Of a stretch of DNA of 64,000 nucleotides, positions 1 through 64,000 are shown in pieces; position 1 is the stretch's first letter; the number at the start of each line of letters is the position of its first letter. The stretch comes from Tepidiforma flava (GTDB lineage Bacteria > Chloroflexota > Dehalococcoidia > Tepidiformales > Tepidiformaceae), in assembly GCF_027594505.1 (NCBI RefSeq), contig NZ_CP115149.1, positions 2,066,227-2,130,226 on the forward strand. Reading direction: 5' to 3'. Position numbers and translations under genes: made by a program. The notes under the pieces are model-generated. The model worked only from the letters and a program-made list of their open reading frames with translations, had not been told where the DNA came from and ran no database searches.

Positions 1-46
1 CCTCGGCCGGCGGCAGCGGCACCTCGAACTCCACCACGTCACTCAT
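1..46 (-). CDS. 5' end of a small element gene (runs off the left edge)
   Basis: An ATG at 46-44 opens a frame reading MSDVVEFEVPLPPAE before the window ends. It overlaps the stop of the preceding 76-codon gene by a few bases, the same compact spacing as the rest of this leftward operon. A GGAGGG lies about 8 bases upstream of the ATG. Only about 15 codons are visible, so no function can be given and the gene could still be spurious. Confidence 0.35.
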   Translation of the reverse strand, partial: MSDVVEFEVPLPPAE

Positions 47-269
47 CGGGCAAGCCCTCCTCGAGGAGCAGGTTCTCTACGGCGGCGATGAGCTGGTGCG
101 CCTGCCGCGGCGTCAGCTCGGCGGCGATGACGCGCAGGTAGCCGCCGGCATGCGGGTTCAGCACCACCGCCAGCCGGAGCCGCGGCCGCCCGGCGGCGTC
201 CGTCACGGGTTCGATGGCGAGCGCGCGGCCGTCGCAGCGGACGGACTGGCGGCGGAGCGCGGCGATCAT
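39..269 (-). CDS. small uncharacterised protein, 76 aa, coupled to the DnaC-like gene
   Basis: The frame is open further upstream, but the likely start is the ATG at 269-267, which overlaps the stop of the DnaC-like gene as ATGA and so predicts translational coupling. The product begins MIAALRRQSVRCDG and has a short basic and hydrophobic N-terminus, then a predicted beta-rich part and an acidic helix ending LLLEEGLPDE. I recognise no family. Its place at the end of the replication operon of the integrated element suggests a small phage-type accessory protein; that is inference only. Confidence 0.5.
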   Translation of the reverse strand: MIAALRRQSVRCDGRALAIEPVTDAAGRPRLRLAVVLNPHAGGYLRVIAAELTPRQAHQLIAAVENLLLEEGLPDE

Positions 270-1135
270 GCGGCGTCCCTCGGCGCGCCCATCCGGCGGT
301 CCGGGCCGGTGACCTGGACCACCACGGACGAGGCGGTGTCGACGAGCCGCGAGCGGACGCGCGGCGCCAGCTCCTGCAGCGTCACGTTCGAGGTCACGAC
401 CATCGGCAGAGCGTCGCGGTAGCGGCCGTCGACGAGCGCGAAGAGCCGTTCTTCGGCCCATTCGGTGCCGCGGTGGGCGCCGAGGTCGTCGAGGACGAGG
501 AGCGGGACGCGGAGGAGCTGCTCCTGGACGTCGTCGACGGTTTCGGTGGCGCGGTCGGGGTCGGAGGCGCGGCGGAGCCGGTCGAGGAGGTCGACGACGG
601 GCCAGAACTGACCGCGGACGCCGTGCTGTTCGAAGACCTGCCTGAGGATGCCGCAGGCGAGGTGGGTCTTGCCGGTGCCGCGCTCGCCGGTGAGGAAGAG
701 CACCGGTTTCGGCGGCGGCCAGCTGGCGGCGTAGGCTGCGGCGGCGAGGCGCGGCTTGCCGTCCGGCGGCAGCCAGGTCTCGATGCGGACGGGCCGGTAG
801 CGGGCGGGGATGCGCATGCGCTCTTCGGGCGGCGGCGCGGGCTGGCTCCCGGGAGCGGGCGTGATTGCGGCGGCGCCGGCGCAGGCGGGGCAGGGTTCGG
901 AGCGGCCGAACATCGGGTGGCCGGCGGGCCAGCCGCGGCGGATGCGGCCGCCATCGCGGCAGACGCAGCAGCGGTGGCGCCAGTCGGGCGGTTCGACGTC
1001 GTCGGCGCCGCAGGCGGGGCAGCGGGGGAGCTCGCCCCAGCCGGGGCGCGGCTCATTCGACGAGGGCGCCGGCTGCCCGGAGCTGGGCGAGGATGGGGTC
1101 GTCAGCGCCCCAAGGGCGTCCTTGAGCGTTCGCAT
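266..1135 (-). CDS. DnaC/IstB-like AAA+ ATPase, probable helicase loader
   Basis: 289 aa. The C-terminal two thirds is a DnaC/IstB-type AAA+ domain: Walker A GERGTGKTHL, Walker B LLVLDDLGAHRG followed by a Glu-rich EERL helix, and a sensor-like VVTSNVT then RSRLVD (arginine-finger region). The N-terminus carries Cys pairs (CPACGADD, CCVCRDGG, CPACAG) that suggest a zinc ribbon. Family knowledge: such ATPases load the replicative helicase at phage or plasmid origins. The start ATG at 1135 has an AGGAGG six bases upstream, and the gene begins inside the 3' end of the replication initiator gene (83 bp overlap). IstB-type transposition helpers look alike, but no transposase is present, so helicase loading fits better. 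Confidence 0.8.
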   Translation of the reverse strand: MRTLKDALGALTTPSSPSSGQPAPSSNEPRPGWGELPRCPACGADDVEPPDWRHRCCVCRDGGRIRRGWPAGHPMFGRSEPCPACAGAAAITPAPGSQPAPPPEERMRIPARYRPVRIETWLPPDGKPRLAAAAYAASWPPPKPVLFLTGERGTGKTHLACGILRQVFEQHGVRGQFWPVVDLLDRLRRASDPDRATETVDDVQEQLLRVPLLVLDDLGAHRGTEWAEERLFALVDGRYRDALPMVVTSNVTLQELAPRVRSRLVDTASSVVVQVTGPDRRMGAPRDAA

Positions 1136-2087
1136 GCTGCACCTCCTGCAGGATGGCCCGGACCCGGGAGGGGAACGGGAGCTGGCTGCGCCGGCGGCAT
1201 TCGGCGATGGCGGCGGCGACGGCCTCGTGGGCGCCGGCGAAGTCGCGGCCGAGCTGGGCGGCTTCGTCGAACGTGAGCGGGTCGGCCTGGAACTTCCGCG
1301 GGAGCGCCGCGAGCACCAGGTCGCGCACTTCGCGGACGGCCGGCGGGTCGGCGGCGGATGGACCGCCGGGGGCCTCCTCGAGGGCGCCGGCGGCAGCGGC
1401 CGGGCTGCGCTCGGGGAGGGATTTCAGGTCGTCGTCGCGCGCTTTGCGCGCTGGATGTGACGACGACGACCGAAGGGAGGAGTCGTCACATCTCTGGGGT
1501 CGTAAAGGGGATGTGGCATCGCTCGAGCATCCCTCGAGCATCGGCTGAGCATCGCCTTCGGCATGCTCGGAGCATGCGTCGAGCATGCCGTCGGGCATGC
1601 GCCGCGCATGGGCTGCGGCATGCGCCGGGCATGCGGTTGGCATGCCGTCCGGCATGCGGGGAGCATCGGCTGGCGATGCGGGCGGCTGCTGATCCGGCGC
1701 CTGCTGCGGGGCAGCCGCGGCTGCTGCCGGCGGCGACTCACCGGCTTCGCGCGGGCGCCGGCTCCAGCGGGCGGAGGCGGCGGCGCCGGCGCGCTCGGAC
1801 CGCCGCTTCCGCTCGTCGTCGAGCTCGGCGCGGCTCGGGTTATAGAGAAGATAGTCGTGGATGACCCAGCCGCCGGCGGTCTGCTCCCAGAGGCCGGCGG
1901 CTTCGAGCTCGGCGGCGGTCCGCTTCGAGCCGAGGATGACGGGGAGGACGCCGGCCGGGATGAAGCCGTCCGTCTCGTGCTGGGAGGCGTAGCAGAGCGC
2001 CAGGACGTGCACCCGGAAGGCGCGGCCGCTGAGCGAGACGACCTTCGGGTGATGGCCGAACGTGTCGTCGAGGCGGACCCAGCTCAT
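1053..2087 (-). CDS. phage-type replication initiator with internal iteron array
   Basis: 344 aa. The N-terminal ~110 residues (WVRLDDTFGHHPKVVSL, then GVLPVILGSKRTAAELE and a WVIHDYLLYNPSR segment) resemble the N-terminal DNA-binding domains of phage replisome organisers. The middle (about residues 115-240) is low-complexity and Ala/Pro/His/Met rich; the C-terminal ~100 residues look helical. The ATG at 2087 is preferred over a GTG at 2096 because it overlaps the previous stop as ATGA and has GGAGG eight bases upstream. The DnaC-like gene follows, the same initiator-then-loader order as lambda O and P. Residues about 140-190 are encoded by a helically phased GCAT array. The initiator assignment rests on N-terminal resemblance and context, so it is probable rather than proven. 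Confidence 0.65.
   Translation of the reverse strand: MSWVRLDDTFGHHPKVVSLSGRAFRVHVLALCYASQHETDGFIPAGVLPVILGSKRTAAELEAAGLWEQTAGGWVIHDYLLYNPSRAELDDERKRRSERAGAAASARWSRRPREAGESPPAAAAAAPQQAPDQQPPASPADAPRMPDGMPTACPAHAAAHARRMPDGMLDACSEHAEGDAQPMLEGCSSDATSPLRPQRCDDSSLRSSSSHPARKARDDDLKSLPERSPAAAAGALEEAPGGPSAADPPAVREVRDLVLAALPRKFQADPLTFDEAAQLGRDFAGAHEAVAAAIAECRRRSQLPFPSRVRAILQEVQHANAQGRPWGADDPILAQLRAAGALVE
1516..1666. repeat. iteron-like array: 14 GCAT cores at 11-12 bp spacing, candidate origin
   Basis: GCAT begins at 1516, 1527, 1538, 1549, 1561, 1572, 1583, 1595, 1606, 1618, 1629, 1640, 1652 and 1663. Spacings are only 11 or 12 bp, about one helical turn, so every core faces the same side of the DNA. 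Many cores extend to the palindrome GCATGC. Because 11 is not a multiple of three, successive cores fall in different codon frames, so protein sequence alone does not explain the period. Arrays of this kind inside an initiator gene are typical of theta-replication origins, as in lambda O. Confidence 0.8.
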
Positions 2088-2251
2088 CCGCGGCACCTCC
2101 GGAGCGAGAACGATGTCCCGACCACGCAGGCCGGGTTCGCGCAGGGGAGAGCGGCCGCGCCGGCGGCAGCTGCGAGCTCGTCGCCGTGCGGGACGACGTA
2201 CTCGTCGATGACGAACCGGCCGCGGCGGATGCGGACGTGGAGGTGGGGCAT
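2084..2251 (-). CDS. small protein, 55 aa, upstream of the replication initiator
   Basis: An ATG at 2251-2249 with GGAGGA nine bases upstream opens 55 codons beginning MPHLHVRIRRGRFVIDEY and ending RRCRG, with its TGA overlapping the initiator ATG (ATGA). The basic first half and two Cys residues (LPCANPAC) are the only visible features. Clean ribosome binding sites on both sides and coupled spacing support real translation. Function is unknown; a short regulator or DNA-binding accessory of the replication operon is a guess. Confidence 0.55.
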   Translation of the reverse strand: MPHLHVRIRRGRFVIDEYVVPHGDELAAAAGAAALPCANPACVVGTSFSLRRCRG

Positions 2252-2255
2252 GGCG

Positions 2256-2495
2256 TCAGTTCCTCCCGAGCCAGGCGACGGCGCGGAGGTCGAGCCAGCC
2301 GCCGCGCCAGAGGGCGTACGGGCTGCGGGCGGCCGCCAGCGGCGCGCGCCGGTCGACGGCCCACTCCATCACCAGCTCTTCGTCCGGCGAGAGCCAGCCG
2401 AAGCGGGATTCGTAATCCCCGGCGCGCCGGCCGGCGGCAGCGAGGTCGCAGCCGGGCGCCGGGAGCCAGTTCGCGGTAAGCGGCCACCGGTTCAT
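2256..2495 (-). CDS. small uncharacterised phage-type protein, 79 aa
   Basis: The start is taken as the ATG at 2495 (MNRWPLTANWLPAPG), which overlaps the stop of the gene before it as ATGA and has GGAGGG seven bases upstream. In-frame starts at 2501 and 2510 are less well placed. The product is rich in Trp and acidic residues (GWLSPDEELVMEWAVDRR) and ends with a WRGGWLDLRAVAWLGRN segment. No family recognised. It sits in the compact leftward operon between a Cys-containing small protein and the 55-aa protein. Confidence 0.5.
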   Translation of the reverse strand: MNRWPLTANWLPAPGCDLAAAGRRAGDYESRFGWLSPDEELVMEWAVDRRAPLAAARSPYALWRGGWLDLRAVAWLGRN

Positions 2496-2734
2496 GCCCA
2501 TTCCCTCCACTCGCGCACCCGGAGGTAAGACGGGAGGTCGGTGTGGTAGATGGCCGGGTAGAGGCGATCACGGCTGATGCCCCGTCCGGCGGCCTGGCCG
2601 ACCCACGCCTCGTGCGAGGCCGGGAAGCGGCGGCAGGCGCCGCAGGCAGCGCAGCGGCCTTCGAGCCACGGCGTGCCGTTCGGCTCGTCGATGCGCCAGC
2701 GGTGGACGTGGCGGTCACGCTGCCGGGCCGTCAT
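2492..2734 (-). CDS. small protein with CAACGAC zinc-knuckle-like motif, 80 aa
   Basis: 80 aa starting MTARQRDRHVHRWRIDEP and containing GRCAACGACRRFPAS, a CxxCxxC cluster with His residues upstream that could bind a metal. The rest is a helical, Trp/Tyr-rich C-terminus (YLRVREWREWA). The gene begins 20 bp inside the end of the recombinase gene, so the two are probably co-translated. Small zinc-knuckle proteins of unknown role are common in phage early operons; no specific function can be given. Confidence 0.5.
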   Translation of the reverse strand: MTARQRDRHVHRWRIDEPNGTPWLEGRCAACGACRRFPASHEAWVGQAAGRGISRDRLYPAIYHTDLPSYLRVREWREWA

Positions 2735-3590
2735 CGCCGTCCCCCTGTTCGAAGCGGTAGACCTCGGCGACGAGGGTGATGACGTCGGCCTCCGGGTTGC
2801 GCCGGAACCATTCGCGCACCTTCGCCGCCGGGCCGAGGCGGTTCGGGCCGAGCTCGGCGTCGAGGTAGGCGACGAGCTGCTGTTTGGTGAGGCCGTTGGC
2901 GCGGAGGGCGTGGCCGAGCGCCTCCCACTGGCCGCGGTCGAGCTGGACGGGCGGTTCGCCGGCGCCGGCTGCGGGCAGCGGGTGCGGTTCGAGCAGCTCG
3001 CCGGTCTCCCGGTCGACGCGGGCTGGCCGGGCGCCGGGGACGTCGCCGGCTTCGGTCTCGTCCATCCAGCCGAGGCCGGCGAGGGAGAGGGTGGCGCGGC
3101 GCTTCGCCTTCGTCTCGGCCTTCATGAGGGCGTTGGCGAGCGGTTCGCCTTTGAGGCCGGCGATGCTGACAGCGCCGACGGCTTCGTCGCTGCGGCCGGT
3201 GCGGTCGACGGCGCGGGCGGTGACGACGTAGAGGCCGGCCTCGGCGAGCATTTCGCGGCTGGTGATTTCAACGGAGATGCCGCGGTTCGCCCGAAGCTGG
3301 TCGGTGGCGGTGCGGGTGGCGTAGAGGACGAGGCGGCCGTTGAGGTGGAGGTAGTCCAACGGCTTGGTGAGCGGGTTGAGGCCGAGCGAGTCGCAGACGC
3401 GGCGGTAGTAGTCGAGCCGCTGGGCGGGCGTGAGCCGGGCGAGGTCGCCGCCGACGATGACCTGTTCGAGGAGGGCGCCGGCGTCGGCGGCGGCGGGCTG
3501 GGGCTGGGCCGGCGCGGCGGGCTGGGGCTGGGCCGGCGCGGCGGGCGCGTCGGCGAGAGCGGGCTGGATGGTGGCGGTGTCGGCGGTCAT
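2715..3590 (-). CDS. putative phage single-strand annealing recombinase (RecT/Bet-like)
   Basis: 291 aa. After a Pro/Ala/Gln-rich N-terminal tail comes CDSLGLNPLTKPLDYLHLNG, the kind of segment seen early in RecT/Bet-type annealing proteins, then RLVLYATRTATDQLR, IAGLKGEPLANALMKAETK and KAKRRATLSLAGLGWMDETE. The last part is conserved in many phage proteins annotated as recombinases or hypotheticals. Role by family: annealing single-stranded DNA during recombination-dependent phage replication, which suits its place upstream of the initiator and loader. No exonuclease partner lies in the window. The start ATG at 3590 overlaps the stop of the LexA-like frame (ATGA). The recombinase call is moderate; the family boundary is uncertain. 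Confidence 0.55.
   Translation of the reverse strand: MTADTATIQPALADAPAAPAQPQPAAPAQPQPAAADAGALLEQVIVGGDLARLTPAQRLDYYRRVCDSLGLNPLTKPLDYLHLNGRLVLYATRTATDQLRANRGISVEITSREMLAEAGLYVVTARAVDRTGRSDEAVGAVSIAGLKGEPLANALMKAETKAKRRATLSLAGLGWMDETEAGDVPGARPARVDRETGELLEPHPLPAAGAGEPPVQLDRGQWEALGHALRANGLTKQQLVAYLDAELGPNRLGPAAKVREWFRRNPEADVITLVAEVYRFEQGDGDDGPAA
3492..3539. repeat. two perfect 24-bp tandem repeats in the recombinase N-terminal tail
   Basis: A 24-bp unit beginning GGCGGGCTGGGGCTGG occurs twice back to back (3492-3515 and 3516-3539) and starts a third time. It encodes the repeated AAPAQPQP stretch of the recombinase tail. As a multiple of three it preserves the frame, so it probably reflects slippage in an unconstrained linker. 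Confidence 0.7.
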
Positions 3591-3823
3591 CGTGCCTCCT
3601 TCAGCTGCAGGTGTTCGAGCCCGCGCGGGGTGAGCCGGAGCGAGCGGAAGGTGCGGTCGTCCCAGTCGAGGTAGCCTTCGTCGCGCAGTTCGTGGAGCCA
3701 GTAGTAGGCGGTGCTCGAACCGCGGAAGCCGGCGCGCTCGGCGAGTTCGCGGACGGTGGGCGGGATGCCGCGTTCGCGCCAGAGGCTGGCGGCGGCCCAG
3801 CGGCCCGGCGGTAGCGGGGCGTG
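3587..3823 (-). pseudogene. LexA N-terminal-type winged-helix domain without a normal start or protease domain
   Basis: The open frame encodes about 78 residues closely matching the DNA-binding domain of LexA: LWRERGIPPTVRELAERAGF, then GSSTAYYWLHELRDEGYL and a wing-like FRSLRLTPRGLEHL. The Ser/Lys self-cleavage domain of LexA is absent. Upstream the frame is closed by an amber TAG at 3826-3824, and no ATG, GTG or TTG lies between that TAG and the domain; a further 100 codons are open before it. The TGA overlaps the ATG of the recombinase gene. Either the gene is a decayed repressor, or a non-canonical start or amber readthrough expresses it. A SOS-type operator lies upstream at 4132-4145. 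Confidence 0.55.
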
Positions 3824-3826
3824 CTA

Positions 3827-4131
3827 GACTGCGCGCCGTGACCGAGTCGGTTCAGCGGCGGGAGCCGCGGTGCGGCGGGCGGACGCGCGGCGGACTGGAA
3901 GCGACGGTGCGGCCAGCGGGGCCGGCCGGGGCGGCGGCAGCGTCCGGCTGGAGGTGGTGGGCGGAAGGCGGCGCCGGGCCGTGCGAACCGCGAGGATTGC
4001 TTCGGCTTCGCGAGGAGAGGGCAGCGACCGGGGGCCCGCCGCCAGTCGTCCCGGGCAGCGGGCGAGCCAGGGGGCGAGCGTCCCGGGGGAGGGAGTCTCG
4101 ATGACGACGACGACCAGCTCCGCCATAGATC
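3827..4131. other. about 300 bp without a convincing gene; open frame collinear with the LexA-like domain
   Basis: On the minus strand an ATG at 4126, just after the SOS box, opens 100 codons (MAELVVVVIETPSPGTLAPW...) in the same frame as the LexA-like domain and separated from it only by the TAG at 3826-3824. The first ~50 residues look plausible, while the rest is Pro/Arg/Ala-rich and could be chance in high-GC DNA. Plus-strand frames here (for example a GTG at 3838) also have compositionally poor products. I cannot assign a gene with confidence. Confidence 0.3.
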
Positions 4132-4145
4132 AGAACACCTGTTCT
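4132..4145. promoter_or_regulatory. SOS box (LexA-type operator, GAAC-N4-GTTC)
   Basis: AGAACACCTGTTCT is a perfect palindrome apart from its four central bases and contains GAAC at 4133-4136 and GTTC at 4141-4144, the spacing of Gram-positive-type LexA boxes. It lies between the leftward phage-like operon and the rightward hsdM operon, so it could control either. On the minus strand a TACCAT at 4165-4160, like other -10 elements in this window, would put the box just downstream of a leftward start site. Confidence 0.65.
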
Positions 4146-4314
4146 AGCGAGGTGAGGCCATGGTAGCGGACCGGTTTGGCGAGCCGGGAGGGGTGTGCGG
4201 CATGACGTCAGGGGTTGGCGCGGTGTGGGCCCCGGCATCGGGAAAGCGACAGCGGCTGACGCGTCTTGATGGTAAAGATCGGGGGAAGTTCTCACGAGCT
4301 GAACGGAGGTGGCG

Positions 4315-7308
<2,994 letters not shown>

Positions 7309-7312
<4 letters not shown>

Positions 7313-8031
7313 GCGAGGCACCTGTTCCGCCGCGCCACGACGTTGCCATCCGGGCTGAGACGGCGCGGGTGGCTGGTGGTGCCGAGCCTCCCGCGGTGAA
7401 GATGTCGACGCCCTTCTGGCTGTACTGGCTGGACATCGCACTTGCCCATATGCAGGAGGCACTGCGCTGCCGTGGGGACGCCGCGCGCGTGCAGGCGGCC
7501 GGCGGACAGTATGGAGAGGCATTAATTGGAGAAACCCGTGCGTCGATGGTCGCTGCAGTCGCGAGCGCCGCATGTATCGAGTCGTTTGCGAAAACAGTCG
7601 CAATTCGCGCGGGGGGTGATTCGGCGTTTCGGGGCAAGGCTGCCAGGGCCGTTCTCGATGTACTCACCACGGCGTTCGCGATCGAGCGAGCCGTCCTGGA
7701 AAAGCGTCTGAGGCAACTCTTCGATGACCGGAACAGTGCGATACATAGCGGTGAAACCAGCAGCGCATCAGCCCCGCACCCGCTGGGGGTGGAGACCGGA
7801 CGGGCCAACGCCTACTTCACCGTCGAGCGCGCCGCTGGGGCGATCGGCCTTGCCGCCGACCTGTTGGAGGAATGCGTCGCCCGCGCGGTCGGCGGCGATG
7901 AGCCCTCCCCAGCGGCCGGATTAATGCGGGCACGCGCTTCCGATGTCGATGTCCGGGTCGCGCAGATTCGGGAGTGTGTGCTGCAAATTCAGGGCCGCGC
8001 GGGAGTCACCGGCGGTGCAGACTCGCAATGA
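7309..8031 (+). CDS. HEPN-motif protein embedded in the type I R-M operon
   Basis: 240 aa, GTG start overlapping the hsdS stop as GTGA, so translationally coupled. The first ~35 residues are probably flexible; the rest is helical. Residues 137-148 read LFDDRNSAIHSG, containing Arg141-x4-His146 preceded and followed by hydrophobic helices, the signature of HEPN domains, many of which are metal-independent RNases. No ATPase, membrane or nuclease motif of another kind is visible. The gene sits between hsdS and hsdR, the slot held in E. coli prr by PrrC, a HEPN anticodon nuclease kept silent by the R-M complex; unlike PrrC it lacks an ABC-type ATPase domain. RNase or abortive-infection activity is inference. 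Confidence 0.65.
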
Positions 8032-8033
8032 AT

Positions 8034-8058
8034 GGTGCCGCCCGTGAAGGACGGCACC
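8034..8058 (+). terminator. hairpin between the HEPN gene and hsdR
   Basis: GGTGCCG (8034-8040) and CGGCACC (8052-8058) are perfect complements around an 11-base loop, three bases after the HEPN gene stop. No long T run follows (only TTACTCCTT). It could be a weak terminator, an attenuator that lowers hsdR expression relative to hsdM/hsdS, or an mRNA processing or stability element. Confidence 0.35.
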
Positions 8059-8182
8059 GTTACTCCTTCCACAGCATGGTGGATGAGCTACACGGACTAT
8101 CGCTAAGGTGTAACGTTATGAGCAAGTGTTTGGTTAAGAGAGCGCCTCCGGGGTCCCGGCGCGGGTGGGGTGGAATGTCGGC

Positions 8183-11329
<3,147 letters not shown>

Positions 11330-11347
11330 CCCCCGCGACACCAGCTG

Positions 11348-11400
11348 GCGCCTCCGCCGCGGCATCATAAAGCCTCAGCCATTCCTCCCGGCGGAGGCGC
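11348..11400. repeat. 12-bp inverted repeat that sequesters the integrase ribosome binding site
   Basis: GCGCCTCCGCCG (11348-11359) and CGGCGGAGGCGC (11389-11400) are perfect complements with a 29-base loop. The right arm contains the GGAGG at 11393-11397 that serves the integrase ATG at 11404. In RNA the hairpin would block translation; in DNA the arms could be recombination or excision-factor sites. Confidence 0.65.
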
Positions 11401-11403
11401 ACC

Positions 11404-12390
11404 ATGCGCGGCAGCATCCAGAAGCGCGGCAACCTCACCTGGCGCATCTCCATCGAGCTCGACCGCGACCCGATGACGGGGCGCCGGCGGCGCCGCTCCG
11501 AGACGTTCCACGGCACGAAGCGCGACGCGGAGGCGCGGCTCGCCCAGCTCATCCATGAGCACGAAACCGGCCTCGCCGTCGACCCGAGCCGCATCACCGT
11601 CGCTGAGTGGCTGCGGCAGTGGCTCGCCCAGCGCGCACCACAGCTCCGGCCGACGACGCTCGAGCGCTACCGGGCCAGCGTCGAGAGCCGGCTTATCCCG
11701 GCGTTCGGGCGCCTCCAGCTCCAGCAGCTCCGGCCCGCCCACGTCCAGGCCGCCTACGGCCGCTGGCTCGCCGAAGGCCTCGCGCCGGCCACCGTTGCCA
11801 GCCACCACCGCATCCTCGGCCGCGCCCTCAACGACGCCGTCCGCCTCCAGCTCGTCGGACGCGCCGTCACACAAGCCGTCGAGGTGCCGTCCATCCAGCC
11901 GCATCAGCTGCGGCTCGAGCAGGACACTCTCGCCCGCGTTCTCGAGGCCGTGAGCGGCGAGCCGCAGCCGTGGCGCGCCGCCGGGCTCCTCATCGTCCAC
12001 ACCGGCATGCGCCGCGGCGAACTCTGCGGCCTCCAGTGGCCCGACCTCGACCTCGACCGCGGCACCGCCGCCATCCGGCGCACCCGCACCACCACCTACC
12101 GGGGCATGGTCGTCGAAGGGCCGACGAAGACCCGCGCCGGCGAGCGCGTGATTCCCGTCGCCCCGCCGGCCGTCGAAGCCCTGCGCGAATGGCGCCGGGC
12201 GCAGCTGGAGGAGCGGCTCGCCGCGGGCGCCGGCTGGCAGGGCGGCGATTGGGTGTTCACCATCGGCGGGCAGCCGGCAAGGCCAGATTCCGTCACCCAC
12301 TGGTGGACGCGAACGGCGCGTCGGGCGGGCGTCGGCCTGCGGCTGCACGACCTTCGCCACCTGGCGGCGACGCTGATGGCCCAGCACGCC
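11404..12390 (+). pseudogene. int: tyrosine integrase truncated before the catalytic Tyr
   Basis: About 329 codons read as a phage-type tyrosine recombinase: an AP2-like arm-binding start (MRGSIQKRGNLTWRISIEL), an SAM-like core-binding domain (TVAEWLRQWLAQRAP onward), then the catalytic domain with TGMRRGELCGLQWPDL (first catalytic Arg) and LRLHDLRHLAATLMAQHA (His-x-x-Arg). The expected GH box and the Tyr nucleophile, which should follow within ~60 residues, are missing: near 12387 the similarity stops and the sequence continues in another frame as the end of a dehydrogenase gene. The frame stays open to 12927 by chance, running through the tRNA. As it stands the protein cannot recombine DNA. 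It marks the right end of the integrated element. Confidence 0.85.
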
Positions 12391-12683
12391 GCGCCGCCTA
12401 CCGCATCATCGCCGGCAAAGGTGCGACCTACTACGGCGTCGCCGGCGCTGTCGCCCGCCTCCTCCGCGCCATCCGCGACGACGAGCACGCTGTCCTCACC
12501 GTTTCCGCCGTCGGTCGGCCCGGGACCAGCTATGGCGACGTCGCCCTTTCGCTGCCCCGCGTCGTCGGCGCCGGCGGCATCGAAGCCGAACTCCTGCCGC
12601 CGCTCGTCGATGACGAAGCCGACGCCCTCGCGCGGAGCGCCGGCATCCTCCGCGACGCCCTTCGCTCGCTCCCTCGCCCCTGA
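12387..12683 (+). pseudogene. C-terminal fragment of an L-lactate/malate dehydrogenase gene
   Basis: In the frame ending at TGA 12681-12683, about 98 codons read RRAAYRIIAGKGATYYGV, AVLTVSAVGRPGTSYGDVAL, SLPRVVGAGGIEAELLPPL and RSAGILRDALRSL. This is the conserved C-terminal third of NAD-dependent lactate/malate dehydrogenases (after the catalytic His region). The Rossmann domain and active site are absent, and the fragment is fused out of frame to the truncated integrase. It is therefore the surviving 3' end of a host gene interrupted by the element or joined to it by deletion; the 5' part, if kept, lies left of this window. Confidence 0.85.
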
Positions 12684-12708
12684 CGGGCTCTGGCAGACGC
12701 CCCGCACG

Positions 12709-12735
12709 AAAAAACGCCGCCCGGGCGGGCGGCGT
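12709..12735 (-). terminator. intrinsic terminator of the tRNA-Gly transcript
   Basis: ACGCCGCCC (12714-12722) pairs perfectly with GGGCGGCGT (12727-12735) around a four-base loop. On the minus strand the stem is followed directly by six T residues (12714-12709). It lies 18 bases beyond the tRNA 3' end, so it should stop leftward transcription before the dehydrogenase remnant. Confidence 0.85.
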
Positions 12736-12752
12736 CATGCTGTTCGAACGGT

Positions 12753-12826
12753 TGGAGCGGATGGCGGGAATCGAACCCGCGTCTCAACCTTGGGAAGGTC
12801 GCGTTCTGCCATTGAACCACACCCGC
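12753..12826 (-). tRNA. tRNA-Gly, anticodon CCC
   Basis: The minus strand folds as a complete cloverleaf: acceptor GCGGGTG/CATCCGC (one G-U pair), D arm with GGTTCAATGGCAGAAC, anticodon stem CGACC/GGTTG with loop TTCCCAA giving anticodon CCC, a short variable loop, and a T arm with GGTTCGATTCC. Discriminator U is followed by an encoded CCA (12755-12753). It reads GGG codons. It lies just outside the integrase/dehydrogenase junction; tRNA genes are common integration sites, but here the junction falls in the dehydrogenase gene. Confidence 0.95.
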
Positions 12827-12880
12827 CCGCGTCCTCCTGTAGAGTAGCACCCCGCTACGTTAGTTTCGAGGTGCCCCTGC

Positions 12881-13381
12881 ATGCCCATCCCCAAAGAACT
12901 CTCCCTGACCCCGGAACAGCTCGATGAGCTCATGCTCTCGACCTGGAACATGCGCATCGCCACCATCGGGCCCGGCACCCGCATCAACCTCACGCCGCTC
13001 TGGTTCGGCTGGGCCGGCGGCAAGATCTACACCTTCTGCCGCGGCCAGAAGGTCGAAAACCTCCGCCGCAACCCTACCTGCACCATCCTCGTCGACCGCA
13101 ACGAGCGCTTCCCCGAGCTCCAGGGCGCGATGTTCCAGGGCACGGCCCGCGTCCTCGAAGACGCTGCCGCCGAGGCCGCCGACCCCCACCTCGAAGAGGT
13201 TCGCTGGCAGATGGGCCGCAAGTACGCCGGCGGCCACGGCGAACCCGCCGAGCCCCGCCGCAACGAATCCACGGCCCGCGGTCGCAACTGGCGCTGGGTC
13301 GTCTTTACCCCCGAAAAGGTCGTGACCTGGGACAACTTCAAACTCGCCGCCCTCCGCCGGGAGCGCCAAACGGGGACTTGA
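12881..13381 (+). CDS. pyridoxamine 5'-phosphate oxidase-like FMN/F420-binding protein
   Basis: 166 aa. The split-barrel fold is suggested by STWNMRIATIGPGTRINL, TPLWFGWAGGKIYTFCRGQ, VENLRRNPTCTILVDRNE, QGAMFQGTARVLED and the C-terminal WRWVVFTPEKVVTWDNFKL, the strand order of PPOX-class oxidoreductases. Such proteins bind FMN, F420 or heme and reduce diverse small molecules; the substrate cannot be told from sequence. The ATG at 12881 has GAGGTG about nine bases upstream. It is monocistronic or paired with the CBS gene 40 bp downstream. Confidence 0.8.
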   Translation: MPIPKELSLTPEQLDELMLSTWNMRIATIGPGTRINLTPLWFGWAGGKIYTFCRGQKVENLRRNPTCTILVDRNERFPELQGAMFQGTARVLEDAAAEAADPHLEEVRWQMGRKYAGGHGEPAEPRRNESTARGRNWRWVVFTPEKVVTWDNFKLAALRRERQTGT

Positions 13382-13421
13382 CAGCCACATATACTGGGAA
13401 TCTACCGGCAAGGAGGTTCCC

Positions 13422-13862
13422 ATGTACGGATTCGTCAGCAGCGTCCTCGCCGAGAAGGGCCGCCACGTTTACACCATCGAGCGGTCCGCTACCGTCGCCG
13501 AGGCGGTCCGCCAAATGAACGAGAAGGGCATCGGCGCCCTCCTCGTCGTCGATGGCGATCGGCCGGTCGGCATCTTCACCGAGCGCGATGTCCTCCGCCG
13601 CGTCGTCGATGCCGACCGCGACCCGGCGCTCACCCGCGTCGCGGAGGTCATGACCCGCGAGCCCGTCACCATCTCGCCGGATTGGCACGTCGAGGAGGCC
13701 ATGGCGCTCATGACGGCACGCCGCTTCCGCCATCTGCCCGTGCTCGAAGACGGCCGTCTCGTCGGCATGATCTCCATCGGCGACCTCATGCGCTGGGTCA
13801 CCATGCACCAGCAAGACCACATCCGTCAGATGACCGACTACATCACCGGGCGCCTCAGCTGA
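13422..13862 (+). CDS. two-CBS-domain protein
   Basis: 146 aa consisting of a tandem CBS pair: first domain about 10-70 (TVAEAVRQMNEKGIGALLVV, then GIFTERDVLRRV), second about 75-135 (VAEVMTREPVTISPDWHVEE, HLPVLEDGRLVGMISIGDL). CBS pairs bind adenosine nucleotides and act as energy sensors; with no attached catalytic domain this one probably regulates a partner. A strong AAGGAGG at 13410-13416 precedes the ATG. A TTGACA at 13378 and a TATACT at 13390 lie upstream, but their spacing does not form a standard promoter together. Confidence 0.85.
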   Translation: MYGFVSSVLAEKGRHVYTIERSATVAEAVRQMNEKGIGALLVVDGDRPVGIFTERDVLRRVVDADRDPALTRVAEVMTREPVTISPDWHVEEAMALMTARRFRHLPVLEDGRLVGMISIGDLMRWVTMHQQDHIRQMTDYITGRLS

Positions 13863-13883
13863 CAGCCCCGGGGCACGCCGCGG

Positions 13884-14672
13884 TCAGCGGCCTTTGAACA
13901 CCGGCTCCCGCCGCTCGACGAAACTGAGCGCGCCTTCCCGGTGGTCCTCCGTCGTGAACAGGTAAGCGAGCGCGTTCCCGATGTACTCGCCCATCTCGGC
14001 CATCGTCGCGTGCCGCGATCGCCGCAGCCCTTCCTTCATGTAGCGCATCGCGATCGGCGGATTCGCCGCGATCTTCGTCGCCAGCGCCATCGCCGCCGGC
14101 AGCAGCTCCTCGTGCGGCACCACCTTCGAAACGAGCCCGATCTCCAGCGCCTCCTGTGCGCTGATGACGTCGCCGGTGAACAGCAGCTCCGCCGCCTTCG
14201 AGGGCCCGACCACTTGCGGCAGCCGCCACAGCCCGCCGAGGTCGGCCACCAGCCCGCGCTTGATGAACAGCTCGCCGAACTTCGCCTGCTCGGAGGCGAT
14301 GCGGATGTCGCAGAACAGCGCCAGGTCCATCCCCCAGCCGACCGCCGGGCCGTTGACGGCCGCGATGACCGGCTTGTCGCACTCGAGCACGGCCGCGGCG
14401 GCAGGCGTCGGGCGCGGTTTCACCTCCCGCAGCCGCGTCACCGTCTCGTCGCGCTGTTCGCCCAGCATGATCTGCTTCACGTCGTCACCCGAACAGAACG
14501 CCCGGCCGGCGCCGGTGAGCACGATGCACCACGCCTCCGGGTCGCGGTGGAGGTCGCGGAACGCCTGCTCCAGCTCGGCGTACATCTGCCGGTTGAGGGC
14601 ATTCATCACCTCCGGCCGGTTCAGCGTGACGACGGCGACGCGCCCGTCCCGGTCGATGCGGATGTGCTCCAT
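13884..14672 (-). CDS. enoyl-CoA hydratase/isomerase family protein
   Basis: 262 aa crotonase fold. Landmarks: VAVVTLNRPEVMNALNRQM at the N-terminus, the oxyanion-hole segments AFCSGDDVKQIM and AAVNGPAVGWGMDLALFCD, and a C-terminal trimerisation helix. Ala-Val-Gly and an Asp in place of the two acid Glu residues of classical hydratases leave the exact reaction open (hydratase, isomerase or hydrolase). The ATG at 14672 has GGAGG six bases upstream; the longer open frame to 15254 is shadow of the next gene. It is last in a leftward set with the TPP enzyme and hydrolase, suggesting shared acyl-CoA catabolism. Confidence 0.88.
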   Translation of the reverse strand: MEHIRIDRDGRVAVVTLNRPEVMNALNRQMYAELEQAFRDLHRDPEAWCIVLTGAGRAFCSGDDVKQIMLGEQRDETVTRLREVKPRPTPAAAAVLECDKPVIAAVNGPAVGWGMDLALFCDIRIASEQAKFGELFIKRGLVADLGGLWRLPQVVGPSKAAELLFTGDVISAQEALEIGLVSKVVPHEELLPAAMALATKIAANPPIAMRYMKEGLRRSRHATMAEMGEYIGNALAYLFTTEDHREGALSFVERREPVFKGR

Positions 14673-14704
14673 GGCCTGCCTCCAACTCCCGGCGCGCCGG
14701 GGGC

Positions 14705-16351
14705 CTACTTGAACTCGTAGCCGCCCTTCACCCCCGCGGGTTCGGGGTCCATGATGACGTTCACGCAGGCCGGCTTGCCGCTGGCGAACGCCCGCTCGAT
14801 CGCGGCCTTGATCTGTTCCGGGTGCTCCACGTACTCGCCGTGGCCGCCGAGCCCTTCCACGACCTTGTCGTAGCGCGCGTTGTCCCCGAGCACCGTCGCC
14901 GGCGTCCGGCCCTCGCCGTACTGCGCCTTCTGCCCGACATAAATCTGGTGCCAGCAGCGGTCGTTCCCGACCACGGAGACGATCGGCATCTTGAACCGCA
15001 CGAACGTGTCGAAATCGAATCCGTTCAGGCCGAACGTGCCGTCGCCGTTCACCATCAGCACCTTCTTCTCGGGCGCAGCGACGGCCGCCGCCATGCAGAA
15101 GCCGGTTCCCACCCCGAGCGTCCCGAAGGGGCCGGGGTCCATCCACTGCCCGGGGTTGTTGATCGGCAGCACGCTCGCCGCCAGCGCCACGATGTCGCCG
15201 CCGTCGCCGACGACGATCGTGTCGTCGTCCACGAACTCCGCGATCTCTTTGCACAGCCGCAGCGGGTGGATCGGCACCGCATCCGAGTTCATGAAAAACG
15301 ACCGCTGCTCATCCGCCTGGTTCTCGAGACCCCGGAGGTAGGTCATCCACTCCCGGTGCTCCGCCCTCCCGATCTCCGACGTGAGCTGCAGCAGCGCCTG
15401 CCGGATGTTCGCCTCGATGCCGATGGTGAAATCCCGGTTCCGGCCGATGTCGCGCGGGTCGATATCGATCTGGATGACCTTCGCCGCGGGGTTCCAGGCC
15501 GGCGCCCGCCCGTACTTCAGCCGGAAATCGATCGGCGTCCCGAGGATGACGATCACGTCCGCCTGGGCGAACGCCGGTTTCCGCGAGAGCGAGAAGAAAT
15601 TCGGGTTGTCCTGCCGGAGCGTGCCCCGGCCCATCGCGTTCGTGTACACCGGCACGTCGGCTGCGCGCGCGAACTCCGCGAGCTCCCGGTGGGCGCGGTG
15701 CCAGAACACCCCCGAGCCCGCCATCACCATCGGCTTCTCCGCGTCCCGGATGAGCTGCGCCGCCTGCTTGATCAGCGCCGGGTCGCCCATGATTTCTCCC
15801 GTCACCCGGTAGTTCTTCGGCCACTCGAGCGAGTCCTCGTCGACGCGCCCGAACAGCACGTCCGAGGGCACCTGCAGGAAGGCCGGCCCGTAGCGTCCCG
15901 TCATCGCCTCCCGGAAGGCCATCGCCATGTAATAGGGAAGCCGCCGCGTCTCGTAGACCGCCTGCGACCACTTCGTGATCGGCTTCATCACGTCGAGCAG
16001 CTCGATATCCTGCAGCGACCCCATGTCGTACTGCCGCAGCGGCGACCGTCCGCCGATCACCACCATCGGGCTCGAGGCCTGGTACGCGTTCGCCACCGCC
16101 GTGACCACGTCGGTCACGCCCGGGCCGGCGGTGACGACCGCCACCCCCGGCTTGAACGTGATGCGCGAATAGCCGTCCGCCGCGTGCCCTGCCGACTGCT
16201 CGTGGCGGGTATCGATGATGCCGATGCCGTTGTTGAGGCATCCCTCGTAGATGTTCTGGATGTGCCCGCCGGAGAGCGTGAAGATGTGGCTCACGCCCTC
16301 CTGCTTGATCATCCGGGCGATGATTTCGCCCCCGTCGATCATGTTGCCCAT
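14705..16351 (-). CDS. ThDP-dependent enzyme, acetolactate synthase / 2-hydroxyacyl-CoA lyase type
   Basis: 548 aa with the full ThDP-enzyme layout. N-terminal PYR domain: catalytic Glu in TRHEQSAGHAADGYSRIT. Central domain from about 195. C-terminal PP domain with the GDG...N cofactor motif MVNGDGTFGLNGFDFDTF and VVGNDRCWHQI. The C-terminal CVNVIMDPEPAGVKGGY recalls 2-hydroxyacyl-CoA lyases and oxalyl-CoA decarboxylases more than anabolic acetolactate synthases. It lies between a hydrolase and an enoyl-CoA hydratase and has no ilvN regulatory subunit nearby, so a catabolic acyl-CoA role is likelier, though not proven. An ATG at 16342 is an alternative start. Confidence 0.85.
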   Translation of the reverse strand: MGNMIDGGEIIARMIKQEGVSHIFTLSGGHIQNIYEGCLNNGIGIIDTRHEQSAGHAADGYSRITFKPGVAVVTAGPGVTDVVTAVANAYQASSPMVVIGGRSPLRQYDMGSLQDIELLDVMKPITKWSQAVYETRRLPYYMAMAFREAMTGRYGPAFLQVPSDVLFGRVDEDSLEWPKNYRVTGEIMGDPALIKQAAQLIRDAEKPMVMAGSGVFWHRAHRELAEFARAADVPVYTNAMGRGTLRQDNPNFFSLSRKPAFAQADVIVILGTPIDFRLKYGRAPAWNPAAKVIQIDIDPRDIGRNRDFTIGIEANIRQALLQLTSEIGRAEHREWMTYLRGLENQADEQRSFFMNSDAVPIHPLRLCKEIAEFVDDDTIVVGDGGDIVALAASVLPINNPGQWMDPGPFGTLGVGTGFCMAAAVAAPEKKVLMVNGDGTFGLNGFDFDTFVRFKMPIVSVVGNDRCWHQIYVGQKAQYGEGRTPATVLGDNARYDKVVEGLGGHGEYVEHPEQIKAAIERAFASGKPACVNVIMDPEPAGVKGGYEFK

Positions 16352-16420
16352 CGCGTGCTCCGGGTCGGGGAAGATGCAGTGCCCGCGAGTATACGGGGCT
16401 GCCCCGCTCGCCGCTCGCGC

Positions 16421-17140
16421 TCAGAGCTTCGCGGCCATCCACTCCTCTGCCAGCCGCACCACGTCCGGCCCGATTTCGAAGTGCCCGCCCGGCAGCCACT
16501 GGAGGTCCTTCTCGCCCGGCAGCGCCGCGAACAGCGCTTCCGTCCGCTCGCGCGGGATCAGCTCGTCGTTCAGCTTGCCGACGATGCGCACGGCCACGCT
16601 CCCCAGTTTCGCCGCGTCCGAATCCGGGCCGGCCGCGCTCCCGGCGAGCCCGCCTTCGCCCACGAGGCAGAACGCCGCTGCCCGGAATCGGCCGCTGCGG
16701 GCCACCGCTGCCAGCCCGATCATGCTCCCCAGCGAGTAGCCGACGTAGCCCAGCCGGCCCGTATCGATCGGGAGCGCGCCCGGCAGCAGCTCCAGCATCC
16801 GCGCCACCTCCGCGGCGAACTGGGCGCGCACCGCTTCGTACCGCTCCGGCTGGCGGAAGAGCGCCATCGGGTCGTGCGTCTGCCGCTCGCCGTGCAGCGG
16901 CGCATCCAGCCCGGCGCACACCCAGCCCCGCTTCGCCCACCGCTGGCCCACTTCGCTCACCCAGTAGTCCTCCTTCGAGCCCATGCCCGGGTGCTGGATG
17001 AGCACGAGCGGCATCGGCTCCCCGGCGCCGGCGGGCAGGTATGCCACCCCCGGCACGAGCTCCCCGCCGCACCTGAACCAGAAATTCACCTCGCGAATAT
17101 CCCCGAAGAGCGATTCCCGAATCTGCAATTCCCCTTTCAT
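16421..17140 (-). CDS. alpha/beta hydrolase (dienelactone-hydrolase-like)
   Basis: 239 aa. The nucleophile elbow GYVGYSLGS, an Asp in GKLNDELIP and a His in LPGGHFEIGP form the expected Ser-Asp-His triad. The oxyanion region is LVLIQHPGMGSKEDYW, and a cap-like segment follows (PLHGERQTHDP). There is no signal peptide, so it is cytoplasmic. The ATG at 17140 is chosen because GAGG precedes it by eight bases and homology begins there; the much longer open frame is antisense to the GT2 gene. It is first in a leftward group with the TPP enzyme. The substrate is unknown; an ester or lactone is likely. Confidence 0.82.
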   Translation of the reverse strand: MKGELQIRESLFGDIREVNFWFRCGGELVPGVAYLPAGAGEPMPLVLIQHPGMGSKEDYWVSEVGQRWAKRGWVCAGLDAPLHGERQTHDPMALFRQPERYEAVRAQFAAEVARMLELLPGALPIDTGRLGYVGYSLGSMIGLAAVARSGRFRAAAFCLVGEGGLAGSAAGPDSDAAKLGSVAVRIVGKLNDELIPRERTEALFAALPGEKDLQWLPGGHFEIGPDVVRLAEEWMAAKL

Positions 17141-17242
17141 CTCGACCCTCGATTTCCCGTAAAAGTTCTTCCATTCCGGGCCTTGACGCTTACGCTTCCC
17201 GGGCGAACGATGCATCTGCGGCCCGTGTGCCGCAGCGCCTAG

Positions 17243-17260
17243 TCTGCCCCGCGGGGCAGA
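17243..17260. promoter_or_regulatory. perfect 18-bp palindrome in a divergent intergenic region
   Basis: TCTGCCCCGCGGGGCAGA is a perfect inverted repeat midway between the divergent hydrolase and glycosyltransferase genes. Its place and symmetry suggest an operator for a dimeric regulator of one or both. The 260-bp region holds no other gene and no clear promoter match. Confidence 0.4.
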
Positions 17261-17401
17261 ACGGGGGAACCAGTTTTCGGGGCGAATCCGCCCCGGCCGC
17301 CCGGCATCACGGGTCGGCGAAGGCGGAGCGGCTATCTCCGGCCGCAGCCCGGCAGCTAACCTCGGCGGCGTAGGAAGACCGAGTTCGAGGCCACCCCGCA
17401 C

Positions 17402-19153
17402 ATGGTCTCCAGGCCTTCCGCACCCGTCGCATCTCCTGCCCCGCGCAGCTGCGAGCTGCCGCAGCTCTCCGTCACCGCCCACTCCGCGTTCTGGGAGCGG
17501 CTCGGCAACGCGCTGCCCCTCTTCCTCTCCCTCTTCCTCATCAGCTTCATCTTCTGGGGCCCGTTCAAGGCGCCGCTCCTCTTCGCCGTGCTCTCTACGG
17601 CCTTCTTCGTCTACTGGCTCCTCCGCAGCTACTCCGTGGCCATCGCCTGCGCCATCGGCCTCCGCCGCATCGCGCGCTGGAAGCAGACCGACTGGCGCGC
17701 GAAGTACAAGGCGCACGTCGCCCGCTCCGGCCAGCCGGACCGCTGGGCGTGGCCCCGCCACCTCGTCATCATCCCGAACTACCGCGAATCCGAAGAAGGC
17801 CTCGCCCGCACGATCGACTCGCTGGCCGCCCAGTCCGTCGCGAAGCAGCTCGTCGTCGTCCTCGCCATGGAGGACCGCGAAGCCGGCGCCCGCGAAAAGG
17901 CTGCGCGCCTCGTCGCCCGTTACCCCGGCGTCTTCGCCGACATCTTCGCCACCTTCCACCCGGCCGGCCTGCCCGGCGAAACCCCCGGCAAGGGCTCCAA
18001 CGAGGCCTGGGGTGCCCGCGAGGCCTACCTCCGCCTCATCGAACGCGGCGGCGACGACCTCCTCCGCTACACCGTCACCAGCTGCGACGCTGACGCCGTC
18101 TTCCATCCTTCCCACTTCGCCGCCCTCAACTACCTGTTCCTCACCGCGAAGAAGCCCTACCGCACCTTCTGGCAGCCCACCATCTTCAATTCCAACAACA
18201 TCTGGGAGATCCCGGCCCCGCTCCGCATCCCCGACGGCCTTTCCGGCATCAACCGCACGTCCAACCTCCTCATCCCCGGCAGCGTCCGCTTCCCCACCAG
18301 CTGCTACTCCCTCTCCTGGCAGATGCTCCACGAGGTCGACTACTGGGACGAGGAGGTCATCCCCGAGGACTGGCACCTCTACCTCAAGTGCTCCTACAGC
18401 CTCGGCGACGACGTGAACGTCGAGCCCCTCTTCCTCCCGCTCGGCAACGACTGCGTGCTCGCCGACGGCTACTGGAAGACGCTCAAGGCCCACTACGCCC
18501 AGTCGGTCCGCCATGCCTGGGGCGCCAGCGACATCCCGTACGCGTGGCGCGCCGCGATGCACCCGAAGTCGCCGCTGTCGTGGCGCCGCCGCCTGCTCCT
18601 CGCCGGCGCGGTCACCAAGGTGCACGTCCTCTGGGCCGCTCAGTGGTACATCGTCACCCTCGGCATCTTCCTGCCGTCCCGGTTCGCAGCCCAGCTCGGC
18701 GCGCCGCTCCCCGGCTGGTGGACGCACCGGTACGAAGTCCCCGGCACGGGCTGGCACCCGGAGCATTTCCTCGAGCCCTCGCGCTGGTTCCGCCTCGGCC
18801 CGGAAGGCATCCTGGAGCCCACGATGTGGCTCAACCTGCCGGGCATCCTCGTCGCGCTCTGCCTCTTCCCGCTGCTCGTCATGATCGTGTTCGAACTCCG
18901 CACGCGCGGCCCGCGGCCGGCCTACGTGTCGCGCTCCGTCTACGCGACCGGGCTGCTGATGTGGCCGCTGATGGCTGTCATCACCTTCTTCTTCGCGAGC
19001 CTCCCCGCGCTCAACGCCCAGTGGAAGCTCGCCTCCGGCAAGGGGCTGGTCTACCGGGTCGCCGAGAAGGGCAGCCGCGCCCTGCCGGCGCGCGCCCCGG
19101 CGGCCGCCGAGGCCGAATCTGCCGAGGCCGTCGCTATCGCCGGGGGCAACTAG
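17402..19153 (+). CDS. large membrane-embedded family 2 glycosyltransferase
   Basis: 583 aa. Two membrane segments near the N-terminus (LPLFLSLFLISFIFWGPF and LLFAVLSTAFFVYWLL), a cytoplasmic GT-A domain from about 115 (HLVIIPNYRESEEGLARTI), DxD motif SCDADAVFHPS, acceptor-site ED in VIPEDWHLYLK, a QSVRHAWG segment matching the QxxRW region of processive GT2 enzymes, and C-terminal membrane helices (WLNLPGILVALCLFPLLVM and LLMWPLMAVITFFFASL). This is the cellulose/hyaluronan-synthase type architecture, so it probably makes and exports a polysaccharide or modifies a lipid-linked sugar. It is longer than typical lipid-sugar GT2 enzymes. A distinctive GETPGKGSNEA segment precedes the DxD. No polysaccharide partners are adjacent; the product is unknown. 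Confidence 0.82.
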   Translation: MVSRPSAPVASPAPRSCELPQLSVTAHSAFWERLGNALPLFLSLFLISFIFWGPFKAPLLFAVLSTAFFVYWLLRSYSVAIACAIGLRRIARWKQTDWRAKYKAHVARSGQPDRWAWPRHLVIIPNYRESEEGLARTIDSLAAQSVAKQLVVVLAMEDREAGAREKAARLVARYPGVFADIFATFHPAGLPGETPGKGSNEAWGAREAYLRLIERGGDDLLRYTVTSCDADAVFHPSHFAALNYLFLTAKKPYRTFWQPTIFNSNNIWEIPAPLRIPDGLSGINRTSNLLIPGSVRFPTSCYSLSWQMLHEVDYWDEEVIPEDWHLYLKCSYSLGDDVNVEPLFLPLGNDCVLADGYWKTLKAHYAQSVRHAWGASDIPYAWRAAMHPKSPLSWRRRLLLAGAVTKVHVLWAAQWYIVTLGIFLPSRFAAQLGAPLPGWWTHRYEVPGTGWHPEHFLEPSRWFRLGPEGILEPTMWLNLPGILVALCLFPLLVMIVFELRTRGPRPAYVSRSVYATGLLMWPLMAVITFFFASLPALNAQWKLASGKGLVYRVAEKGSRALPARAPAAAEAESAEAVAIAGGN

Positions 19154-19224
19154 CCCGAGCGCTCGCGAACCGCCCGCCGATCCCGTATCGTCCCCCCGCA
19201 TTCCACCCGCGGAGGCCCCTGCCC

Positions 19225-20016
19225 GTGCCGGACATCGAGTACACCCTCGAAGGCTCCACCGCCGTCCTGCGCCTCAACCGCCCCGAAAAGATGAACGCCA
19301 TCACCTACGAAATGCTCGGGGCCATCGAAGACGCTGTCCGCCAGGCCGGCACCGACGACCGCGTCCGCGCGCTCGTCCTCACCGGCACCGGCCGCGCATT
19401 CAGCGCCGGCACCGACCTCCAGCAGCTTTCCAGCCAGCCGCCCACGGCCGGGCGCGCAGAATCCTACGGCCGCGCCTACGCCGAATCCCGCCCCGCGCCG
19501 TGGACCTTCGCCTCCATCGGCAAGCCGACCATCGCGGCGGTCAACGGCGTCGCCGTCGGGGTCGGCGTCGAGTTCACGTCCCAGTGCGACTTCCGCATCG
19601 CGGCCGAATCGGCCCGCTTCGGCTGGGTGTTCGTCCACCGCGGCCTCGTGCCCGATACCGCCGCCGGGACGTGGCTCCTCGCCCGCATCGTCGGCCTCCA
19701 GAACGCCGCCTACCTGCTCTATTCCGGCGAAATCATCTCCGCGACCCGCGCGCTCGACATCGGCTACGTCCACGAAATCGTGCCCGATGCGGAGCTGATG
19801 GAGCGCGCGCTCAAGTTCGCGCACGCCGTCTCCCGCGGTTCGCCGATCGCCACCGCCGAGACGAAGCGCCTGCTCTACCGCGGCCTCACGCGCGACCCAA
19901 TGGACCACCTCGCCGACAGCACCGAGACGATCAGCCGGCTTTTCGCCAGCGAGGACTTCAAAGAAGGCGTCCGCGCCTTCCTCGAGCACCGCGACCCGCA
20001 GTGGAAGGGCCGCTGA
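19225..20016 (+). CDS. enoyl-CoA hydratase/isomerase family protein
   Basis: 263 aa crotonase. AVLRLNRPEKMNAITYEML at the N-terminus, oxyanion segments RAFSAGTDLQQL and AAVNGVAVGVGVEFTSQCD, and a C-terminal FKEGVRAFLEHRDPQWKGR tail typical of the family. The first catalytic Glu position is occupied by a hydrophobic residue, so the reaction may be isomerisation or hydrolysis rather than hydration. The start is a GTG at 19225 with GGAGG nine bases upstream; the longer open frame is antisense-type shadow. It follows the GT2 gene by 71 bp and converges with sufT. It is a clear paralogue of the enzyme at 13884-14672. Confidence 0.88.
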   Translation: MPDIEYTLEGSTAVLRLNRPEKMNAITYEMLGAIEDAVRQAGTDDRVRALVLTGTGRAFSAGTDLQQLSSQPPTAGRAESYGRAYAESRPAPWTFASIGKPTIAAVNGVAVGVGVEFTSQCDFRIAAESARFGWVFVHRGLVPDTAAGTWLLARIVGLQNAAYLLYSGEIISATRALDIGYVHEIVPDAELMERALKFAHAVSRGSPIATAETKRLLYRGLTRDPMDHLADSTETISRLFASEDFKEGVRAFLEHRDPQWKGR

Positions 20017-20028
20017 GCGCCGGGCCGG

Positions 20029-20355
20029 CTACCAGATCCCGAGCGCCATCTTCACGTCTTCGCTCGCCATCGTCCGCGGGTCCCACGGCGGGTTCCAGAC
20101 GATCTGGACGTCGACGTCCTTCACGCCCGGCAGCTCCCGCAGCTTCGCGTACGCCTCGCCGCGGATGATGGGGCCCAGCGGGCAGCCCGGGCTCGTCAGC
20201 GTCATCGTCACCAGCACGTCCCCGTTGTCGTACTGGATGTCGTACACGAGCCCGAGGTCCACGATGCTCATGTTGATCTCCGGGTCCTTCACTTCCCGGA
20301 GCTTTTCCCGCAGCTGTTCATAGGTCGGGGCCTGGGGCGTTTCGGTATCAGCCAT
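20029..20355 (-). CDS. sufT: SufT/MIP18-family iron-sulfur assembly factor
   Basis: 108 aa DUF59 protein: KDPEINMSIVDLGLVYDI, then VLVTMTLTSPGCPLGPIIRG with the conserved single Cys, and DVQIVWNPPWDPRTMASEDV. SufT/PaaD/Cia2 relatives help mature [4Fe-4S] proteins and are often last in suf operons, as here, where the start overlaps the sufU stop by 8 bp. The ORF matches the usual length for the short form of the family. Confidence 0.88.
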   Translation of the reverse strand: MADTETPQAPTYEQLREKLREVKDPEINMSIVDLGLVYDIQYDNGDVLVTMTLTSPGCPLGPIIRGEAYAKLRELPGVKDVDVQIVWNPPWDPRTMASEDVKMALGIW

Positions 20356-20806
20356 GTCGTTCCTCCTGTGCGGCCTGCTTCGCCTGCCGCAGCGCTTCGA
20401 GCAGCACGTTCCACGCGAGCAGCGCGCATTTCACCCGGACCGGCAGCTTCGCCACGCCCTCCAGCGCGGCGAGGTCGCCGAGCTCCGGGTCCGGCGGCGC
20501 ACCCTCCACCAGCATCGATCGTACCTTCCCGGTCACCGCTTCCGCTTCGGCCAGCGGCCGTCCTTTCAGGCGCTCCGTCAGCATCGATGCGCTCGACTGC
20601 GAGATCGAGCACCCCTGCCCCCAAAAGCCGAGGTCGCGGATGACGCCGTCCTGCACGTCGAGGTCGAGGTGGATTTCGTCGCCGCAAACGGGGTTCACCC
20701 CCTCGGCCTGCAGGGTAGGCGCCGGGAGCGGCCCGCGGTTCCGCGGCCGCCGGTAGTGGTCCAGGATCAGCTCCCGGTAGAGGTCATCGAACAGCGGCTC
20801 GCTCAC
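20348..20806 (-). CDS. sufU: SufU-type iron-sulfur cluster scaffold / sulfur acceptor
   Basis: 152 aa. Three conserved Cys lie in NPVCGDEI (Cys41, with Asp43), GQGCSISQSSASML (Cys66) and VRVKCALLAW (Cys127), and an insertion after residue 80 (KGRPLAEAEAVTGKVRSML) separates SufU from IscU. In Firmicutes-type systems SufU takes persulfide from SufS through a zinc site made by these residues. It overlaps sufS by 23 bp and sufT by 8 bp, so it is part of one leftward transcript. Confidence 0.93.
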   Translation of the reverse strand: MSEPLFDDLYRELILDHYRRPRNRGPLPAPTLQAEGVNPVCGDEIHLDLDVQDGVIRDLGFWGQGCSISQSSASMLTERLKGRPLAEAEAVTGKVRSMLVEGAPPDPELGDLAALEGVAKLPVRVKCALLAWNVLLEALRQAKQAAQEERHG

Positions 20807-22034
20807 GGCCCTCTCCGAAGACGCGGTTGACGCCCTCCAGCGCTTCGATGAGCGCCTCCAGGTCGTCTTCCCCGTTGTAGATGCTGAAACTGGCCCGGCT
20901 CGTCGCCGGCACGCCCAGGGCGCGCATCAGCAGCTGGGCGCAATGGTGCCCCGCGCGGATTGCGACCCCGTAGCCGTCGGCGATGGTGGCGACGTCGTGC
21001 GGGTGCGCCGCCTCCATCGCGAAGCTCACCACGCCGCCCCGCTCCGCCGCGGACGCCGGCCCGAACACCCGCAGCCCCGGAACCCGCCGGAGCCGCTCCA
21101 GCGCCAGCGCCGTCAGCTCCTCTTCGTGGCGGCGGACGTTCTCCATGCCGATGCCCTCGAGGTAGGCGATCGCCGCGCCGAACGCGACGACGTCCGCGAT
21201 ATTGGGGGTCCCGGCTTCGAACTTGTGCGGCAGGTCGGCCCAGGTGGACATCTCCTCCTGCACCACGGCGATCATGTCGCCGCCGCCGAGGAACGGCGGC
21301 ATCGCCGCCAGCAGCGCTTCCCGCGCCCACAGCACCCCGACCCCCGTCGGGCCGAGCATCTTGTGCGCCGAGAACGCGAGGAAGTCCGCCCCGAGCCGGC
21401 TCACGTCAACCGGCAGATGCGGCACGCCCTGCGCCCCGTCGACGAGCAGGAGCGCGCCGGCGGCGCGCGCCATCTCCGCGATGTCGCTCACCGGGTTGAT
21501 CGTGCCGAGCACGTTCGACATCTGGGTGACCGCGACGAGCTTCGTCCGCGGCCCGATGAGCTGGCGCAGGCCGTCGAGGTCGAGCTTCCCGTCCGCGGTG
21601 ATGCCAGCGTACCGGAGGCGCGCCCCCGTCCGGGCCGCCAGCAGCTGCCACGGCACGATGTTCGAATGGTGCTCCATCACCGTCAGGACGATCTCGTCGC
21701 CCTCGGTGAGGCAGGCGTCGCCCCAGGCGCGCGCGACGAGGTTGATCGCCTCCGTCGCGTTCCGGGTGAAGATGACTTCCTGCGGACCGGCAGCGCCGAT
21801 GAACCGGGCTACGCGGGCGCGCGCCGCTTCGTACTGCTCGGTCGCGCGCGTCGCCAGCGTGTGGATGCCGCGATGGATATTGGCATTCGAGGTTTCGTAG
21901 TAGCGCACCAGCGCCTCGATCACCTGCCGCGGCTTCTGCGTCGTCGCCGCGTTGTCGAGGTAGACGAGCCGCCGGCCGTTCACCTGCTGCCCCAGGATGG
22001 GGAAATCCTCGCGCACCCGTGCGATATCGAGCAT
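20784..22034 (-). CDS. sufS: SufS cysteine desulfurase
   Basis: 416 aa, class V aminotransferase fold. The N-terminus reads DFPILGQQVNGRRLVYLDNA; PLP is bound by the Lys in FSAHKMLGPTG and contacted by VMEHHSNIVPW; the persulfide-forming Cys is in RAGHHCAQLLM, with the short loop typical of SufS (group II). It removes sulfur from L-cysteine and passes it to SufU. The ATG at 22034 lies 17 bp after the Rieske gene; the longer open frame is not coding. All catalytic residues are present. Confidence 0.95.
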   Translation of the reverse strand: MLDIARVREDFPILGQQVNGRRLVYLDNAATTQKPRQVIEALVRYYETSNANIHRGIHTLATRATEQYEAARARVARFIGAAGPQEVIFTRNATEAINLVARAWGDACLTEGDEIVLTVMEHHSNIVPWQLLAARTGARLRYAGITADGKLDLDGLRQLIGPRTKLVAVTQMSNVLGTINPVSDIAEMARAAGALLLVDGAQGVPHLPVDVSRLGADFLAFSAHKMLGPTGVGVLWAREALLAAMPPFLGGGDMIAVVQEEMSTWADLPHKFEAGTPNIADVVAFGAAIAYLEGIGMENVRRHEEELTALALERLRRVPGLRVFGPASAAERGGVVSFAMEAAHPHDVATIADGYGVAIRAGHHCAQLLMRALGVPATSRASFSIYNGEDDLEALIEALEGVNRVFGEGRERAAVR

Positions 22035-22051
22035 CCGCCGGCCCCTTTCGG

Positions 22052-22363
22052 TCACGCGGGCAGGTCGATTTCGACCACGCCGTCGGCGATGCGGACGGGG
22101 TAGGTTCGGACCGGCCGCACCGCCGGCAGGCAGAGCGCCCGGCCGGTCGTCACGTCGAACCGCGCCCCGTGCCGCGGGCATTCGATCTCCCGGCCGTCGA
22201 GCCTGCCCTGGTCGAGCGGCCCGCCGTCGTGCGTGCACAGGTCGTCGATGGCGTAATAGCCCTCACCCGTATTGCACACGGCGATCCGGCGACCGCCCGC
22301 TTCGACGACGTGCGCCGTCCCGGGCGCGACCTCCTCCGCGCGGAGCGTGGCCGTCCAGCCCAT
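22052..22363 (-). CDS. Rieske-type [2Fe-2S] ferredoxin within the suf operon
   Basis: 103 aa. The two cluster boxes are CTHDGG (Cys43, His45) and CPRHGARFD (Cys62, His65), as in the small soluble ferredoxins of dioxygenase systems. There is no membrane anchor. Its start abuts the sufD stop (shared base region at 22363), and sufS follows in 17 bp, so it is co-expressed with Fe-S assembly. It may donate electrons during cluster assembly or be a preferred client; the role is inferred from position only. Many Gram-positive and Chloroflexi suf operons carry such a gene. Confidence 0.9.
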   Translation of the reverse strand: MGWTATLRAEEVAPGTAHVVEAGGRRIAVCNTGEGYYAIDDLCTHDGGPLDQGRLDGREIECPRHGARFDVTTGRALCLPAVRPVRTYPVRIADGVVEIDLPA

Positions 22364-23577
22364 CAGGCGCCCCTCACCTTCGCCTCGAGCAGCCCGAGCA
22401 GCTCCTCCCGCAGCGCCGCGTCCGGCACCCGGCTCACGACTTCCTCGAGGAAGGCCCAGACGAGCATCGCCTCGGCCGCCGGCCGCGGGATGCCGCGCGT
22501 CTGCAGGTAGAACAGCTGCTCTTCATCGACCGGCCCGGCCGTGGCGCCGTGCGAGGCGCGGATGACATTGCTCGTGAGAATCTCCAGCACGGGGTCGCTG
22601 TCGGCCCGCGCCGTCTTGCTCAGCAGCAGGTTCCGGTTCTCCTGGTTCGCGTCGGCGTTCTTCGCCCCGAGCCCCACGCGCGTCAGCCCGTAGTACACCG
22701 ACCGCGCCGAATCCCGCAGCGCCGCCTTGTAGAGCAGGTCGCTCCGCGTGTCAGGCCCGATGTGGTCCTGCAGCGTGTAGAAGTCGACGTACTCCTCGCC
22801 GCGGCCGTAGGCCAGCCCGAGCAGCTCCGAGCCCGTCCCCCGGCCAATCAGCGACGACTCCATCTGCCCTTTCACCACCCGCCCGCTGAGCACCAGCTGC
22901 AGGTTCTGGAAGGCGGCGTCGCGCTCCGCACCCAGCATCCGCTGGTAGCCGAACGAGCGCGTCGCCGGCCCCCAGCGGTGAACGACATAATAACGAACCT
23001 CGGAGCCCGGCCCCGGGATGACCTCGGCGGCCGGCACGGCGAGGATGTCCGCCCCGTCGGAGCTGTACTCCTCGACCACCGTGACGCGGCTGTTCGGGCC
23101 CGTCACGATGACGGTGTGCGGCGCGGCGAACTGCTGCCCGCCGACTGTTCGGCGGATGCGCACCGGCGAAGCCGGCTCAGCGTTGGCCGGCACGTCGACG
23201 ATGACCGCCTCGCGCAGGAGGGCGTAGTGCAGCGCCGTAAACCGGTCGATGCCCGGCGCGACCGCCGTCCCCAGCGCGCCCGCCAGCCGCTCCGCCGTCG
23301 CCCCCTCGGCGAAGCCGAGCGTCGTCACCGTCACGCCGTCCGGCGCTTCCACGGCGATCGCCTCGTCCTGCTCCGCCGGGTAGCGCGCGAGGTCGATGCC
23401 CCGCGCGTCGTAGTACTTCCACGGCCGCGACTGGTAGCTGTTCGGCCAGTCCAGCTCGTCGGCGAGCCGGGCGGCCTCGCCCCGCAGCCGGGCCAGCCAC
23501 TCCGGGTCGCCCAGCTGCGCGCCGAGCTCGCGGCTCACAGCCGAAATCCTCACCCGTTCTTCGGTGGTCGATGTCAT
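22363..23577 (-). CDS. sufD: SufD, Fe-S cluster assembly scaffold subunit
   Basis: 404 aa SufB/SufD beta-helix family. Landmarks: PWKYYDARGIDL near the N-terminus, the helix-core segment GRGTGSELLGLAYGRGEEYV, ASHGATAGPVDEEQLFYLQT with the conserved His, and RGIPRPAAEAMLVWAFLEEV near the end. SufD pairs with SufB and SufC as a BC2D complex that builds clusters and takes up iron. It lies 60 bp from sufB. Length is slightly below SufB, as usual. Confidence 0.93.
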   Translation of the reverse strand: MTSTTEERVRISAVSRELGAQLGDPEWLARLRGEAARLADELDWPNSYQSRPWKYYDARGIDLARYPAEQDEAIAVEAPDGVTVTTLGFAEGATAERLAGALGTAVAPGIDRFTALHYALLREAVIVDVPANAEPASPVRIRRTVGGQQFAAPHTVIVTGPNSRVTVVEEYSSDGADILAVPAAEVIPGPGSEVRYYVVHRWGPATRSFGYQRMLGAERDAAFQNLQLVLSGRVVKGQMESSLIGRGTGSELLGLAYGRGEEYVDFYTLQDHIGPDTRSDLLYKAALRDSARSVYYGLTRVGLGAKNADANQENRNLLLSKTARADSDPVLEILTSNVIRASHGATAGPVDEEQLFYLQTRGIPRPAAEAMLVWAFLEEVVSRVPDAALREELLGLLEAKVRGA

Positions 23578-23637
23578 AGCTCTCCTCCGCCGGCGGATTC
23601 CGCCGGGCTCGCACCAGGGCTCACAGGGCAGCCGGCC

Positions 23638-25041
<1,404 letters not shown>

Positions 25042-25096
25042 TCCCCTCTGACTCCTCTCGCTACGGCGCAGGGCGCGCGGGCGCCCTGCAGTGGGC

Positions 25097-25849
<753 letters not shown>

Positions 25850-25871
25850 CGGTGTTCTTCTCCTTTGGTCG

Positions 25872-26519
25872 TCAGTGCAGTTCGACCGTTTCGATGATGT
25901 GCCGCTGGCCCGGCGTCCCCCGGACCAGGTACTCACAACATGGCGCTCCATCGACGATGCGATTGAGCTGTTCGACATCGCGCCCGAGCAGCAGCTCGAT
26001 CGCCTTCCGGTCCGCCTCGCAGGGCAGGTCCGAAATCTGCGCCGCCGCGTGGTACGGGCACGACGAGTTGATGAGGTGGATGCCGTCCGGCTCCAGCCGC
26101 CACGCCTCGAGGATGCCCTCGCGCCGCAGCACCTCCGTCACGCGGGCGACGATCTCCTCCACCGCGCCGCTGTCCGGGATCTCGTCCCGGTGCCGCGAAG
26201 CCAGCGATTCGGCCACGTTCGCCAGCACCTCCGCCACCACGTCCGGCCGCTGTTCGAGCCCCCGCAGCATCCGCGCCATCAGGTCCGCATACGCCGGCGG
26301 GATGGTCCCGAACGCCTTCTCCGTCGGGAAATAGGCGTAGTACGGCCGCCCCGTCGCCTGCTTCACCGCCCGGGCTTCCACCAGCCCGTCCGCGCGCAGG
26401 TTTTCGAGGTGCCGGCGCACCGCTGCGGGGCTGATGTCGAACGCCTCGGCGAGCGCTTCGGCCCGGGCGCCGCGGTGCTCCACGATGTACGCGAGGATCC
26501 GGTCGCGCGTTCCCTGCAT
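25872..26519 (-). CDS. sufR: SufR-like iron-sulfur-binding transcriptional regulator
   Basis: 215 aa. An N-terminal winged helix ([20 protein letters not shown], then [19 protein letters not shown]) is followed by a C-terminal domain with Cys154 (NSSCPYHA), Cys167 (LPCEADR) and Cys194/195 (GAPCCEYL), the arrangement used by SufR to bind a cluster and sense Fe-S status. It is expected to repress the downstream suf genes when holo. A palindrome of the SufR type lies 26 bp upstream of its start, so autoregulation is likely. The ATG at 26519 fits the family N-terminus; the open frame extends further upstream without homology. Confidence 0.9.
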
Positions 26520-26544
26520 GCTTCCACGGTAGCCCACTTGGATG

Positions 26545-26572
26545 ACTTTCGCAACTTCAATGTTGCGAAAGT
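26545..26572. promoter_or_regulatory. SufR operator (11-bp inverted repeat, CAAC-N6-GTTG core)
   Basis: ACTTTCGCAAC (26545-26555) and GTTGCGAAAGT (26562-26572) are perfect complements around six bases. The core CAAC-N6-GTTG is the published cyanobacterial SufR site. On the minus strand TTGCGA (26565-26560), 17 bases and TACCGT could form the suf promoter, so the operator would cover the -35. It also overlaps the 3' end of the yihY-type gene (stop 26557). Confidence 0.88.
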
Positions 26573-27504
26573 TCCGAACCGCCCCGCCCGCTCCACGCCG
26601 CCACCAGCTCCGGCGCCGGCACCCGGTCCCCGGCCTGCCGCCGCAGCCGCAGCGCCCGCGCGAACTCCGCCCCGAACAGCAGGATCGACCCGTTGATGTA
26701 CATCCAGAGCAGGAACGCCAGCGCCGACCCGAAGCCGGCGTAAATCGCCGTATCGCGGGAAAAGCTCGACTGCGCGACGACGATAGCGACCACGTTTTTC
26801 GCGGCCTCGAAGAGCACCGTCGCCAGCGCGGCCCCCGGCAGCGCATCCCGCCACGCCGGCCGGGCCGCCGGCGCCACCCGGTAGAGGATGATGAACATCG
26901 TGAAGGTCACCAGCGGCGCCAGCACCAGCCCGACGACCTCCGTCGCCGCCTGCCGGTCGAACGGGAACGGCGCGCTCCCGTCCACCCGCGCCACCACCAC
27001 CCGGGCCGTCGCCGTCGCCGCCACCGAGACCGTCACCAGCGCCCCGAGCACCGCCACGAGCAGGATGTCGATCAGCTTCCCCCGCCAGAACGGCCGGCTC
27101 CCCTTCAGGTGCGCCGTCGCGTTGATGCCGTTCCGCACCGCCCCAAAGATGCCGCTCGACGACCAGACGAGAAACACGAGGCCGAAGCCGAGGCTCGCCG
27201 GGCTGAACTGCTGCGCCCGCCGCACGATCTCCTCCACGTTCGCGCGCACGCTCTCCGTCTCCTGCAGTGGCACCTGCTCGAACACCCAGTTGACGATCGC
27301 CTGCCGGTCCGCAAAGAGGCCGAACACCGAGAGGGTGATGAGCGCCAGCGGGATGACCGAGAAGATGGCGTAGTACGCAATCGCCGCCGCGTAGGTCGGG
27401 CAGTTGTCGTCCACGTAGCCGCGGACGGCCGCCGCGACCACTTCGAACGGTGCGCGCAGCGGCCCGGGAATCTGCCGCCACGCCCGCCGTGTGCGTTCCT
27501 TCAC
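26557..27504 (-). CDS. YihY/BrkB family inner-membrane protein
   Basis: 315 aa with about six membrane helices, for example TYAAAIAYYAIFSVIPLALI (the family N-terminal signature), SLGFGLVFLVWSSSGIFGAV, VVGLVLAPLVTFTMFIILY and YAGFGSALAFLLWMYINGSI. Function of the family is not established, though it was once misnamed ribonuclease BN. A charged cytoplasmic N-terminus (MKERTRRAWRQI) and a C-terminal soluble tail follow the usual topology. It precedes sufR on the same strand, and its last codons lie in the SufR operator, so transcription from here would read through into suf. Confidence 0.88.
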   Translation of the reverse strand: MKERTRRAWRQIPGPLRAPFEVVAAAVRGYVDDNCPTYAAAIAYYAIFSVIPLALITLSVFGLFADRQAIVNWVFEQVPLQETESVRANVEEIVRRAQQFSPASLGFGLVFLVWSSSGIFGAVRNGINATAHLKGSRPFWRGKLIDILLVAVLGALVTVSVAATATARVVVARVDGSAPFPFDRQAATEVVGLVLAPLVTFTMFIILYRVAPAARPAWRDALPGAALATVLFEAAKNVVAIVVAQSSFSRDTAIYAGFGSALAFLLWMYINGSILLFGAEFARALRLRRQAGDRVPAPELVAAWSGRGGSELSQH

Positions 27505-27513
27505 CGGCCCATC

Positions 27514-28626
27514 TTAGGCGCCGCCCCGCCCGCCGGGGAACCGCCCGGCCGCCAGCTCCTCCAGCGCCCGCTGCCACCGGGGCCCGACCTCCGGCCACGC
27601 GAACCGCCGCGCCGCCGCCCGGAACGGCTCGCGCGGCGGCAGCGGCGCGGTCAGCAGCGCCCGCAGCCGCGCCATCAGCCCGGCTTCGTCCTCCCAAAGC
27701 AGCCCGTGCCACTCCGGCGGCACCAGCTCCGGGTAGGCGTACCGCCGCGGCGCGCAGGGGATGCAGCCGGCCGCCATCGCCTCCGCCATCCCGATGCCGA
27801 AAAACTCGTGCCGCGTCGTGCTCACCGCGATATCGGCCCGGCGGAGCAGCCGCCCGTACGCCGCCCGGTCCTCCGCATAGCCGAAGTGGAGCACCCGCTC
27901 GCCGAGCGCCTCCCGCAGCCGCCACATCGCCGGGCTCGGGTTGTCGCCCGGCTCCCCGGCGATGATGACGCGGAAGGCGAGCCCCTCATCGGCCAGCCGC
28001 TGCAGCGCCCGTTCGAACAGCTCCGGCGCCTTGTCGAACTCCCAGCGGTGATTCCAGAGCAGCACCGGCGGCCCGGCGTCCCGCTCCCCCGGCCCGTCGA
28101 CGTGCGCGAAATCGAGCCCCAGCGGCAGCACCGCCGACTTCGCCGCGATGGCATCGATGCCCGCCGCGGTGAGCCAGTTGTTCGGTTCCCGCTCCAGCTG
28201 GCGGAACGCGCCGACCAGGTCATCCCGGTGGAACGCCGAGTTGAAGACCGCCGCATCGGCCGCCAGCGCGCTCGCGTAGTTGATTTGCCCGAACCAGGAG
28301 TTGAACTTCGTGCCCCGGAGCCGCGGGTAGGTGACCTGGTTCTCGTGGAAGTACACCATCGCCGGCACCCCGCCCAGCCGCCGCCGCGTCAGCGCGAGAA
28401 ACGCCGCGAGGTCCAGCATGTCCGTCGCGACCAGGAAATCGAAGCTCCCGGGCACCCCGTCCAGCTTCGCCGCCAGCTCCTCCGCGCCGCGCCGCATCCG
28501 CTTCCGCCACTCGCCCGGCGGCAGCGCCAGCACCGTCCAGTCGAACCGGGTGTGCCGGAGCAGCCCCTCGAGGAACGCCCGGTGGCTGCCGCCGTCGAAC
28601 GGCTGCAGGAAGAGCCCGCGCAGCAT
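27514..28626 (-). CDS. tRNA-queuosine alpha-mannosyltransferase-like glycosyltransferase
   Basis: 370 aa. The N-terminal LFLQPFDGGSHRAFLEGLL and MVYFHENQVTYP motifs are hallmarks of the QTMAN (DUF3524/GTDC1) family, and the C-terminal GT4-type donor domain carries VLLWNHRWEFDKAPELF, RVIIAGEPGDNPS and VSTTRHEFFGIGMAEAMAAG (the EX7E-like sugar-nucleotide site). The animal enzyme mannosylates queuosine in tRNA-Asp; bacterial members probably act likewise. queA is present at 53.8 kb, so the organism makes queuosine. It is not clearly operonic with its neighbours. Confidence 0.75.
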   Translation of the reverse strand: MLRGLFLQPFDGGSHRAFLEGLLRHTRFDWTVLALPPGEWRKRMRRGAEELAAKLDGVPGSFDFLVATDMLDLAAFLALTRRRLGGVPAMVYFHENQVTYPRLRGTKFNSWFGQINYASALAADAAVFNSAFHRDDLVGAFRQLEREPNNWLTAAGIDAIAAKSAVLPLGLDFAHVDGPGERDAGPPVLLWNHRWEFDKAPELFERALQRLADEGLAFRVIIAGEPGDNPSPAMWRLREALGERVLHFGYAEDRAAYGRLLRRADIAVSTTRHEFFGIGMAEAMAAGCIPCAPRRYAYPELVPPEWHGLLWEDEAGLMARLRALLTAPLPPREPFRAAARRFAWPEVGPRWQRALEELAAGRFPGGRGGA

Positions 28627-28632
28627 CCCGCC

Positions 28633-29001
28633 CTACAGGTGCCCCAGTTCGGCCAGCCGCTGGAGCGCCGCCTCCATCTCCCGGTCCTCCGGGTCCACCC
28701 CGCGGTACTGCGCGACACAGTGGCCCCCGTACTTCTCCACGAGGAACCAGTCGTCGTCGATGATGAAGTCCGGCCGCGGCTCCACGTGCGGGTCCTTGTC
28801 GAACATCCCGTCCACCCACTCCGCGAGCCCGTGGAGGTGGACCACCCGCTCCACGTGGGCGAGCCCGGCCGCGCTCCAGACGTACACGCGGTGGCCCGCC
28901 GCCTTCAGCCGCTGCATCGCCTCCCGCGCGCCCGGGCGGAGCGCGTTCGTGTGCTGGTCGATGAACACCAGCGTCTGGTCGACGTCGAAGAAGATGTTCA
29001 C
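28633..29001 (-). CDS. small HAD-superfamily phosphatase-like protein
   Basis: 122 aa. The N-terminal NIFFDVDQTLVFID carries the HAD DxD nucleophile motif; RVYVWSAAGLAHVERVV fits motif II (Ser) and FIIDDDWFLVEKY the acidic motif IV. There is no large cap, so it is a C0-type HAD acting on a macromolecular or bulky phosphate. The GTG at 29001 overlaps the stop of the WecA-like gene as GTGA, so the two are translationally coupled; it may process a related sugar-phosphate or nucleotide. The substrate is unknown. Confidence 0.7.
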   Translation of the reverse strand: MNIFFDVDQTLVFIDQHTNALRPGAREAMQRLKAAGHRVYVWSAAGLAHVERVVHLHGLAEWVDGMFDKDPHVEPRPDFIIDDDWFLVEKYGGHCVAQYRGVDPEDREMEAALQRLAELGHL

Positions 29002-30083
29002 CGCGCCTCGCCTTTCCCGGCGGCGGGCTCCCGGCCGCGCCACGCCAGCACCCGCGCCGAGTTCCACATCGTCCGCCCGTAGCCGAGCGCCAGCACCAGC
29101 CCGATGCCGAACGCCAGCACCCCGGCGCTCACGACCGCCGAGCCCACGCTCTTGTACCACGTGTGCGCCAGCAGCGCGCCGCCGCAGAACACGGCGGTGA
29201 GCGCATAAACCGCCAGCGTCACGCGCACCCCCGAGAGGCCGAACATCCGCTCGATCCGGTCGTGGAAGTGGTCGAAATCCGCATGCATCGGGTGCCGCCC
29301 GTCGAGGAACCGCCGGAGGAACGCGACCGCCGTATCCAGCACCGGCAGGCCCAGCGCCACGAGCGGGATGTACAGCGGCACACGCCCCGTTTCGTCGAGC
29401 GACCCCGCGACGCTCAGCCCGGCCATCGTGAACCCGAGGAAGTACGCCCCCGAATCGCCGAGGAACCGCCGTGCGCGCCCGATGTTGAACGGCAGGAAGC
29501 CGAGCGACGCCCCGCACAGGGCGGCGAAGAGCATCGCGATCAGGTCGTGGCCGAGGTCCCATGCGATGTACGACATCGTGCCCGAGACCATCGCCGCCAT
29601 CCCCGCTGCCACCCCGTCCTTGCCGTCGACGAGGTTCACCGCGTTCGTGACCAGCACGATCCACGCCACCGTCACGACCGGGTCGAGCGGCCCAAGCGCG
29701 ACCGCCTCGCCGCCGGGGAGCGTCATCCGGTCCACATGAAAGCCGGAGAGATAGAGCGCGACGGCCGCGAGCACGTGCGTGCCGAACTTGAACCGCCAGT
29801 CGAGGTCGCGGAAGTCGTCCCGCGCGCCCATCGCGCAGACGATTCCGCCGCAGACCCCGAGCATCAGGAACTGCCGCCGGTCTTCGCTCACGAACTCGCG
29901 CGCCGCATCGGAGAACGCGGCCACCACGAACGGCGCCGCCACGAACCCCGCGAGGATGCTGATCCCGCCGATGCGCGGCATCAGCTCCCCTTTGCGGCCC
30001 CGCTTCGTCGGCAGGCGGAGCAGCCATGTGAGCGGCAGCGCTACCGCGAAGGCGGCGAGCGCCGTCCCGACCTCAAGCCACAC
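28998..30083 (-). CDS. WecA/TagO-like polyprenyl-phosphate GlcNAc-1-phosphate transferase
   Basis: 361 aa integral membrane protein of the MraY/WecA family with about ten hydrophobic segments. Catalytic loops: MGARDDFRDLDWRFKF (Asp-Asp), NAVNLVDGKDGVAAG (NLxDGxDG), RRFLGDSGAYFLGF and the C-terminal DFDHFHDRIERMFG (His loop). It should transfer a sugar-1-phosphate from a UDP-sugar to undecaprenyl phosphate, starting a wall polymer or other glycan. It is distinct from the true mraY at 39.6 kb, which has the PFHHHLE loop. It is coupled to the HAD gene downstream. Confidence 0.88.
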   Translation of the reverse strand: MWLEVGTALAAFAVALPLTWLLRLPTKRGRKGELMPRIGGISILAGFVAAPFVVAAFSDAAREFVSEDRRQFLMLGVCGGIVCAMGARDDFRDLDWRFKFGTHVLAAVALYLSGFHVDRMTLPGGEAVALGPLDPVVTVAWIVLVTNAVNLVDGKDGVAAGMAAMVSGTMSYIAWDLGHDLIAMLFAALCGASLGFLPFNIGRARRFLGDSGAYFLGFTMAGLSVAGSLDETGRVPLYIPLVALGLPVLDTAVAFLRRFLDGRHPMHADFDHFHDRIERMFGLSGVRVTLAVYALTAVFCGGALLAHTWYKSVGSAVVSAGVLAFGIGLVLALGYGRTMWNSARVLAWRGREPAAGKGEAR

Positions 30084-30143
30084 GCGTCATCACCGGCATC
30101 GCCTGCGGCATGCTGCGCATGGTACGCCGGCGCGCGGCAGAGG

Positions 30144-30839
30144 TCAGCCCCGGGCGGCCACCGTGTGCGCCACCAGCTGCCCGTCGTGCATCTCCAGCAC
30201 GCGGTCCGCCATCTCCGCCATCGCCATGTCGTGCGTCACCATCAGTCCGAGCTTGTCGCGCCCTTTGACCTCGGCGATGAGCGACTCCACGACCTGCTTG
30301 CCGCGCGCCGAGTCGAGGCTCGCTGTCGGCTCGTCCACGAGCACCAGCTCCGGGTCGTTCATCAGCGCCCGCGCGATGGCCACGCGCTGCCGCTCGCCGC
30401 CGCTCAGCTCGGTCGCGAGCGCGTCCCGCCGCGCCGCCAGCCCCAGCTCTTCGAGCAGCTGGTCGGCCCGCGCCCGCGCCGCCTTCAAATCGCTCCCGTT
30501 GATGCGCGCCATCACGAGCAGGTTCTCCCGCGCCGTCAGGTAGGGCAGCAGGTTGTTCGCCTGGAAAACGAAGCCGACCTTCTGGCGCCGGTATTCGGCC
30601 AGCTCCTTCCCCCGCAGCCGGGCGATGTCCCGGCCATTCACCTCGATCGTGCCGCGCGTCGGCGTCAGCAGGCCGCCGATCATCGCCAGCATCGTCGTCT
30701 TGCCGGAGCCGCTCGGGCCGACGATGGCCACGAACTCGCCGGGCTCCGTCGCGAAGCTCACGCCGCGCACCGCATGCACCGCCCGCTCGCCTTCGCCATA
30801 GATCTTCTCGAGGTTCTCGACCTTCAGCCGGATGCTCAT
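30144..30839 (-). CDS. ABC transporter ATP-binding protein (MacB/LolD type)
   Basis: 231 aa. Walker A GPSGSGKTTML, signature LSGGERQRVAIARAL, Walker B LVLVDEPTASLDS and H-loop LMVTHDMAMAE. N-terminal KNLEKIYGEGERAVHAVRGV and a LRGKELAEYRRQKVGFVFQ loop place it with MacB/FtsE-like ATPases that work with FtsX-type permeases. Its partner permease is 28 bp upstream in the same operon. It may power a mechanotransmission-type export of a peptide or lipid; the cargo is unknown. Confidence 0.92.
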   Translation of the reverse strand: MSIRLKVENLEKIYGEGERAVHAVRGVSFATEPGEFVAIVGPSGSGKTTMLAMIGGLLTPTRGTIEVNGRDIARLRGKELAEYRRQKVGFVFQANNLLPYLTARENLLVMARINGSDLKAARARADQLLEELGLAARRDALATELSGGERQRVAIARALMNDPELVLVDEPTASLDSARGKQVVESLIAEVKGRDKLGLMVTHDMAMAEMADRVLEMHDGQLVAHTVAARG

Positions 30840-30867
30840 CCCGTTGCTCCTTTCTCCCCGCCGCGGA

Positions 30868-31971
30868 CTACTGCTGCTGCCCGAGCGCGATGATCGGGTC
30901 GACCTTCGCCACCTGCCGCCCGGAGAACAGCACGCCGAGGACGGCCATCAGCAGCAGCAGCGCGCTCGTCGTGACGAACGTTCCCGTCGTGAAGGCAATC
31001 GGCACCGGGTCCGGCACCTGCTTGATGCCTTCGTTCGTCAGCCATGCCAGGGGAACGGCGATCGCGACGCCGCCCAGCGCGACCAGCAGCGCCTGCACCA
31101 GCAGCTGCCGGAAGATGAAGCCCGTCGTCGCCCCGACCGCCTTCAGCACGCCGATCTGCGGCGTCTTCTGCAGCGTCAGCACGTAGAAGAACACGCCGAT
31201 CACCAGCCCGCCGATCAGGTAGCCGAACACCTGCAGCGCCTGCACCGTCGACTGCTGGCCGGACACCCCCTCGATGTTCGCAAACGCGGTGCTCTTCGAG
31301 ACGGCCTCCCAGCCGGCGCCGCGCTTCCCCGCGAGCCCGTCGCCTTTCAGCAGCACCACCGAAGCGACCGGCGTCCCCGGCGCATTCGTACCGTATTTCA
31401 TCTCCTGCCAGGTGCTCCGCAGCATGTAGACCGAGGGCTGGAAGAAGAAGGCGCCCTCGTTCAGTTCGCCGACGATGGTGAACTCCCGCTCCTGGAGCCG
31501 GATCGCCAGCCGCACCGTGTCGCCCACCTTCAGCCCCGAAGCGCGGAGGAACTGCCGGTCGGCCAGCAGGCCGTCCGCGTCGGCCGGCGTCAGCGGCCGG
31601 CCTTCCGTCACCGGCGGCTCGCCGATGGTGCCCGGGTCGTACCCCAGAACCGCCGCTGACTTCACCTTCCCGTCGTTGCGCGTGTAGTTCACCGCCATGT
31701 ACCCGAGCGGTGCCGATTCCCGCGCGCCCGACTCCGCTTCGATGCGCTCCACCGTCTCAGCGCTCAGCTCCGACCGAATCACGCTCAGGCCGGCACGGTC
31801 CGAATAGGCGATGGCGTCGGCATCGAAGTTGCGCAGCGCCCGCCCTGCCTGCTCGTTCAGTCCGACGCCGAGCCCGTTGATCATCAGCACGAGGTAGCTG
31901 ATGAGCGTGACGATGAGCCCGACCAGCGCGAACTGCAGCTTCCGCCGCCGGATTTCCAGGAAACCGATCAC
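30868..31971 (-). CDS. FtsX/MacB-type ABC permease
   Basis: 367 aa. One helix at the N-terminus (QFALVGLIVTLISYLVLMI), a large extracytoplasmic domain of about 220 residues, then three C-terminal helices (FGYLIGGLVIGVFFYVLTL, LLVQALLVALGGVAIAVPL, SALLLLMAVLGVLFSGRQV), the four-helix layout of MacB/FtsX permeases. The cytoplasmic loop PQIGVLKAVGATTGFIFRQL fits the ATPase-contact motif. The start overlaps the tetR stop as ATGA. DevC/heterocyst-type exporters are similar, but no membrane fusion protein lies nearby. Confidence 0.9.
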   Translation of the reverse strand: MIGFLEIRRRKLQFALVGLIVTLISYLVLMINGLGVGLNEQAGRALRNFDADAIAYSDRAGLSVIRSELSAETVERIEAESGARESAPLGYMAVNYTRNDGKVKSAAVLGYDPGTIGEPPVTEGRPLTPADADGLLADRQFLRASGLKVGDTVRLAIRLQEREFTIVGELNEGAFFFQPSVYMLRSTWQEMKYGTNAPGTPVASVVLLKGDGLAGKRGAGWEAVSKSTAFANIEGVSGQQSTVQALQVFGYLIGGLVIGVFFYVLTLQKTPQIGVLKAVGATTGFIFRQLLVQALLVALGGVAIAVPLAWLTNEGIKQVPDPVPIAFTTGTFVTTSALLLLMAVLGVLFSGRQVAKVDPIIALGQQQ

Positions 31972-32588
31972 CGCGATACCTCCTCAGGTTCCGGTCGGAT
32001 GCCGTCGAGGATGATGTCGACGCACCGCTCGAACGACGCCGCCGGGCCGCCGGGGAAGCGGCCGGGCATCATCGGCGGCAGCAGCCCGTGGGAGAAGAGC
32101 GCCGCCACGAGCAGATGCGTCACTGCGTCCGGGTCCGCGCCGGGGCGGACGAGCCCGGCCCGCGCCGCCGCGGCGAGGTAGCGCCGCAGCCGGTCCATCA
32201 CGGCCTCGCTCGGCCCCAGCAGCCAGGCGTGGTAGGCCGGCAGGTGCTCCCACTCGGCGAGCGCCGTCCGGACGCCGCGCCCGGCCCCGGCGAACGCCTG
32301 CAGCACCATCCGCAGGTACGGCCGCAGCTCCGCGTCGAGGTCCGCCGGCTCTTCCGGGAGCGGCGCCGCCCCGAGCCGCGCGACCGCCTCCGCATGCCCC
32401 CGCGCGAGCGCCGCCCCGATGAGCTCTTCCTTCGAAGCAAAGTGGCGGAAGAGCGTCACTTCGTTCACGCCGGCGCGCGCGGCGATCTTCCGCGTCGTCG
32501 CCCCGCGGAAGCCCTCTTCGTCGAACACCTCCCGCGCAGCGGTCAGCAGCCGTTCGACCGTGGCATCCATTTCCTGCCAGCGTATCAT
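31968..32588 (-). CDS. TetR-family regulator of the ABC exporter
   Basis: 206 aa. The helix-turn-helix reads TTRKIAARAGVNEVTLFRHF, preceded by LLTAAREVFDEEGFRG; the C-terminal ligand domain is less conserved. Its TGA overlaps the permease ATG, so regulator, permease and ATPase form one operon. The start could be the ATG at 32588, which abuts the palindrome GCAAGCGCTTGC, or the ATG at 32570; the second fits family alignments better and leaves 18 bp between the palindrome and start. Autoregulation with induction by an exported compound is likely. Confidence 0.87.
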   Translation of the reverse strand: MIRWQEMDATVERLLTAAREVFDEEGFRGATTRKIAARAGVNEVTLFRHFASKEELIGAALARGHAEAVARLGAAPLPEEPADLDAELRPYLRMVLQAFAGAGRGVRTALAEWEHLPAYHAWLLGPSEAVMDRLRRYLAAAARAGLVRPGADPDAVTHLLVAALFSHGLLPPMMPGRFPGGPAASFERCVDIILDGIRPEPEEVSR

Positions 32589-32600
32589 GCAAGCGCTTGC
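32589..32600. promoter_or_regulatory. 12-bp palindrome, probable TetR operator
   Basis: GCAAGCGCTTGC is a perfect palindrome next to the tetR start and between the divergent tetR and phosphatase genes. A further TTGC follows it. Its position suits repression of the tetR-ABC operon and perhaps the phosphatase gene, whose promoter starts 7 bp away. Confidence 0.6.
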
Positions 32601-32606
32601 TTGCGC

Positions 32607-32635
32607 GTGACCCCGCTCACCCCGGCAGTTACCAT
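32607..32635 (+). promoter_or_regulatory. promoter GTGACC-N17-TACCAT for the phosphatase gene
   Basis: GTGACC at 32607-32612, 17 bases and TACCAT at 32630-32635, ending six bases before the GTG at 32642. No Shine-Dalgarno lies between, so the transcript would be leaderless. The TACCAT hexamer recurs at the mraZ promoter and at 52918. Confidence 0.5.
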
Positions 32636-32641
32636 CGACCC

Positions 32642-33145
32642 GTGCTCCAGGACCCGTCGCTCGACTTCCCGGCCCACGCCCTCCCGCCGCGCGCCAGCCT
32701 CGTCGCCGAACCCGGCGCGCTCCCCGGCCTCCGCAGCGCCATCTGGATGGGCGGCGCCCACAGCCTGCGGGGCGAACCCCTCCACCCGGCTGCGCTCGAA
32801 GCCGCCTGGCTCGTCGACTGCGCCGGCGATATGCCGCGCCAGTTCCGCGATGCCGCCGGCCTCCACATCGCCTGCGTCTTCGCCGACCTCGAGGCGCTCG
32901 CCCTCCCCTCCCGCCATATCCTCCCCGTCGTCGACCGGCTCGCGGCCGCCGTCACCGCGCCGGCAAGCGCGCCCCTCGGCGTCTACATCATGTGCACCCA
33001 CGGGATGAACCGCAGCGGCCTCGTCGCCGGCCTCCTGCTCCGCCGTCTCGGCCTCGACGCCGACGGCGCGCTGGCGGCCATCCGCGCCGCCCGTCCCGGC
33101 GCGCTCTCCAACGGCGCGTTCGTCGACCTCCTCCGCCGCGCCTGA
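32642..33145 (+). CDS. CX5R dual-specificity-type protein phosphatase
   Basis: 167 aa. The active-site loop is MCTHGMNRSGLVAG, with Cys118-x5-Arg124 and the following Ser, as in cysteine phosphatases; a general-acid Asp may lie in CVFADLEAL. The C-terminal LLLRRLGLDADGALAAIRAA helix fits the fold. The GTG at 32642 gives the best start, downstream of a promoter-like TACCAT and with no ribosome binding site; a TTG at 32597 would lie inside the palindrome. The substrate could be a phosphoprotein, RNA cap-like phosphate or lipid. It converges with trmD. Confidence 0.72.
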   Translation: MLQDPSLDFPAHALPPRASLVAEPGALPGLRSAIWMGGAHSLRGEPLHPAALEAAWLVDCAGDMPRQFRDAAGLHIACVFADLEALALPSRHILPVVDRLAAAVTAPASAPLGVYIMCTHGMNRSGLVAGLLLRRLGLDADGALAAIRAARPGALSNGAFVDLLRRA

Positions 33146-33149
33146 GGCG

Positions 33150-33845
33150 TCAGGCAGGGTCGTCCTTCCCTTCGAGCAGGTCGGGCCGCCGCCGGCGAGT
33201 CCGCTCCAGCCGCTGCTGCCGCCGCCACGCCGCGATCTTCGCGTGGTGCCCGCTCAGCAGCACCTCCGGCACGCTCCATCCTTTGTATTCCGCCGGCCGC
33301 GTGTACTGCGGATGCTCCAGCAGCCCGTCTGCGAATGACTCCTCTTGCGGCGAGGCCGCATCGCCCAGCGCCCCCGGGATGTGCCGCGTCACCGCATCGA
33401 TCAGCACCATCGCCGGCAGCTCCCCGCCCGTCAGCACGTAGTCGCCGATCGAAATCTCCCGGTCGACGAAGTGCTCCACGAACCGCTCGTCCACGCCTTC
33501 GTACCGCCCGCAGACGAGGATGAGCCGCGGCTCCGCGGCGAGCTCCCGCACGATGCGGTCGTTCAGCCGTTCGCCGGCCGGCGTCAGGTAGACCACGAGC
33601 CCCCGCTCCGGCGCCTGCCCCCGCACGAACTCCAGCGCCCGGTCGAGCACGTCGACCCGCATCACCATCCCCTGCCCCCCGCCGAACGGGTAGTCGTCCA
33701 CCGTCCGGTGGCGGTCGGTCGCGTGCTCCCGGATGTCGTAGATGTGGAGGTCGAGCAGGCCGTCCTCGCGCGCGCGTTTCACGATCGATACATCCAGCGG
33801 CCCGCGGAACGCCTCGGGGAAGAGCGTCAGCACGTCGATGCGCAT
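33150..33845 (-). CDS. trmD: tRNA (guanine37-N1)-methyltransferase
   Basis: 231 aa SPOUT methylase: [20 protein letters not shown] at the start, [13 protein letters not shown], the knot region [32 protein letters not shown] with the catalytic Asp nearby, and [21 protein letters not shown]. It uses AdoMet to methylate G37 and so prevents +1 frameshifting. The ATG at 33845 is the family start; the open frame continues upstream as shadow of mogA. The usual rpsP-rimM-trmD-rplS neighbours are absent here. Confidence 0.96.
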
Positions 33846-33892
33846 TGCACCCGAGGTTCGGCCATGCTGCCCCCGGCGGCAAGCCCCGCCGC

Positions 33893-34378
33893 TTAGCTGC
33901 CGTGCTCCACCGGCCCGGCCAGCAGCTCCGCCACGTGATCCAGCAGCGGCAGCAGCACCTCCATCCCCTGCCGGACCGCCTTCGGGTTGCCCGGCAAATT
34001 GACGATCAGCGTTCGCCCGCGCGTCACCGCCAGGCCGCGCGTCAGCGCCGCGAACGGCGTGTGCTGCAGCCCGTTCACCACCAGCGCCACCGCAATCCCC
34101 AGCGCCTCCCGCTCCGCCACCTCGCGCGTCGCCTCGGGCGTCACGTCGCGCGGCGTCAGCCCCGTCCCGCCCGTCGTCACGATGACGTCCGCCGTCCCGG
34201 CATCGGCCCACGCCCGCAGCCGTTCCGCGATGAGCGACCGCTCATCCGGCACCACGCCCCGGGCGACGACCTCGTGGCCCGCTCCCGCCGCCAGCTCCGC
34301 GATCAGCGGCCCGCCGAGGTCCTCCCGCTCGCCGGCGGCCCCCCGGTCCGAAACCGTCAGGATGGCAATCCGCGCCAC
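33893..34378 (-). CDS. mogA: MogA/MoaB-family molybdopterin adenylyltransferase
   Basis: 161 aa. [20 protein letters not shown], the pterin-site [17 protein letters not shown] and [20 protein letters not shown] are the family motifs. It adenylates molybdopterin before molybdenum insertion. Annotating as MogA rather than MoaB follows length and the SDRG motif but is not certain. It is 47 bp upstream of trmD and divergent from mraZ. No other Moco genes are in the window. Confidence 0.88.
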
Positions 34379-34424
34379 GCCCCCATCCTACCGTCCCGGC
34401 CATGCCGCGGCCCGAAAAAAGTGG

Positions 34425-34454
34425 TTGACACGCCGTTTCGGGGGAGCCTACCAT
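34425..34454 (+). promoter_or_regulatory. dcw cluster promoter, TTGACA-N18-TACCAT
   Basis: A perfect -35 TTGACA at 34425-34430, 18 bases, and TACCAT at 34449-34454. The start site would fall near 34461, just where the MraZ repeats begin. This is the clearest sigma-70-type promoter in the window and should drive mraZ and at least the first division genes. Confidence 0.8.
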
Positions 34455-34458
34455 GCGC

Positions 34459-34485
34459 GTGGGGGTGAAGTGGGGAGAAATGGGG
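34459..34485 (+). promoter_or_regulatory. MraZ operator: three TGGGG repeats at 10-11 bp spacing
   Basis: TGGGG begins at 34460, 34471 and 34481, with a fourth more distant copy at 34513. MraZ is known to bind tandem TGGG-type repeats about one turn apart in front of its own gene. Their position at and just after the likely start site fits repression of the division cluster by MraZ. Confidence 0.72.
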
Positions 34486-34554
34486 AGCCTGTAGGCCCCC
34501 GGTCCCCGGAAATGGGGAACGCTCCATCGCCCGCCCCCGGAAAGTGATGAGGGC

Positions 34555-35025
34555 ATGCAGACGCGCTTCTCAGGCGCCTACGACTACACGCTGGACGACC
34601 GGGGCCGGGTGCCGATCCCCCCGGCCTTCCGCGATGCCCTCAAGCCCGGCGGCTACATCGGCGCCGGCGCCGACCAGTGCCTGCACGTCTACACCCTCGA
34701 AGAGTTCGAACGGCAGGCCGCCATCTTCGACAACCTCCCCGAGGGCGACCCCCTCGCCGAGGACGCCCGCCGCGACTTCTACGCGAACTTCTGGCCGACC
34801 CAGCTCGACGGCCAGGGCCGCATCAACCTCCGTGACGACCTGGCCAGCCGCGCCGGCATCAGCCAGGAGTCCCGCGACGTCAAAGTCGTCGGCGTCGGCC
34901 GCCGGATCGAAATCTGGAACGCCGCCGTCTACGCCGCCCGCGAAGCCGAGCGCAAACGCGCCCGCGCCGAAATCGCCGCGGCCGGCTTCGCCGCGGCCCA
35001 GCCCGCACCGCAGGGAGGAGCGTAA
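34555..35025 (+). CDS. mraZ: MraZ, transcriptional repressor of the division/cell-wall cluster
   Basis: 156 aa. Two SpoVT-AbrB-like halves: FSGAYDYTLDDRGRVPIPPA (DxxxR) and TQLDGQGRINLRDDLASRAG. A C-terminal Ala-rich, charged tail (EAERKRARAEIAAAGF) extends beyond the usual ~145 residues. MraZ forms a ring and represses the cluster through tandem TGGG repeats, found here upstream. The ATG at 34555 follows a GAGG; a GTG at 34544 is out of frame. rsmH follows after one base. Confidence 0.94.
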   Translation: MQTRFSGAYDYTLDDRGRVPIPPAFRDALKPGGYIGAGADQCLHVYTLEEFERQAAIFDNLPEGDPLAEDARRDFYANFWPTQLDGQGRINLRDDLASRAGISQESRDVKVVGVGRRIEIWNAAVYAAREAERKRARAEIAAAGFAAAQPAPQGGA

Positions 35026-35026
35026 C

Positions 35027-36004
35027 GTGGTCGTCATGACGTCCTCCCTTCCCATCCACCAGCCCGTCCTCCTCGAAGAAGTCCTCCGCTGCCTGGACGT
35101 TCGCGGGGACGGCACCTACATCGACTGCACCGCCGGGCTCGGCGGCCATTCCGAAGCCATCGCCCGCCGGCTCGGTCCCGGCGGCCGGCTCCTCTGCATC
35201 GACCAGGACGCCGAGGCGCTGGAGTTCGCGCGCGCGAGGCTGGCACCGTTTGGGAGGCGGGTCAGCTTCGTCCACGCGAACTTCCGCGAACTCGACCGGG
35301 TTGCAGCGGAAGCAGGTGTCACGGCTGCCGATGGCATCCTTCTCGACCTGGGCTTCTCCTCGTTCCAGGTCGAGAGCGCCCATCGCGGGTTCGCCTTCTC
35401 GCTCGAAGGCCCCCTCGATATGCGCATGGACCCATCGGCCGGCGGCCTCACCGCCGCCGACATCGTGAACACCTGGGATGAAGCGTCGCTCGCAGCGCTC
35501 TTCTTCGACTACGGCGAAGAGCGGCAGGCGCGGCGGATCGCGCGGGCCATCGTCGCCGCGCGCGCCCGCCAGCCCCTGCGGACGACCACCCAGCTCGCCA
35601 GTGTCGTCGGGCAGGCCGTGGGGGGTGCCGGGAGACGCACCCCAATTCACCCCGCCACCAAAGTCTTCCAGGCGCTCCGGATCCAGGTGAACGGTGAACT
35701 CGACAGCCTTCACCAGGTGCTTCCGCTCGCCCACGGCCTGCTCGACCCTGGAAACGCTGACCGCCGGCCCGGGCGCCTCGTGGTCATCAGTTTCCACTCC
35801 CTCGAAGACCGCATCGTCAAGCGGTACTTCCAGCGCGAGGCCGCGGCCTGCATCTGTCCTCCCGGCCTCCCCGAGTGCCGCTGCGGCCACCGGCCGACGC
35901 TCACCATCCTCACCCGCCGGGCCGTCCGGCCCTCGGCCGAGGAGATCGCCCGGAACCCCCGCGCCCGCAGCGCCGTCCTCCGGGCCGCCGAGCGGAGGGC
36001 GTAG
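35027..36004 (+). CDS. rsmH: 16S rRNA (cytosine1402-N4)-methyltransferase
   Basis: 325 aa. HQPVLLEEVLRCLDVRGDGT, AdoMet loop DCTAGLGGHSEAI, GILLDLGFSSFQV, PATKVFQALRIQVNGEL and VISFHSLEDRIVKRYF are family signatures; CICPPGLPECRCGHRP near the end carries the expected Cys residues. It methylates C1402 of 16S rRNA. The GTG at 35027 is chosen because GGAGGAG at 35014-35020 sits six bases before it; an ATG at 35036 is the alternative. Its TAG leaves 2 bp before ftsL. Confidence 0.95.
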   Translation: MVVMTSSLPIHQPVLLEEVLRCLDVRGDGTYIDCTAGLGGHSEAIARRLGPGGRLLCIDQDAEALEFARARLAPFGRRVSFVHANFRELDRVAAEAGVTAADGILLDLGFSSFQVESAHRGFAFSLEGPLDMRMDPSAGGLTAADIVNTWDEASLAALFFDYGEERQARRIARAIVAARARQPLRTTTQLASVVGQAVGGAGRRTPIHPATKVFQALRIQVNGELDSLHQVLPLAHGLLDPGNADRRPGRLVVISFHSLEDRIVKRYFQREAAACICPPGLPECRCGHRPTLTILTRRAVRPSAEEIARNPRARSAVLRAAERRA

Positions 36005-36006
36005 CC

Positions 36007-36441
36007 ATGGCCGCCATCAACCACCCGCTCGGCGGCGTCCGCCGTCCGCTCGGGCTTCCGGTCCCCGGGTTTCGCATCAACTGGGGCGTCGCCGCCGCTG
36101 TGGCCTTCCTCCTTTTCGCCGCGCTCCTGCCCGTCCTCCAGAATAGCTTCGTCACCAGCCAGGGCTTCGATGTCCAGGCTTCCCAGCGCCAGCAGGCGCG
36201 GCTCCGCTCCGAAATCTCCCTCCTCGAAGCCGATGTCGCCCGCCTCACCTCCCAGGCCCGCATCGAGCGGCGCGCCCAGGAGATCGGCCTCGTCAAGGCC
36301 GGCGACCCGATCTACGTCACCGTCCAGGAACCCGGCCCCGCGCCGGCGAAACTTCCCGCGGAGTATCTCCCCCCGCCGGCGCCCGAACCTGCGCCGGCCG
36401 ACTCCTGGTGGAAGTCCCTCCTCCGCTGGCGTCCCTGGTAG
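36007..36441 (+). CDS. ftsL: FtsL-like bitopic division protein
   Basis: 144 aa. A short basic cytoplasmic tail, one membrane helix (WGVAAAVAFLLFAALLPVL) and a periplasmic coiled coil (QASQRQQARLRSEISLLEAD, then ARIERRAQEIGLVKAGDP) match FtsL/septum-initiator proteins. The Pro-rich extension ending SWWKSLLRWRPW is unusual and Trp/Arg-heavy; it may bind a partner or the wall. FtsL with FtsQ activates the FtsW-FtsI synthase. Assignment is mainly by position and topology, since FtsL sequence is poorly conserved. Confidence 0.8.
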   Translation: MAAINHPLGGVRRPLGLPVPGFRINWGVAAAVAFLLFAALLPVLQNSFVTSQGFDVQASQRQQARLRSEISLLEADVARLTSQARIERRAQEIGLVKAGDPIYVTVQEPGPAPAKLPAEYLPPPAPEPAPADSWWKSLLRWRPW

Positions 36442-36489
36442 CCAGCACCACACCCGCCGTCGGACCCCGGCGGCCGGAGGCGCGTTCGG

Positions 36490-38235
36490 ATGACCATCCA
36501 GAAAGCGCGGCCCAGCCGCCGCGTCTGGCTCCCCGCGTTGTTCCTCGGCCTCTTCGGGGCCGTCCTCGCCGCGCGCCTCGTCCAGCTCCAGGTCCTCCAG
36601 CACGAAGCCTACGCCGCCCAGGCCCGCAGCGAACTCCTCGGCAGCTCCACCATCTACGCCCGCCGCGGCGCCATCCTCGACCGGAACGGCGGCGTCCTCG
36701 CCACCTCCGTCGATACCTGGGACGTCTACCTCAATACCCGCGCCTGGCGCACCCCGGAAACGCGCGCCGCCGTCCTCGAAAAAGTCAGCGCCATCACCCG
36801 CATTCCCCGGCCAGCCATCGAAGCGCGCCTCGCCGCCAGCGGCGCCGTCGAAACCCGCATCGCCATCGACCTCGACTTCGAGCTCGGCCGCCAGCTCATC
36901 GAGGCCGACCTCCCCGGCGTCGTCCTCCTCCCCAACACCGCCCGCGTCCACCCCGAAGGCGACCTCGCCGCCGCCGTGCTCGGCTTCACCGGCCTCGACA
37001 ACACCGGCCTCGCCGGCATCGAAGCCTTCTACAACGACATCCTGCAGGGCAAAGCCGGCAAGGCCGTCTACGAGCGCGACACCCTCGGCGACCCCATCCC
37101 CTACGGCCAGTACGTCGCCACCGAACCCGTCCCCGGCGACGACCTCGTCCTCACCATCGACCGCTACCTCCAGCGCCTCGCCGAGGAGATGCTCGCCGCC
37201 GCCGTCAAAGAGCACCGCGCCTCCGGCGGCAGCATCATCGTGATGGACCCCGCGAACGGCGAAATCCTCGCCAACGCGACGCTCCCCTCCGTCCGGTTTT
37301 CCACCCTCGAGCAGGACCTCGAATCCGCCAGCGAAGAGAAGAGCCCCTTCAAGAACATCGCCGTCACCGATACCTACGAGCCCGGCTCCGTGATGAAGGT
37401 CGTCACCGCCGCCGCCGCCATCGATGCCGGCGTCGTCACCCCGGACACCACCTACGTGGATAATGGGGTCGTGGATGTGGAGGGGGTGCTCCTCAAGAAC
37501 TGGGACGACGGCGTCTACGGCACGCAAACGATGACCGGCGTGCTCCAGCACTCCATCAACTCCGGCGCCGTCTTCATGCAGCAGAAGCTCGGCACCCGCC
37601 TCTTCCAGTCCTACCTCGATGCGTTCGGTTTTGGGAAGCCGACCGGCATCGACCTCCCCGGCGAAGCCAGCGGCTTCTTCCGCCGCCCCGAAGACCCCGG
37701 CTACTCGCCCGTCGACGTCGCCACCCAGTCCTTCGGCCAGTCCATCAGCGTGACGCCGGTCCAGATGATGCAAGCCATCGCTGCCTGCATCAACGGCGGA
37801 AACCTGATCACCCCCCACGTCGTCAAAGCCCGGATTCGGCCCGACGGCTCCCGCATCGAAGTCCAGCCCGCCGTCGTCCGTCGCGTCATCTCCCAAGCCG
37901 CCAGCGACGCCGTCCGCCGGATGATGGGCGAGGTCGTGACCCAGGACCCGGACGGCTGGGGCCGCAACCCGGCCCGCTACACCGCCGGCGGCAAGTCCGG
38001 CACCGCCAACATCCCCGTCTGGGGCACCTACACCGACGACCAGCAGATCGTCTCCTTCATGGGGTTCGCGCCCCTCGAAAACCCCCGCATCCTCGTCCTC
38101 GTCCGCCTCGACCAGAACCGGAACCTGCTGACTGGCACGCAGGCCGCCGGCCCGATCTTCGCCCGCTACGTCGACGAGGCGCTCCGCTACCTCGGTGTGC
38201 CGCCCGAGAAAGGCGGCGGGAGGGCCGCCCCGTGA
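36490..38235 (+). CDS. ftsI: FtsI-type peptidoglycan transpeptidase (class B PBP)
   Basis: 581 aa. One N-terminal membrane helix (VWLPALFLGLFGAVLAARLV), a pedestal domain (YARRGAILDRNGGVLATSVD), and a transpeptidase domain with Ser300-x-x-Lys303 (GSVMK), Ser355-x-Asn357 (HSINSGA) and Lys502-Ser-Gly (GGKSGTAN). It crosslinks septal peptidoglycan. No PASTA domains follow. It lies 48 bp after ftsL and its stop overlaps the murF GTG. All catalytic motifs are intact. Confidence 0.95.
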   Translation: MTIQKARPSRRVWLPALFLGLFGAVLAARLVQLQVLQHEAYAAQARSELLGSSTIYARRGAILDRNGGVLATSVDTWDVYLNTRAWRTPETRAAVLEKVSAITRIPRPAIEARLAASGAVETRIAIDLDFELGRQLIEADLPGVVLLPNTARVHPEGDLAAAVLGFTGLDNTGLAGIEAFYNDILQGKAGKAVYERDTLGDPIPYGQYVATEPVPGDDLVLTIDRYLQRLAEEMLAAAVKEHRASGGSIIVMDPANGEILANATLPSVRFSTLEQDLESASEEKSPFKNIAVTDTYEPGSVMKVVTAAAAIDAGVVTPDTTYVDNGVVDVEGVLLKNWDDGVYGTQTMTGVLQHSINSGAVFMQQKLGTRLFQSYLDAFGFGKPTGIDLPGEASGFFRRPEDPGYSPVDVATQSFGQSISVTPVQMMQAIAACINGGNLITPHVVKARIRPDGSRIEVQPAVVRRVISQAASDAVRRMMGEVVTQDPDGWGRNPARYTAGGKSGTANIPVWGTYTDDQQIVSFMGFAPLENPRILVLVRLDQNRNLLTGTQAAGPIFARYVDEALRYLGVPPEKGGGRAAP

Positions 38236-39614
38236 CCGGCCACCTCACCACCGACTTCATCGCCGAAGAGATGTCCCGCCGCGGCTACCGCGTCGAATTC
38301 GGCGGCTCCGCCGAGGTCACCGGCGGGTCCGCCGATTCCCGCACCGTCCGCCCCGGCGAGCTCTTTTGCGCCTTCCCCGGGGAGCGCACCCACGGCGACG
38401 CCTACGTTGCCGCCGCCTTCCGGGCCGGCGCCGTCGCCGCCATCTGCTCCCGCCCGCCGGCCGAGCTGCCCCCGGGGCGCACCCTCGTCGTCGCGCCCGA
38501 CACGACGAAGGCCGTCGGCGAACTCGCCCGCGCATGGCGCCTTGCCTGCAACCCGCGCGTCGTCGGGGTGACCGGCACTGTCGGCAAGACGACGGCGAAA
38601 GACCTGAGCGCCGCCGCACTCTCCCGCCATTTCCGCGTCTACAGCCGCCGCGGCAACTACAACTCCCGCGAAGGCCTTCCCCTCGCCCTCCTCGGCCTCC
38701 GCCGCGGTGACGAGGTCGCCGTCCTCGAAATCGCCATGGACAGCCGCGGCGAAATCGCCTACCTCGCCTCCATCGCGCTGCCCGAAATCGCCGGCGTCCT
38801 CAACATCGGCCTCACCCACATCGAAAAGCTCGGCTCCATCGAAGCCATCGCCGAGGAGAAGCTCTCCCTCGTCCGCGCGCTGCCGGCCTCCGGCACCGCC
38901 ATCCTCAACATGGACGACCCCCGCATCGCGCCCGAAGCGGCCCGCCTGCCCTGCCGCGTCATCGGGTTCGGCGCGCCCGGGTCCGGCGCCGGGCTCGTCG
39001 TGCGCGATGCCGCCGCGCGCGGCCTCGAAGGCACCTCCTTCACCGTTGCGTACGAGGGCCGCGCCGCGCGCGTCGAATCGCCCGTCCCCGGCCTCCACAC
39101 CATCCCGGCCGCCCTCTTCACCATCGCCGCCGGCATCGCCCTCGGCCTCCCGTTCGAGGATGCGGCGGCCGCCGTCGCCGCCGCCGAGCTCCCGGACCGC
39201 CGCATCACCGTCCGCCGCAGCGATACCGGCGCCGCCATCCTCGACGACCGCTACAACTCCAGCCCGGCCTCCCTCGCCGGCGCGCTCCGTCTCCTCCGCG
39301 ACGCCGAAGGGCGGCGCATCGCCCTCCTCGGCAAGATGGCCGAGCTCGGCGACTACGAAGAGCAGGAGCACCGGGCCGCAGGCGCGCTCGCCGCCGAGTG
39401 CGCCGATATCCTCATCGCCGTCGGCGAAACGTGCCGCGTCATGGCGCAGGCCGCCCGCGAGGCCGGCATGGCCCAGGTCCACTGGTTCGCCGAGAAGGAC
39501 GACGCCGCGCGCTTCGTCCGCGACATCCTCGGCCCCGGCGATACCGTCCTCTTGAAGGCCTCCCGCTCGCAGGCCTTCGAGACCATCATCCCGCTCCTGG
39601 AGGGCGAACCGTGA
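38232..39614 (+). CDS. murF: UDP-MurNAc-tripeptide:D-Ala-D-Ala ligase
   Basis: 460 aa Mur ligase. N-terminal domain with SADSRTVRPGELFCAFPGER, ATP loop VVGVTGTVGKTTAKDL, and a C-terminal domain with AILDDRYNSSPASLAGALRL. It adds D-Ala-D-Ala to complete the stem peptide. GTG start overlapping the ftsI stop by 4 bp (GTGA). No murE gene precedes it in this cluster, so the third-residue ligase must be elsewhere, unless it lies outside the cluster. Confidence 0.94.
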   Translation: MTGHLTTDFIAEEMSRRGYRVEFGGSAEVTGGSADSRTVRPGELFCAFPGERTHGDAYVAAAFRAGAVAAICSRPPAELPPGRTLVVAPDTTKAVGELARAWRLACNPRVVGVTGTVGKTTAKDLSAAALSRHFRVYSRRGNYNSREGLPLALLGLRRGDEVAVLEIAMDSRGEIAYLASIALPEIAGVLNIGLTHIEKLGSIEAIAEEKLSLVRALPASGTAILNMDDPRIAPEAARLPCRVIGFGAPGSGAGLVVRDAAARGLEGTSFTVAYEGRAARVESPVPGLHTIPAALFTIAAGIALGLPFEDAAAAVAAAELPDRRITVRRSDTGAAILDDRYNSSPASLAGALRLLRDAEGRRIALLGKMAELGDYEEQEHRAAGALAAECADILIAVGETCRVMAQAAREAGMAQVHWFAEKDDAARFVRDILGPGDTVLLKASRSQAFETIIPLLEGEP

Positions 39615-40576
39615 TCCACGCCCTCTTCTCCGGCTTCGCCACCTTCCTCCTCGCGCTCGCCCTCGGCGAACCGATCGTCCGCTACCTCCGCCGGCGGCGC
39701 ATCGGCAAACAGATCTCCGAATACCTGCCCGAGCACCAGAAGAAAGCCGGCACGCCCACCTTCGGCGGCTTCATCATCTGGCTGCCGACGCTCATCGTGA
39801 CCGCTGTCGCCGTCGACTGGTGGAACCACCAGTCGATCCTCCTCCCCCTCGGCATGATCGCCGTCACCGCCGCGGCCGGCTTCGTCGACGACCTCGGCAC
39901 GCTCCAGGATCGGCGGCAGGGCGGCCTCTCGTGGCGCTTCAAGCTCGGCTTCACGGCCGTCTTCGCCCTCGGCGCCGCCTTCGTCCTCTACCGCTACATC
40001 GAGGTCGAATCCATCAACATCCCCTACGTCGGCAGCTACGCTCTCGGCCTCTTCTACATTCCGCTCGCCGCCGCGATCATCGTGGCCACCACCAGCGCCG
40101 TCGCCGTCAGCGACGGCCTCGATGGGCTCGTCGGCGGCACCACGCTCATCGCCTTCATCGCCTACGGCATCATCGGCTTCATCCAGGGGCAGGAGTTCGT
40201 CGCCACCTTCGCCTTCATCATCGCCGGCGCGAACCTCGGCTACCTCTGGTACAACGCCCACCCGGCGCGCGTCATCATGGGCGATACCGGCGCCCTCGCC
40301 CTCGGCTCCTCCCTCGCCGTCGTCTCGCTCATGACCGGCCAGTGGCTGCTCCTGCCGCTCATCGGCATCATCTTCGTCGTCGAAGCCGGCTCCAACATCC
40401 TCCAGATCGGCTCCTACAAGCTCACCGGCCGCCGCATCTTCCGCCGCGCTCCCTTCCACCATCACCTCGAACTCATCGGCTGGGCGGAGACGCAGATCGT
40501 CACCCGCTTCTGGATCATCGCCATCGCCGCCGCCATGCTCGGCGTCGCCCTCGCGCTGGAGGTGCCGGAGCGATGA
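39611..40576 (+). CDS. mraY: phospho-MurNAc-pentapeptide transferase
   Basis: 321 aa with about ten membrane segments. Signatures: KKAGTPTFGGFIIW at the first loop, AAGFVDDLGTLQDRRQGG (catalytic Asp pair), AVSDGLDGLVGGT, HPARVIMGDTGALALG and the His loop RRAPFHHHLELIGW. It makes lipid I from UDP-MurNAc-pentapeptide and undecaprenyl phosphate. GTG start overlapping murF by 4 bp, and its stop overlaps murD as ATGA. Confidence 0.96.
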   Translation: MIHALFSGFATFLLALALGEPIVRYLRRRRIGKQISEYLPEHQKKAGTPTFGGFIIWLPTLIVTAVAVDWWNHQSILLPLGMIAVTAAAGFVDDLGTLQDRRQGGLSWRFKLGFTAVFALGAAFVLYRYIEVESINIPYVGSYALGLFYIPLAAAIIVATTSAVAVSDGLDGLVGGTTLIAFIAYGIIGFIQGQEFVATFAFIIAGANLGYLWYNAHPARVIMGDTGALALGSSLAVVSLMTGQWLLLPLIGIIFVVEAGSNILQIGSYKLTGRRIFRRAPFHHHLELIGWAETQIVTRFWIIAIAAAMLGVALALEVPER

Positions 40577-41967
40577 GCGCCGCACCCGCCGCCCTCCCGC
40601 CGCTCGAAGGCCTGCCGGTGCTCGTCTACTCTCTCGGCATCGAAGGGCGCGACCTCGCCCGCTGGCTCATCGCCCGCGGCGCCCGCGTCACCATCTCCGA
40701 TACCCGCACCGGGGCGGCGCTCGCCGCGGCCGGCGCCGAACCGCCCGAGGGCGTCGAACGGGTCGTCACCGGTCAGCCCCTGCTCGACCCCGCCGGGTTC
40801 GGGCTCGTCGCCGTCTCCCAGTCGATCCTCCGCTACGACCCGGCGCTCGTCCGCGCCCGCGAGCTCGGCATCCCCGTGACCTCGCAAATGCGTCTCTTCC
40901 TCCAGCTCTGCCCGGGCCGGACGATCGGCATCACCGGCTCGAGCGGCAAGTCCACCACGACCGCACTCGTCGGCGAGATGGCCCGCGCCGCGGGCATCGA
41001 ATTCGTCCTCGGCGGCAACATCGGCGAGCCCCTGCTCGCGCGCCTCGGCGAGATTCGCCCCGGGACCACCGTCATCCTCGAAATCAGCCATACGCAGCTC
41101 CAGTACACCGACCGCTCGCCCAACATCGCGGCCGTCACGAACGTGACGCCCAACCACCTCGACCAGTTCTCGTGGGATGAGTACGTCGGCCTCAAGCGCA
41201 ACCACATCGCCCACCAGTCCCGCGGCGACGCCGCTGTCCTCAACGCCGACAACCCCGTCACCCGCGCGTTCATGGCCGCTGTCCGCGGCCGCCTCGCCGT
41301 CACCTCCATCGAAGGGCCCATCGAACTGGACGGCGCCTGCGTCGACGGCGGCGAGATCGTCATCCGCCGCGCCGGCCGCACGACGCCAGTCGTCCCGGTC
41401 GGTGAAATCCGCCTCCGCGGCCGCCACAACCTCGCCAACGCCGTGATGGCCTGCGCCATCGCCGCCGAGGCTGGCTGGCCGGTGACCGCGATGGCCCGCG
41501 CCATCCGGACCTTCGCCGGTGTGCCGCACCGCCTCGAGGTCGTCGGCCGCGCCGGGGGCGCCCTCTGGGTCAACGACTCGATCGCCACCAGCCCCGAGCG
41601 GACGGTCGCCGGGCTGCGCTCGTTCACCGAGCCCGTCGTCCTCCTCCTCGGCGGCCGCGACAAGCACCTCCCGCTCGACCTCCTGCAGGAGGCCGTCCGC
41701 GAACGCTGCCGCGCCGTCGTCTGCTTCGGCGAATCCGGGCCGCTCTTCCACGAGGCCGTCCGCGGCCTCGCCGATGTCGCCCTCCTCGTCGACTCGCTCG
41801 AGGCTGCCGTCGACGCCGCGTCCGGCCTCGCCCGCCCCGGCGACGTCGTGCTCCTTTCGCCCGGGGGCACGAGCTTCGACGCCTATCCCAACTTCGAAGC
41901 CCGCGGCGCGCACTTCCGCCAGCTCGTCCGCGCCCTCCCGGGCTTCACCGAGGAGGTGACGCCATAG
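40573..41967 (+). CDS. murD: UDP-MurNAc-L-Ala:D-Glu ligase
   Basis: 464 aa. ATP loop TIGITGSSGKSTTTALVGEM, central TNVTPNHLDQFSWDEYV with the carbamylated-Lys region downstream, and C-terminal WVNDSIATSPERTVAGLRSF then VLLLGGRDKHLPLDLL. It adds D-glutamate to UDP-MurNAc-L-Ala. An AGGAGG near its end (41951-41956) serves the next gene, ftsW, whose probable start codon overlaps this stop. Confidence 0.95.
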   Translation: MSAAPAALPPLEGLPVLVYSLGIEGRDLARWLIARGARVTISDTRTGAALAAAGAEPPEGVERVVTGQPLLDPAGFGLVAVSQSILRYDPALVRARELGIPVTSQMRLFLQLCPGRTIGITGSSGKSTTTALVGEMARAAGIEFVLGGNIGEPLLARLGEIRPGTTVILEISHTQLQYTDRSPNIAAVTNVTPNHLDQFSWDEYVGLKRNHIAHQSRGDAAVLNADNPVTRAFMAAVRGRLAVTSIEGPIELDGACVDGGEIVIRRAGRTTPVVPVGEIRLRGRHNLANAVMACAIAAEAGWPVTAMARAIRTFAGVPHRLEVVGRAGGALWVNDSIATSPERTVAGLRSFTEPVVLLLGGRDKHLPLDLLQEAVRERCRAVVCFGESGPLFHEAVRGLADVALLVDSLEAAVDAASGLARPGDVVLLSPGGTSFDAYPNFEARGAHFRQLVRALPGFTEEVTP

Positions 41968-43151
41968 CTGCCGCACGCACCGGCGACTGGACCCCCGGCC
42001 GCCCTGATTACATGCTCGTCGCCCTCGTCGGCATCCTCACGGCCTTCGGGCTCGTGGCCGTCTACAGCGCCTCCTTCGTCCGCAGCCTGGTCGATTTCGG
42101 CGACCCGTACTACTTCGTCATCCGCCAGGCCGTCTGGGCGCTCGGCGGGGCCGTCGGCATGTTCGTCATGGCCCGGCTCGATTACCGCCGGCTCCGGCCG
42201 CTCGCCGTGCCGCTCATGGGGGTCACGATCGTCCTCCTCGTCGCCGTGATCGTGATCGGCGTCGAAGGGGGCGGCGCGCGCCGCTGGATCGGCGTCGGCG
42301 AACTCACCCTCCAGCCGGCGGAGTTCGCCAAGCTCACCGTCATCATCTACCTTGCCGCCTGGCTCGCCTCCCGCGGCGGCAGCCTGCGCAGCTTCGAACA
42401 CGGCCTCGTGCCGTTCGTGCTCATCATCGGCACCGTCAGCGCCCTCATCCTCCTCCAGCCGAACCTCGGCACGACGCTCATCATCCTCGCCATCACGGTG
42501 ACGATGTTCTGGGTCGCCGGCGCCTCGCTCATCCAGATGGTCGCGCTCCTCGGCAGCGGGCTCGTCGCCATCACCGTGCTCGCTCTCGGGGCCGGCTACC
42601 GCGCCGAGCGCGTCACCGCCTTCCTCCACGCCGAGAAAGACCCGGACGGCATCGGCTTCCAGACGCTCCAGGCGCTCATCGCCGTCGGCAACGGGGGCGT
42701 CACCGGCCTCGGCCTCGGCGCCAGCCGCGCGAAGTTCTTCTACCTCCCCGAATCTCACACCGACGGCATCTTCGCCATCATCGGCGAGGAGCTCGGGCTG
42801 CTCGCCGGCCTCGCCATCCTCCTCCTCTATCTCCTGCTCATGGTCCGCGGCTACCAGGTCGCCCGCCGCGCCCGCGACGAGTTCGGCCAGCTGGTCGCGA
42901 CCGGCATCACGACCTGGGTCGCCGTGCAGGCCTTCCTCAACATCGGCGGCATCCTCCGCGTCATCCCGCTCACCGGCGTGCCGCTCCCGTTCCTCAGCTT
43001 CGGGAGCAACGCCCTCGCCGCGCTCCTGCTGGCGATGGGCGTGCTCGTCAGCATCTCACGCTACGGCAGCGACCGCGGCGGCTACCTCGACCAGCACCCC
43101 GTCGAGCGCCGGCCGAAGGGCGCCATCGTCCGCAGGGAGGCCGGCGGATGA
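41964..43151 (+). CDS. ftsW: FtsW peptidoglycan glycosyltransferase, probable AUA start
   Basis: About 395 aa SEDS protein with ten membrane segments. Signatures: VAVYSASFVRSLVDFGDPYY, QAVWALGGAVGMFVMARLDY, GGGARRWIGVGELTLQPAEF with the catalytic Asp/Glu loops following, and GIFAIIGEELGLLAGLAILL, then GGILRVIPLTGVPLPFLSFG. It polymerises septal glycan with FtsI. The first ATG (42012) has no ribosome binding site and lies after the conserved RPDY; no ATG, GTG or TTG lies in frame upstream. An AGGAGG seven bases before ATA at 41964, which overlaps the murD stop (ATAG), points to AUA initiation there. The ATG is the fallback. Confidence 0.9.
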   Translation: MAAARTGDWTPGRPDYMLVALVGILTAFGLVAVYSASFVRSLVDFGDPYYFVIRQAVWALGGAVGMFVMARLDYRRLRPLAVPLMGVTIVLLVAVIVIGVEGGGARRWIGVGELTLQPAEFAKLTVIIYLAAWLASRGGSLRSFEHGLVPFVLIIGTVSALILLQPNLGTTLIILAITVTMFWVAGASLIQMVALLGSGLVAITVLALGAGYRAERVTAFLHAEKDPDGIGFQTLQALIAVGNGGVTGLGLGASRAKFFYLPESHTDGIFAIIGEELGLLAGLAILLLYLLLMVRGYQVARRARDEFGQLVATGITTWVAVQAFLNIGGILRVIPLTGVPLPFLSFGSNALAALLLAMGVLVSISRYGSDRGGYLDQHPVERRPKGAIVRREAGG

Positions 43152-44236
43152 CCTCCATCGTCCTCACCGGCGGCGGCACCGGCGGCCATCTCTTCCCCGC
43201 CGTCGCGGTGGCGGCGGCTCTCCGCGCCCTCGAACCGGCCCCGGCGCTCGTCTTCCTCGGCCCGGCGAACCGCGGCGAACGCGCCACCATCGAAGCCGCC
43301 GGCCTCCCCTTCGAGGAGGTGCCCGCCGCGCCCATCCGCGGCCGCTCGCCGCTCGGCCTGGCGCGAAGCTTCGCGACCCTCGCCCGGGGCACCGCCCGCG
43401 CCGTTCGCCTCCTCCGCCGGCACCGCCCCGCGGCCGTCTTCAGCACCGGCGGCTACGGCAGCTTCCCCGTCAGCCTTGCGGCCTGGCTCCTCCGCCGGCC
43501 GCTCGTCGTCTTCCTGCCCGATGTCGCGCCGGGCCTCGCCGTGCGCGTCGAGCAGCGGCTCGCCTCCCGCCTCGCGACCTCGACGCCGGCCGCGCTCAAC
43601 CACCTGCCGCGGGCGAAGACGTCCGTCACCGGCTACCCGGTGCGGCCGGAGTTCTTCAGCCTCAGCCGCGAGGCCGCCCGCGCCGGGCTCGGCCTCGGCC
43701 CCGGCGAACGGCTCGTCGTCGTCGCCGGCGCCTCGCAGGGCTCCCGCGCGCTCAACGATGCCGTCCTCGGCCGGCTGGCGGAGCTCGTCGAGGCCGCCGC
43801 CGTCGTCCACGTGACAGGCCAGGCCGGGCTCGAAGCCGCCGAGCGCACCCGCGCCGCCCTCCCCGCCGGCCTGGCCGCCCGCTACCACCCCGCCCCCTTC
43901 CGGGCCGACCTCCCGGCCGTCATGGTCGCGGCTGACCTCGGCGTCTTCCGCGCCGGCGCCAGCATCCTCGGCGAACTGCCCGCCGCCGGCCTCCCCGCCA
44001 TCCTGGTGCCGGGCGCCTTCGCCGGCGGCCACCAGCGCGGCAACGCGGCATGGCTCGCCGCCCAGGGCGCCGCCGAAGTCCTCGACGAAGCGGACCTGCC
44101 CGCGCTCGCCGACCGCGTCCTCGCCCTGCTCGCCGACGACGCCCGGCGCGAGCAGATGCGCGCCGCCGCCAGCGCCCTCGCCCGCCCATCTGCCGCCGCC
44201 GACATCGCCCGCCTCGTCATGGAGGCTGCCCGGTGA
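43148..44236 (+). CDS. murG: MurG, lipid II-forming GlcNAc transferase
   Basis: 362 aa GT28. N-terminal VLTGGGTGGHLFPAVAVAAA, AVFSTGGYGSFPVSLAAWLL, and C-terminal donor site VVVAGASQGSRALNDAVL, RAGASILGELPAAGLPAIL and GGHQRGNAAWLA. It adds GlcNAc to lipid I on the inner membrane face. ATGA overlap with ftsW and GTGA with murC. The segment PDVAPGLAVRVEQRLAS replaces the more usual QNxxPG, a mild variant. Confidence 0.94.
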   Translation: MTSIVLTGGGTGGHLFPAVAVAAALRALEPAPALVFLGPANRGERATIEAAGLPFEEVPAAPIRGRSPLGLARSFATLARGTARAVRLLRRHRPAAVFSTGGYGSFPVSLAAWLLRRPLVVFLPDVAPGLAVRVEQRLASRLATSTPAALNHLPRAKTSVTGYPVRPEFFSLSREAARAGLGLGPGERLVVVAGASQGSRALNDAVLGRLAELVEAAAVVHVTGQAGLEAAERTRAALPAGLAARYHPAPFRADLPAVMVAADLGVFRAGASILGELPAAGLPAILVPGAFAGGHQRGNAAWLAAQGAAEVLDEADLPALADRVLALLADDARREQMRAAASALARPSAAADIARLVMEAAR

Positions 44237-45609
44237 CTGCCGACATCCGCGGCCCCGTCCATCTCGTCGGCATCGGCGGCATCCACATGTCCGCCATCGG
44301 CATCCTGCTGCGCCAGCGCGGCATCGCCGTCTCGGGCAGCGACCTCCGCCGCTCGCACCTCACCGACCGGCTCGAGGCGCTCGGCGCGCAGGTCTTCGAA
44401 GGCCATGACGCCGCCCATCTGCCCCCCGGCACCGCGCTCGTCGTGGCCACCGCCGCCGCCCGCCCGGACAATCCCGAGCTCGAGGAAGCCCGCCGCCGCG
44501 GCATCCCGGTCATCCTCCGCGCCGAGATGGTCGCGCGCCTCCTCGAGGGGAAGCGGCTCATCGCCGTCGCCGGCTCCCACGGCAAGACCACGACCTCCGC
44601 GCTCATCGCCTTCATCCTCGCGCGCGCCGGCCTTCAGCCGATGTACCTCCTCGGCGGCGAATCGCCCGACCTCGGCGGCCACGCCGCATGGGGCGAGGGC
44701 GACATCGCCGTCGTCGAAGCCGACGAATACCGCCGCGCCTTCCTCGAATACACCCCCGCGGTCGCCGTCATCACGACCGTCGAGCCCGACCACCTCGACG
44801 ATTTCGGCACCCCCGAGGCCTACGAAGCCGCCTTCGCCGCATTCGGCCGGCGCATCCGGCCCGGCGGCCTCCTCCTCGCCTGCGCCGACGACCCCGGCGC
44901 CCGCCGCGTCAGCGACCTCCTCGGCGACGAACCGCTCCGCCACGAAACGTATGGCGCGGACGGCGTCCGCTACTGGCGCGCTTCCGGCATCGAGCTCGGC
45001 CCGGCAGGCGGCAGCTTCACCCTCGAGCGCGGCGGCACACCGCTCGGCCAGCTCACCGTCCGCGTGCCCGGCCTCCACTTCGTCCGCAACGCCACCGCCG
45101 CCGCGGCTGCCGCGCTTCACCTCGGCGTCCCGTTCGAAACGGTCCGGGAGGCCGTCGGGGCCTTCCGCGGCGCCCGCCGCAGGTTCGAACTCACCGGCGA
45201 AGCCGGCGGCGTCACCGTCATGGACGATTACGCCCACCACCCGACCGAGGTCCGCGCCCTCGTCGCCACTGCGCGCGCCGCCTTCCCCGGCCGGCGGCTC
45301 ATCGGCATCCACCAGCCGCACACCTACAGCCGCATCGCCTACCTGTGGGACGACTGGCTCGCCTGCTTCGACGGCCTCGACGAGCTGCTCATCGTCGAGA
45401 CCTACGCCGCGCGCGAAGACCCGGCCGCCGGCCGCTCCGCCCGCGACCTCGCTGCCGCCATCGCCCGCCCCCCTGCGCGCTACGCGGCCGATTTCGCGGA
45501 GGCCGTCCGCATCGCCCGGGAGGTCGTCCGCCCCGGGGACGTCGTGATCACCATCGGCGCCGGCGACGTGAACGAGGTCGGCCCCATGCTGCTGGAGGCC
45601 CTCCGGTGA
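44233..45609 (+). CDS. murC: UDP-MurNAc:L-Ala ligase
   Basis: 458 aa. N-terminal [18 protein letters not shown], in which His replaces the Gly of the usual GIGGxGMS loop; ATP loop [38 protein letters not shown]; and the C-terminal [20 protein letters not shown] and [18 protein letters not shown]. It starts peptidoglycan precursor synthesis by adding L-alanine. GTG start overlapping murG by 4 bp and a GTGA overlap with murB. Confidence 0.95.
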
Positions 45610-46517
45610 GCGCCCTCGAACGCCTCGCTGCCGCCCTCGAACCGCTCGGCGAGCTGCGCCGCGCCGAGCCGCTCGCCCGCCACACGACCTTCGGGATCGG
45701 CGGGCCGGCCGACCTCTTCCTGACCGTCCGTTCCGGCGAGGCGCTCGGCCGCGCGCTCACCGCCGCAGCCGACGCCGGCGTCCCGGTCTTCATCCTCGGC
45801 TCGGGCAGCAACATCCTCGTCGCCGACGCCGGCATCCGGGGCCTCGTCATCGACAACCGCGCCCGCGCCGAACAGCTCGACGGCCTCACGGTCCGCGTCG
45901 AAAGCGGCGCCAGCTTCGCCGCCTTCGCCCGCCGGATGTGCCGGCGCGGCCTCGACGGCCTCGCGTGGGCGGTCGGCATCCCCGGCACGCTCGGCGGCGC
46001 CGTCGTCTACAACGCGGGCGCCTACGGCGGCTGTCTCGCCGATGTCCTCCGCCGGGTCCGCATCCAGGAGCCCTCCGGCCGCGCGGAGTGGGTCGACGCC
46101 GCCGACCTCCGCCTCGTCTACCGCGGCAGCCGCTTCACGCGCGGCGAGCTCCGCGGCCGCGCTGTCCTCGAATGCGAGCTCGAACTCTTCCCCGGCGACG
46201 CTGCCGACCTCGTCCGCCGCGCCGCAGCGTTCGATGCGAAGCGGCTCGCTGCCCAGCCCCGCGGCCGCAGCGCCGGCTCCACCTTCAAAAACCCGCCCGA
46301 AGCGCCCGCGTGGAAGCTCATCGACGCCGTCGGCATGCGCGGTATGCGCCGCGGCGACGCTGCCATCTCCGAGAAGCACGCGAACTTTTTCGTCAATGAA
46401 GGGAACGCCGCGGCGGCCGACGTCCGCTGGCTCATCGAAGAGGCCCGCCGGCGCGTGTTCGACCGCTTCGGCATCCGCCTCGAAACTGAAGTCGAATTCG
46501 TGGGGGCGTGGACATGA
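45606..46517 (+). CDS. murB: UDP-N-acetylenolpyruvoylglucosamine reductase
   Basis: 303 aa FAD enzyme. [38 protein letters not shown] (FAD site), [36 protein letters not shown], and [20 protein letters not shown] with the Ser general acid, then [13 protein letters not shown]. The layout with KNP and the short C-terminus marks a type II MurB. It reduces the enolpyruvyl group to make UDP-MurNAc. Overlaps both neighbours by 4 bp. Confidence 0.95.
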
Positions 46518-47566
46518 GCCGCCAGCGCGTCGCCGTCATCTTCGGGGGCCGCTCCGGCGAGCACGAGGTCTCCATCGTCTCCGCCCGGAGCGTCATGGCC
46601 GCGCTCGACCCGGCGCGCTGGGAGCCCGTGCCGATCGGCATCTCCCGCACCGGCGAGTGGCTGAGCCCGGCCGAAACCCGCGCCGCGCTCGAGGCCGGCG
46701 CGCGCGCCTTCACAGGCCTCGGCCAGCCCCTCCTGCGCGCGCACGACGCCCTCGCTGCGCTGGCCGGCTGCGATGTCGCCTTCCCGCTCGTCCACGGCAC
46801 TTTCGGCGAAGACGGCACCCTCCAGGGCTTCCTCGAGATGGCCGGCCTCCCCTACGCCGGGGCCGGCGTCGCCGCCTCCGCCATCGGCATGGATAAGGCG
46901 CTCATGAAGGCGATCTTCCGCGAAGCCGGGATCCCCGTGGCCCGGTATTCCGTCATCCGATCACGGGAGTATACACTTCACCAAAATATGTCTATGGCCC
47001 TCATCGACGAGGCGATCGGCTACCCCTGCTTCGTCAAACCGGCGAACGGGGGCTCCAGCGTGGGCATCACGAAGGTCCGCTCCCGCGAAGACCTGCCGCG
47101 CGCCTTCGAGGCAGCCTTCGCCTACGACACCAAGGCCGTCGTCGAAGAAGCCATCCGCGGCCGCGAGCTGGAAGTCTCCGTCCTCGGCAACGACCAGCCC
47201 GAGGCCAGCACCGTCGGCGAAATCGTCCCCGACCGCGAGTTCTACGACTACGCCTCGAAGTACGACCCGGCGTCGAAGACCGAGCTGTACATCCCCGCCC
47301 CAGTCACCGAAGCCGTCGCCGCCGAGGTGCGCGACCTCGCCCTCCGCATGTACCGCGTCATGGGCTGCGAAGGCTACGCCCGGGTCGATTTCTTCCTCAC
47401 CGCCGGCGACCGCGTCATCGCCAACGAAGTCAACACCATCCCCGGCTTCACCAGCATCAGCATGTACCCGAAGCTCTGGGAGGCTTCCGGCCTCCCCTAC
47501 CGCGAGCTGCTCACCCGCATCCTCGAACTCGCCTTCGAACGCCACGCCCGGAGGCCGCAGCCGTGA
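46514..47566 (+). CDS. ddl: D-alanine:D-alanine ligase
   Basis: 350 aa ATP-grasp. RVAVIFGGRSGEHEVSIVSA, FPLVHGTFGEDGTLQGFLEM, MDKALMKAIFREAGIPVARY, FVKPANGGSSVGITKV and NEVNTIPGFTSISMYPKLWE are the family motifs. The ATG at 46514 overlaps murB as ATGA; a GTG at 46508 is possible. Codons around 46968-46996 are strikingly AT-rich (stretch SREYTLHQNMSMA) compared with the rest of the gene. D-Ala-D-Ala made here feeds MurF. Confidence 0.94.
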   Translation: MSRQRVAVIFGGRSGEHEVSIVSARSVMAALDPARWEPVPIGISRTGEWLSPAETRAALEAGARAFTGLGQPLLRAHDALAALAGCDVAFPLVHGTFGEDGTLQGFLEMAGLPYAGAGVAASAIGMDKALMKAIFREAGIPVARYSVIRSREYTLHQNMSMALIDEAIGYPCFVKPANGGSSVGITKVRSREDLPRAFEAAFAYDTKAVVEEAIRGRELEVSVLGNDQPEASTVGEIVPDREFYDYASKYDPASKTELYIPAPVTEAVAAEVRDLALRMYRVMGCEGYARVDFFLTAGDRVIANEVNTIPGFTSISMYPKLWEASGLPYRELLTRILELAFERHARRPQP

Positions 47567-48444
47567 TCATCCGCAGGAACCGCGGCCAGCAGCCCGGCGT
47601 CGTCCGGAAGATCGTCCGGCGCACCCGCCCCGCTGTCGGCGGGAACGGCCCGCGCCGGGCCATCGTCCGCCGCCGGCCGCTCGTCATCGGCGAGGGCGTC
47701 GTCCCGCCGCAGCCGCGCCGCCGGCTCCGGCCCGCGCTCCCGGGCCGGCGCGCCGTCGCCGCCGTGGGCGGCCTCGCCCTCGCCGCCGCGCTCGTCGCCG
47801 GTGCCGCCTGGCTCTACCGCTCGCCCTACTTCCGCGTCGAGACCGTCGAAGTGCAGGGCGCCCAGCGCATGTCCGACCGCACCATCGTCGCCGCCGCCGA
47901 CCTCCTCGGCCGCAGCATGCTCACCGCCGACCTCGCCGCCGCCCAGCGCGCCGTCTACCAGCTCCCGCTCGTCAGCTCCGTCCGCATCGAGCGCGACTGG
48001 CCGTCCACCGTCCGCATCATCGTCGAAGAACGCCGCCCGTGGGGCACGTGGGAGCAGGCCGGCGTCGACTACCTCATCGACCGAGAGGGGGTCGTCATCG
48101 CCGTCGGCGAGCGCCTGCCCGCCGGCGCCCCGGCCATCCGCAGCTCCGAGCCCGGCTCCCGCCTCGTCGGAGACCGCGTCGACTACCAGGCCGTCGATGC
48201 TGCCGCCGAAATCTACGAGCTCCTGCCCCGCCAGCTCGGCACCACCGTCGAAGAGGTCGCCTTCATCAAAGGCAAAGGCGTCCAGGTGACCACGGCCGAC
48301 GGCCAGGTCGCTCTCTTCGGCGATTCCAGCTCCATCGCCTACAAGCTCGCCGTCTGGGCCGCCCTCGCCGCCGAGGCCCGCCAGCGGCACATCGCCTACA
48401 CCACCATCGACCTGCGCTACGGCAACCGCCCGGTGCTGCAGTAG
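47563..48444 (+). CDS. ftsQ: FtsQ/DivIB division protein
   Basis: 293 aa. A long, Arg-rich cytoplasmic tail (about 65 residues), one membrane helix (AVAAVGGLALAAALVAGAAW), a POTRA domain (YFRVETVEVQGAQRMSDRTI) and a beta domain (RIIVEERRPWGTWEQAGVDY, then LIDREGVVIAVGERL). It links FtsL-FtsI-FtsW and regulates septal synthesis. The cytoplasmic tail is longer than in model organisms and may bind nucleic acid or phospholipid. GTG start overlapping ddl by 4 bp. Confidence 0.9.
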   Translation: MIIRRNRGQQPGVVRKIVRRTRPAVGGNGPRRAIVRRRPLVIGEGVVPPQPRRRLRPALPGRRAVAAVGGLALAAALVAGAAWLYRSPYFRVETVEVQGAQRMSDRTIVAAADLLGRSMLTADLAAAQRAVYQLPLVSSVRIERDWPSTVRIIVEERRPWGTWEQAGVDYLIDREGVVIAVGERLPAGAPAIRSSEPGSRLVGDRVDYQAVDAAAEIYELLPRQLGTTVEEVAFIKGKGVQVTTADGQVALFGDSSSIAYKLAVWAALAAEARQRHIAYTTIDLRYGNRPVLQ

Positions 48445-48467
48445 AGGAAGCGAGGAAAGGGGGAACC

Positions 48468-49712
48468 ATGCGTCGACGCTCCACCGTAGCCGCCATCGAT
48501 GTCGGATCCACCAAGGTCGCCGTCGTCGTCGGCGACATCTCCGAGACCGGGGAGACGCGCATCCTCGGCGTTGGCGTCGCCCCGGCCGCTGGCCTCTCCC
48601 GCGGCGTCATCGACAACATCCAGAGCGCCCGCGAAGCCATCTCCATCGCCGTCGAAAAGGCCGAGCAGGCGTGCGGCATGCGCATCCTCTCCGCCGTCGT
48701 CGGCATCTCCGGCGGCCACATCGCCAGCCAGAACAACCGCGGCATCGTCGCCATCCCGGACCGCACCCGCCCCATCTCGGCCGACGACCGCGCCCGCGTC
48801 CTCGAAGCCGCCGGGCAGGTCGCCATCCCCACCAACCGGCAGGTCATCCACGTCGTCCCCCGCACCTACTGGGTCGAAGGCACCGAGCCCGTCTCCGACC
48901 CGGTCGGCATGTTCGGCTCACGCCTCGATGCCGAGGTGCACATCGTCTCCGGCGCCGTCTCCGCCATCCAGAACCTCACCAAGTGCGTCGAAGGCGCCGG
49001 CGTCCAGGTCGACGACATCATCCTCGAAAGCCTCGCCTCCGCCGAGAGCGTCCTCACCGAGCAGGAGAAGCAGCAGGGCGTCGCGCTCGTCGATATCGGC
49101 GGCAGCACCACCTCCATCGCCGTCTTCGATGAAGGCGCCGTCGCCCACACCGCCTGCCTGCCGATCGCCGGCTCCCACCTCACGGCCGACCTCGCCCGCG
49201 TGCTCCGCTGCCCGTGGGAGAGCGCCGAGACCGTGAAGTGCACCGTCGGCGCCGCCTATGCCGACCCCGCCATGGCCGGCGAAACCGTCGAACTCCAGGT
49301 CTTCGGCACCCAATCGACGAAGCACGTCCCGCTCGAGCACGTCTGCGCCATCCTCCAGGCCCGCACCGAGGAGATCCTCGAGATGGTCGGCGTCGAACTG
49401 AAGCGCGTCGGCTACCTCGATCGGATCGCCGCCGGGCTCGTCCTCACCGGCGGCAGCAGCCAGCTCCGCGGCCTGCCGGAAGTCGCCGAATCCCGCCTCG
49501 ACCTCCCCGCCCGCCTCGGCCGCCCCCACGGCTACAGCGGCCTCTCCGACCTCATCGGCACCCCCGCCTTCGCCACCTCCATCGGGCTCGTTCGCTACGC
49601 CCTCGCCAACCGCGAACGGCCCGGCGAATTCGCCGCACCCGCGTCCGATGGGAGAGGCCGCGGGCTGCTCGACCGCATCCTCAGCATCGGGAGGTCGCTC
49701 ATCCCCCAGTAA
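48468..49712 (+). CDS. ftsA: FtsA, actin-like membrane anchor of FtsZ
   Basis: 414 aa. Actin-fold phosphate loops VAAIDVGSTKVAVVVGDI and VALVDIGGSTTSIAVFDEG, adenosine site VLTGGSSQLRGLPEV, the 1C domain in between (RGVIDNIQSAREAISIAVEK), and a C-terminal amphipathic helix GLLDRILSIGRSLIPQ that should insert in the membrane. AAAGGGGG lies upstream of the ATG at 48468. A 23-bp gap after ftsQ and a 71-bp gap before ftsZ leave room for extra promoters. Confidence 0.95.
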   Translation: MRRRSTVAAIDVGSTKVAVVVGDISETGETRILGVGVAPAAGLSRGVIDNIQSAREAISIAVEKAEQACGMRILSAVVGISGGHIASQNNRGIVAIPDRTRPISADDRARVLEAAGQVAIPTNRQVIHVVPRTYWVEGTEPVSDPVGMFGSRLDAEVHIVSGAVSAIQNLTKCVEGAGVQVDDIILESLASAESVLTEQEKQQGVALVDIGGSTTSIAVFDEGAVAHTACLPIAGSHLTADLARVLRCPWESAETVKCTVGAAYADPAMAGETVELQVFGTQSTKHVPLEHVCAILQARTEEILEMVGVELKRVGYLDRIAAGLVLTGGSSQLRGLPEVAESRLDLPARLGRPHGYSGLSDLIGTPAFATSIGLVRYALANRERPGEFAAPASDGRGRGLLDRILSIGRSLIPQ

Positions 49713-49783
49713 GCAGCCCGGTCAGCGAACCGCCAACCTCGCCGCATCACAGCCTCATTCGATTGGAAGGGAAGGACACCGAT

Positions 49784-50902
49784 ATGAGCATGCGCTACGA
49801 CATCGAACTGCTGCCGGATATCAAAGTCGTCGGCGTCGGCGGCGGCGGCTGCAACGCCGTCAACCGGATGGTTCGCGCCAAGATCCCGGGCGTCCAGTTC
49901 ATCGCCTGCAACACCGATGCCCAGGCGCTCGCCACGTCCGAAGCGCCGACCCGCCTCCGGATCGGCGAAAAGCTCACCAAGGGCCTCGGCGTCGGCGGCG
50001 ACCCGGCCCGCGGCGAACGCGCCGCCGATGAAAGCCGCGACGAGATCTACGACCTGCTCCGCGGCACCGAGATGGTCTTCGTCACCGCCGGCATGGGCGG
50101 CGGCACCGGCACCGGCGCCGCACCCATCGTCGCCGAGATCGCCAAGGAGTGCGGCGCCCTCACCATCGGCGTCGTCACCAAGCCGTTCCCCTGGGAAGGC
50201 TCCCGCCGCATGAAGCAGGCCGAAGAAGGCATCGCCCGCCTCCGCGATAAGGTCGATACCCTCATCGCAATCCCCAACGGCCGCCTCATCGAAATCTGCC
50301 CCCCAAACGCCACCGTCGAGGAAGCCTTCGAGACCGCCGACGACGTCCTCCGCCAGGCCATCCAGTCGATCTCCAACATCATCAGCCAGAACGGCTCCAT
50401 CAACCTCGATTTCAACGACGTCCGCACCATCATGAGCGAAGCCGGCCCTGCCCTCCTCGCCGTCGGCAAGGGCTCCGGCGAAAACCGCGCCGTCGAAGCC
50501 GCCCGCTCCGCCACCCAGAGCCCCATCCTCGACCAGTCCATCGAGGGTGCCCACAACGTCCTCTTCAACGTCACCCACAGCGGCGCGCTCGGCCTCCGCG
50601 AGCTCGACGCCGCCGCCCGCACCATCGCCGAGGTGGTCGACCCTGCGGCCAACATCATCTTCGGCACCGTCGTCGACCCGCGCGTCGGCGACGAAGTCCA
50701 CATCACCGTCATCGCCACCGGCTTCACGCCCCGCGCCTCCACCATCGGCGACCCGCTCGAAGAGGGCCGCGGCCGGCTTCGCGACTTCAACCTCCCCGGC
50801 GTCAACAGCATGGAAGATGCGGAGCTGCCTGCCTTCCTCCGCCGGAACATCCGCTCGCTCAACGCGGAACGCGACGGCATCGGCCGCGTTGCGCGCCTCT
50901 AA
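49784..50902 (+). CDS. ftsZ: FtsZ cell-division GTPase
   Basis: 372 aa. KVVGVGGGGCNAVNRMVR, the tubulin signature MGGGTGTGAAPIVAEIAKE, T7 loop NLDFNDVRTIMSEAGPAL and a C-terminal DAELPAFLRRNIRSLNAE peptide that should bind FtsA. The linker between the GTPase core and that peptide is short (about 35 residues). The ATG at 49784 has AAGGA eight to nine bases upstream. FtsZ forms the ring that recruits the proteins encoded upstream. Confidence 0.97.
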   Translation: MSMRYDIELLPDIKVVGVGGGGCNAVNRMVRAKIPGVQFIACNTDAQALATSEAPTRLRIGEKLTKGLGVGGDPARGERAADESRDEIYDLLRGTEMVFVTAGMGGGTGTGAAPIVAEIAKECGALTIGVVTKPFPWEGSRRMKQAEEGIARLRDKVDTLIAIPNGRLIEICPPNATVEEAFETADDVLRQAIQSISNIISQNGSINLDFNDVRTIMSEAGPALLAVGKGSGENRAVEAARSATQSPILDQSIEGAHNVLFNVTHSGALGLRELDAAARTIAEVVDPAANIIFGTVVDPRVGDEVHITVIATGFTPRASTIGDPLEEGRGRLRDFNLPGVNSMEDAELPAFLRRNIRSLNAERDGIGRVARL

Positions 50903-50912
50903 ATAAAGAAGG

Positions 50913-51064
50913 GCTGAAAGGAGGGAACTACCTAACCGAACGCGCAAAAGCCCGGAAGGACACTCCCCTCTCGGGAAGCGGGGGCTCGGTGCAATGGGAG
51001 ATGGCATCGAGCCCCTGGCTTTTGCCGCGACGGCTACCCCGCCGGTAGCTCCCCCGCTTTCAGC
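50913..51064 (+). ncRNA. candidate structured RNA after ftsZ, class unknown
   Basis: Nested perfect helices enclose about 150 nt: GCTGAAAG (50913-50920) with CTTTCAGC (51057-51064); GGGAACTACC (50923-50932) with GGTAGCTCCC (51044-51053), one mismatch; GCAAAAGCC (50944-50952) with GGCTTTTGC (51017-51025); and GGGGCTCG (50981-50988) with CGAGCCCC (51008-51015), plus a small CGGC/GCCG hairpin in the 3' side of the central bubble. The closing helix, bubble and arm recall 6S RNA loosely, but the arm is branched. No riboswitch class I know fits. The strand is assumed from ftsZ direction. Confidence 0.45.
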
Positions 51065-51175
51065 CGGAGGCGTAACGTAACACACCCGTCAAGCAAAAGA
51101 CCAGACGTTTTCTGCAATCGCCCCTATCGCAGCTCGTCGATTCCCCGCCGCCGAACCGGGATGCCGAGCCGTCAG

Positions 51176-51397
51176 TCAGGCAGGCGCGGCTCCGCCCGCG
51201 CGGCCCCCGGCACTGCCCGGCGCGCCCGGTTCGAAGCCCGGGCAGGCGAGCACCGGCAGCGGCGGGTACTTCCGAAACCGCGCATCGACCCGCGACCGCC
51301 CGCAAAGCCAGAACACCGAACCCCGCCCGCTCACCACGCGCTGCGCCCACGCGCACCCCGCGCACAGGCCCGCCCGCGCTCGCTCGTCCCCGTCCAC
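51176..51397 (-). CDS. small Cys-containing zinc-ribbon-like protein, 73 aa
   Basis: GTG at 51397 opens 73 codons with [20 protein letters not shown], then [20 protein letters not shown] and ACPGFEPG. The Cys pattern (CxxC...C...C) with the KYPPLPV stretch resembles small conserved proteins of unknown function that I recall from Thermus and Chloroflexi; I cannot name the family. GATAAT lies seven bases before the GTG and there is no well-spaced ribosome binding site, so the message may be leaderless. The heptamer array begins 20 bp upstream, in its promoter region. Confidence 0.6.
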
Positions 51398-51416
51398 GCC
51401 TCCATTATCCCCCTGT

Positions 51417-51538
51417 CCCAACTCCCAACTCCCAACTCCCAACTCCCCGCTCCCAACTCCCGACTCCCCGCTCCCAACTCCCAACTCCCAACTCCCAACT
51501 CCCAGCTCCCAACTCCCAGCTCCCAGCTCCCAACTCCT
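51417..51538. repeat. heptanucleotide array, 17 units of TCCCAAC and variants
   Basis: Seventeen 7-bp units run without a break: four TCCCAAC, then a mix with TCCCCGC, TCCCGAC and TCCCAGC, ending in a partial TCC. The variants show it is not freshly expanded. Heptamer arrays of similar sequence are known from cyanobacteria as short tandem repeats. It separates the small zinc-ribbon-like gene (leftward) and the CoA-transferase gene (rightward). Confidence 0.95.
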
Positions 51539-51578
51539 TTATCATCCGCACACTTTATCCATCCCATGGAGCAGCTCT

Positions 51579-52835
51579 ATGCCCGGAGCCCTCGAAGGTG
51601 TGCGCGTCCTCGATTGCACCCAGATCATCGCCGGCCCCCTCGCCGCCGCCCTGCTTTCCGAGATGGGCGCCGACGTCATCAAGGTCGAACCCCTCGAAGG
51701 CGAACCCTGGCGCCTGCAGGCCGAGATCATTCCGAAGGAGAGCAAGAACTTCCTCGTCCAGAATCGCGGCAAGCGCGGCCTCGCCCTCAACTTCAAAGAC
51801 CCCCGCGTCGCCCCCATCCGCGACCGCCTCATCGCCCGCGCCGATGTGCTGATCACCAACTACCGGCCCGGCGTGCCCGAGGCCCTCGGCATCGACTACG
51901 AATCCGCCCGCCGCATCAACCCGGCCATCATCTACGCCGAGAACACCGCCTTCGGGAAGGAAGGCCCCGACGCCATGCGCCGCGGCTACGACATCGTCGC
52001 CCAGGCGATGAGCGGCCTCAGCACCTCCAATCCCAACCTCCAGAACGGCCTCCCCATGCCCGTCGCCTTCGCACCCGCCGACGTCGTGACCGGGTTCGCG
52101 CTCGCCTGGGCGATCACCGCCGCCCTCTACCACCGCCAGCGCACCGGCGAAGGCCAGGCCATCAACTCGAGCCTCCTCCTCTCCGCCCTCGCGCTCCAGG
52201 CCGGCTCCCGCGAAGTCCTGGCCATCGACGAACCCGTCCGCTACGAAAAACTCGCCCACCTCGCCGAGGCTCGCGCCCGCGGCGCGACCATGGAGGAGAT
52301 CATCCGCGAACGCCGCCGCTTCGCCCCCGAACTCGCCGGCAACATCTACTACCGGCCGTACAAGACGAAAGACTCCTACCTCGTCGTCGGCTGCCTCGGC
52401 CCCGGCCCGCGGGCGCGCTTTCGGGAGGCGCTCGGCATCACCGACCCCCGCTACGAGCCCGGCTTCGACCCTGCCCGACTCGCCGAAGTCGGCGCCGAGC
52501 TGGTCCGCCGCTGCGAGGCGAAATTCCTCGAACGGACCAACGACGAGTGGCTCGCCTACCTCGAGCAGTTCGATATCGCCTGCGGCCCCGTCCGCTTCGT
52601 CGAAGAACTCTTCGATGACCCGCAGGTCCAGGCGAACGGCTACATCGTCGAGTACGAGCACTCCCTCCTCGGCCCGATGCGCGGCCCCGCGCCGGTAGTC
52701 CAGATGTCGGCGACCCCGACCCGCATCCAGCGCGCCTCCCCTGCGCTCGGGGAGCACACCGCCGAGGTCCTGCGCGAAGCCGGCTTCTCTGGCGCGGACA
52801 TCGAACGGTTTCGCGCCGACGGACTCATCGCCTGA
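51579..52835 (+). CDS. family III CoA-transferase (CaiB/BaiF type)
   Basis: 418 aa. GVRVLDCTQIIAGPLAAALL, ADVIKVEPLEGEPWRLQ, KRGLALNFKDPRVAPIRDRL, and RRGYDIVAQAMSGLST with the catalytic Asp; a C-terminal half with FDIACGPVRFVEELFDDPQV completes the interlocked fold. Such enzymes move CoA between acids by an aspartyl-CoA intermediate. The acid is unknown, but the enoyl-CoA hydratases and ThDP lyase elsewhere in the window fit an acyl-CoA-catabolising host. GGAG lies eight bases before the ATG. Confidence 0.9.
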   Translation: MPGALEGVRVLDCTQIIAGPLAAALLSEMGADVIKVEPLEGEPWRLQAEIIPKESKNFLVQNRGKRGLALNFKDPRVAPIRDRLIARADVLITNYRPGVPEALGIDYESARRINPAIIYAENTAFGKEGPDAMRRGYDIVAQAMSGLSTSNPNLQNGLPMPVAFAPADVVTGFALAWAITAALYHRQRTGEGQAINSSLLLSALALQAGSREVLAIDEPVRYEKLAHLAEARARGATMEEIIRERRRFAPELAGNIYYRPYKTKDSYLVVGCLGPGPRARFREALGITDPRYEPGFDPARLAEVGAELVRRCEAKFLERTNDEWLAYLEQFDIACGPVRFVEELFDDPQVQANGYIVEYEHSLLGPMRGPAPVVQMSATPTRIQRASPALGEHTAEVLREAGFSGADIERFRADGLIA

Positions 52836-52894
52836 CGGCCGGCCCCGGTTCATCCGCCGCAAAAAATTTGAGCAGTTGCAAGGTTAAGAAACCA

Positions 52895-52923
52895 TTGAAC
52901 CGCTCGATGCGCACGACTACCAT
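52895..52923 (+). promoter_or_regulatory. promoter TTGAAC-N17-TACCAT
   Basis: TTGAAC at 52895-52900, exactly 17 bases, and TACCAT at 52918-52923. It lies 20 bp before a 22-codon leader ORF with its own GGAGG. This would transcribe the leader and the membrane-anchored protein gene at 53127. Confidence 0.7.
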
Positions 52924-52942
52924 CATCCATGGAGGTGCGGCC

Positions 52943-53011
52943 ATGAAGCGCATGAATGTCGCGATCTTCGGAGACCGAAAAGCTCCCGGCAGCGTGCGCA
53001 GTATCTCGTAG
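52943..53011 (+). CDS. 22-codon leader ORF
   Basis: ATG at 52943, preceded by GGAGG eight bases upstream, encodes MKRMNVAIFGDRKAPGSVRS-IS and ends in TAG at 53009-53011. It sits between a strong promoter and two hairpins upstream of the next gene. The peptide has no run of a single amino acid, so it is not a classical amino-acid attenuator; it may be a pause peptide or simply a small translated ORF. Confidence 0.45.
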   Translation: MKRMNVAIFGDRKAPGSVRSIS

Positions 53012-53020
53012 TTCGCTCAG

Positions 53021-53110
53021 GACCAGCTTCCGGCCGTATTGCCCGGTACTGGTCTCAATTGTTCAGCCGGGAGAGGCGCCGCCGACCTGCCGAAATCCCG
53101 GCTTGGTTTT
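53021..53110 (+). promoter_or_regulatory. two-hairpin leader, possible transcription attenuator
   Basis: GACCAG (53021-53026) pairs with CTGGTC (53049-53054), and AGCCGGGA (53065-53072) with TCCCGGCT (53096-53103); the second stem is followed by TGGTTTT. The order leader ORF, first hairpin, second hairpin with T run, then the structural gene is that of an attenuator. The second loop is long (23 nt), so termination may be weak. No known riboswitch motif seen. Confidence 0.4.
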
Positions 53111-53126
53111 CCCCCGGAGGAATTCG

Positions 53127-53729
53127 ATGTCCCAGCTCACGACCCTCAACCAGCGCAGCGGCCTCCCGCTGCCCGGCCCCCGCGGCCTCGCCGTGACCGC
53201 CGCCGCGGTGGTCGCCATCGTCGCCGGCGTCGTGTTCGCCATCATTCGCACCGGCGGCGCGGATGAAGCCCGCCCCGTGCCCGACCATGCGCTCGCCGGC
53301 TCCGCCGATATCGGCAAGGCCTTCGCCGACCTCGCCAGCCGCGCCGGCCTCGACGTCGCGCTGCCGGCGTCGCCCGACGGCCTGGCCCCTGCGGCCGTCG
53401 CTCTCGAGCCCGGCCCGCCCGGCAGCACCGCCGGCACGCTCGTCCTCGACTACTACGCCGGCCCGGCGCCGAAGGACGCTGCGGCCCTCGCCGCCTACGC
53501 CGGCCCGCGCGTCCAGGTCATCTACCGGCCGGGCGCCGGCGTCCCGCCCGCCGGCGGCGCGGTCCTCACCGTCGATGGGCGCGAAATCGCTGTCCAGCGG
53601 GCCGAAGGGGCGGCCGTCTACTACGTCCCCTTCGCGGGCGGCCTCGCCGAGGTTCGCAGCTGGTCGACCGGCAGCGAGCCGGCCCCGTCGGACGCCGCCC
53701 TCGCGCCGCTCCTCGCTTCCATCAGGTAG
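53127..53729 (+). CDS. membrane-anchored protein of unknown function, 200 aa
   Basis: One helix near the N-terminus (LAVTAAAVVAIVAGVVFAII, about 22-41) after a short basic start, then an extracytoplasmic Ala/Pro/Gly-rich domain of about 150 residues with strands such as TLVLDYYAGPAPKDAA and VQVIYRPGAGVPPAGGAVL. No lipobox Cys. GGAGG lies six bases before the ATG. A terminator follows. I do not recognise the family; the domain looks like a small periplasmic beta-sheet fold. A leader with hairpins suggests regulated expression. Confidence 0.7.
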   Translation: MSQLTTLNQRSGLPLPGPRGLAVTAAAVVAIVAGVVFAIIRTGGADEARPVPDHALAGSADIGKAFADLASRAGLDVALPASPDGLAPAAVALEPGPPGSTAGTLVLDYYAGPAPKDAAALAAYAGPRVQVIYRPGAGVPPAGGAVLTVDGREIAVQRAEGAAVYYVPFAGGLAEVRSWSTGSEPAPSDAALAPLLASIR

Positions 53730-53760
53730 CTCTTCCGTTCGGACAATCGCGCGCAGCCGC

Positions 53761-53790
53761 GGGGCCCGGCTCTGCCGGGCCCCGTTTCGT
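53761..53790 (+). terminator. strong intrinsic terminator
   Basis: GGGGCCCGGC (53761-53770), loop TCT, and GCCGGGCCCC (53774-53783) form a perfect 10-bp stem followed by GTTTCGTT. It ends the transcript of the membrane-anchored protein gene and lies between it and the convergent queA. Confidence 0.88.
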
Positions 53791-53809
53791 TCCACCGCTG
53801 CCCACGGTC

Positions 53810-54826
53810 TCACAGGATCAGCATCGCGTCGCCGAAGCTGTAGAACCGGTAGCGCTCGCGCACGGCTTCCCGGTACGCCGCCATGACGAACTCGTACCCG
53901 GCGAATGCGCACACCAGCATCAGCAGCGTCGATTTCGGCAGGTGGAAGTTCGTCATCAGCACATCGACTGCAAGGAACTCATCCCCCGGCAGGATCTTCA
54001 GCGCCGTCCAGCCGGCGTACGGCACGATCCCGCCACGCTCCCGCGCCACGTGCTCGAGCGTCCGCACCACCGTCGTCCCGACGGCGACCACCCGCCGCCC
54101 CTCGGCCCGTGCCCGCTGGACCTGCCGCGCCGCCTCCTCCGGGACGGTGATGTGCTCGGCATGGAGGGCGAACTCCCGCGGGTCGTCGACGTTCACCGGC
54201 TTGAACGTTCCCGGCCCCACCTCGAGCGTGACGGCCGTCCGCTCGATGCCCGCGGCTTCCAGCCGCGCCAGCAGCTCCGGCGTGAAATGCAGCCCGGCCG
54301 TCGGCGCCGCCGCGCTCCGCGCCTCCCGGCTGTAGACCGTCTGGTAGCGCTCCGGGTCGCCCCGGAACTGCGTGATGTAGGGCGGCAGCGGCACCTCGCC
54401 CACCCGTGCCGGGTCGAACGGCCGCGCGAACTCCAGCACCACCATTTCGCCGCTCCTGCCCGCGCACACGGCGTCGACCTCGCCCTCCTGCGTGGCGAAC
54501 ACGAACCGGCGCCCCTCGGCCGCCCGGCGCGCGGGCTTCATCAGCGCCTCCCAGCGCGTATCCGTGAACGGCCGCACCAGCAGGATCTCGACGGCCCCGC
54601 CCGTATCCGCGCGCCGCCCGAAGAGCCGCGCCGCCATCACCCGCGTATCGTTCACGACCAGCAGGTCGCCCGGCCGCAGCAGCCCCGGCAGGTCGCGCAC
54701 GACCCGGTGCTCGATGCGTCCCGCGGCGCGGTCGAGCACCATCAGCCGCGCGGCGTCCCGCGGCTCGGCCGGCTCCTGCGCAATCAGCTCCGGCGGCAGC
54801 TCATAGGCGAAATCGTCCGTCCGCAT
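53810..54826 (-). CDS. queA: S-adenosylmethionine:tRNA ribosyltransferase-isomerase
   Basis: 338 aa. DDFAYELPPELIAQEPAEPR at the start, RDLPGLLRPGDLLVVNDTRV, EALMKPARRAAEGRRF, YQTVYSREARSAAAPTAGLH, VGPGTFKPVNVDDP and DEFLAVDVLMTNFHLPKSTL are family hallmarks. It makes epoxyqueuosine from preQ1-tRNA, the penultimate queuosine step. Transcribed leftward, divergent from a small gene. No tgt or queG is visible; with the QTMAN homologue at 27.5 kb it implies glycosylated queuosine in the tRNA. Confidence 0.95.
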   Translation of the reverse strand: MRTDDFAYELPPELIAQEPAEPRDAARLMVLDRAAGRIEHRVVRDLPGLLRPGDLLVVNDTRVMAARLFGRRADTGGAVEILLVRPFTDTRWEALMKPARRAAEGRRFVFATQEGEVDAVCAGRSGEMVVLEFARPFDPARVGEVPLPPYITQFRGDPERYQTVYSREARSAAAPTAGLHFTPELLARLEAAGIERTAVTLEVGPGTFKPVNVDDPREFALHAEHITVPEEAARQVQRARAEGRRVVAVGTTVVRTLEHVARERGGIVPYAGWTALKILPGDEFLAVDVLMTNFHLPKSTLLMLVCAFAGYEFVMAAYREAVRERYRFYSFGDAMLIL

Positions 54827-54836
54827 GACTCCAGCA

Positions 54837-54865
54837 TTGCGCCTTCACCGCCAGCGATCTACGGT
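54837..54865 (+). promoter_or_regulatory. promoter TTGCGC-N17-TACGGT, leaderless
   Basis: TTGCGC at 54837-54842, 17 bases, TACGGT at 54860-54865, and the ATG of the small gene six bases later (54872). No ribosome binding site can fit, so translation would start on a leaderless mRNA. Confidence 0.5.
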
Positions 54866-54871
54866 GCCCCC

Positions 54872-55231
54872 ATGGCCATCGACCCCATCCCGCCCGGGGC
54901 CGACGACGCCGGGGGCGGCGAAACCACCCTCGCCATCGAACGGAGCGCCATCCGCCGCGTCACCGCTGAGCAGGTCGACATCCAGCGCAGCGCCGTCGGC
55001 GTCGCCGCCTTCGACCGCGGCACCATCCGCCAGTCCGATGCCGGCGTCATCGTCGGCCGCTCCGTCGCCGTCGACCAGGTCCGGGTCGGCATACTCGCCT
55101 CCCCGGTCGTCCGCGGCGACGTCCACACGCTGCTCGACCTCCGCTCGGCGGTCGCTATCGGCTTCGGGATGGTGCTGGGGAAGGTCGTCGTCGAAGCAGT
55201 CCGCGCGCTGGCGCGGAAGCTCCTTCCCTGA
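54872..55231 (+). CDS. small protein with repeated hydrophobic strands, 119 aa
   Basis: MAIDPIPPGADDAGGG opens the protein; the middle is a ladder of short regularly spaced strands (AIRRVTAEQVDIQRSAVGVA, then GTIRQSDAGVIVGRSVAVDQ) like left-handed or bactofilin-type beta repeats, and a C-terminal hydrophobic stretch (AIGFGMVLGKVVVEAVRAL) could contact a membrane. The family is unknown. It seems to be expressed from a leaderless promoter. Its last 77 bp overlap the end of the convergent rlmN gene. Confidence 0.6.
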   Translation: MAIDPIPPGADDAGGGETTLAIERSAIRRVTAEQVDIQRSAVGVAAFDRGTIRQSDAGVIVGRSVAVDQVRVGILASPVVRGDVHTLLDLRSAVAIGFGMVLGKVVVEAVRALARKLLP

Positions 55232-56330
55232 CCGGAATCTCGCCCGGCGCGATCAGCGCCCGCCCCGCCTCGTCGGTCCTGAGCTGACCGCAGGCCGCGG
55301 AAATCTCCGCCCCCTTCTCGACGCGCACCGTGCAGTTTACGCCCGCTTCCCGCAGGATCCGCTCGAAGGCGAGCACCCGCTGCCGCGCCGGCCGGCGAAA
55401 GCCCCCCGCGGTTGGATTGACCGGGATCAGGTTCACATGCGCGCCGGTGCCGCGGACCAGCCGGGCCAGCTCGCCGGCCGTCTCGTCGCTGTCGTTCTCC
55501 CCCGCGATGAGCGCGTACTCGAATGTGACCCGCCGGCCGGTCCGCTCGAAGTACCGCTTCGCCGCCGCCATGATCTCCCGCACCGAGTGCGGCCCGGCCG
55601 TCGGCACCAGCCGCCGGCGGAGCGCATCGTTCGGCGCATGGAGCGACACCGCCAGCCCCACCTGCAGCCCTTCCCCCGCCAGCCGGTCGATGCCGCGGAT
55701 GACGCCCACCGTCGAAATCGTGATGTGCCGCTGCCCGAGGCCGAAACACCGCGGGTCCGTCAGGATGCGCACCGCCTTCACCGTTGCCGCGTAGTTCGCC
55801 AGCGGCTCCCCCATCCCCATGAAGACGATGTTCGTCACGTGCTCGCCGCGCTCCCGCAGCAGCCGGCCGACGTGCACCGCCTGCGCCACGATTTCGCCCG
55901 CCGCGAGGTTCCGCTCGAACCCCATCTGCCCGGTCGCGCAGAAGACGCAGCCCATCGCGCAGCCGGCCTGCGTCGAAACGCAGACCGTCGAACGCCGCCG
56001 GCCGCCCGGCTTCGACGGCGGGTACTGCATCAGCACCGTCTCGATGAGCGTCCCGTCCGCCATTGCGAGCAGCAGCTTGGTGGTCAATCCGTCGTCGCTC
56101 GCGACCCGCCGCACCTCGCGCGCCGGCGAGAGGTCGAGCCGCCCGGCGAGCGCCGTCCGCAGGCCTGCCGGCAGCTGCCGCATCGCCTCGAACGATTCGG
56201 CGAATTCCCGGTAGGCCGCGTGCAGCACCTGGTCGGCGCGGTAGCGGGGCGCGCCGAGTTCCGCGAGCAGCGTCTCCAGCTCGCCCGGCAGCAGCCCGTA
56301 CAGCGATTCGCGCTCCTGCGGCGCAGTCAT
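55155..56330 (-). CDS. rlmN: 23S rRNA/tRNA m2A methyltransferase (radical SAM)
   Basis: 391 aa. Radical-SAM cluster CAMGCVFCATGQMGFERN, VFMGMGEPLANYAATVKAV, VGLAVSLHAPNDALRRRL, YALIAGENDSDETAGELARL and the methyl-carrying Cys in ISAACGQLRTDEAG. After that Cys a further ~30 residues (Arg/Pro-rich) extend the C-terminus and overlap the convergent small gene. The enzyme methylates A2503 of 23S rRNA and A37 of some tRNAs. The ATG at 56330 overlaps the fmt stop as ATGA. Confidence 0.94.
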   Translation of the reverse strand: MTAPQERESLYGLLPGELETLLAELGAPRYRADQVLHAAYREFAESFEAMRQLPAGLRTALAGRLDLSPAREVRRVASDDGLTTKLLLAMADGTLIETVLMQYPPSKPGGRRRSTVCVSTQAGCAMGCVFCATGQMGFERNLAAGEIVAQAVHVGRLLRERGEHVTNIVFMGMGEPLANYAATVKAVRILTDPRCFGLGQRHITISTVGVIRGIDRLAGEGLQVGLAVSLHAPNDALRRRLVPTAGPHSVREIMAAAKRYFERTGRRVTFEYALIAGENDSDETAGELARLVRGTGAHVNLIPVNPTAGGFRRPARQRVLAFERILREAGVNCTVRVEKGAEISAACGQLRTDEAGRALIAPGEIPVREGASAPARGLLRRRPSPAPSRSR

Positions 56331-57262
56331 GCGAGCCCCGCTGTCGGTTCGAGCCGGCCGCGCTCCCCGGCGGCGAACGCGCGGCCCGGCATCCGCTTGC
56401 CCCCGGGCCGCTGCACCTCCGTCAGCACCACCCACCCGTCGGCGAACCGGATCGCGGGCTCGCCGTCGAGCAGCCGCATCGTTCCTGCCGGCGCTGCCGG
56501 CCCTTCTGCGACCCGCGCCCGCCAGATGCGCAGCGGCTCGCCGCGGTACAGGACGAACGCGCCGGGCCACGGGTCGTACGCCCGCACGGCGCGCTCCGCT
56601 TCCGCGGCCGTCATCGCTGCCCGGAGGCGGCCGTCCTCCTTGCGCACCAGCCCGCAGTACGTCGCCTGCGCCTCGTCCTGCGGCTCCGCCGTCAGCGTCC
56701 CATCGAGCCAGCCGGGCAGCACCCGCACGAGCTCGCGCGCGCCGAGTTCCGCCAGCCGCGCCTCGAGCGTTCCCGCCGTGTCATCCGGGCGGATCGGCTC
56801 CTCCGCGCGCGAAATCACCGGGCCGGCGTCCATCTTCAGGACCAGCTGCATGATGCTCACGCCGGTGATCGTATCACCGGCGAGGATGGCCGCCGTGATG
56901 GGCGATGCCCCCCGCCACCGCGGCAGCAGCGACGCATGGACGTTCACGAACCCCCGCCGCGGGATGTCGAGCAGCCGCTGCGGCAGGATCTTCCCGTACG
57001 CCGCCACGACCGCCGCATCGAGCGCCAGCCCCGCGAGCTGCGCCGCGAACTCCGGCGTCTTCACCGACTCCGGCTGCGCCAGCGGCAGTCCCAGCTCCAG
57101 GGCTGCCGTCTTGACCGCCGGCGGCGTCATCCGGCCGCCGCGCCCAGCCGGCCGGTCGGGCTGGGTGACGACGAGCGCGATGTCGTACCCCGCGGCGGCG
57201 AGCGCGCGCAGCGACGGCACCGCGAACTCCGGCGAACCGAAAAACGCGACCCGGCCCCTCAC
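56327..57262 (-). CDS. fmt: methionyl-tRNA formyltransferase
   Basis: 311 aa. RGRVAFFGSPEFAVPSLRAL, VVTQPDRPAGRGGRMTPPAV, GFVNVHASLLPRWRGASPI (catalytic Asn-His region), QLVLKMDAGPVISRAEEPI, and a C-terminal OB-like domain. It formylates initiator Met-tRNA. A GTG at 57262 overlaps the stop of the peptide-binding protein (GTGA) and gives the family start; a GTG at 57271 is less likely. rlmN follows with a 4-bp overlap. Confidence 0.95.
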   Translation of the reverse strand: MRGRVAFFGSPEFAVPSLRALAAAGYDIALVVTQPDRPAGRGGRMTPPAVKTAALELGLPLAQPESVKTPEFAAQLAGLALDAAVVAAYGKILPQRLLDIPRRGFVNVHASLLPRWRGASPITAAILAGDTITGVSIMQLVLKMDAGPVISRAEEPIRPDDTAGTLEARLAELGARELVRVLPGWLDGTLTAEPQDEAQATYCGLVRKEDGRLRAAMTAAEAERAVRAYDPWPGAFVLYRGEPLRIWRARVAEGPAAPAGTMRLLDGEPAIRFADGWVVLTEVQRPGGKRMPGRAFAAGERGRLEPTAGLA

Positions 57263-58899
57263 CGCCGCCACCGGTGCACGTCCGTGAAGCGGCTGGCGCT
57301 CGTGAACAGCACCCCCGGCTCGGCGTCCCGCAGCCAGGAGGGATGGACCACGACCGCGCCGGCCGCCGCCAGCACGAGGCTCGGCTGGATGCCCTGCCAG
57401 ACGTCCTGCAGCTGCCGGTAGGCGTCCAGCCGCACCTCCGGGTCCGGCGACGTCCGCCCCCGCGCGATCAGGTCATCGACCACCGCATCCTCGAAGTTCG
57501 CGAGGTTCAGGCCGGCCGCGCCGAGCTGCGAGCTGTGCCAGCCGAAGTAGAGATCCGGGTCCGGCCCCTGGTCCCACATCACGACCGCCGCCTCGTACTT
57601 CCGCTCCTGCAGGAAGTCGCGCCGCAGGACCGAGAACGTCGTGCTCGCGACCGTCGCCCGGATGCCGAGCGCCTCGAGCTGCTTTGCGGCGGCGTTCGCC
57701 AGCGCGACCCGTTCCGGCGCGTTGTCCGTCCGGATGGTGAAGCGGAACTCCTGCCCCTCGCGCACGAGGATCCCCGTCGTGGGGTGGGGCTGCCAGCCGG
57801 CCTCCTGCAGCAGCTGCCGCGCGCGGCTCAGGTCCTGCGCCTTTGCGTCGAACTCCTCCGCGTACGCCCACGTCCCGGGCACGACCGGCGAGGCCGTCGC
57901 GCGTCCGACGCCGTGGAAGACCTCCTCCACGAGCCGGTCCCGGTCCAGCGCGAGGGACAGCGCCTGACGCACCCGCTCGTCCCGGAAGAGCGAGTTCGCG
58001 TTGTTCAGGTAAAGCAGCGCCAGCATCGGCCGGGTTGCCGCCGTAAACGTCTTCCCGCCGACCCCGCGGACCTCGTCGAGTTGCGCCGGCGTCCGCGGCC
58101 CGCGCAGGTAGATGCCGTCGGTTTCGCCCGCCGCGAACGCGCGGATCGCCTGCGGCTCATCCGGGTAGAACTTCAGGATGATGCGGTCGATGCCGGGCCG
58201 CCCGAGGTAGTACGACGTGTTCGCGGCGAGCGTCGCGCTGCCCGCCTCCAGCGATTCCAGCCGGTAGGGCCCGCTCCCCACCGGGCGCGCGTTGAACGCG
58301 TCGCTCTCCAGCGCCTGCGCGCCCTTGCCGCCCAGCAGGTGCTCGGGCAGGATGCCGACCGTCGCGCTCCGCGCGAGGAACGGCGCGGACGGCTGCCGCA
58401 GCCGGATGACCACGGTGCTCAGGTCCGGCGTCTCGACGGTCACGCCGTTCCAGCCCTCCGCCATCGCGGCATCGTCGAAATCGGGGTCCTGCAGCAGCCG
58501 CACCGTGTACGCCACGTCCCGGCTCGTCACCGGCTCGCCGTCGTGCCAGCGCGCATTCGCCCGGATGCGGAAGGTGTAGGTGGCGCCGCCGTCGGAAACC
58601 TCCGGCAGCTCGGCCGCGAGGTCCGGGATGACCTTGCCGTCCTTCGAAACCCGCACCAGCCCGGAGAACACCAGCGCCGAGAGGTCGGCATCCACCTCGT
58701 TTGCGTTCACGAAGAGCGGGTTCACGCGCTGCCAGGTGCCGGCGACAGCCTCCGTATAGGTCACGCCGCCCGGGAGGACGACCGATTCGTTGCCCGTGAC
58801 GCGAAGGCCGAGCGCGACGGCCGCAGCGATCATCGCGGCGGCGATGCTCCCGATGGCCACGAACGCGAGGCGCGATGGCGCCCGACCGTTCGGTTCCAT
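57259..58899 (-). CDS. family 5 extracellular solute-binding protein (peptide type)
   Basis: 546 aa. A signal or anchor helix (LAFVAIGSIAAAMIAAAVAL) is followed by a DppA/OppA-type fold: VNPLFVNANEVDADLSALVF, ANARWHDGEPVTSRDVAYTV, VGSGPYRLESLEAG, VRQALSLALDRDRLVEEVFH and QLQDVWQGIQPSLVLAA. There is no lipobox, so an uncleaved membrane anchor is probable. It binds peptides or similar ligands; cognate permeases are not adjacent. It forms a leftward run with secG and fmt. Confidence 0.88.
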   Translation of the reverse strand: MEPNGRAPSRLAFVAIGSIAAAMIAAAVALGLRVTGNESVVLPGGVTYTEAVAGTWQRVNPLFVNANEVDADLSALVFSGLVRVSKDGKVIPDLAAELPEVSDGGATYTFRIRANARWHDGEPVTSRDVAYTVRLLQDPDFDDAAMAEGWNGVTVETPDLSTVVIRLRQPSAPFLARSATVGILPEHLLGGKGAQALESDAFNARPVGSGPYRLESLEAGSATLAANTSYYLGRPGIDRIILKFYPDEPQAIRAFAAGETDGIYLRGPRTPAQLDEVRGVGGKTFTAATRPMLALLYLNNANSLFRDERVRQALSLALDRDRLVEEVFHGVGRATASPVVPGTWAYAEEFDAKAQDLSRARQLLQEAGWQPHPTTGILVREGQEFRFTIRTDNAPERVALANAAAKQLEALGIRATVASTTFSVLRRDFLQERKYEAAVVMWDQGPDPDLYFGWHSSQLGAAGLNLANFEDAVVDDLIARGRTSPDPEVRLDAYRQLQDVWQGIQPSLVLAAAGAVVVHPSWLRDAEPGVLFTSASRFTDVHRWRR

Positions 58900-58906
58900 C
58901 AGCCCC

Positions 58907-59125
58907 CTACTGCCACTGCACGCTCAGGAACGATACGAAGATGAATACGATGACGAGCAGGATCGTCGCCTGGAAGAGCGTCCGCTCCAGCCCCCGCTTC
59001 GTCCGGTACACCGAGCCGCCCGACATCCCGCCGAGCGCTGCGCCGAAGCCGCTTCCCTTCACCTGCAGCAGCACGACGAGGATGAGCAGCGCCGAAACGA
59101 AAATCTGGAAGAGGTTCATCAGCAT
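58907..59125 (-). CDS. secG: SecG preprotein translocase subunit
   Basis: 72 aa with two membrane helices (LFQIFVSALLILVVLLQV and TLFQATILLVIVFIFVSFL) separated by the Gly-rich loop KGSGFGAALGGMSGGSVYRT, the usual SecG layout. It stimulates SecYE translocation. It lies 6 bp after cofD and 7 bp before the peptide-binding protein gene. Confidence 0.9.
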   Translation of the reverse strand: MLMNLFQIFVSALLILVVLLQVKGSGFGAALGGMSGGSVYRTKRGLERTLFQATILLVIVFIFVSFLSVQWQ

Positions 59126-59131
59126 GGGAGC

Positions 59132-60484
59132 CTACCGGGTGAGCGCGACCGGCTCCTCCTTCGGGAGCGCCCGCCGCGATGGGATGTTCAACGCATCGCG
59201 CTGATCGTACAGCCGCATGATCGTAGCCGCGAGCTTGTGCGGGTCGTGCCGGTAACGGTTCTCTTCCGCGACGACGTCCGCCTCCACGAGCCGTATCCCC
59301 GGGTGCGCCCGCAGCGCCTCGTTCGAGACCTTCACCGCCTCCGCGTGCCACGCCTCCGGCAGCGCCGGCGCGATGTTGTTGTTCGCCACCACCACCTGCA
59401 CGATCCCCTGCCCTGCGTGCCGCTCGAGCGCTTCCACGTGCTCCGCCACGCCGAAGCCGTCCGTCTCCCCGTGCTGCGTCGCCACATTGCAGACGAACAC
59501 CCGCAGCGCCGACGTCTGCTGCAGCGCCTTCCGGATGCCCTCCACCAGCAGGTTCGGCAGCACGCTCGTGTACAGGCTGCCCGGCCCGATGACCACCATG
59601 TCCGCGTCGAGAATCGCCCGCACCGCGTCCGGGTGGGCCTCCGCATCGGGCGGATTCAGGTACACCTCCCGGATCGCCGCGCCCCGCTCCGTGATGTTGT
59701 GCTCGCCGTGGACCACCTCGTTCTCATGCGTCCGCGCGCTCAGCGTCACGTCCTCCAGCGTCGACGGCAGGATCGTCCCGCGCACGTTGAGGACGCGGCT
59801 CGCCTCGTGGATGGCCGCCTCGAAGTTCCCGGTCACCTCCGACATCGCGACGATGAACAGGTTCCCGAACGAGTGGCCCTCCAGCCCTGCGCCGTTCGTG
59901 AACCGGTACTGGAACAGCTTCGTCATCAGCGGCTCGGCTTCGGCCAGCGCGGCGATGCACTGCCGGAGGTCGCCCGGGGCCACCACCCCGAACTCCTGCC
60001 GCAGCCGCCCCGTGCTGCCGCCGTCGTCCGCCACCGTCACGATGGCCGTCAGGTTGCTCGTGTAGTTCTTCAGGCCCCGCAGCAGCGTCGAGAGGCCGGT
60101 GCCGCCGCCGATGGCCACGATCTTCGGCCCCCGGCTCAGGAAGCGCTTGGCATAAATCGCCTCGGCGAGGTTCTGGTCCCGCCAGTCCGGCCGGACGAAG
60201 GCGTACAGCAGCGACTGGTTCAGCTTGTAGACCGCGAGGCTCACCGTCCCCAGCGAGGCCGTGATGAACAGCAAACCGCGCATCCACCGGGGGATGAACT
60301 GCAGCGTCAGGTAGTAGAAGATGCCCGGCAGCGGCGCCTGCAGGTACGCCTCCCGCAGCATGTAGGCGAGGCCCAGCCCCATCAGCACGACGCCGAAGAG
60401 CAGCAGCACCAGCCACCGCTTGATGTGCATGCCCGGGTAGAGCCACTTCAGCGCTGAGTGGTCCCGGACCTTGCGCCACGTCAT
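59132..60484 (-). CDS. YvcK/CofD-like gluconeogenesis factor with N-terminal membrane anchor
   Basis: 450 aa. Two membrane helices (about 22-43, RWLVLLLFGVVLMGLGLAY, and 69-88) precede the CofD-type domain from 120: VAIGGGTGLSTLLRGLKNY, VTVADDGGSTGRLRQEFGV, PGDLRQCIAALAEAEPL, EGHSFGNLFIVAM and VIGPGSLYTSVLPNLL. YvcK proteins bind UDP-sugars and link carbon flow to wall synthesis in Gram-positives; true CofD is an F420 enzyme. YvcK is usually soluble, so the anchor is notable. The ATG at 60484 lies eight bases after a TATACT, indicating a leaderless message. Confidence 0.85.
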   Translation of the reverse strand: MTWRKVRDHSALKWLYPGMHIKRWLVLLLFGVVLMGLGLAYMLREAYLQAPLPGIFYYLTLQFIPRWMRGLLFITASLGTVSLAVYKLNQSLLYAFVRPDWRDQNLAEAIYAKRFLSRGPKIVAIGGGTGLSTLLRGLKNYTSNLTAIVTVADDGGSTGRLRQEFGVVAPGDLRQCIAALAEAEPLMTKLFQYRFTNGAGLEGHSFGNLFIVAMSEVTGNFEAAIHEASRVLNVRGTILPSTLEDVTLSARTHENEVVHGEHNITERGAAIREVYLNPPDAEAHPDAVRAILDADMVVIGPGSLYTSVLPNLLVEGIRKALQQTSALRVFVCNVATQHGETDGFGVAEHVEALERHAGQGIVQVVVANNNIAPALPEAWHAEAVKVSNEALRAHPGIRLVEADVVAEENRYRHDPHKLAATIMRLYDQRDALNIPSRRALPKEEPVALTR

Positions 60485-60492
60485 AGCCGGCA

Positions 60493-60502
60493 AGTATACC
60501 AC
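60493..60502 (-). promoter_or_regulatory. extended -10 promoter TG-N-TATACT for the cofD-secG operon
   Basis: On the minus strand GTGG then TATACT (60498-60493) forms an extended -10, with no clear -35. The ATG follows eight bases later, without a ribosome binding site, so initiation on a leaderless mRNA is likely. Confidence 0.5.
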
Positions 60503-60530
60503 CGGGGGTCGATATCGTTCGGGCAGTTGA

Positions 60531-62003
60531 TCATTTCTTCAGCTCCCGTTCCAGCAGCTCCTGCACCACCTGCGCGTTCGCCCGCCCCCGCGTCTCCCGC
60601 ATCACCTGGCCAATGAGGAACTTGACGGCTGTCTCCTTCCCCGCGTGGTAGTCCGCCACCGCCTTCGGGTTCGCCGCGATCGCCTTCCGGACCAGCCCCG
60701 CCAGCTCATCCTGCCCGCTGATCTGGGCCAGTCCCTGCCGTTCGATGATCGCCTGCGCGCTTTCCCCGGAGGCGACCATCTGGTCGAACACCTCCTTGCC
60801 GACGAGCGCCGTCACGGCGCCGCTGGCCACCTGCTCGATCAGCCCCGCCAGCGCAGCCGGCTCGAGCGGGAACCGGTCGATCTCCGCCTGGTTCGCGTTC
60901 AGCCAGCGCGCCACCTCGCCCAGCATCCAGTTCGCCGCCAGCTTCGCCCGGCGCGCCTCGTCGCCGCTCAACGCCGCCACCAGCTGCTCGAAGTACGCTG
61001 CCCGCGGCCGCTCTTCGGCCAGCGTCGCAGCCTCGTAGGCGCTCAGCCCGAGCGCCCGGTAGCGCTCGACCTTCGCCGCCGGCAGCTCCGGCAGCCGCGC
61101 CCGCACCCGCTCCACGAACGCCGCGCTCAGCCGCAGCGGCGGCAAATCGGGCTCGGGGAAGTAGCGGTAGTCGTGCGCGTGCTCCTTGCTCCGCTGGCTG
61201 AGCGTCGCCTGCCGCTCGTCCGACCAGCCCCGGGTTTCCTGCTCGATCCGCCCGCCCGCCTCCAGCACCCCGATCTGCCGCTTCGCTTCGAACACCAGCG
61301 CGTCGTGGACGGCGCGGAAGCTGTTCATGTTCTTGATTTCGACCTTCGTGCCGAAGGCGGTGTCGCCGCGCCGGCGAACCGAGATGTTCGCGTCGCAGCG
61401 GAAGTCGCCCTCCTCCATGTTCGCGTTGCTCACCCCGATGTAGCGGAGCACCTGCCGCAGCCGGACGAGGTACTCGCGCGCCTCGGCCGCGCTCCGGATG
61501 TCCGGCTCGCTGACGATCTCCATCAGCGGCGTTCCGGAGCGGTTGACGTCGATCAGGCTGTACGGCTCGCCCGTCACCGGGTCCACCCGGTGGAGCAGCC
61601 GGGCCGTGTCCTCCTCCATGTGCACCCGCGTGATGCCGACTCGCCGCCGCTCGCCCTCGACCTCCACCTCGAGCCAGCCGTCCCGGCAGATCGGCAGGTC
61701 GTACTGCGAAATCTGGTAGCCCTTCATCAGGTCCGGGTAGTGGTAGTTCTTCCGGTCGAACTTGCTGAACGGCGCGATCGAACAGTTCAGCGCCAGCCCC
61801 GTCAGGACGATGTCTTCGATCGCCTTCTCGTTGATGACCGGCAGGACCCCCGGCATCCCGAGGCAGACGGGGCACACGTGCGTGTTCGGCTCCGCGCCCG
61901 AGTAGTCCGCGCTGCACCCGCAGAACATCTTGCTGGCGGTCTTCAGCTGGCAGTGCACTTCGAGGCCGATGACGACCTCGTACTCAGTCGCGATGGCGGT
62001 CAC
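60531..62003 (-). CDS. gatB: Asp/Glu-tRNA(Asn/Gln) amidotransferase subunit B
   Basis: 490 aa. [40 protein letters not shown] (zinc Cys set), [35 protein letters not shown], and a C-terminal helical domain with YqeY-like tail ([20 protein letters not shown]). GatB binds the misacylated tRNA, activates it with ATP and passes ammonia from GatA. It is alone here without gatA or gatC. Confidence 0.95.
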
Positions 62004-62094
62004 GCACTTCCCTCCGCCGTATGGGCACGTCCCGAGTATAGGCGCGGGCCGGGCAACGGGTAACCGGGGAGATTCCGGATGTCGAACCCGCCCA

Positions 62095-62901
62095 TTACAC
62101 GCCAGCCGCCTTCAGCCCCAGCCGCACCGCGACGAGGATGAGGGAGGCCGCGAGCGCCCGGAGGATGATGCCGCCATGGAGCCGGTGCGCCAGCCGCGCC
62201 CCCACCTGCGCCCCCGGGATCGCCCCGGTCGCCAGCAGCAGCGCCTCTGCCAGCGCCCGGTCCCAGCCCAGCACGCCCTGCGCGAAATGGACCGCCGTCC
62301 CCTCGGCCGCCATGAACATCAGCACGAAGTGCGAGGTGGCCGCCGCGATGTGCACCGGGAAGTGCAGCACCGTCGCCATGATGGGCACGTGGATGATACC
62401 GCCGCCGATGCCCAGCAGGCTGCTGATGAACCCGACCGCCGTGCTGATCAGCACGCCCTTCCAGAGGTGGTACGAATAGGTGAACGTGTTGCCGTGGATG
62501 TCCCGGATGGTCCGGCGCACCACGCCCCGGCCCTGCACTGGCGGCACGATCGCCTGGTTGTGCCGCCGGATGAGCAGGTAGAGCCCCACCCCCGCGAGCA
62601 GCAGGGCGAAAATCGCATCGAACAGCCGCCGCGGCACGTACCCCACCGCAATCGCGCCCGCCACCGCGCCCGGAAACGTGCCGATGACGAACCACCACGC
62701 CGAGCGGAAGTCGATCCGCTTCTGCAGCCCGTAGGCCAGCGAGCCCGATGCCGCGTTGGCGCACACCACCAGCAGCGAAATCGCCGTGATCTGCTCCGGG
62801 TCCTTTTCCGGGTAAACGAGGAGCAGGACCGGCACGAGAACGAACCCGCCGCCCGCTCCGACCAGCGTGCCGAACGCACCTACGGCGAACCCGAGCAGCA
62901 C
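62095..62901 (-). CDS. TauE/SafE (TSUP) family transporter
   Basis: 268 aa with about eight helices: [35 protein letters not shown], and the repeat [19 protein letters not shown], the paired GxGGG signature of the family. Members move sulfite, sulfonates or C2 acids across the membrane. A soluble loop (about 110-150) between the halves is longer than usual. A GTG at 62901 is the first conventional start without a good ribosome binding site, so the exact N-terminus is uncertain. Confidence 0.85.
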
Positions 62902-62990
62902 GAGAAGAGGGTCGGTCGGCTCCAGGGCGGTCCCTCGCGAATCCGTTGGATCGAGTTTCGCCCCTCCGCGCCCCCCGGTCTACCGGGCGT

Positions 62991-64000
62991 TCAAACCGGG
63001 ATGCCGCCCTCGTCGGCGTACTCGCCGCGCCGCCCGAACGCCCGGCCCCGGGCGCGGTCGAACATCCCGCCCAGCCGGTCCTGCAGGTGCGCCCACCGCC
63101 GCTCGATGCGGCCCCGCAGCCAGCCGCGCGTCGAGCCCGTCTCCCGATACCGCGCGTACCGGGCCTCCAGCCGCCGCTTCGGCCGCATCCGCCGCAGGCG
63201 GGCGAGTTCACGCACCACCGCCCGCCGCAGCAGGGCAGCAGCCTCCGCGTGGTCGGTGTGCGCGCCTTCCCCCGGCTCCGGCACGGTGTGGTCGACGATG
63301 CCCAGCCGCAGGCAATCGTGCGACGTCAGCCGCAGCCGCTCCGCGACCTCCGCCGGCCCGCCTTCCAGCACCGCGGCAGCATCCTCCGGCCGGATGACTT
63401 CGTACACCGCGTTGTCGAGCATCAGCACCCGGTCGGCCGCGGCCATCGCCATCGCAGCCTCCGAGTTCCCCTCGCCCGTGATGACGGCGATCGTCGGCGA
63501 AGGCGCAGTCAGCATCGCGGCCATGCAGCCGGCGATTGCGGCCCCCTGCCCCGCCTCTTCCGCGGCGAGCGACGGGTCCGCCCCCGCCGTGTCGACCAGC
63601 GTCACGATCGGCAGGCCGAGCCGCCCGCCGAGGCGGACCGCCCGCTCCGCCTTGCGGAATCCCGCCGGCCCGATGAGCCCGCTCTGCTGCCCGGCGTGGG
63701 GCCGCACCTGCCCGACGAACACCGCTGCCTCGCCGTCGAGCGCCCCGATCCCCGCGACGATCGCCGGGTCGTCCGCTCCGCTCCGGTCGCCGTGCAGCTC
63801 GAAGAATGCGGTGGTCATCCGGGCGATGAACTCCCGCGCGGTCGGCCGGTTCTCGTGCCGCGAAAGCTGCACCTGCTGCCATGCGGGCCGCGGCGTGTGG
63901 TGCACATGCCCCGGCCGAGCTCCCGCGGCGGCGTTCGCGCCGTTCTGCCGGTCGAGCAGGTCCAGCAGGCCGGCCAGCGTGTCCCGCAGCTGCGGCCGCG
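62991..64000 (-). CDS. acetyl-CoA carboxylase carboxyltransferase, AccD-AccA fusion (right end cut)
   Basis: The visible part holds a complete alpha-type carboxyltransferase domain: AWQQVQLSRHENRPTAREF, AAVFVGQVRPHAGQQSGLI, PIVTLVDTAGADPSLAAEEA, TGEGNSEAAMAMAAADRVLM and SHDCLRLGIVDHTVPEP. The frame stays open to the window edge and upstream residues QLRDTLAGLLDLLDRQNG resemble the C-terminus of AccD, followed by a linker. It therefore looks like a fused AccD-AccA protein, common in Actinobacteria and Chloroflexi; the GTG/ATG near 63905 would be an internal site. It carboxylates acetyl-CoA for lipid synthesis or another acyl-CoA. The C-terminal ~90 residues are Arg-rich. Confidence 0.8.
   Translation of the reverse strand, partial: RPQLRDTLAGLLDLLDRQNGANAAAGARPGHVHHTPRPAWQQVQLSRHENRPTAREFIARMTTAFFELHGDRSGADDPAIVAGIGALDGEAAVFVGQVRPHAGQQSGLIGPAGFRKAERAVRLGGRLGLPIVTLVDTAGADPSLAAEEAGQGAAIAGCMAAMLTAPSPTIAVITGEGNSEAAMAMAAADRVLMLDNAVYEVIRPEDAAAVLEGGPAEVAERLRLTSHDCLRLGIVDHTVPEPGEGAHTDHAEAAALLRRAVVRELARLRRMRPKRRLEARYARYRETGSTRGWLRGRIERRWAHLQDRLGGMFDRARGRAFGRRGEYADEGGIPV

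Follow-up and report, generated by a model that had tools for sequence, protein, structure and literature searches.

A truncated integrase joined to a duplicate ldh 3' end in a decayed tRNA-Gly island of Tepidiforma flava

Organization of the right end of the island

The window (the whole 64,000-nucleotide stretch of DNA analyzed here; C1:2066227-2130226) is from the one-contig, 2.77-Mb genome of the hot-spring bacterium T. flava and contains the right end of an island that measures about 29.9 kb between its flanking direct repeats (Table 1). Within the window, the island encodes a type I methyltransferase and restriction enzyme and a phage-type replication block, the replication initiation protein of which is 52% identical to one encoded about 6 kb from the integrase gene of G004, a genome of the same genus. 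Type III components (Cas10, Csm5, and a weak match to Csx1/Csm6) were identified outside the window near two CRISPR arrays, one with 30 repeats and three spacers present twice (L009:12624-14972) and the other in reverse orientation with scattered Ns (L010:8526-9255). Comparison of the spacers with the loci examined returned only matches of 16-17 nt, which is the level expected by chance. A SAM riboswitch (L009:9010-9116, C1:2049009-2049115; Rfam score of 55 bits against a gathering threshold of 44) was also identified outside the window, at the left end of the island, immediately before a gene pair that encodes a MoxR-like AAA ATPase and a DUF2201/VWA protein, genes that are unusual downstream of this riboswitch.

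Table 1. Features in the window (positions counted from its first nucleotide)
Feature	Position	Strand	Evidence
Phage-type replication block: DnaC-like loader, replication initiation protein, LexA-like DNA-binding protein	266..3820	-	PHROGs, Pfam
Type I methyltransferase HsdM	4309..5973	+	Pfam, PADLOC
Type I restriction enzyme HsdR	8165..11329	+	PADLOC
Truncated tyrosine integrase (int)	11404..12387	+	Pfam/PHROGs matches; alignment; intact relatives 76% (L149) and 63% (G004) identical
Duplicate 3' third of host ldh (codons ~214-311)	12387..12683	+	Ldh_1_C match; identity to intact ldh
Right copy of the ~415-bp direct repeat flanking the island (ldh 3' end, terminator, tRNA 3' half)	12387..12802		Alignment
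Terminator-like hairpin common to ldh and tRNA-Gly	12709..12738		Found in both repeat copies
tRNA-Gly(CCC), complete; 3' half (12753-12802) is the att core	12753..12826	-	ARAGORN; displaced copies elsewhere
Pyridoxamine-phosphate-oxidase-like (PNPOx-like) gene, host right flank	12881..13381	+	Pfam; adjoins tRNA-Gly in relatives (synteny)

The integrase gene at the right end is recognized by the profiles Phage_int_SAM_3 and Phage_integrase, although the Phage_integrase match ends at position 143 of 172, and the gene retains 328 of approximately 377 codons. Alignment with related integrases indicates that R203, K242, H315, and R318 are retained and that the box III GH motif and the catalytic Tyr, both present in the relatives, are missing, as a preliminary description of this DNA had proposed. 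The same description placed a stop near 12387, where ldh sequence starts and where int breaks off after HDLRHLAATLMAQH. The int reading frame in fact runs on past this point as a 507-codon ORF to 12927, the last ~180 codons of which are not integrase. The gene beside the tRNA is thus not a catalytically complete integrase, as it is in G004 and in the viral contig L149, where the GH box and Tyr are present. Because these residues are lacking, the element is a decayed derivative of a tRNA-integrated tyrosine-integrase prophage or island. All other Phage_integrase matches in the T. flava genome are far from the island, and no resolvase-family serine recombinase was found in this genome.

At position 12387 the sequence passes into the final 98 codons of a lactate/malate dehydrogenase, read in a frame different from that of int (Ldh_1_C, E = 4.6e-10), and both this match and alignment to the intact host ldh bear out the out-of-frame join recognized previously. 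The join is sharp: the first 100 bases are identical to the intact host ldh, and identity then extends to 399 of 418 aligned columns overall. This similarity defines the direct repeat that flanks the island, which spans ldh codon ~214 to the anticodon region of the tRNA and has its left copy outside the window (C1:2048293-2048707; L009 8294-8708). The two copies are 96% identical, with 16 mismatches and 3 gap columns. Their ldh portions differ at 10 of 297 sites; when G002 and G001 were used as outgroups, four changes were assigned to each copy and two were unclear, and this 4:4 split comprises too few sites to show whether one copy came in as a separate allele or the segment was duplicated earlier in the same lineage, or to date the event.

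Among the seven genomes or records searched, the joined int and ldh sequence is present only in the T. flava genome; the relatives in this set have both parts, but apart. At the join, related integrase genes and the host ldh show a chance similarity in register; for three relatives, which are not independent of each other, 2, 8, and 9 of 300 shuffles reached the observed score. The tract of strict microhomology at this point may be short, which weighs against the origin preferred below.

The left end and the tRNA-Gly site in relatives

Searching the genome for the dehydrogenase N-terminus led to an intact, 311-aa ldh at C1:2047654-2048589 (L009:7655-8590). It is followed by the terminator, by a displaced 50-bp copy of the 3' half of tRNA-Gly(CCC) (C1:2048658-2048707, ~18 kb left of the window), and then by unrelated DNA. 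The copy in the window is therefore a duplicate of an ldh that is intact elsewhere. Past the tRNA piece, the arm resembles the left end of a prophage in G002 (81% and 73% alike). In the G002 assembly, that prophage end occurs on two different host flanks, one of them G004-like (L045:4227, L064:11037-11085), and this reflects either one phage in two co-resident species or a bin of mixed strains.

The island therefore has a complete tRNA at one end and the displaced 3' fragment of that tRNA, as a direct repeat, at the other. Displaced 50-bp copies likewise occur at the left ends of islands in T. flava, G002, and G004 and in the phage contig L149. The target of the island is tRNA-Gly, not ldh. 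In G001, ldh, tRNA, and PNPOx follow one another without an island (as seen up to the contig end), and ldh is to the left of the tRNA.

Intact relatives of the integrase show the arrangement from which the T. flava locus departs. The G004 integrase is intact (374 aa, 63% identical) and is encoded directly beside tRNA-Gly(CCC), with 146 bp between the int stop and the tRNA core and a displaced 50-bp core ~29 kb away. In L149 (IMGVR_UViG_3300045107_000296), an intact 377-aa integrase (76% identical) is followed by 137 bp with GTAGCCAAT repeats, then the tRNA-Gly core, and then phage DNA, and this is a free attP. Neither interval (137-146 bp) contains an ldh fragment. The anatomy of both island ends, the target site, and these intact relatives can be read directly from the sequences.

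The presence of ldh at this locus is variable. In T. flava, G001, and G002 it occupies the interval from a conserved upstream gene to tRNA-Gly, but it is absent from the tRNA-Gly site in G003, G004, and a G005 contig (compared: L063, L065, L066), the site being empty in G003 and the G005 contig. Other integrases of this family in the genus are beside tRNA-Ser(CGA) and tRNA-Glu(TTC), and their C-termini are mostly complete. Closely related integrases of one genus are found next to Gly-CCC, Ser-CGA, and Glu-TTC tRNAs with similar GTAGCCAA arm repeats (L047, L048, L050, L051), and integrases at such differing tRNA genes are a possible set for the study of target switching.

Origin of the join

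From ldh codon ~214 on, the right end resembles an unoccupied site. Because ldh is to the left of the tRNA and int is at the right end of the island, the second ldh-tRNA copy must come from another DNA molecule. The earlier suggestion that a rearrangement joined int to ldh with loss of the catalytic end is upheld, but its specific form, a simple deletion, does not fit the order of genes at the empty site in G001.

We infer, with a probability of about 0.62, that the join was made when int recombined illegitimately with ldh on a chromosome without the island. A prophage-derived island would first have integrated site-specifically into tRNA-Gly(CCC), between the host ldh and the PNPOx-like gene. 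A later illegitimate crossover with a copy of the locus that lacked the island would have connected int at codon ~328 to ldh at codon ~214, such that the last ~50 codons of int, the att arm, and the tRNA copy of the element were swapped for the ldh 3' end, the terminator, and the complete host tRNA. The partner may have been a sister chromosome or DNA of another strain; in the latter case a homologous crossover would have taken place in the right flank, in the manner of homology-facilitated illegitimate recombination (HFIR). HFIR uses segments of 3-10 bp (PMC6382021), and the join in T. flava is located in the patch of int/ldh similarity; the accompanying homologous crossover is presumed, neither a donor nor an intermediate having been found among the genomes and records searched. 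The 16 substitutions between repeat copies and the 4:4 division of polarizable ldh changes fit what is expected of two alleles, and two alleles fit recombination with an island-free chromosome.

They fit equally well an aberrant excision followed by homologous reintegration, which we consider unlikely. Here, illegitimate excision between ldh and int in an earlier host would have yielded a circle with truncated int joined to the ldh 3' end, terminator, and tRNA 3' half, and this circle would have integrated at an empty site, either by RecA recombination through ~400 bp of homology or with a helper integrase. Such a pathway leads to an identical final arrangement, accounts for two ldh alleles, and uses the same patch of int/ldh similarity. 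However, it needs two events, and a search of IMG/VR returned no phage contig that encodes this ldh end and none with the exact junction.

It is somewhat less probable again that the join is an assembly chimera, in which int from a strain with the island was connected at a short similar stretch to ldh-tRNA-PNPOx from a strain without it. The two ldh copies are allele-like, as a chimera would predict, and the island contains scattered Ns over 1.8 kb (L010 8460-10226). Elsewhere in the genome, two further genes are broken between reading frames, one a second member of the Ldh/Mdh family and the other an additional integrase gene (G000 C1:338327-338751 and C1:271261-271787), through either real frameshifts or sequencing errors. 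Nevertheless, the genome is a single contig, neither the window nor the left end contains any Ns, and the stretch shared at the join is far below what assemblers usually need.

The remaining reading, favored when only the right junction is viewed, is an integration-dependent switch like those of SSV or mycobacteriophages, in which an attP within int would cause integration into ldh to interrupt both genes, so that int would be whole and active only in the circle. It is refuted by the evidence from the left end and from relatives and retains a negligible probability. Where the preliminary description looked to the left junction for an ldh 5' part followed by the int 3' end with a shared core, ldh is intact and no int 3' end is present. 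The supposed target gene is unsplit, and the tRNA is complete at the right end. The core is instead in tRNA-Gly, and attP of the relatives is outside and downstream of a complete int. The relatives also have arm-type repeats, whereas integration-dependent systems are reported to be without them (PMC9635641). Moreover, the missing C-terminus was searched for with a profile of four related integrases, which recovered its controls at E < 1e-38. In both ends of the island and in a circle junction constructed from the repeats, the only match was to the final residues of the truncated int itself. Recombination between the repeats therefore would not rebuild a catalytic integrase, and the proposal that the enzyme is active only in the excised form does not hold.

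Mobility of the island and comparison with known systems

Because the element lacks the GH box and catalytic Tyr as well as the arm repeats on the int side, integrase-driven excision is predicted from the sequence to be lost unless the activity is supplied in trans. Exit of the island would now probably occur only by RecA recombination between the 415-bp repeats, which could remove the island and restore ldh-tRNA-PNPOx. The host ldh and tRNA remain whole. That circles looped out by RecA reintegrate at the same locus in related strains, with the ldh-tRNA segment as a long homology arm in place of an integrase, is conceivable but very doubtful.

Prophages and islands integrated in tRNA genes by tyrosine integrases have been mapped by Islander (PMC4383910). 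Like these, the T. flava element has int at one end beside a restored tRNA and a displaced tRNA 3' fragment at the other, and the same tRNA-Gly site is occupied by an intact prophage in G004. Unlike these, its int is without a catalytic C-terminus, and the ldh 3' duplicate replaces its own att arm. A truncated int frame beside a host gene is a feature shared with mycobacteriophages with integration-dependent immunity (PMC9635641) and with SSV-type split integrases (PMC8371274). However, the T. flava locus has no attP inside int or a repressor and no int fragment at the other end, and excision cannot rebuild int. As in HFIR products (PMC6382021), a join at short similarity on one side is paired with a presumed homologous exchange on the other, although in T. 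flava this is deduced from one natural locus.

Collectively, the locus belongs to a known kind of prophage-type island, decayed and locked in place, and is not a new genetic switch. It cautions that fusion of an integrase to a host gene need not mean a switch with attP in int, and that the other end of the element is to be read first. A single illegitimate crossover with an island-free chromosome would strip the catalytic end and the att arm while sparing the tRNA and ldh, and the T. flava locus would then be a fossil of a route by which a mobile island with defence genes (type I restriction-modification and type III CRISPR) becomes fixed.
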